DNA from: a virus
Reading direction: 5' to 3' (one strand)
Virus record (IMG/VR): IMGVR_UViG_3300025769_001005
Coordinates: 1-21,417 of that record
DNA length: 21,417 nt
The notes under the pieces: generated by a model
What the model saw: the letters and a program-made list of their open reading frames with translations, nothing else
What the model was told of the DNA's origin: nothing
Databases searched by the model: none
Shown here: positions 1 through 21,417 of the stretch, piece after piece
Numbering within the stretch: position 1 is the stretch's first letter
Layout: the number at the start of each line of letters is the position of its first letter
Made by a program: the position numbers and the translations under genes

Positions 1-1
1 G

Positions 2-436
2 TTTCCTTTAGCAACAGAGTATTTAACAAATACTGCCGCCAATACAACACCTACTGTTATAGGTTTATCTAATGGTGCTTCTAACTATTATCAACAAGAA
101 TTTGGCTCAGACGCAGATGGGGATGCTATGCCATCTTTTATTCAAACAGGAGATTTTACTATTGATCAGTCTGGTGAAGATCCTATGAGAATTTCTAGAT
201 TTGTTCCTGACTTTAGAAATCAATCAGGTGATTTAACGGTAACATTTAGTTTTAAAAATTATCCTTATGGAAATGTTCTCAGTCAAACGGCTTTAACAGT
301 AGCAACAACAGATACAAAAAAAGACATGAGAGGTAGAGGAAGACAGGCTAATTTTAAAATAGAAAGTAATACTGTGGGTGGTAATTTTAAAGTAGGAACG
401 TATCATATAGATGCAGAACCAGATGGAGGACGATAA
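2..436 (+). CDS. C-terminal part of phage nozzle / DNA-stabilisation-like virion protein (5'-truncated)
   Basis: The frame is open from base 2, so the gene starts upstream of the window; the first in-frame ATG is at 128 but there is clear coding sequence before it. Only the last 144 residues are visible. They are beta-rich and end in a block reading RGRGRQANFKIES, then a V/GTYHIDAEPDGGR tail. I recognise this C-terminal pattern (arginine/glycine turn, a 'RIES' strand, a final 'D..PDGRR') from the large tail-hub, nozzle or packaged-DNA-stabilisation proteins of podovirus-like phages. That family is known to seal the head-tail channel. The stop overlaps the next ATG by one base, so it heads a tightly coupled late operon. 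The exact family is an inference because the N-terminal part is missing. Confidence 0.6.
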   Translation, partial: FPLATEYLTNTAANTTPTVIGLSNGASNYYQQEFGSDADGDAMPSFIQTGDFTIDQSGEDPMRISRFVPDFRNQSGDLTVTFSFKNYPYGNVLSQTALTVATTDTKKDMRGRGRQANFKIESNTVGGNFKVGTYHIDAEPDGGR

Positions 437-624
437 TGGCTAAAATACCTCAAACTAGATTTCCTGATCCACCAGAAGAATACAATCCAAGAGCTTTTGC
501 TGAGTTAGTACGACAGCTAGAACAAATTGTTTTACAACTTAACTCATCCTATCAACAAGATAACAAAAACGAAGTGAATAGAAGAACTACATTCTTTGCT
601 ACAGGAGGTACAACCGATGCCTGA
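436..624 (+). CDS. Small conserved virion-associated protein, 62 aa
   Basis: The ATG shares a base with the upstream TAA. The product is 62 residues, starts with MAKIPQTRFPDPPEEYNP and continues as an amphipathic helix (AFAELVRQLEQIVLQLNSSY) with a polar tail. Small helical proteins like this often directly follow the nozzle-like gene in podovirus-type genomes, where they are annotated as hypothetical. A role as a structural accessory or chaperone is inferred from position only. Its 3' end overlaps the next gene and carries that gene's AGGAGGT ribosome site. Confidence 0.65.
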   Translation: MAKIPQTRFPDPPEEYNPRAFAELVRQLEQIVLQLNSSYQQDNKNEVNRRTTFFATGGTTDA

Positions 625-973
625 TCGTTTTAGAACCTTTGCTCTCAGTCCTGCAAATACAGGAGCTAACACTTTATTTACAGTTCCTAATGCCGATGTG
701 GCAGCAACACCACCTGTTCCTGTGACTACATTTATGGTAAAAACCATTGTTTTACATAATGATTCAGGATCTGGAACACTAAATGCTGTGCTTACATATA
801 ATAATGGTAGTACTGATTTTGAAATAAATAACGTAGCTGTGCAACATCAAGGTACAAAAATTATCAATGGCACCTTTGTATTTGAAGGTGGCGATAGTTT
901 AAAAGTAGCATCAAGTTCTGCAAATGATCTTGTTATTAAGGTTTCTGTACTTGAAATGAAGGATCAACAATAG
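617..973 (+). CDS. Small beta-rich virion protein, 118 aa
   Basis: I chose the ATG at 617 over an in-frame TTG at 596 because a strong AGGAGGT ribosome site (603-609) sits just before it. The start overlaps the previous stop by eight bases. The protein is Thr/Ser/Asn/Val-rich and begins with PDRFRTFALSPANTGANTLF. Alternating hydrophobic residues run through the rest (VKTIVLHND, LNAVLTYN, LVIKVSVLEM), as expected for a beta-sandwich. Short beta-sandwich proteins of this kind in phage late operons are usually head or tail decoration or adaptor proteins. I do not recognise a specific family. Function is inferred from fold appearance and position. Confidence 0.65.
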   Translation: MPDRFRTFALSPANTGANTLFTVPNADVAATPPVPVTTFMVKTIVLHNDSGSGTLNAVLTYNNGSTDFEINNVAVQHQGTKIINGTFVFEGGDSLKVASSSANDLVIKVSVLEMKDQQ

Positions 974-990
974 TACAAATAAAGGTTAAT

Positions 991-1242
991 ATGCATAAAA
1001 TAGTAGAAGAACCAAAGCTTTTAGGACACAAAGAAGTTGATGGGCAACAGGTTCCTGTTTACAGTTGTAAGACAGAAACAGTAATTACAAACAAAAATAC
1101 TAACGAGACTTACGAGTCTGAAGAAGCGTGCACTGCGGACATTGAAAATCCAGACACAGATACTGCAGAAGAGCATATTCAAAGAGATGTAACAATTTTC
1201 GCACCACGACTTGCTAGTTTGGGTGCATCAAATAAAAAATAA
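991..1242 (+). CDS. Conserved hypothetical phage protein, 83 aa
   Basis: The start is preceded by AAAGG (979-983) at a reasonable distance. The 83-residue product is acidic and polar, with two cysteines: one in VYSCKTETVITNKNTNE and one in EACTADIEN. The repeated ETxxTNKNTNETYES region looks like beta strands joined by turns. It has no signal peptide or membrane segment. It lies between a small structural gene and the ejection-like genes and probably belongs to the same transcript. I cannot assign a function. Confidence 0.6.
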   Translation: MHKIVEEPKLLGHKEVDGQQVPVYSCKTETVITNKNTNETYESEEACTADIENPDTDTAEEHIQRDVTIFAPRLASLGASNKK

Positions 1243-1251
1243 AGGTGAAAA

Positions 1252-2334
1252 ATGAATCAAAAAGAGTATGCACAGGTTTATGAACTAGGTCTTGGTTCTC
1301 TTGTTGGTGATTTTTTTCAAAATGTTAAAGATACAGTTACAGGTGTTGCTAAAGCTGTAGCTCCTATTGCACCTTATGTTTTACCTTTTATTGCTCCAGG
1401 TATTGGAAGTTTAGTGGGTGGTTCTCTTGGTTCCTTTCTTGCAAGTAAAGGAGGTCAATATTTATTAGGTGCAGGTATTCAAGGATTAGCAGGAAAAAAG
1501 CCTGCTGACATAGCAAAAAATTTAGCTCTTCAAGTAGCAACTTCAGGTATTCAAGGAGCTCTGAGCAATAAATCAGGAAACGTTGGTGAAAGATTCATGA
1601 GTGGTGTAACAGGAAAAGATTTACCGATACCTAATCAACCAGGTGGAGTAAATCAACCAAGTTTTGGTGAAACTGAAAAAGGTTTTTTTGGAAAAGCAAC
1701 AGAAAAATTAAATCAACAGCTTAATCCTACTGCAAGAGCAGTTAATCCTGAGTTTAAAAAAGCTAAATTATTAGGAAAAGTATCAGGAATAGATTTAACT
1801 GATGAAGATATTGTAGGTTTAGGAATTCCTAAAGAATCAAGTTTCATGTATCAATATGGTCCTTCAGCATATGCTGGACTATCTGCATTACCTCTGGCTG
1901 AACAATTATTAGGTCCAAAACAAGAAGAAGAAGAAGTAGAAGAGGGATATGTTCGAGAGGATTTATACACTCCTAATTATGCTCAATATCAATTGGGAGA
2001 TATAACAGGTCCTCAAGGATATGATCCGACCGTATATGCTGCCATGGGTGGTGAAATAACAGGTTTTGCATCTGGAAGTGGTCAACAAATAAAACATCCT
2101 GATGGTAAAGTAAAAGAGCATCCAAAGCGTATCGGTGAAATTGCAGGCCCTGGGACAGGGACTTCTGATGATATTCCTGCGATGTTAAGTGATGGTGAGT
2201 TTGTAATGACTGCTCAAGCTGTGAGAAACGCGGGTGGTGGATCGCGAAAAGTGGGAGCAAAAAACATGTATAAAATGATGAAAAGTTTAGAAAACGGTGG
2301 TAGTCTATCACAGCAAAGTATAGGTATGGCATAA
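1252..2334 (+). CDS. Internal / ejection-type virion protein with 'PAMLSDGEFVM' C-terminal motif, 360 aa
   Basis: AAAGGTGAAAA precedes the ATG. The N-terminal ~100 residues are rich in Gly, Ala, Pro and hydrophobics (about 33-80: AVAPIAPYVLPFIAPGIGSL, then GGSLGSFLASKGG), which suggests a membrane-active or packed helical segment. A poly-acidic stretch (QEEEEVEE) lies near residue 225. The C-terminal quarter holds AAMGGEITGFASG from residue 263, then GPGTGTSDDIPAMLSDGEFV and an 'AVRNAGGGSRKVGAKNMYKMM' type sequence. I have seen this GTSDxIPAMLSDGEFVM block repeatedly in marine phage virion proteins encoded between tail and lysis genes. A role in DNA ejection or as an internal core protein is inferred by analogy of position with the T7 internal proteins. 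Confidence 0.6.
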   Translation: MNQKEYAQVYELGLGSLVGDFFQNVKDTVTGVAKAVAPIAPYVLPFIAPGIGSLVGGSLGSFLASKGGQYLLGAGIQGLAGKKPADIAKNLALQVATSGIQGALSNKSGNVGERFMSGVTGKDLPIPNQPGGVNQPSFGETEKGFFGKATEKLNQQLNPTARAVNPEFKKAKLLGKVSGIDLTDEDIVGLGIPKESSFMYQYGPSAYAGLSALPLAEQLLGPKQEEEEVEEGYVREDLYTPNYAQYQLGDITGPQGYDPTVYAAMGGEITGFASGSGQQIKHPDGKVKEHPKRIGEIAGPGTGTSDDIPAMLSDGEFVMTAQAVRNAGGGSRKVGAKNMYKMMKSLENGGSLSQQSIGMA

Positions 2335-3233
2335 TGGCAACAACAGAACAAATAGTAAGAGAAGCACCTGAAATAGAAGCTAGGAAACTAGGACTTTTAG
2401 ATACTGCTAAATCCTTAGCAGACAAGCCTTTAACATTACCTGAGCAACAAATAGCAGGATTAACTCCTGAACAATTACAAGCTATTCAATTAGGCCAACA
2501 AGGTATAGGTGGTTATCAACCTTTTTTAACCTCTGCTCTTCAATCACAGGCCGCGGGCCTTGGGACATTAGGTCAAGCAGCACAAGCTTACACAGATATT
2601 GGTACAGCTCCAACTATGGAACAGATTCAACCTTTTATGAATCCTTATCAACAATCAATTCAAGATGAAATTAATCGTGCATATAACATAGCTCAACAAG
2701 GTCAAGCAGCACAAGCAATTCAAGCAGGTGCCTTTGGAGGTGGAAGAGAAGGAGTTGCACAAGCAGAATTAGAGCGTAATCGTGCGTCAGCGCTAGCTCA
2801 AGCTCAAGCTCAAGCATTTTTAAATGCACAACAACAATTAGGTCAAAGACAACAAAGTTCAGCAGCAGGTCTTGGTGCACTCGCTCCTCAGTATGGAACA
2901 TTTGCAGGACAACAAGCTCAATTAGGAGCAACAGGACAACAATTAGGTGGCCAAGATATTAACACTTTATTAGGGTTGGGTTCTTTAGGGCAACAACAAA
3001 CTCAATCAGAGTTAGAGGCTCAAAGACAAAATCAATTACAACAAATGTATGAACCGTATAAAAGAGTAGGTTTCTTATCTGATATTTATCAGGGAGCACC
3101 AACATCACAACAAACAATTCAAACATCGACTGCTCCCACAGGTTCTTCAGTCTCTCCTCTTCAACAAATTGCAGGTTATGGTATTGCAGGTCTTAGCGCT
3201 TTAGGTGGATTACAAAGTGGAGGATTGTTTTAA
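2334..3233 (+). CDS. Gln/Ala-rich internal virion protein, 299 aa
   Basis: The ATG overlaps the preceding TAA by one base. Glutamine and alanine dominate the composition. Features in order: an N-terminal helical part; QPFMNPYQQSIQDEINRAYN; a glycine turn GAFGGGREGVAQAELERNRA; an Ala-Gln repeat (AQAQAQAF); repeated Gly/Gln blocks; and a hydrophobic C-terminus (IAGYGIAGLSALGGL). The 'NPYxQxxxDEI ... GAFGGxREGV' arrangement is familiar from hypothetical virion proteins of podovirus-like phages. Together with its position among other large low-complexity late genes this points to an ejection or inner-core protein. No enzymatic motif is visible. Confidence 0.6.
   Translation: MATTEQIVREAPEIEARKLGLLDTAKSLADKPLTLPEQQIAGLTPEQLQAIQLGQQGIGGYQPFLTSALQSQAAGLGTLGQAAQAYTDIGTAPTMEQIQPFMNPYQQSIQDEINRAYNIAQQGQAAQAIQAGAFGGGREGVAQAELERNRASALAQAQAQAFLNAQQQLGQRQQSSAAGLGALAPQYGTFAGQQAQLGATGQQLGGQDINTLLGLGSLGQQQTQSELEAQRQNQLQQMYEPYKRVGFLSDIYQGAPTSQQTIQTSTAPTGSSVSPLQQIAGYGIAGLSALGGLQSGGLF
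2795..2815 (+). repeat. AGCTCA hexamer tandem repeat (three units plus partial)
   Basis: Three perfect AGCTCA units followed by AGC lie within the Gln/Ala-rich virion gene and encode alternating Ala-Gln. Copy number could change by slippage without breaking the frame. Confidence 0.8.
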
Positions 3234-5608
3234 TGATGAATCAAGTTATGCAAAGACCTTTGTTTAGGCAACAGGGAAGCCCCATGGGTGGTGAACAAGC
3301 TTTTATGCAATATTTACAAACAACCTTGTCTCCTGAACAATTACAATCTTTAATGCAAAACCCTAATAGAGACCAAATCATAGGTCAGCTATATCAAAAA
3401 TTTATGTCTGAACAACAAGTTCAATCTAGTCCTATAGCAATGAGACAAACAGGGTCTCCTGATACAGGTGAAATGTCTGTTCCTTCTTTTTTACAATTTA
3501 ATATTTTAGATAAATTAGGAGTTATTGATAATTCAAGTTTAAATAGAGAAGTTCCTGACAAGTCTTATAAAATTAATCTTGATGATGCGATGACTAATCC
3601 TCAATTATTAAACACAGTTTTTGAAATGATAACAGGGTCTACTAATTTTGACCTTGGTGCATTTATGAATATGGGTAGTGATCAACAAGACGACTATTTA
3701 AAAACTATTAAAGGAAGAATTATATTTGGCAAAGCTGAGGGTGGTGAAATGAACTCTGATGCTGTTGGCATTGCTGATGGATTAGATCAAGAAGAACCGA
3801 TGACCGAGAACCGTGATCCGTCTCAAGAAGGTATCGCTAAGGTTTCTCCTGATCAATATGTTGAATTAATGAATGAGATTCGTGGTGATGAAGTTCCTAT
3901 GGATGGTAGAGTTCAAGAACTAGCAGGCGTTGTTGGTGAAAAGGATGCTACTGACACTCCTTTATCTGTTCTAGCTTTAGTGCAACCAGTGTTTGAATTA
4001 CAAGAACAAAAACAGCAAGGTATTGCTAACGCTCCTCAAGGACAAGAAATGATGGCCCAAGGACCGATGCCAATGGCTTCTGATCAATTAGCTAATCCAC
4101 AAAATATGGGAATTGTAAGAGCTAACACAGGGTTAATTGTTGATGCACCTTTTAATTATAGAAACATACCTTCTACTAGTCTTCAAGGTGATCCTAGTTT
4201 TCTTCCAAGAACAATGAATACTACTTCTGCTCCTACTCCTAGTTACACTGATATGTCTAGTGCTTTAATTTCTGATTTTATGAAAGAATATATTACTCCA
4301 GTAAAAATGGATGCAGAAACTCTTCAAAATGAAATTAATTTATTAAGACAAGTTACAGGAGACGGTAAAGAAGAGGCAAAAAGAGCTTTAGCTTTGACAG
4401 GAATTCAAAGAGGTTTAGATATTGCCACTGGAGCAGATATCAATGAAGTTTTAAAACAAACAGCAGGAGATATTTATAAAATAACAGGAGCAGTGAAAGC
4501 TCAAGATAAGGCAATTGCAATGCAAGCTTATAAATCTTTATTATCCAAAAAATCTTCAATGTCGGAGAGAGAATTTAATCTAGCTAAACTAGGGTTAGAG
4601 AATCAATTAAAAATGCTTTTTGAACAGTCAAAGGGCATGGAAAAACCAACGTATCTTAGAGACCCAAACTCAGGTAGGGTTATCGTTTTAGACCAAGTAA
4701 GAGATGCTAGAAAAATAGCAGACTTATTAGATGGTGGATTTGTCCCTGTTTCAGCTACAGCGCAACAGCCTTTAGTTGAACAAACTTTTACAACCACATC
4801 TGTAGAGGGGAATAAAGACGGTGGTGAAATAGTAAAAAGATCAACAGGAAGCACTCAAAGTGGTGAAAAAAGTGGTGGAAGTTTAACTTATGAGGAAGCC
4901 ATGGAAGGTATTGAAAGTGGAGATATGGGCGTTCCTTTTGAACAACAATCTGGTAAAGGTGGTATGGAACTTATTAAAGACAAGAACACAATTACCAAAT
5001 ATCAAAACAGAATTATTTTAAGTCAAGAATTAGAAGATTTATTAGAAGAGTCTATTGGATTGATTGAAACCAATCCTAAACTAGCAGGTTTAGTGGGTGA
5101 TGCGATACAGGTAGCACAAAAAGGAGTTTTACCTATAAATCAACTGTTTGAGGTATTTGGTGGAACAAGTCCTATTCCCTCACGTGTTACTGAATTTTTA
5201 TCTGATCCATCTATTCAAAGATTATCAACTCTAGAACAATTGATACCTGAAAAACTTATAAACTTTCAAAAAGATATTTCTTCCACTCGTATTCCAGCGA
5301 TGAATAGAATTGCTGATCAAAGAGGTAAGTTAAACATTTCAGGATTTAGTGATGCTACCAGAGCAATTAATACCTTAAAAGGTATTTTATCAGATGTAAG
5401 AGACGGAGCTAATATGATGAGAGAAGCCATTGGAAGAGGAAAAATTTCTTATGGATCTAAAATAGATCAAATTTTACAACAGTTTAATTTAACAAAAGAT
5501 GATGACTTGGTAAAACAAGCTCTCAATGCAATAGAACAAAAGCCTGAGGCTGAATCACAAATATTAGACTCTTTACTAGAAAAACTTAAACAACAGTCAG
5601 GACAATAA
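3233..5608 (+). CDS. Large internal / ejection-like virion protein, 791 aa
   Basis: The ATG overlaps the previous TAA by one base; a second ATG follows immediately. The N-terminus is Gln/Met-rich (MMNQVMQRPLFRQQGSPMGG). Near residue 167 comes KAEGGEMNSDAVGIADGL followed by an acidic, Pro/Glu-rich segment. A central segment is Ala-rich helical (EEAKRALALTGIQRGLDIAT). The last ~200 residues are Leu/Ile-rich helices (RIILSQELEDLLEESIGLI, LSTLEQLIPEKLINF) that look like a helical bundle. No catalytic motif, signal peptide or clear membrane helix is seen. Size, helical content and position between the nozzle-like gene and lysozyme fit a T7 gp15/gp16-like ejection protein. That is an inference without detectable homology. 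Confidence 0.6.
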   Translation: MMNQVMQRPLFRQQGSPMGGEQAFMQYLQTTLSPEQLQSLMQNPNRDQIIGQLYQKFMSEQQVQSSPIAMRQTGSPDTGEMSVPSFLQFNILDKLGVIDNSSLNREVPDKSYKINLDDAMTNPQLLNTVFEMITGSTNFDLGAFMNMGSDQQDDYLKTIKGRIIFGKAEGGEMNSDAVGIADGLDQEEPMTENRDPSQEGIAKVSPDQYVELMNEIRGDEVPMDGRVQELAGVVGEKDATDTPLSVLALVQPVFELQEQKQQGIANAPQGQEMMAQGPMPMASDQLANPQNMGIVRANTGLIVDAPFNYRNIPSTSLQGDPSFLPRTMNTTSAPTPSYTDMSSALISDFMKEYITPVKMDAETLQNEINLLRQVTGDGKEEAKRALALTGIQRGLDIATGADINEVLKQTAGDIYKITGAVKAQDKAIAMQAYKSLLSKKSSMSEREFNLAKLGLENQLKMLFEQSKGMEKPTYLRDPNSGRVIVLDQVRDARKIADLLDGGFVPVSATAQQPLVEQTFTTTSVEGNKDGGEIVKRSTGSTQSGEKSGGSLTYEEAMEGIESGDMGVPFEQQSGKGGMELIKDKNTITKYQNRIILSQELEDLLEESIGLIETNPKLAGLVGDAIQVAQKGVLPINQLFEVFGGTSPIPSRVTEFLSDPSIQRLSTLEQLIPEKLINFQKDISSTRIPAMNRIADQRGKLNISGFSDATRAINTLKGILSDVRDGANMMREAIGRGKISYGSKIDQILQQFNLTKDDDLVKQALNAIEQKPEAESQILDSLLEKLKQQSGQ
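3798..3816 (+). repeat. GC-rich 19-mer, copy 1 of a near-identical pair
   Basis: The sequence CGATGACCGAGAACCGTGA recurs at 13919-13937 with one mismatch, and its first ten bases recur at 19081-19090. Here it encodes part of PMTENRD in the 791-residue virion protein. It is much more GC-rich than its surroundings. No function is known. Confidence 0.5.
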
Positions 5609-5609
5609 C

Positions 5610-8207
5610 ATGGCTGAAAAAAATGTTTTTTTAGAAGAGCTAGACGATCTTCAAAAGAAAAAAGATGAAAGAATAGAAGAGTTAAAAGAGTTTGAAACAA
5701 CAAAGACTCCCAATATTTTTTCAGAACTATTAAGATCATTAACAAAACCAAATATAGCTCTTCAAGATTCTGAAGCCTATGAGGGAGGATTATTAGATCC
5801 TGAAAGCTTAGAGAAAATTTTTTCACAAAGAGAAGGTATGGAAAAGTATGGACTAAATAGAGAAACATTTGAAGCTGTAGGTGGTATTTCAGGTTTAGCA
5901 GCAGGAACCAAAGCCTTAACATTAAGAGCTCTACCTTATGTTCCTAGCGTTCCAGGTAAACTATTATCTTTAATTTTATATGATGCCTTAGGAGCCACAG
6001 CTGGTGCTCAAGCTTTTGATATAATACAAAGTCAATCTACAGGAGAAGAGATGAGTCTTTGGGAGCAATTAGAAGTGTTGCCTGAAGATTTTAAAAGAAG
6101 TTTAACTTGGGCAATCATAGGTCCTATGGCTGAAACAGCTATACAAGCTTTTAGAGTTTCTTTATCCAGTGGTGTATTAAAAGATAAAAATCTCAAAGAA
6201 GCTTTTGAAAAATCAAGACAATATTTAGGAGATAAATTGTCTTTTAGCATAGGAGATTTGGACAATAAAACATTAACAGGTAAATTTATAAATGTAGCTA
6301 GAATGGGTTTTGCTCAGATTCCATTTTTAGGAACTAAATTAAAAGGTGTCACAGCAGAAAGATCAGCCAAACTCTTTGATTTATTAGGGGACTTTTCTAA
6401 CAAAATGGGTAAAGGATTGGATGACGATACTCTTGCAAGAAAAATTTTTGAACAGTCAAATAAAGCTTACAGTTCTTTTAAAAAAACCATGGGAAGAATT
6501 AGTGATGAAATAGTTAAAACAGAAAAATTAGTGCCTAATAATGGAAAAGTAATTCCTGTTAATAATATGAGAAATTTTTTAACAGAGTACGTTGATGATT
6601 TTGAAAAAACCTATGGCAAAAACGTGTCTAAAACAACTGACCCAGGCTACAGTGAGTTTTATAATTTTGCTAAAAGATTTTTAAAAATATATCCTGAAAA
6701 CGCTAGAATAAATTACACAGGTTGGAAAGCTGTAATGGAGCAATTAGAAAATGCAGTCAAAACTTCTAGAGGAAAACCAGGAACTTCAAAACAAAAATTA
6801 GGTCAGTCATTTGATGAAATGAGAAAATTGTTAGATAACGCCAATGCTGATGAGTTCTTAGCTAAGTTTCCAAAAGAAGATCAAGCTCTAATAAAAAATT
6901 ACATACAACAAATTCAAGATTTTAGACAAATATATACAACAGCTAGAGAACCTTTTGAAAGAGTGGTAGCTGGAGAGATTGAAAAAGTAGATGATATTTT
7001 TACTGCTTTGAGTGGTAAATTTAAAGGAGAGTCAAAAAAATATGTTGACGAATTAGTTGCTCCTTTACTTCGAAGAATGTCTCCTTCAGCAGTTGATGAT
7101 TTAGTTCGAATAACTGGTGGTGATAGAAAATTAGCAGGTGAATTGGTAAGAACTTGGTTTGATGATGCTTTTGCTGCTTCAACAAAAAACATTAAAGAAT
7201 CAGGAATGGATGTCTTAGACACAGGAACATTGTTAAAGAAACTAGGATTGGATGGCTCAGGAGGTAAGGTAAAAGGTAAGGCTTTTAATCAATTGATAGA
7301 TTTGGTAAACGAGTCCCTTCCTAAATCTCAAAGATTACCTAGTAATTATGTTGGTGATTTAATTGAGATGTTAACAAGACAACAAAATATTAATATACCA
7401 GCAACAGGAACTTTTTTGAGAAGAAGTATTGCTATTGGTGGTATGGGTGGAGCAAGAGCAATCACTAACAACCCATTTGCTAGGCTTGCAAAAGTAGTTC
7501 TTGGAGGCCCTATAGGTGTTGTTGGTTCTGTTATAGGTGTTAGAAGTTTATCTAACTTCTTAACAAGTCCTGACACATTAAGATTCGCTGTTCAAGGATT
7601 TGATTCAACCTTACCTGCTATACAAAGAAAAACAGCATGGGTGCAATTTTTTAGAGCAGCATCAAGTGAAATGGAGCAAAGAGCAAAAGATTATGCTATT
7701 AACACAGAATTACAAGCTTTAGACCCTAGTTTTAATCCAGATGTATTAGAAGATGCACAAAATAAAATAGATAATTTACTAGACAATATTCAATTGTTTG
7801 AAAAAGATCCTAGTAAAATTGATCAGATTGATGAGATAATTAAACAATCTGATACTCTTCAAGGAGACTCAAACATATTCTTGGATGAACTTAACAATAT
7901 AGAAGAAAGCACAGAAGATACTTTACCAAGCACTGCTCCACCAAGTGGAGGCACAGTCACCTTTTCAGAACCTCAGGTTAGCAGAGGAGATACAGGAGTC
8001 GATGTTATTGCTCCTATTGAGATTCCTCAAATGGATATAGCTTCTATTGAGATTCCTCAAATGGATATAGCTTCTATTGGTGGAATAAATCCACAAACCA
8101 TGACTAGCTTAGAGTCTGTTGGACTACCTCTTTTCAATGCTGCTGAGGGTGGTATCGTGAATCTCTATGAATCTAAAAAGTTTAAAAAACCACAGGTGGT
8201 AGCATAA
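5610..8207 (+). CDS. Largest internal / ejection-like virion protein, 865 aa
   Basis: It starts one base after the previous stop. The first ~60 residues are charged and probably coiled-coil (LDDLQKKKDERIEELKEFE). Two hydrophobic Gly/Ala stretches follow, about residues 90-137 (GGISGLAAGTKALTLRALPY) and 607-655 (GGPIGVVGSVIGVRSLSNF). Long amphipathic helices lie between them. The C-terminal tail is Ser/Pro/Asp-rich, includes a two-copy ten-residue repeat, and ends in NAAEGGIVNLYESKKF plus a short basic tail. This profile resembles large podovirus ejection proteins that form a channel across the cell envelope. There is no transglycosylase, protease or peptidase motif that I can identify. The functional call rests on size, order and composition. 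Confidence 0.6.
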   Translation: MAEKNVFLEELDDLQKKKDERIEELKEFETTKTPNIFSELLRSLTKPNIALQDSEAYEGGLLDPESLEKIFSQREGMEKYGLNRETFEAVGGISGLAAGTKALTLRALPYVPSVPGKLLSLILYDALGATAGAQAFDIIQSQSTGEEMSLWEQLEVLPEDFKRSLTWAIIGPMAETAIQAFRVSLSSGVLKDKNLKEAFEKSRQYLGDKLSFSIGDLDNKTLTGKFINVARMGFAQIPFLGTKLKGVTAERSAKLFDLLGDFSNKMGKGLDDDTLARKIFEQSNKAYSSFKKTMGRISDEIVKTEKLVPNNGKVIPVNNMRNFLTEYVDDFEKTYGKNVSKTTDPGYSEFYNFAKRFLKIYPENARINYTGWKAVMEQLENAVKTSRGKPGTSKQKLGQSFDEMRKLLDNANADEFLAKFPKEDQALIKNYIQQIQDFRQIYTTAREPFERVVAGEIEKVDDIFTALSGKFKGESKKYVDELVAPLLRRMSPSAVDDLVRITGGDRKLAGELVRTWFDDAFAASTKNIKESGMDVLDTGTLLKKLGLDGSGGKVKGKAFNQLIDLVNESLPKSQRLPSNYVGDLIEMLTRQQNINIPATGTFLRRSIAIGGMGGARAITNNPFARLAKVVLGGPIGVVGSVIGVRSLSNFLTSPDTLRFAVQGFDSTLPAIQRKTAWVQFFRAASSEMEQRAKDYAINTELQALDPSFNPDVLEDAQNKIDNLLDNIQLFEKDPSKIDQIDEIIKQSDTLQGDSNIFLDELNNIEESTEDTLPSTAPPSGGTVTFSEPQVSRGDTGVDVIAPIEIPQMDIASIEIPQMDIASIGGINPQTMTSLESVGLPLFNAAEGGIVNLYESKKFKKPQVVA
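8015..8074 (+). repeat. Perfect 30-bp tandem duplication, two copies
   Basis: Bases 8015-8044 and 8045-8074 are identical. The unit encodes IEIPQMDIAS twice in frame near the C-terminus of the 865-residue virion protein, and the start of a third unit (TATTG) follows. It looks like a recent in-frame duplication or a flexible spacer. Confidence 0.95.
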
Positions 8208-9250
8208 TGGCTAGAGGAAAAAAAAGAAAATCAACTGCAAAAAGTTTTGGTGAGTTTAAGTCTAAAACGTCAACTTCAGGAGTAAATGACTCCAGAAATA
8301 GATTGGCACAAGAAAGAAAAGAAACTCGTGAAAAATATTTTCCCAATAGAAAGGGTGTATCTCCTTTACGATTAGATAAAAGAAAAACACAAGCAGATTT
8401 AGTTGATCAATTTAAAAAAGATTTTACTAAACCTGTTATCACAGATACAGGTGGAACCGTAAAAGGTGTAACACAAATGAAGCTTGATGCTCCTATGAGT
8501 TTACGTGATTTTCAAATGCAAACAGCTAATAGATTTGGACCTACAAACAGAGAAGTTATGGGAGACATTGGTTATGGACTTGGTAATATTGGAAGAGGTA
8601 TAAGTGATTTTATAGGAAGAGGTGGAGCTATTGGATCTGTTTTATCTGACCTTTTTAGTCGAGTTAAAAGTGGAACTACACAAGGAATAGAATCTGTGAA
8701 AGGTGTGTATGATAATTTAAGAAAAAATCTCTCAGGAGAGCCAACAGTGACAACAGGTGGTGGTAGTACAATTTTTACTACTACAGAAGAGCCTTTTAAA
8801 GACTTGACTCCTAGAAATGATATTTTAGTAGAACCTTTGGAAACTCTCCCTAGTCAAATGTCAAATGAAGAATTTGATAATTCTTTTCCTTTTTTACCTG
8901 ATAGAGCTTCTGATTTAGATAATCCTTTGTTTAATCAACAAGTATATGATCCCATAAGAGTAAGTGATATGGATATGTCAGGTGTTATGGCAAGTAACAT
9001 GGGTCAAAATGTGATTGGTAATTTACAGAATTTACAAAATCTAGCTAACAAATATAACTTAAACAGGATTCAATTTGATCCGTTAAACCCAAATAGAATA
9101 GGTTACTCGGATCAATTTATGTTTAATCAAACCCCTGTTAACTATAATATTTCTGCTACACCCACAGGTTTGCAAGGTGGGTTAAACTTTACTTTTAAAG
9201 ATGGAGGAAGTGTAGACAAATACGCTGGTTTAGGTTATAAACTTAAATAA
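8207..9250 (+). CDS. Virion protein with basic N-terminus, probably ejection or inner-core, 347 aa
   Basis: The ATG overlaps the upstream TAA by one base. The first ~55 residues are strongly basic (ARGKKRKSTAKSFGEFKSK, later NRKGVSPLRLDKRK), suggesting DNA contact inside the capsid. A Gly/Ile-rich stretch follows near residues 125-150 (GYGLGNIGRGISDFIGRGG), then an acidic Pro-rich middle and a beta-like C-terminus. The end carries NFTFKDGGSVDKYAGLG, which matches the Gly-Gly motif in the neighbouring large genes. No enzyme motif is visible. It is the last structural-type gene before the lysis genes. Confidence 0.6.
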   Translation: MARGKKRKSTAKSFGEFKSKTSTSGVNDSRNRLAQERKETREKYFPNRKGVSPLRLDKRKTQADLVDQFKKDFTKPVITDTGGTVKGVTQMKLDAPMSLRDFQMQTANRFGPTNREVMGDIGYGLGNIGRGISDFIGRGGAIGSVLSDLFSRVKSGTTQGIESVKGVYDNLRKNLSGEPTVTTGGGSTIFTTTEEPFKDLTPRNDILVEPLETLPSQMSNEEFDNSFPFLPDRASDLDNPLFNQQVYDPIRVSDMDMSGVMASNMGQNVIGNLQNLQNLANKYNLNRIQFDPLNPNRIGYSDQFMFNQTPVNYNISATPTGLQGGLNFTFKDGGSVDKYAGLGYKLK

Positions 9251-9340
9251 ATGAAATTATATAATATTATTATAAACATATTTAAAAGAAAGGTAGAAAA
9301 AGATCCCCACGAAGAGCATTGGGGCATAGGTGCAAAATGA
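9251..9340 (+). CDS. 29-residue ORF in the lysis cassette
   Basis: The ATG follows directly after the previous stop and the TGA overlaps the lysozyme ATG in an ATGA arrangement. The peptide starts MKLYNIIINIFKRKVEKD and ends PHEEHWGIGAK. It has a short hydrophobic or amphipathic N-terminal helix and a charged tail. It is too short for a typical holin and has no strong ribosome site of its own, so it is probably translated by readthrough from the upstream gene. A lysis accessory or translational-coupling leader is possible. Its reality rests on exact abutment at both ends. Confidence 0.45.
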   Translation: MKLYNIIINIFKRKVEKDPHEEHWGIGAK

Positions 9341-9786
9341 TTGAAATTACTGATTCACTAAAAAATAGAATTCGTCTTCACGAAGGTTGCGTGTTGGAGC
9401 CTTATGAGGATAGCTTAGGAAAATTAACAGTGGGAATTGGCCACCTTGTCATGCCTCACGAAAGAAAAAGATTTGAAAAAGGTGTTACCATAACACAAGA
9501 AGAAGCCAATGAGCTTTTCGAAATGGATTTAAACAGAGCAGCAGCGGGAGCTGATGCATTAATTGATGAATGTATTGGTCACGATTTACCTCAACACGTA
9601 GGTGAGGTTATAGTTGAAATGGTTTTTCAATTAGGAACAACAGGTGTTTCTAAGTTTAAAAAGATGTGGAAAGCAATGAGAGTCAAGCAATGGAAGACAG
9701 CCTCGCTAGAAATGAAGGACTCCAGGTGGCATTCACAAACACCGAAGCGCTGTGAATCCCTTGCTGAAATAATTGCTAATACCTAG
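9337..9786 (+). CDS. T4-type lysozyme endolysin (GH24), 149 aa
   Basis: This muramidase cleaves the MurNAc-GlcNAc bond of peptidoglycan at the end of infection. The sequence shows the GH24 layout: LHEGCVLEPYEDSLGKLTVG with catalytic Glu16, Asp25 and Thr31 in the same order and spacing as T4 lysozyme E11/D20/T26. MVFQLGTTGVSKFKKM and SRWHSQTPKRCE then match T4 MVFQMGETGV and SRWYNQTPNR. Length is slightly under the 164 residues of T4 lysozyme. I chose ATG 9337 over an in-frame TTG at 9319 because it overlaps the preceding stop and has AGGTG upstream. It has no signal peptide or SAR helix, so a holin is needed; none is obvious apart from the 29-residue ORF. Confidence 0.95.
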   Translation: MIEITDSLKNRIRLHEGCVLEPYEDSLGKLTVGIGHLVMPHERKRFEKGVTITQEEANELFEMDLNRAAAGADALIDECIGHDLPQHVGEVIVEMVFQLGTTGVSKFKKMWKAMRVKQWKTASLEMKDSRWHSQTPKRCESLAEIIANT

Positions 9787-9959
9787 AGTGTTCTCCTAAT
9801 AAAATTAGGAAACTGTCCTTCTTCTTTATAAAATCTATACGCTGCATACCAGTCTTTTTTGTACTCTGACTGACAGAATTCTTTTATTGATTCGTCTTTA
9901 TCTTCTTGCTTAAAGAAGTTCAAGAAATGATCTTTTGCTTTGTTAGTTAAGTTAAACAT
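9783..9959 (-). CDS. Small phage protein, 58 aa
   Basis: The minus-strand ORF starts at 9959 with a strong AAGGAGA ribosome site. It encodes MFNLTNKAKDHFLNFFKQED and ends EEGQFPNFIRRTL. It is charged, aromatic-rich and helical. The reading frame ends in a CTAG shared with the lysozyme stop, so the two convergent genes overlap by three bases (9783-9786 jointly). It is the last gene of the replication operon. I do not recognise a family; the ribosome site and full use of the gap support it as real. Confidence 0.6.
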   Translation of the reverse strand: MFNLTNKAKDHFLNFFKQEDKDESIKEFCQSEYKKDWYAAYRFYKEEGQFPNFIRRTL

Positions 9960-9996
9960 TATTATCTCCTTGGTTTATTTCGAGGAGAATATAATA
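9960..9996 (-). promoter_or_regulatory. Hairpin that buries the ribosome site of the 58-aa gene
   Basis: On the minus strand TATTAT plus CTCCT (9996-9983, with a three-base ATT bulge) pairs with AGGAG plus ATAATA (9970-9960), giving an 11-bp stem with a 12-base loop. The 3' arm contains the AAGGAGA ribosome site and runs up to the ATG. The hairpin could repress translation or act as an mRNA 3'-end protector for the upstream genes. It lacks a following U-run, so it is not a standard terminator. Confidence 0.5.
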
Positions 9997-9997
9997 C

Positions 9998-10228
9998 TTA
10001 TTTTTCTTTTTTACTTATGCTTTTTTGAGACGCTAGATGTTCTTCTATGGCTTCCCACACTTCTATATTAGACCAGTGTGCTTTGACACAATCAGATATA
10101 TCCTCATGTAACACTTTCAACATTTTAATATCCATAGTCACTGGACTACCTGTGTTGTCTACAATGTGTTTTATTTCTTGTTTTGTTAAGCTAAGTTTAA
10201 GTTCTCCGTTTTGATACATTATTCTCAT
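9998..10228 (-). CDS. Hypothetical protein downstream of DNA polymerase, 76 aa
   Basis: I chose ATG 10228, which overlaps the polymerase TGA as ATGA and has GGAGAAG upstream, over an in-frame TTG at 10243. The protein begins MRIMYQNGELKLSLTKQEIK with a short beta hairpin, continues as mostly helical (MDIKMLKVLHEDISDCVKAH, EVWEAIEEHLASQKS) and ends in a basic tail. Translational coupling to the polymerase suggests a replication accessory, but I recognise no family. Confidence 0.6.
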   Translation of the reverse strand: MRIMYQNGELKLSLTKQEIKHIVDNTGSPVTMDIKMLKVLHEDISDCVKAHWSNIEVWEAIEEHLASQKSISKKEK

Positions 10229-12105
10229 TTTGCTTCTCCCCAATTGTTTCCTATTGCTACATCGACCTTAGAAGGAACACTCATTTCAATCGTGTTTTCC
10301 ATAATATCGATAACTTTTTTCTCCACTTCAGGATCACCATTAAGACTAATGGCTAGTTCATCGTGAATTTGAATCATAGGATTGATACCTTCTTTATCTA
10401 AATCAATCATGGCTTTTTTTGTTTGATCAGCCGCTGACCCTTGTATCAACCTATTTAAAGCTTTATACGTCCCTGATCTTTTCAAAGGAGTATATTCACC
10501 ATACTCTTCTTTAGCTCTATCCAAAGGATAAGCCTTGTAAGAACCAAATGCTTTTGGCTCCCATAATTCAAAACGACATCTTCGACCTAAGAAAGTCTTC
10601 ACTGCACCTTTTTTATTCGCATGATCAGATACTGCATTAGCTAACTGTCGAACAAAAGGAACTCTCTCATTGTATTGTTTAATCAAAGACTTGCCTTCCT
10701 CAGGATCAATACCTAATTGATCAGATAATTTTCCTACACCCATACCATAAAATAGTCCTAAATTTATTGTTTTAGCGCTCTTACGAGGTATGTTTCCTAT
10801 TTCAGCCATGATTGTATGAAAATCTGTTTCTTTATTTTCGTTATAAGCTTTCACAATTTTTTCAGCACCCTCTAGTTTCACGATATTTGCATAGTGACTA
10901 ACGAGTCGTGGCTCTTGTTGAGAGTAGTCAAAGGAACCCCACTTCTCTCCTTCTTCAGGCAAAAACAATCCTCGAACTAAAGAACCGATTTTAATATCTG
11001 ATTGAGCATCGTCTTTCGCAGGAATTTGTTGAAGATTAGGGTTAGAATAACTAAATCGACCTGTCAACGTACCACCATTTTCTGTTCGTAGCTGATTAAT
11101 ATTTGCATGTATTCTTCCATTATGTTGATATTTTTCTATCGTATGAAGGAACGTGGTCCGTGCCTTGTTGAAATTTCTGGCCTGAACAATTGCCTTGGGT
11201 ACAGGATGAGGATGAAACTCTAAAAAGCTTTTTGTAAAACTAGGATTACCTTTATCTGTTTTAGGATATTCAATCTTACATTGATCAAAAACAGTGGCAA
11301 TAGAACGAGCAGCCCATATATCACATTTGAGCTCTGTCTTATCAAAAATAAATTTCATTAAATCGTTTTCTTTTCTAATAAAAGTTTTTTCAGCTTTCTT
11401 TAATTGTTCTAAATCAACTCTTACGCCTTTTTTTCTCATCTTCATAAGAATAGGTATAAGGTCAGTTTCTAAATCAAAAACTGTTTCAAGATCTTGTTGA
11501 ACTATTTCAGGTTTTAATCTATCCCAAAGTTTTAAAGATAGCACTGCATCTTGTTCTGCATACTCTCCTACATATTGAGAAGGTATTTTAAACATTTCGC
11601 TTTTAGGATTAACACCCCATTGTGCTGCTGTTTCATTTAAAAGAAATTCGTTTTTACTTTCAGCTAAATACTCCTTTGATACTGCATTCAAAGAATAACT
11701 AAATTTGTTTTCATTAATTAATGGAGCAGCAATCATTGTATCAATGATACGACCATTCCATTTGACTCCTTCAGCCTCTAACCAACCAAAGTCGTAGGTA
11801 GCGTTATGAGCTATCTTTTCTCCTTCGCCTGAAAGCATTTCATTTAGCCAGTCAAACACGACTCGTGGATCGTGATTAAATCCTGTCTCATGTCGAATAG
11901 GATAATACCCCTTCCAACCGTCTACAGCTATGGCAACACCAATTATTTCTCCGTCATTAGTAGCCCAACCTGGGCCTTTTTCCATAATGTTTGGATCCTT
12001 AGTCTCTAAATCTATTGCAATTTTATCTGCGTCTTTGATGTTTGGAAAATCCATAGGTGGAACCCACTCGGATTTTGGTTTAAACATCCCTATTTGTTTA
12101 CTCAT
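10225..12105 (-). CDS. polA: Family-A DNA polymerase with 3'-5' exonuclease, Leu-762 type
   Basis: This is the phage replicative polymerase, 626 residues, near Klenow-fragment size. The proofreading domain shows Exo I IAIDLET (Asp32, Glu34), Exo II HNATYDFGWL and Exo III YAEQDAVLSLKL. The polymerase domain shows GRFSYSNPNLQQIP, motif A DYSQQEPR (Asp393), motif B RKSAKTINLGLFYG (Arg441, Lys445, Tyr453) and motif C IHDE (His581-Glu583). There is no 5'-3' exonuclease domain. The residue equivalent to E. coli Phe762 is Leu449. That substitution is common in marine viral PolA and has been linked in virome studies to slower-replicating or temperate phages. I see no DnaJ-like insert of the HMO-2011 type. 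The start overlaps the helicase stop as ATGA, so the two are translationally coupled. Confidence 0.97.
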   Translation of the reverse strand: MSKQIGMFKPKSEWVPPMDFPNIKDADKIAIDLETKDPNIMEKGPGWATNDGEIIGVAIAVDGWKGYYPIRHETGFNHDPRVVFDWLNEMLSGEGEKIAHNATYDFGWLEAEGVKWNGRIIDTMIAAPLINENKFSYSLNAVSKEYLAESKNEFLLNETAAQWGVNPKSEMFKIPSQYVGEYAEQDAVLSLKLWDRLKPEIVQQDLETVFDLETDLIPILMKMRKKGVRVDLEQLKKAEKTFIRKENDLMKFIFDKTELKCDIWAARSIATVFDQCKIEYPKTDKGNPSFTKSFLEFHPHPVPKAIVQARNFNKARTTFLHTIEKYQHNGRIHANINQLRTENGGTLTGRFSYSNPNLQQIPAKDDAQSDIKIGSLVRGLFLPEEGEKWGSFDYSQQEPRLVSHYANIVKLEGAEKIVKAYNENKETDFHTIMAEIGNIPRKSAKTINLGLFYGMGVGKLSDQLGIDPEEGKSLIKQYNERVPFVRQLANAVSDHANKKGAVKTFLGRRCRFELWEPKAFGSYKAYPLDRAKEEYGEYTPLKRSGTYKALNRLIQGSAADQTKKAMIDLDKEGINPMIQIHDELAISLNGDPEVEKKVIDIMENTIEMSVPSKVDVAIGNNWGEAK

Positions 12106-13706
12106 ATTCTATATGCCTCCCGCGATTGTGGCGTTATTATAAATAAATTTTCTTTAGCTCTAGAAAAAGCAACATAAAATAATCTATGTTCGCTAATCGG
12201 ATTAATACGATATTCTTCGTATGCCATTTTTCCTATATCTAATGAAACAATAACATTGTCTGCTTCACCACCTTTTTGTTGATGAATAGTAGATAATGTT
12301 ACTCTTGGTTCTAAGGCTAAGTCTTCGCCTCTTGTTTCTAAGTTTTCTAAGTACGCTTTTGTTTCTGTATTAATTGTTGTCATTACTTCTGTCCAAGGCG
12401 TGTCAAAGTCAACTGTTAATCCAAAATTATCTTTCAGATCTTTGAAAGATAATTTCTTATCAGGAAAAGCTTTTCTTTGTTCTGCGATAAGTTTTTTATT
12501 ACCACGAACTACGTATTCTTTTCCTAAACACTTGTATAGATTTTCTATCAACCTTATAGGAACTTGATTGCTTTCATTTCTCATCAAATCTTTCCAAGTA
12601 AGAATAGCATTTCTTTCCTTACTTCCAATAGAATATCTGTATTTACTGTCTTTTAATTTAACTCTAAAAAATATATTTTTCTTTCTCATGACTTCTTCCA
12701 TGTCATCACGAATAGTTCTTGTTCTACCCATTATTAACCATGAACCTTGGTTCATATCTAAGTGATACATGCCTCTAATAAACTCAACAGATCCATCTCT
12801 GTTAGCAGGAGACCATTTAATATCATCATAACCTATGATCTGTTCCTCAACACGATTAACAATTTCCCAAACTTTTCTTGGAACTCTTTTTGATTTATCC
12901 AAAACAATTATATTTTTAGCTTCATCTTTAACTTGTATTGCTTTTGATACGTCTGCATCTGCCCAAGTATAAATAGCCTGATTAGGGTCCATAGCGAGGT
13001 AACTTTTTTCTGAGTTTCTCCATATTTTTTCTGCCATTTTCCACTGTATCGTAGACATGTCTTGAGACTCATCAAAGAAAACAACCTTAAAAGCCTTATA
13101 AAAGCTTCCACTAACATAGTTAGTAATTAAGTCAGTAAAATCTACCTTAGGTCCTTGATCTTTAACTAGATACCCATTAGTTCCATTTGTAAATTTTTCA
13201 TAACCAAAGTTTTTGTAGTCTCTTAATCCCTTATCTATGTACTCTAGTTTGTGCCAAATAATATCTTTTGCGAACATAGCCCAACAATCACGTAAAGGTA
13301 TATCTCTTCTTTTTGCTTTTTCTATAAGATCGACATATTTGTCGTCATAGTTGTTGAAAAATATGTCATCATCATTATTAACGTTAATATTAATCCTAAG
13401 TTCATTTGATATGTTCCTCCAATCATTGTTGCTTAGTATATGCTCTCTCGTGAGGCCCATTTGCCTTAATGCGAAAGAGTGTAAAGTGCTAAAATTTTCT
13501 AACTGATTTAATGGTACTTTAAATTTTTGAGAAGCTCTTTGTTTGGCCTCATCAACTGCTTTGTTAGAAAAAGAAAAAAAAGCTATCTCATCTATGTTTA
13601 CTTCATTAGATAAATATTCTTCTATTTTATCTAAAATAAAAGTTGTCTTACCTGTCCCTGGAGGACCAATAACAACAGTAGGAGTTTTCTTATCCAATAA
13701 ACTCAT
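12102..13706 (-). CDS. UvrD/Rep-like superfamily 1 helicase
   Basis: This is an ATP-driven DNA helicase of 534 residues, compact compared with UvrD (about 720). Motifs in order: Walker A GPPGTGKTT (14-22); FFSFSNKAVDEAKQRA (Ia); FSTLHSFALRQMG; motif II VVFFDESQD; motif III LAMDPNQAIYTWADAD; motif IV-like WLIMGRTR; motif V STIHQQKGGEADNVIV; motif VI YVAFSRAKENLFI. All core residues are present. It lies between the polymerase and the ABC-GNAT gene and overlaps both (17 bases with the upstream gene, four with polA). It probably unwinds template for the polymerase, since no DnaB- or gp4-type helicase is seen in the window, though one could lie outside. Confidence 0.93.
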   Translation of the reverse strand: MSLLDKKTPTVVIGPPGTGKTTFILDKIEEYLSNEVNIDEIAFFSFSNKAVDEAKQRASQKFKVPLNQLENFSTLHSFALRQMGLTREHILSNNDWRNISNELRININVNNDDDIFFNNYDDKYVDLIEKAKRRDIPLRDCWAMFAKDIIWHKLEYIDKGLRDYKNFGYEKFTNGTNGYLVKDQGPKVDFTDLITNYVSGSFYKAFKVVFFDESQDMSTIQWKMAEKIWRNSEKSYLAMDPNQAIYTWADADVSKAIQVKDEAKNIIVLDKSKRVPRKVWEIVNRVEEQIIGYDDIKWSPANRDGSVEFIRGMYHLDMNQGSWLIMGRTRTIRDDMEEVMRKKNIFFRVKLKDSKYRYSIGSKERNAILTWKDLMRNESNQVPIRLIENLYKCLGKEYVVRGNKKLIAEQRKAFPDKKLSFKDLKDNFGLTVDFDTPWTEVMTTINTETKAYLENLETRGEDLALEPRVTLSTIHQQKGGEADNVIVSLDIGKMAYEEYRINPISEHRLFYVAFSRAKENLFIITPQSREAYRI

Positions 13707-14787
13707 GTGCGTAGCAAACCCTTTCTTTATGTTTTTCTCTTAACTCATGTGAATAACCACCAAAAGTTCTTATTTTAGTTTCACCTTTTTCTAGTCTTTT
13801 TAATTCTTTCTCATAATCTTTCTTTCTATTTTGTCTATTATGAGTCGTTGGTCTCCACTTTTCAGGATGAGCTTCTCGATACTCACCGAAACGAGGATGA
13901 GCTGTTTTAGAAAAGAAGCGATGACCGAGGACCGTGAATTGTTTTGCCACTGCCTCAGACAAACGAACGCCTAACCCTAATCCTTGAAAATCAGGAAGTA
14001 TCACTGTCCTGTGTTCCCTCCACGCTTTTTCTTTGATTGTTCCTGAGGGAAAAAAGACAACTGATGAAAATCCGACTGGGGTTCCGTTCCATGTTGCGAC
14101 CCAACATCGTGTAGCTGTACTGATGTTTCCTGTGAGATAGTGATGCTCAGCGAAGTATGACCAAATTTTGTGGGAACAAGGAACGACTTCCAAAACAATC
14201 TTGGGTCGCCTAAGAGACCCCCGTGATACCACCTTACTAGAGTTTGTATCAAACACCCAGTCAGGTTGTAACCAGTCAATGATATCATAGTGACATGACG
14301 CAAAGACAACATTTTTAATATCTTTCTTTCGAATAAATTTTTGCAAAGCATTAGAACAAGACTTCGCTACATTACGATCCACCACACTGGTAAATTCATC
14401 AATAACTGCATTATCTTTTACTCTCCTAGCTAAGTCAGATCGAAATCTTTCTCCTGTACTTAAGACGTGATATGGTCTCATCCAAGAGGGAATAGAATTA
14501 AATCCAACAGAAGATAATCTATCTTGTGCTTCTTCTGGTGTATCAAAGTGAGAACAAACAGCTTTGTTTGAGTCCCACTGAATATTTTCTTCTTCTCCAT
14601 ATTCTTTTAATAAACTTGATTTACCACTTCCTGAAGCTCCAACAATTAAACCAATATTAAATCCTTCTTTTGGTTTTTGAAACTCTGGTAGAGTAAACTC
14701 TGTTTGACCGTCAAATTGATAGTCAAACATTCTACTGATCTCATTAGTAATGTTATCAGTTTGTACTTGTGATCTAAGTTTTTTCAA
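13690..14787 (-). CDS. ABC-type ATPase fused to a GNAT acetyltransferase (COG2401-like)
   Basis: The protein has 365 residues. The N-terminal domain is a soluble ABC nucleotide-binding domain: Walker A GASGSGKSS (50-58), signature LSTGE (109-113), Walker B AVIDE (127-131), D-loop SVVD and switch His166 (ASCHYD). The C-terminal half is GNAT-like: HHYLTG (215-220), CWVATWNGTPVGFSSVVF strands, then VILPDFQGLGLGVRLSEA with the acetyl-CoA pyrophosphate loop Gln268-Gly273. ABC ATPases fused to an acetyltransferase are known as COG2401, with no assigned function. The start is TTG in a TTGA overlap with the primase stop, after GAGGAGG. There is no transmembrane segment and no permease nearby, so it is not a transporter. 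Protein or nucleic-acid modification coupled to ATP hydrolysis is possible, but the substrate is unknown. Confidence 0.85.
   Translation of the reverse strand: MKKLRSQVQTDNITNEISRMFDYQFDGQTEFTLPEFQKPKEGFNIGLIVGASGSGKSSLLKEYGEEENIQWDSNKAVCSHFDTPEEAQDRLSSVGFNSIPSWMRPYHVLSTGERFRSDLARRVKDNAVIDEFTSVVDRNVAKSCSNALQKFIRKKDIKNVVFASCHYDIIDWLQPDWVFDTNSSKVVSRGSLRRPKIVLEVVPCSHKIWSYFAEHHYLTGNISTATRCWVATWNGTPVGFSSVVFFPSGTIKEKAWREHRTVILPDFQGLGLGVRLSEAVAKQFTVLGHRFFSKTAHPRFGEYREAHPEKWRPTTHNRQNRKKDYEKELKRLEKGETKIRTFGGYSHELREKHKERVCYAHEFIG
13919..13937 (+). repeat. GC-rich 19-mer, copy 2
   Basis: CGATGACCGAGGACCGTGA differs by one base from 3798-3816, in the same orientation relative to the window. Here it lies antisense within the GNAT part of the ABC-GNAT gene, so protein homology cannot explain the match. 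Confidence 0.5.
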
Positions 14788-16340
14788 AACGGTATTTCCT
14801 CCTCGTTATTTTCTTTTTTCATATCAGGAATATCTAGCTCCACATCTTCTATGTTCAACTGTTTTATTTTCCATAGTCTCATTCTTGTGTTCTTAACACT
14901 CCTAATAGTGTCTTCAGCATCATATTCTTCTTTTAATCTCATTGTTACCCAAGGTCTTGACTCCTTAAAATCATTTCTTTTTAAATGATCCATTAGGTCT
15001 TTGAGAGCAAAATAAGTAAATCCTTCTTCAGTATAAGATTTACCTAAAAATATATCTGCTATTGTTAGAGCCTCACCTTGATGTAAGCAAAACTCTTCTA
15101 ACAATTCTTTAAACTCACCCTTCTTTGTGACTTCCTCAGGTGGGTGATCAATAGAAATAGACTCAAATAAATCACTATATGTTTGATTCCATTCTGCTGA
15201 ACTCATATTCATGATGCCTTTATTAAGTTGTTCTAAACAAGCTTGAATAATTTTTTTATGTGTCATCAAGTCTTCTGTATTAGCTATCTCTATTCTTCTG
15301 TCATCGACATTTAAAAAATAACGAGGAGGATCAGATTTATATACTTTTAAATCGGAATAAACTGGATGATCTCTATCACCTTCACTTCCAATACCAAATT
15401 TTCTTTTTTTACAAAGTCTCTTATTACATAAAGACTCAATCGGTGGTTGAGAACAACGATACATATACTTAGGTGCACCATTACCGTCACTTTGACTTAC
15501 TTGCTTAATCACTATTAAAACTTCATCAGATTTAAGAGGAGGTGAAATATAGTTTCTGTTATACTCTTCAACTAACTCCTTGTAATTATCAGGATCAGCC
15601 TTACGATAGTATACGCCTACATTGAACAGAGCGTTATTACGTGATCCGTCAGAAACACCCTGTTCAGTTAGTATTTGTAGGCATGGAGGTCCGTCTTTAA
15701 TAACCTCGTTCTTGAAATCGGTTTTAATCGACTTGAGAGCACCAACAACGAGACTATCGTAGTGAGAAAGAAACTCTTCTAAACTTAAAGCGTTACCATT
15801 TTGATCTAATCCATATCGACTTCTTCCATGGTAAGGCAAATTAATCCAACTTCCTGTATCTCTTTTTTCTTCACCCTCTCTTTGATACAGTTCAATTTGT
15901 TTTGGAAAGACTTCAGCTTTGGGATAGCCTAGGGCTGTTGCCATTTCACTTAATTTAGTTTGCATATCCTTTGCTGTGACATACATTTTTGTAAATAAAT
16001 ATAAATGTGCTCCACCACTTTTTGATAAACACATAATTAAAGGAAACTTTTTTTGTTTTACTATTTTCAGTAAAGCTTTGTGATCAAGAGGGTAAACATC
16101 GATATCAATAACACCAAACTTACATTTGTCTTCATCATTGATAGGAACAATACCCATGGCAGGATATTCTCCTTTTAGGTGTAGTTCAAATTTTTCCAAG
16201 GTCGGTGCTTCGTGGACCGTGGTCATTTTAGCCTCTACCTTTAGCCCTTCTTGTGGCTCGTTCTTTTTATAAAAGACACCATGAGCCCTCTCAAGACCTG
16301 TAAAGACCTCTTTAAACTTCTTAATTAATTCTAATTCCAT
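14784..16340 (-). CDS. AEP-superfamily (TOTE-like) primase with SSB-type C-terminal tail
   Basis: This 518-residue protein should make primers for phage replication. The catalytic core shows the archaeo-eukaryotic primase pattern: GVIDIDV (Asp79, Asp81, metal ligands) and SKSGGAHLYLF with His112. EVFPKQIELY then TGSWINLPYHGRSRYG follow, a combination I associate with TOTE-type AEPs. A cysteine group (Cys296, Cys305, Cys310 in RCSQPPIESLCNKRLCKKRK) may bind a metal or cluster. The C-terminal ~120 residues look helical. The final residues NNEEEIPF resemble the acidic tip of bacterial SSB. GAGAGG lies before the ATG, just outside the structured gap. The GAG-GAG codons of the tail also serve as ribosome site for the downstream ABC-GNAT gene. 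It is not a DnaG or gp4 primase. Confidence 0.85.
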   Translation of the reverse strand: MELELIKKFKEVFTGLERAHGVFYKKNEPQEGLKVEAKMTTVHEAPTLEKFELHLKGEYPAMGIVPINDEDKCKFGVIDIDVYPLDHKALLKIVKQKKFPLIMCLSKSGGAHLYLFTKMYVTAKDMQTKLSEMATALGYPKAEVFPKQIELYQREGEEKRDTGSWINLPYHGRSRYGLDQNGNALSLEEFLSHYDSLVVGALKSIKTDFKNEVIKDGPPCLQILTEQGVSDGSRNNALFNVGVYYRKADPDNYKELVEEYNRNYISPPLKSDEVLIVIKQVSQSDGNGAPKYMYRCSQPPIESLCNKRLCKKRKFGIGSEGDRDHPVYSDLKVYKSDPPRYFLNVDDRRIEIANTEDLMTHKKIIQACLEQLNKGIMNMSSAEWNQTYSDLFESISIDHPPEEVTKKGEFKELLEEFCLHQGEALTIADIFLGKSYTEEGFTYFALKDLMDHLKRNDFKESRPWVTMRLKEEYDAEDTIRSVKNTRMRLWKIKQLNIEDVELDIPDMKKENNEEEIPF

Positions 16341-16353
16341 ATTAACCTCTCAA

Positions 16354-16481
16354 ATTAATAGCCTCTCCTTTAATTAAGTTGGGGCATGGTTCGAAAGGAG
16401 GCTCGAAAAAACCACACCCCAACCTATTAAGAGTGGGAATAGGAGGATAAGACCACTCTTAACTTTACGCGGGCTATTAAT
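16354..16481 (-). ncRNA. Predicted three-way-junction RNA between SSB and primase genes
   Basis: Minus-strand RNA from this gap has three long stems. The closing stem is ATTAATAGCC (16481-16472) with GGCTATTAAT (16363-16354), ten perfect pairs. Hairpin B is TTAAGAGTGG (16462-16453) with CCACTCTTAA (16436-16427), ten perfect pairs and a 16-base loop containing TCCTCCT. Hairpin A is GTTGGGG (16423-16417) with CCCCAAC (16384-16378), then GG/CC and TTCGA/TCGAA, with loop GCCTCCTT. Both loops show CCTCC, the anti-Shine-Dalgarno core. Loop A could pair with AAAGGAG at 16372-16366. The closing stem begins in the SSB stop codon, and the primase ribosome site lies just outside its other arm. It could be a cis-regulator of the primase, a processed small RNA, or an origin-like element on DNA. 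No known RNA family is recognised. Confidence 0.65.
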
Positions 16482-17323
16482 CAGAACGGTATGTCGTCAC
16501 CATTCTGCGAGGAATCCCCTTGAGGGGAACTTTTAGCATCATCCTGTGTCGGAGTGATTTCAATATCACCACTATGAATTGATTTTTCGAATTGTGTCGC
16601 ATCTTCAATTATTGTCTGAACACTCTTCAGCCCTAATTCATCAATCCATTTATTTTCAATGATGACCCAACCATGCCAAGAACCCTTTGAGTTCTTTTCT
16701 TTGACCGTAGATAATGTGTATGCACGAGCAAAGTCTTTTGGTTGATAAATTTCATCACCTTCAACACGTCTCTGATTGGACATTAATGAATTCCATGTCC
16801 TTGATTTTTTTAATTGTGTTGATTTCATTTTAATGATCGCTTTACTCCAAGAACCACCTTCTTCAAGTACGATCACATAATGTTCAGCAGTATTTTCGAT
16901 GTAGGTATCTGATTTTCCTACAAAGCGTTCTTTGTTATCATCACCTCGAACAACTTTACCTTCCATTTGGAATTTTTGAAATTGCTCTGGAGTATATATG
17001 TTAACTGGAGCTCCTGATCCTTCTCCACGCTCTGCCCATTCTACAAATCTTCTGCGATAGTAGACTGGTAAAACGGTTATGGAGTCATAAACTCTGTTAG
17101 TAACAGTATTGAAAATCTGTCCTAACTTCGCACCTTCGATATACTTACCGTCATCTTCTTCTAGCTGAGGAGCACCCTTACTTAAAATATTAAAATAAGG
17201 AATTTGATAGTCTTCAGCATCTCTCTTTGAGAGTGAGGGACCCGCCTTTAATAGACCACTTAGTGTCGCTACGTCTGTTCCCTTTTCTTGTTTCGCTACT
17301 TGCTTTTTTACTGTCTCTGTCAT
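16481..17323 (-). CDS. Probable single-stranded DNA-binding protein, 280 aa
   Basis: The ATG follows directly on the upstream TAA with AAAGG before it. The protein begins with a charged leader, then DYQIPYFNILSKGAPQLEED, beta-rich segments (YDSITVLPVYYRRRFVEWAE, EHYVIVLEEGG, SKAIIKMKSTQLKKSRTWN, WHGWVIIENKWI) and aromatic residues suited to stacking on bases. The last ~45 residues are Ser/Asp/Gln-rich and disordered, ending SSQNGDDIPF, nearly identical to the DDDIPF tip of E. coli SSB. Position next to primase and the acidic IPF tail support an SSB role. The core is not a recognisable bacterial OB-fold SSB by eye, so the assignment depends mainly on tail and context. Confidence 0.6.
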   Translation of the reverse strand: MTETVKKQVAKQEKGTDVATLSGLLKAGPSLSKRDAEDYQIPYFNILSKGAPQLEEDDGKYIEGAKLGQIFNTVTNRVYDSITVLPVYYRRRFVEWAERGEGSGAPVNIYTPEQFQKFQMEGKVVRGDDNKERFVGKSDTYIENTAEHYVIVLEEGGSWSKAIIKMKSTQLKKSRTWNSLMSNQRRVEGDEIYQPKDFARAYTLSTVKEKNSKGSWHGWVIIENKWIDELGLKSVQTIIEDATQFEKSIHSGDIEITPTQDDAKSSPQGDSSQNGDDIPF

Positions 17324-17866
17324 TTATTTACCTTTCTTGATATTGACTTTGTGTCCTACAAATACTCCAAAAGTATCCATAGGAAGTTCTTTTCCACCCT
17401 CAACCATTTCACGAATGAAACCTCTGAGAGTAGACGGTTCGACTTTAACATTTCTGTCAGTGTCTAACCCTTGGTTAGCTAAATCAGAAAAAAGATTTTT
17501 TGCTTTATCATCTTCAGCTCTACCAAATTTTACTATGACTTGATTTTTTATCAAGTCTTCATACCCATTATCACGCAACCATTCAAAAGCTTCTTCTTGT
17601 TTTTCTTTTGAAATAGTTCCTGTATAAAACGGTTTTATTTCTACGTTAGAACCGTCTTTCATTTTTATAGAAGTGACTCCACGCTCTTCAAACAACTGAA
17701 CTAAACTTTCATTTGCTTTTCGAAGAACTTCTTTTTTTACTTTTATAAGAGCCTCTAGATCTTCTACTTCTTTTTCAGCTTTCAAATAATCTTGAGAGCC
17801 TTTAGATATAGGATCAACTTCCGTTACTTGGAAATCTTTTTCCTCACGTCTTAAATTAATAGCCAT
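17324..17866 (-). CDS. Conserved phage early protein with coiled-coil N-terminus, 180 aa
   Basis: A strong AAAAGGAG site precedes the ATG. Residues ~25-65 form a likely coiled coil (YLKAEKEVEDLEALIKVKKE). Then come a short beta segment (VTSIKMKDGSNVEIKPFYTG), EEAFEWLRDNGYEDLIKNQV, VKFGRAEDDKAKNLF and a C-terminal STLRGFIREMVEGGKELPMD with FGVFVGHKVNIKK. This arrangement recurs in proteins beside replication genes of many podovirus-like phages, always of unknown function. It abuts the SSB-like gene and is presumably co-expressed, so a replication accessory role is an inference. Confidence 0.65.
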   Translation of the reverse strand: MAINLRREEKDFQVTEVDPISKGSQDYLKAEKEVEDLEALIKVKKEVLRKANESLVQLFEERGVTSIKMKDGSNVEIKPFYTGTISKEKQEEAFEWLRDNGYEDLIKNQVIVKFGRAEDDKAKNLFSDLANQGLDTDRNVKVEPSTLRGFIREMVEGGKELPMDTFGVFVGHKVNIKKGK

Positions 17867-17884
17867 GTATTACTCCTTTTTATT

Positions 17885-18232
17885 CTAATTATAAATGTCA
17901 ACTCGAATAGGAAAATAATCTTTTTCTATTCTATCGTATTTTAACATATTATATCTACCATTAGATATATTACTTACTACCGAACAAGTCAACCCTATCA
18001 ATGCTGGATCTCCAACTAAAAGTAAATAATCGTTGTCTTCAAAGTCTTTTAGAAGAGTTCTGAGTTTTCGAATAGTAGGTTGTGGAGACATTACGACCTG
18101 TTTATTTCCGTCAAACAAAATTATAACTTCTCCAAATCTTTCAGCTTGAGTGTAGTCTAACGATCTCAAAGTTCCGTCAGGATATTTTCTCATTACGTTT
18201 TGTACAATATATACTTTACTTTTTTGTGTCAT
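17885..18232 (-). CDS. Conserved phage protein, first gene of the replication operon, 115 aa
   Basis: I chose the ATG at 18232 (MTQKSKVYIVQNVMRKYPDG) over an upstream in-frame ATG at 18289. The latter would run across the divergent spacer and into the facing gene. Visible features: KVYIVQN strand, LDYTQAERFGEVIILFDGNK, VVMSPQPTIRKLRTLLKDF, then NDYLLLVGDPALIGLTCSVV, ISNGRYNMLKYDRIEKDYFP. The 'LSPxPTxRKLR ... DYLLLxGDPxxIGxxCAxxS ... GRxxxLKWDRxxxxYxP' pattern is widespread in phage early regions and has no assigned function. As first gene after the operator-like dyad it would be among the earliest made. Confidence 0.7.
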   Translation of the reverse strand: MTQKSKVYIVQNVMRKYPDGTLRSLDYTQAERFGEVIILFDGNKQVVMSPQPTIRKLRTLLKDFEDNDYLLLVGDPALIGLTCSVVSNISNGRYNMLKYDRIEKDYFPIRVDIYN

Positions 18233-18269
18233 TTTATTATATTCTCTTATATAGAATAAAATATTATAT
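18233..18269. promoter_or_regulatory. Divergent promoter/operator spacer with 11-bp dyad
   Basis: This 37-base spacer separates the start codons of the minus-strand replication operon and the plus-strand SNF2 operon. It contains TATTATATTCT (18235-18245) and AGAATAAAATA (18253-18263), an inverted repeat matching at 10 of 11 positions around a 7-base centre. TATAAT (minus strand, 18241-18236) and TATAGAAT (plus strand, 18250-18257) could be -10 boxes. With so little room, transcripts would be nearly leaderless. A repressor or activator binding here could control both operons. The exact promoters are guesses. Confidence 0.5.
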
Positions 18270-19730
18270 ATGTTAGTAGAAAAATACAAGTTTAAAACAA
18301 AGCCTATGGAACATCAATTGGTTGGTCTTGCTGGGATGATGAATTCTTTTGACAAAGATACGCCTGAGTATGCTTTGTTTATGGAAATGGGTTGTGGAAA
18401 AACAAAAGTTTTAATAGACGGTGTTTCTATATTATTTGATAACGGAAAAATAAATAATCTTTTAGTCATTTGTCCTAATGGAATTAAATATAATTGGAAA
18501 GAGGAATTAGCAAAACATTTAGCTGATCATATTGAATATGATGTTCATGTCTGGGAGGGAGCTAAAACAAAAAAAGAACAAACTGAAATTAAATCAAAAT
18601 TATTTGCTACCGATAATAAATTAAAAGTCTTAATTATGAATATAGACTCTATCATTACAAAGAATGGAAGTTCTATCGCTGAAAAATTTACTTACACTGA
18701 CAAAACTTTAATGTGTGTTGATGAGTCTACTATTATTAAAAACGGTTCAGCTAAAAGAACAAAGAGATGTATTAAAATTGGAACATATGCGAAGTACAGA
18801 GTTATCTTAACAGGATCTCCGATTACTAAGTCTCCTGAAGATTTATATTCTCAATGTGCTTTTTTAAACGAGGATCTTTTAGGTTTTAGTTCTATTTATA
18901 CTTTTAAAGCTAGGTATTGCGATCAAATGAAAATGAGTTTTGGTGGAAGAAGTTTTAATAAAGTAACTGGATATAAACGCTTAGATGAACTGACAGAGAA
19001 AATTAGAAATTTTTCTTATCGAGTCACGAAAGATGAAGCGTTGGATTTGCCTGATAAAATTTATTTAAAGAGACGTGTACCGATGACCGATAATCAATTG
19101 AAAGCTTATGTGATGATGAAAAAATTAGCCTTAGCTGAAATAGAGGGAGAGCAATTAACAACAGCCACGTTGATCGCTCAATTGAAAAGACTTCATCAAA
19201 TAGCCTGTGGTTATATGACAACAGATGAAGGAAACTTAATCGACTTTTCAGAAAATAGAGTCAAAGAGTTGATTGATACAGTTGAAGAGAGTGGTGGAAA
19301 AATAATTATTTGGTGTTCTTATAGACATAACATTAAAACTGTTATTAACGCTCTTGATAAAAAATATGGAAAAGGATCAGCAGAAGGTTTTTATGGTGAA
19401 ACACCTTCAACAGAAAGACCTAAAATTTTAGAAAGGTTTAAAAATCCTGATCATCACATGAGATTTTTGGTTGGACACCCACGAACTGGTGGCTATGGAC
19501 TAACTTTAAATATAGCAAGTACTATGATATTTTATTCTAATGACTATGATCTCGAAATACGAGAACAAGCTGAAGCTAGAAATCATAGGATTGGTACAGA
19601 GAAGAAAGTAACATACGTTGATCTTATCTGTGAGGGAACGGTAGATGAAAACATTATCAAAAGTCTTCGTTCTAAAATTAACATCGCTACAAAAATAATG
19701 GGCGAAGAATTTAAGGAGTGGTTAATATGA
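18270..19730 (+). CDS. SNF2-like superfamily 2 DNA helicase/translocase
   Basis: A 486-residue ATPase, a minimal SNF2 core. Motifs: N-terminal Q-like KPMEHQLVGL; motif I FMEMGCGKTKVLID; Ia LLVICPNGIKYNWKEEL; motif II LMCVDESTIIKN (DEST instead of DEAH, followed by the IKN typical of SNF2-like phage helicases); motif III VILTGSPITKSPEDLY; motif IV KIIIWCSYRHNIKTV; motif V TGGYGLTLNIAST; motif VI EQAEARNHRIGTEKKVTYVD. The ATG at 18270 has no Shine-Dalgarno sequence and sits 7 bases from the dyad, so translation may be leaderless. Enzymes of this type remodel DNA-protein complexes or translocate on duplex DNA, and phage homologues usually lie in replication or recombination regions. It heads the rightward operon. 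Confidence 0.93.
   Translation: MLVEKYKFKTKPMEHQLVGLAGMMNSFDKDTPEYALFMEMGCGKTKVLIDGVSILFDNGKINNLLVICPNGIKYNWKEELAKHLADHIEYDVHVWEGAKTKKEQTEIKSKLFATDNKLKVLIMNIDSIITKNGSSIAEKFTYTDKTLMCVDESTIIKNGSAKRTKRCIKIGTYAKYRVILTGSPITKSPEDLYSQCAFLNEDLLGFSSIYTFKARYCDQMKMSFGGRSFNKVTGYKRLDELTEKIRNFSYRVTKDEALDLPDKIYLKRRVPMTDNQLKAYVMMKKLALAEIEGEQLTTATLIAQLKRLHQIACGYMTTDEGNLIDFSENRVKELIDTVEESGGKIIIWCSYRHNIKTVINALDKKYGKGSAEGFYGETPSTERPKILERFKNPDHHMRFLVGHPRTGGYGLTLNIASTMIFYSNDYDLEIREQAEARNHRIGTEKKVTYVDLICEGTVDENIIKSLRSKINIATKIMGEEFKEWLI
19081..19090 (+). repeat. Third occurrence of the CGATGACCGA decamer
   Basis: The decamer, preceded by AC as at 3796, encodes part of VPMTDNQ in the SNF2-like gene. The frame matches that of copy 1 (PMTEN), so protein-level coincidence may explain this shorter match. 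Confidence 0.3.
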
Positions 19731-19912
19731 TATTAAGTCCTAATCGTGAAAAAATAGATCACAGAAAATTAAAAGAAGCTTGTGAATGTTTTAATGAATT
19801 AATTAAAATGCAAGAGAGTTTAGATAAATACGAAAAGTGGGCCATGGCCAATATTGTACATGAGACTGCTTTAGAGTTAGCTGAAACAATAACGGAGAAA
19901 CTAAAAGAATGA
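19727..19912 (+). CDS. Small helical protein coupled to the SNF2 gene, 61 aa
   Basis: The ATG at 19727 overlaps the helicase TGA as ATGA and has AAGGAG (19713-19718) upstream; an in-frame GTG at 19718 is less likely. The product is MILSPNREKIDHRKLKEACE followed by two predicted amphipathic helices (CFNELIKMQESLDKYEKWAM, VHETALELAETITEKLKE). It contains one CEC pair. No family is recognised. Confidence 0.6.
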   Translation: MILSPNREKIDHRKLKEACECFNELIKMQESLDKYEKWAMANIVHETALELAETITEKLKE

Positions 19913-20100
19913 GAAACAGAAAAGTTTTTCCTATAGAGAGATATCATCTAAAGTTATTAAGTCTTTATCAAAGACAGTTAAAAAAATGGAGGAATGATAT
20001 TGACAATTGGAATGATAAAAATTTGAAAATGACAGAGAGCAGAATTAAATCTGTGGAATTTTTAATTAATAAAAATTATAAATATTATGTGGGGTTTTAA
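19909..20100 (+). CDS. Small basic protein, 63 aa
   Basis: The start again overlaps the previous stop as ATGA. The sequence is basic and aromatic (MRNRKVFPIERYHLKLLSLY, QRQLKKWRNDIDNWNDKNLK) with a long helix and a Tyr/Lys-rich end NKNYKYYVGF. Nucleic-acid binding is possible from charge. No family is recognised. Confidence 0.55.
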   Translation: MRNRKVFPIERYHLKLLSLYQRQLKKWRNDIDNWNDKNLKMTESRIKSVEFLINKNYKYYVGF

Positions 20101-20259
20101 ATGAAACACAAACCTATTTATGAATATACAGATAAGAGAATGTCTGTTCAATATGCCTTAGAACAAGAAAAGAGAAAAATAAATAGATTAAAGGCTGATA
20201 AAATTTTGACTAAAAATTATTTTACAAATTCAAAGGAGAATAAAAATGAAATATCATGA
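20101..20259 (+). CDS. Small basic ORF, 52 aa
   Basis: The ATG follows directly on the preceding TAA, and the TGA lies 14 bases inside the methyltransferase gene. The product MKHKPIYEYTDKRMSVQYAL then EQEKRKINRLKADKILTK is highly charged and helical. Only a weak GTGGGG site precedes it. Its last codons overlap the ribosome site of the methyltransferase. It fills an otherwise empty 145-base gap in a gene-dense region, which supports it moderately. Confidence 0.45.
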   Translation: MKHKPIYEYTDKRMSVQYALEQEKRKINRLKADKILTKNYFTNSKENKNEIS

Positions 20260-20878
20260 AATTCCTGGGTGGTTTAATGGCCATGAAGAATATGACAAAG
20301 CTGTTGATTATTGCCCTACTAATGGAAAAATTTTAGAGATTGGTTGTTTTTACGGAAGATCAACTAATTATATGTGCACAAATATTGTAAACACATGGAG
20401 AACTGACCTCAAAGTATACGCTTTAGACACGTTTAGGGGCTCCTCAGAGCATAGTTTTATTCGTTCTGCTATAGGTAAGGACGGAACGTTTAAAGAGTAC
20501 ACAGAATCTAATTTAAAACAGTTTATTGACTCAGGTATATTGGAGCTCATCGAAAGTCGTTCTGATAATCCAGAAGTTATTAATAGATTTGAAGACAAAT
20601 ATTTTGATGTAATTATTATAGACGGAGCACATGAATATGACGCTGTTTTGGATGATATTGATAATTGGTGGCCTAAACTTAAAAAAGACGGAATTATGCT
20701 TTTTGATGATATGTATATGAAATCAGTTTCTGAAGCAGTGAGTAAAGGTCTAAAAGATAGAGTTCCGACTTATTCTGTCATGCAAGGACGAGAAGCCTAT
20801 GGCATCGCCTATAATAGTGAAGATCAATCAAAAGCTAAAAAATACCATAAAGTAGTCCCTGAAGATCATTTTAAATAA
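20246..20878 (+). CDS. Class I SAM-dependent methyltransferase (Methyltransf_24 type), 210 aa
   Basis: AAAGGAGAATAAAA before the ATG is a strong ribosome site. Motif I KILEIGCFYGRSTNYM (28-43) gives the SAM-binding glycine loop, and KVYALDTFRGSSEHSF supplies the acidic residue at the end of strand 2. FDVIIIDGAHEYDAVLDDID with WWPKLKKDGIMLFDDMY is the motif IV region, where IDGxHxYxxVxxDI is characteristic of Methyltransf_24 and TylF-like small-molecule or sugar O-methyltransferases. No target-recognition domain or DNA N-methyltransferase (D/N)PPY motif is present, so DNA methylation is unlikely. The substrate is unknown; virion glycans or a nucleotide are possible. Confidence 0.8.
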   Translation: MKYHEIPGWFNGHEEYDKAVDYCPTNGKILEIGCFYGRSTNYMCTNIVNTWRTDLKVYALDTFRGSSEHSFIRSAIGKDGTFKEYTESNLKQFIDSGILELIESRSDNPEVINRFEDKYFDVIIIDGAHEYDAVLDDIDNWWPKLKKDGIMLFDDMYMKSVSEAVSKGLKDRVPTYSVMQGREAYGIAYNSEDQSKAKKYHKVVPEDHFK

Positions 20879-20914
20879 TTGAAGTATTTCTCATTTAGAA
20901 ATAATATTCTAAAT

Positions 20915-21163
20915 ATGAAAAAATCTTTAGAGGATAAAGTTGAAATAGAGTGGATAGACGCATACGAAATGGAAAGTGGTTGGCATGACTTGGAAGACGC
21001 TGAAAAAATCACACCTCCCACGGTCTTTAGCATGGGTTACATGGTTAAAGACACGAAAGAATATATCATCATCTGTGCTGACAAGGGTCGCAAAGGCGAC
21101 TCTGATTGTGGTCGTATTCAAGTTATTCCGAAACCTTGGGTTAAAAAAATAGATTTACTGTGA
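20915..21163 (+). CDS. Small conserved phage protein, 82 aa
   Basis: The first ATG is at 20915; an in-frame TTG at 20879 directly after the methyltransferase stop would add 12 residues. Neither has a clear ribosome site. The sequence KVEIEWIDAYEMESGWHDLE, DAEKITPPTVFSMGYMVKDT, KEYIIICADKGRKGDSDCGR, IQVIPKPWVKKI fits a small beta-rich family frequent in marine phages ('VEWxDx...W.DLED...PxxxxxxGYLVxDxxxYIxI'). Its function is unknown. Confidence 0.6.
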   Translation: MKKSLEDKVEIEWIDAYEMESGWHDLEDAEKITPPTVFSMGYMVKDTKEYIIICADKGRKGDSDCGRIQVIPKPWVKKIDLL

Positions 21164-21417
21164 AAGAGTTCTTGAACAAAAAACATATATCAGGAACTGT
21201 CTCCGAATATTCAGCAGTTAATAAACTTTTACAATTGGGATTTTTAGTTTTTAAAAACGTAGCGCAACATGGTTTAATTGATATTATAGCTATTTCTCCT
21301 AAGAATGAAACTTTTCGCATTGATGTAAAAACAATTTCTAGAAGAACTAAAAAAACAAACTATAGAGAAGAGGGAGACCGAATTTACAGAACTCCCTCAA
21401 GTGAGCAAAAAAAATAT
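21160..21417 (+). CDS. PD-(D/E)XK nuclease, Holliday-junction-resolvase-like (3'-truncated by window)
   Basis: A GTG start overlaps the previous stop as GTGA. The 86 visible codons read KEFLNKKHISGTVSEYSAVN, KLLQLGFLVFKNVAQHGLID, IIAISPKNETFRIDVKTISR. The pattern of a glutamate in the first helix (SEYSAVNKLLQLGF), Asp in GLIDIIAI and D-x-K in RIDVKT is the PD-(D/E)XK fold found in archaeal Hjc-type resolvases and VSR or restriction-type nucleases. The final segment (REEGDRIYRTPSSEQKKY) continues past the window. Beside a SNF2-like helicase it is likely a recombination or junction-processing nuclease. Confidence 0.7.
   Translation, partial: MKEFLNKKHISGTVSEYSAVNKLLQLGFLVFKNVAQHGLIDIIAISPKNETFRIDVKTISRRTKKTNYREEGDRIYRTPSSEQKKY

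Follow-up and report, generated by a model that had tools for sequence, protein, structure and literature searches.

An intercistronic three-way-junction RNA with an anti-Shine-Dalgarno loop, probably a new viral switch controlling protein synthesis in an uncultured bacterial virus

The gap between the SSB-like and primase genes

The element described here lies in the replication operon of an uncultured bacterial virus, in a stretch of 21,417 nucleotides that was analysed as a whole and that we call the window. It occupies the gap (16341-16480, read on the minus strand) between an SSB-like gene and the gene of an AEP-type primase. The upstream gene had been called SSB in a first-pass annotation made from the sequence alone. 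It encodes a Pam3 gp34-like, functionally uncharacterised protein that ends in an SSB-like DDIPF tail, for which 'SSB' is a plausible rather than an established label. A fold search with a model of this protein gave weak resemblance to OB-fold proteins and no significant match. SSB-type acidic tails end both the primase (EEEIPF-like) and the SSB-like protein. Downstream of the primase, a single ORF (13690-14787) joins an ABC-type ATPase region to a GNAT acetyltransferase domain (phrog_11143), and its start codon, TTG, overlaps the end of the primase gene. The features of the locus are as follows, all of them on the minus strand.

16481-17323, minus: upstream gene, SSB-like, Pam3 gp34-like, with DDIPF tail (Pfam PF23977)
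16354-16481, minus: three-way-junction RNA, whole element (fold z-score, covariance model R1, covariation)
16472-16481, minus: 5' arm of P1, ATTAATAGCC (core without change in 19 aligned sequences)
16463-16471, minus: J12, GCGUAA in most relatives and CACAAAA-like in L005-L009 (alignment)
16427-16462, minus: P2 hairpin (two-sided changes in 9 of 11 modelled pairs)
16442-16446, minus: CCUCC, the anti-SD core, in the P2 loop (in 9 of the 15 distinct RNAs listed)
16376-16425, minus: P3 hairpin, with a U-rich bulge and a 4-bp apical helix, P3b (two-sided changes in 11 of 15 P3 pairs and 2 of 4 P3b pairs)
16394-16401, minus: P3 loop CCUCCUUU, anti-Shine-Dalgarno (identical in all 15 distinct RNAs listed)
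16365-16371, minus: AAAGGAG tract of J31, complementary to the P3 loop (limited to the window's subclade and near relatives)
16354-16363, minus: 3' arm of P1, GGCTATTAAT, stopping just short of the primase SD (GCTATT fixed in 19 aligned sequences)
16346-16351, minus: primase Shine-Dalgarno (SD) sequence GAGAGG, adjoining P1 and partly paired by its extension (predicted to become accessible with a ribosome on the upstream stop)
14784-16340, minus: downstream gene, AEP-type primase (Pfam AEP-TOTE and PriCT_1; phrog_21866, primase)

The three stems drawn by the first-pass annotation are all in place. P1 is a perfect helix of 10 bp between ATTAATAGCC (16481-16472) and GGCTATTAAT (16363-16354), starting, in the window, at the third base of the upstream stop codon, TGA. 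P2 pairs TTAAGAGTGG (16462-16453) with CCACTCTTAA (16436-16427), with G16463, the last base of J12, forming a G-U pair at its foot. P3 is a 15-bp stem that includes three G-U pairs (16425-16411 with 16390-16376), and the apical P3b (16406-16403 with 16394-16391) encloses the loop. Folded as RNA alone, without proteins, Mg2+ or pseudoknots, 171 nt of the sense strand reach a minimum free energy of -60 kcal/mol (z-score -5.2), and none of 200 shuffled sequences folded as low; the predicted structure of the minus-strand gap is a three-way junction, and the opposite strand gives a z-score of -3.5. The window contains no further copy of the element, and a tRNA/tmRNA search found neither. We also considered an intrinsic terminator or attenuator in the gap, and rejected it because a search from 16100 to 18400 for a G+C-rich hairpin followed by a U run found none.

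Conservation of the RNA among related viruses

Scanning viral contigs with the two flanking proteins, with confirmation by tblastn, yielded 45 and 21 loci, many of which share a contig. We found the complete element, in the same place, in 23 contigs of what we call group A (L001-L003, L005-L022, L037 and L049), representing 18 distinct sequences besides that of the window; in L004, also of group A, it is cut at its 5' end. The primases of this group are 88-99% identical to that of the window, and the SSB-like protein goes down to 62%. In the sampled relatives the element is always directly between the two genes and adjoins the SD. A covariance model, R1, built from 19 aligned distinct sequences, recovers the element in group A loci, while the other phages tried gave no hit. 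Eight group A contigs, scanned over their whole length, each have a single copy; eight contigs from groups B and C have none (contigs not rated complete). An exact-pattern search of bacterial genome contigs gave no copies, a primase-based search confirmed no relatives in bacterial genomes, and phage isolates contain no similar DNA, their closest primase being 39% identical. Pattern hits in unrelated phages were discarded as chance matches, one of which led to the tandem hairpins described below.

That three such nested helices are unlikely by chance, as was first argued from one sequence, is borne out by the relatives, where the three-helix fold recurs and both pairing and covariation exceed the shuffled and slid controls. 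In the model-fitted alignment, 22 of 39 pairs changed on both sides, a number not reached in any of 500 shuffles; pairing holds in 89.5% of cells versus 33-45% with slid partners. A plain MAFFT alignment, which is not fitted to the structure, points in the same direction, with 83.3% of cells paired and 18 pairs changed on both sides; here the pair count was matched by 11 of 500 shuffles and the covariation score by none of 500. On the primase tree, P2, P3 and P3b accumulate 25 branch-wise compensatory double changes versus 1-4 in ten slid registers. Covariation had been sought in all three stems, and it is found in P2 and P3; P1 (AATAGC/GCTATT) shows none because it never varies. A search of Rfam with the window element, at the gathering threshold and at E up to 10, gave chance-level matches only. 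The three-way-junction RNA is real, covarying and without an Rfam match.

The pairs also inform about the strand. In the hand-paired arms of P2 and P3 the sense RNA has 30 G-U pairs versus 4 A-C pairs, and the fitted alignment has 78 versus 24; an A-C pair is a G-U pair of the other strand. These counts lean somewhat toward G-U, the pairs having been taken from folds of the sense strand. The excess agrees with the z-scores of the two strands given above. It follows that, judging from the sequences, selection has most likely acted on the element as coding-strand RNA of the operon and not as a DNA origin. A replication origin acting as DNA, one of the roles initially offered, is in this sense disfavoured, as a DNA origin hairpin would show no one-strand preference for G-U, and the 30 to 4 count speaks against it.

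In most of the distant relatives read, a simple hairpin occupies the gap before the primase. It is GCUAGCCGA/UCGGCUAGC in group C and GCCGGGG/CCCCGGC in DSL-LC04, and short inverted repeats can be seen by eye in the same gap of HTVC027P and 023Pt_psg01. In L146 and L148 the gap holds a perfect hairpin of ~22 bp, and their near relative L145 a short hairpin only; in L173-L179 the upstream gene has its stop codon inside the hairpin; and L166 and L168 carry what appear by eye to be clear intrinsic terminators, for example AAAGGGGCUUAAAGCCCCUUUUUUU. The hairpins and terminators of group C, L166, L168 and DSL-LC04 share with our element their place between the SSB-like and primase genes, but they are single, some being followed by a U run, and have neither P1 nor an anti-SD loop. 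Those gap hairpins that were tried did not match R1. Two sister clades have simpler hairpins and lack the three-way junction, which looks like an elaboration peculiar to group A.

A stop-to-start stem and an anti-Shine-Dalgarno loop

Our analysis adds two features to the first-pass annotation, namely a P1 stem that connects the stop codon with the SD, and an invariant anti-SD loop. In group A, P1 starts at or just past the upstream stop codon and ends beside the primase SD, and in many members the pairing is extended by UUCU of the last codons with AGAG of the SD. From four-fold sites, the invariance of P1 has a chance of ~2e-10. Both P1 and J12 are conserved in their letters, beyond pairing, and pairing alone does not explain those of P1. 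In the free mRNA the predicted mean unpaired probability of the SD varies from 0.00 to 0.57 across 14 members, so that it would be fully hidden in some and only half hidden in others. When a ribosome is placed in silico on the upstream stop, SD accessibility increases in every one of the 14 group A RNAs examined; for ten of these the gain averages 0.40, versus 0.015 with a shuffled gap, although it is small in some members (0.06 in L003 and 0.12 in L016). The same computation gives no consistent gain in groups B and C. Control of primase translation is, with this gating of the SD in silico, the best supported of the roles that had been offered, and the models make it likely that P1 couples the primase to the gene upstream.

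The sequence CCUCCUUU is the 3' tail of 16S rRNA, which pairs with SD sequences. We found it kept in the P3 loop even where P3b is lost (L010 and L016), and around this invariant loop the stems are rewritten among the 15 distinct RNAs listed. With 18% of primase four-fold sites unchanged on the primase tree, eight unchanged loop sites have a chance of ~1e-6; the primase four-fold sites are just 54-66% identical to those of the window. The loop is predicted to be open (mean accessibility 0.79-0.96 in silico), and it can pair over 4-5 bp with every primase SD and, among near relatives of the window, with J31 over as many as 8 bp. A possible explanation, a pseudoknot between the loop and J31, was rejected as the whole explanation: the purine tract of J31 is complementary to the loop in only 7 of the 15 distinct RNAs listed, and GGAG is absent in 8 of the 15 with the loop intact, so that pairing into a local pseudoknot does not account for loop conservation in general. 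In the window, strong pairing of the loop is predicted with other SDs of the operon, those of the polymerase (-14.3 kcal/mol) and of the ABC/GNAT gene (-11.8 kcal/mol). The first of these, GGGAGGC (10225-12105, upstream of the polymerase gene), is predicted to pair better with GCCUCC of the loop than with the 16S tail, which reaches -10.3 kcal/mol.

A second, unrelated phage lineage was reached through the chance pattern hit mentioned above. In that contig, L180, two tandem hairpins with anti-SD loops lie in the gap after a small gene. In L182-L186 and L189-L192 loops of CCUCCUU or CUCCUUUC are kept while the stems are rewritten with their pairing intact (for instance L182:2650-2735, L186:2615-2702 and L189:2693-2765), and L187 and L188 lack the tandem hairpins. 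Rfam gave nothing at threshold for this lineage; its weak hits include ar14, the best-known name among them, with 18.5 bits versus a threshold of 58.8. Among 209 distinct strong hairpins from all the loci gathered, CCUCCU occurs in 13 loops and most of its permutations in none, a scan that is not an unbiased test of enrichment because the loci were partly chosen for the motif.

Proposed mechanism, alternatives and known systems

Taken together, we propose that the element is probably a new viral switch controlling protein synthesis, and that it would act within the operon's sense mRNA as an intercistronic riboregulator. P1 would join bases at and just after the upstream stop to bases just before the primase SD, hiding the latter in part. 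A ribosome finishing the SSB-like gene would cover the 5' arm of P1, which would then open and expose the SD, and the primase would be made mainly from mRNA whose upstream gene is under translation. P3, and in many members also P2, would present a loop with the anti-SD sequence of 16S rRNA, which may pair with the primase SD, with SDs elsewhere in the operon or, should the element leave the transcript, with those of other mRNAs; there, capture of the SD would block initiation, as with alpha-r14 sRNAs. We infer both activities in the cell, as well as the choice of SDs, from conservation and modelling. Considered singly, SD capture by the loop is nearly as likely as coupling through P1; that both operate together is our leading but tentative proposal, which we place slightly below an even chance.

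It is also possible, with clearly lower probability, that the element acts in trans as a small RNA, processed or separately made, whose anti-SD loop would silence strong-SD mRNAs of host or phage, with P1 merely closing the RNA. Local pairing with the primase SD does not require so long a loop, the loop is predicted to pair strongly with the polymerase and ABC/GNAT SDs, alpha-r14 sRNAs act in this way, and the anti-SD hairpins of the second lineage lie away from replication genes. Nevertheless, a promoter scan at the element gave no excess over shuffles, no terminator was found there, and the constant place between two genes and beside the SD speaks against an independent RNA. Somewhat less probable still is an element confined to cis, with coupling through P1 and a pseudoknot of the loop with the primase SD or with GGAG of J31, and no target elsewhere. 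The coupling computation and the pairing of the loop with every primase SD, or with J31 in near relatives, would fit; however, the RNAs that lack GGAG keep their loop, and 4-5 bp would not fix eight loop bases. Finally, a binding site for the phage SSB-like protein, a host ribosomal protein of the 16S 3' end region such as bS21, or RNase III, serving autoregulation or mRNA processing, could account for the conserved letters of P1 and J12 and for the simple hairpins in most distant relatives read, but it is improbable, as no known protein-binding leader was matched in Rfam and the exact 16S tail is more simply a base-pairing sequence.

If the riboregulator proposed above is correct, a phage RNA within the mRNA of a replication module would combine imitation of the 16S rRNA 3' end with a stop-to-start clamp. 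It would offer a testable case of a phage setting the ratio of its replication proteins and perhaps steering translation in the infected cell, and it suggests that loops of anti-SD sequence are worth a systematic search across phage genomes. More broadly, though rather doubtful at present, phages may have repeatedly evolved rigid-stem RNAs that show the ribosome's anti-SD and take SDs from the ribosome, the clamp of the replication operon being one instance and the tandem hairpins a second.

No description of such an RNA in phages was found in the open-access literature searched, nor in Rfam. The closest likeness is with the alpha-r14 sRNAs of Rhizobiales (NfeR1, SmelA075 and SmelA099), named 'cuckoo' RNAs, in which, as in the window element, the anti-SD loop is conserved while the stems diverge. 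These sRNAs carry ultraconserved CCUCCUCCC anti-SD hairpin loops on divergent stems, several per RNA, and silence mRNAs by pairing with their SDs (PMC3927594, PMC10746234). They differ from our RNA in that each is a chromosomal gene of its own and has three or four hairpins that all carry CCUCCUCCC, whereas the window RNA is an intergenic three-way junction with CCUCCUUU on the primase leader, and its second loop has CCUCC only in 9 of the 15 RNAs. The window element has no match to RF02344 (ar14) in Rfam, and since architecture, exact motif and separate gene are not shared, we do not file it as a member of alpha-r14. The second likeness is with the helices of stop-to-start translational coupling, such as the Min Jou helix of RNA phages, where the SD is masked by upstream pairing and opened by the translating ribosome; our models predict such opening here, with masking that varies among members. 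Unlike in helices of that type, in the window RNA the masking pairs form the closing stem of a ~130-nt three-way junction, and the partner lies at and just after the stop codon.
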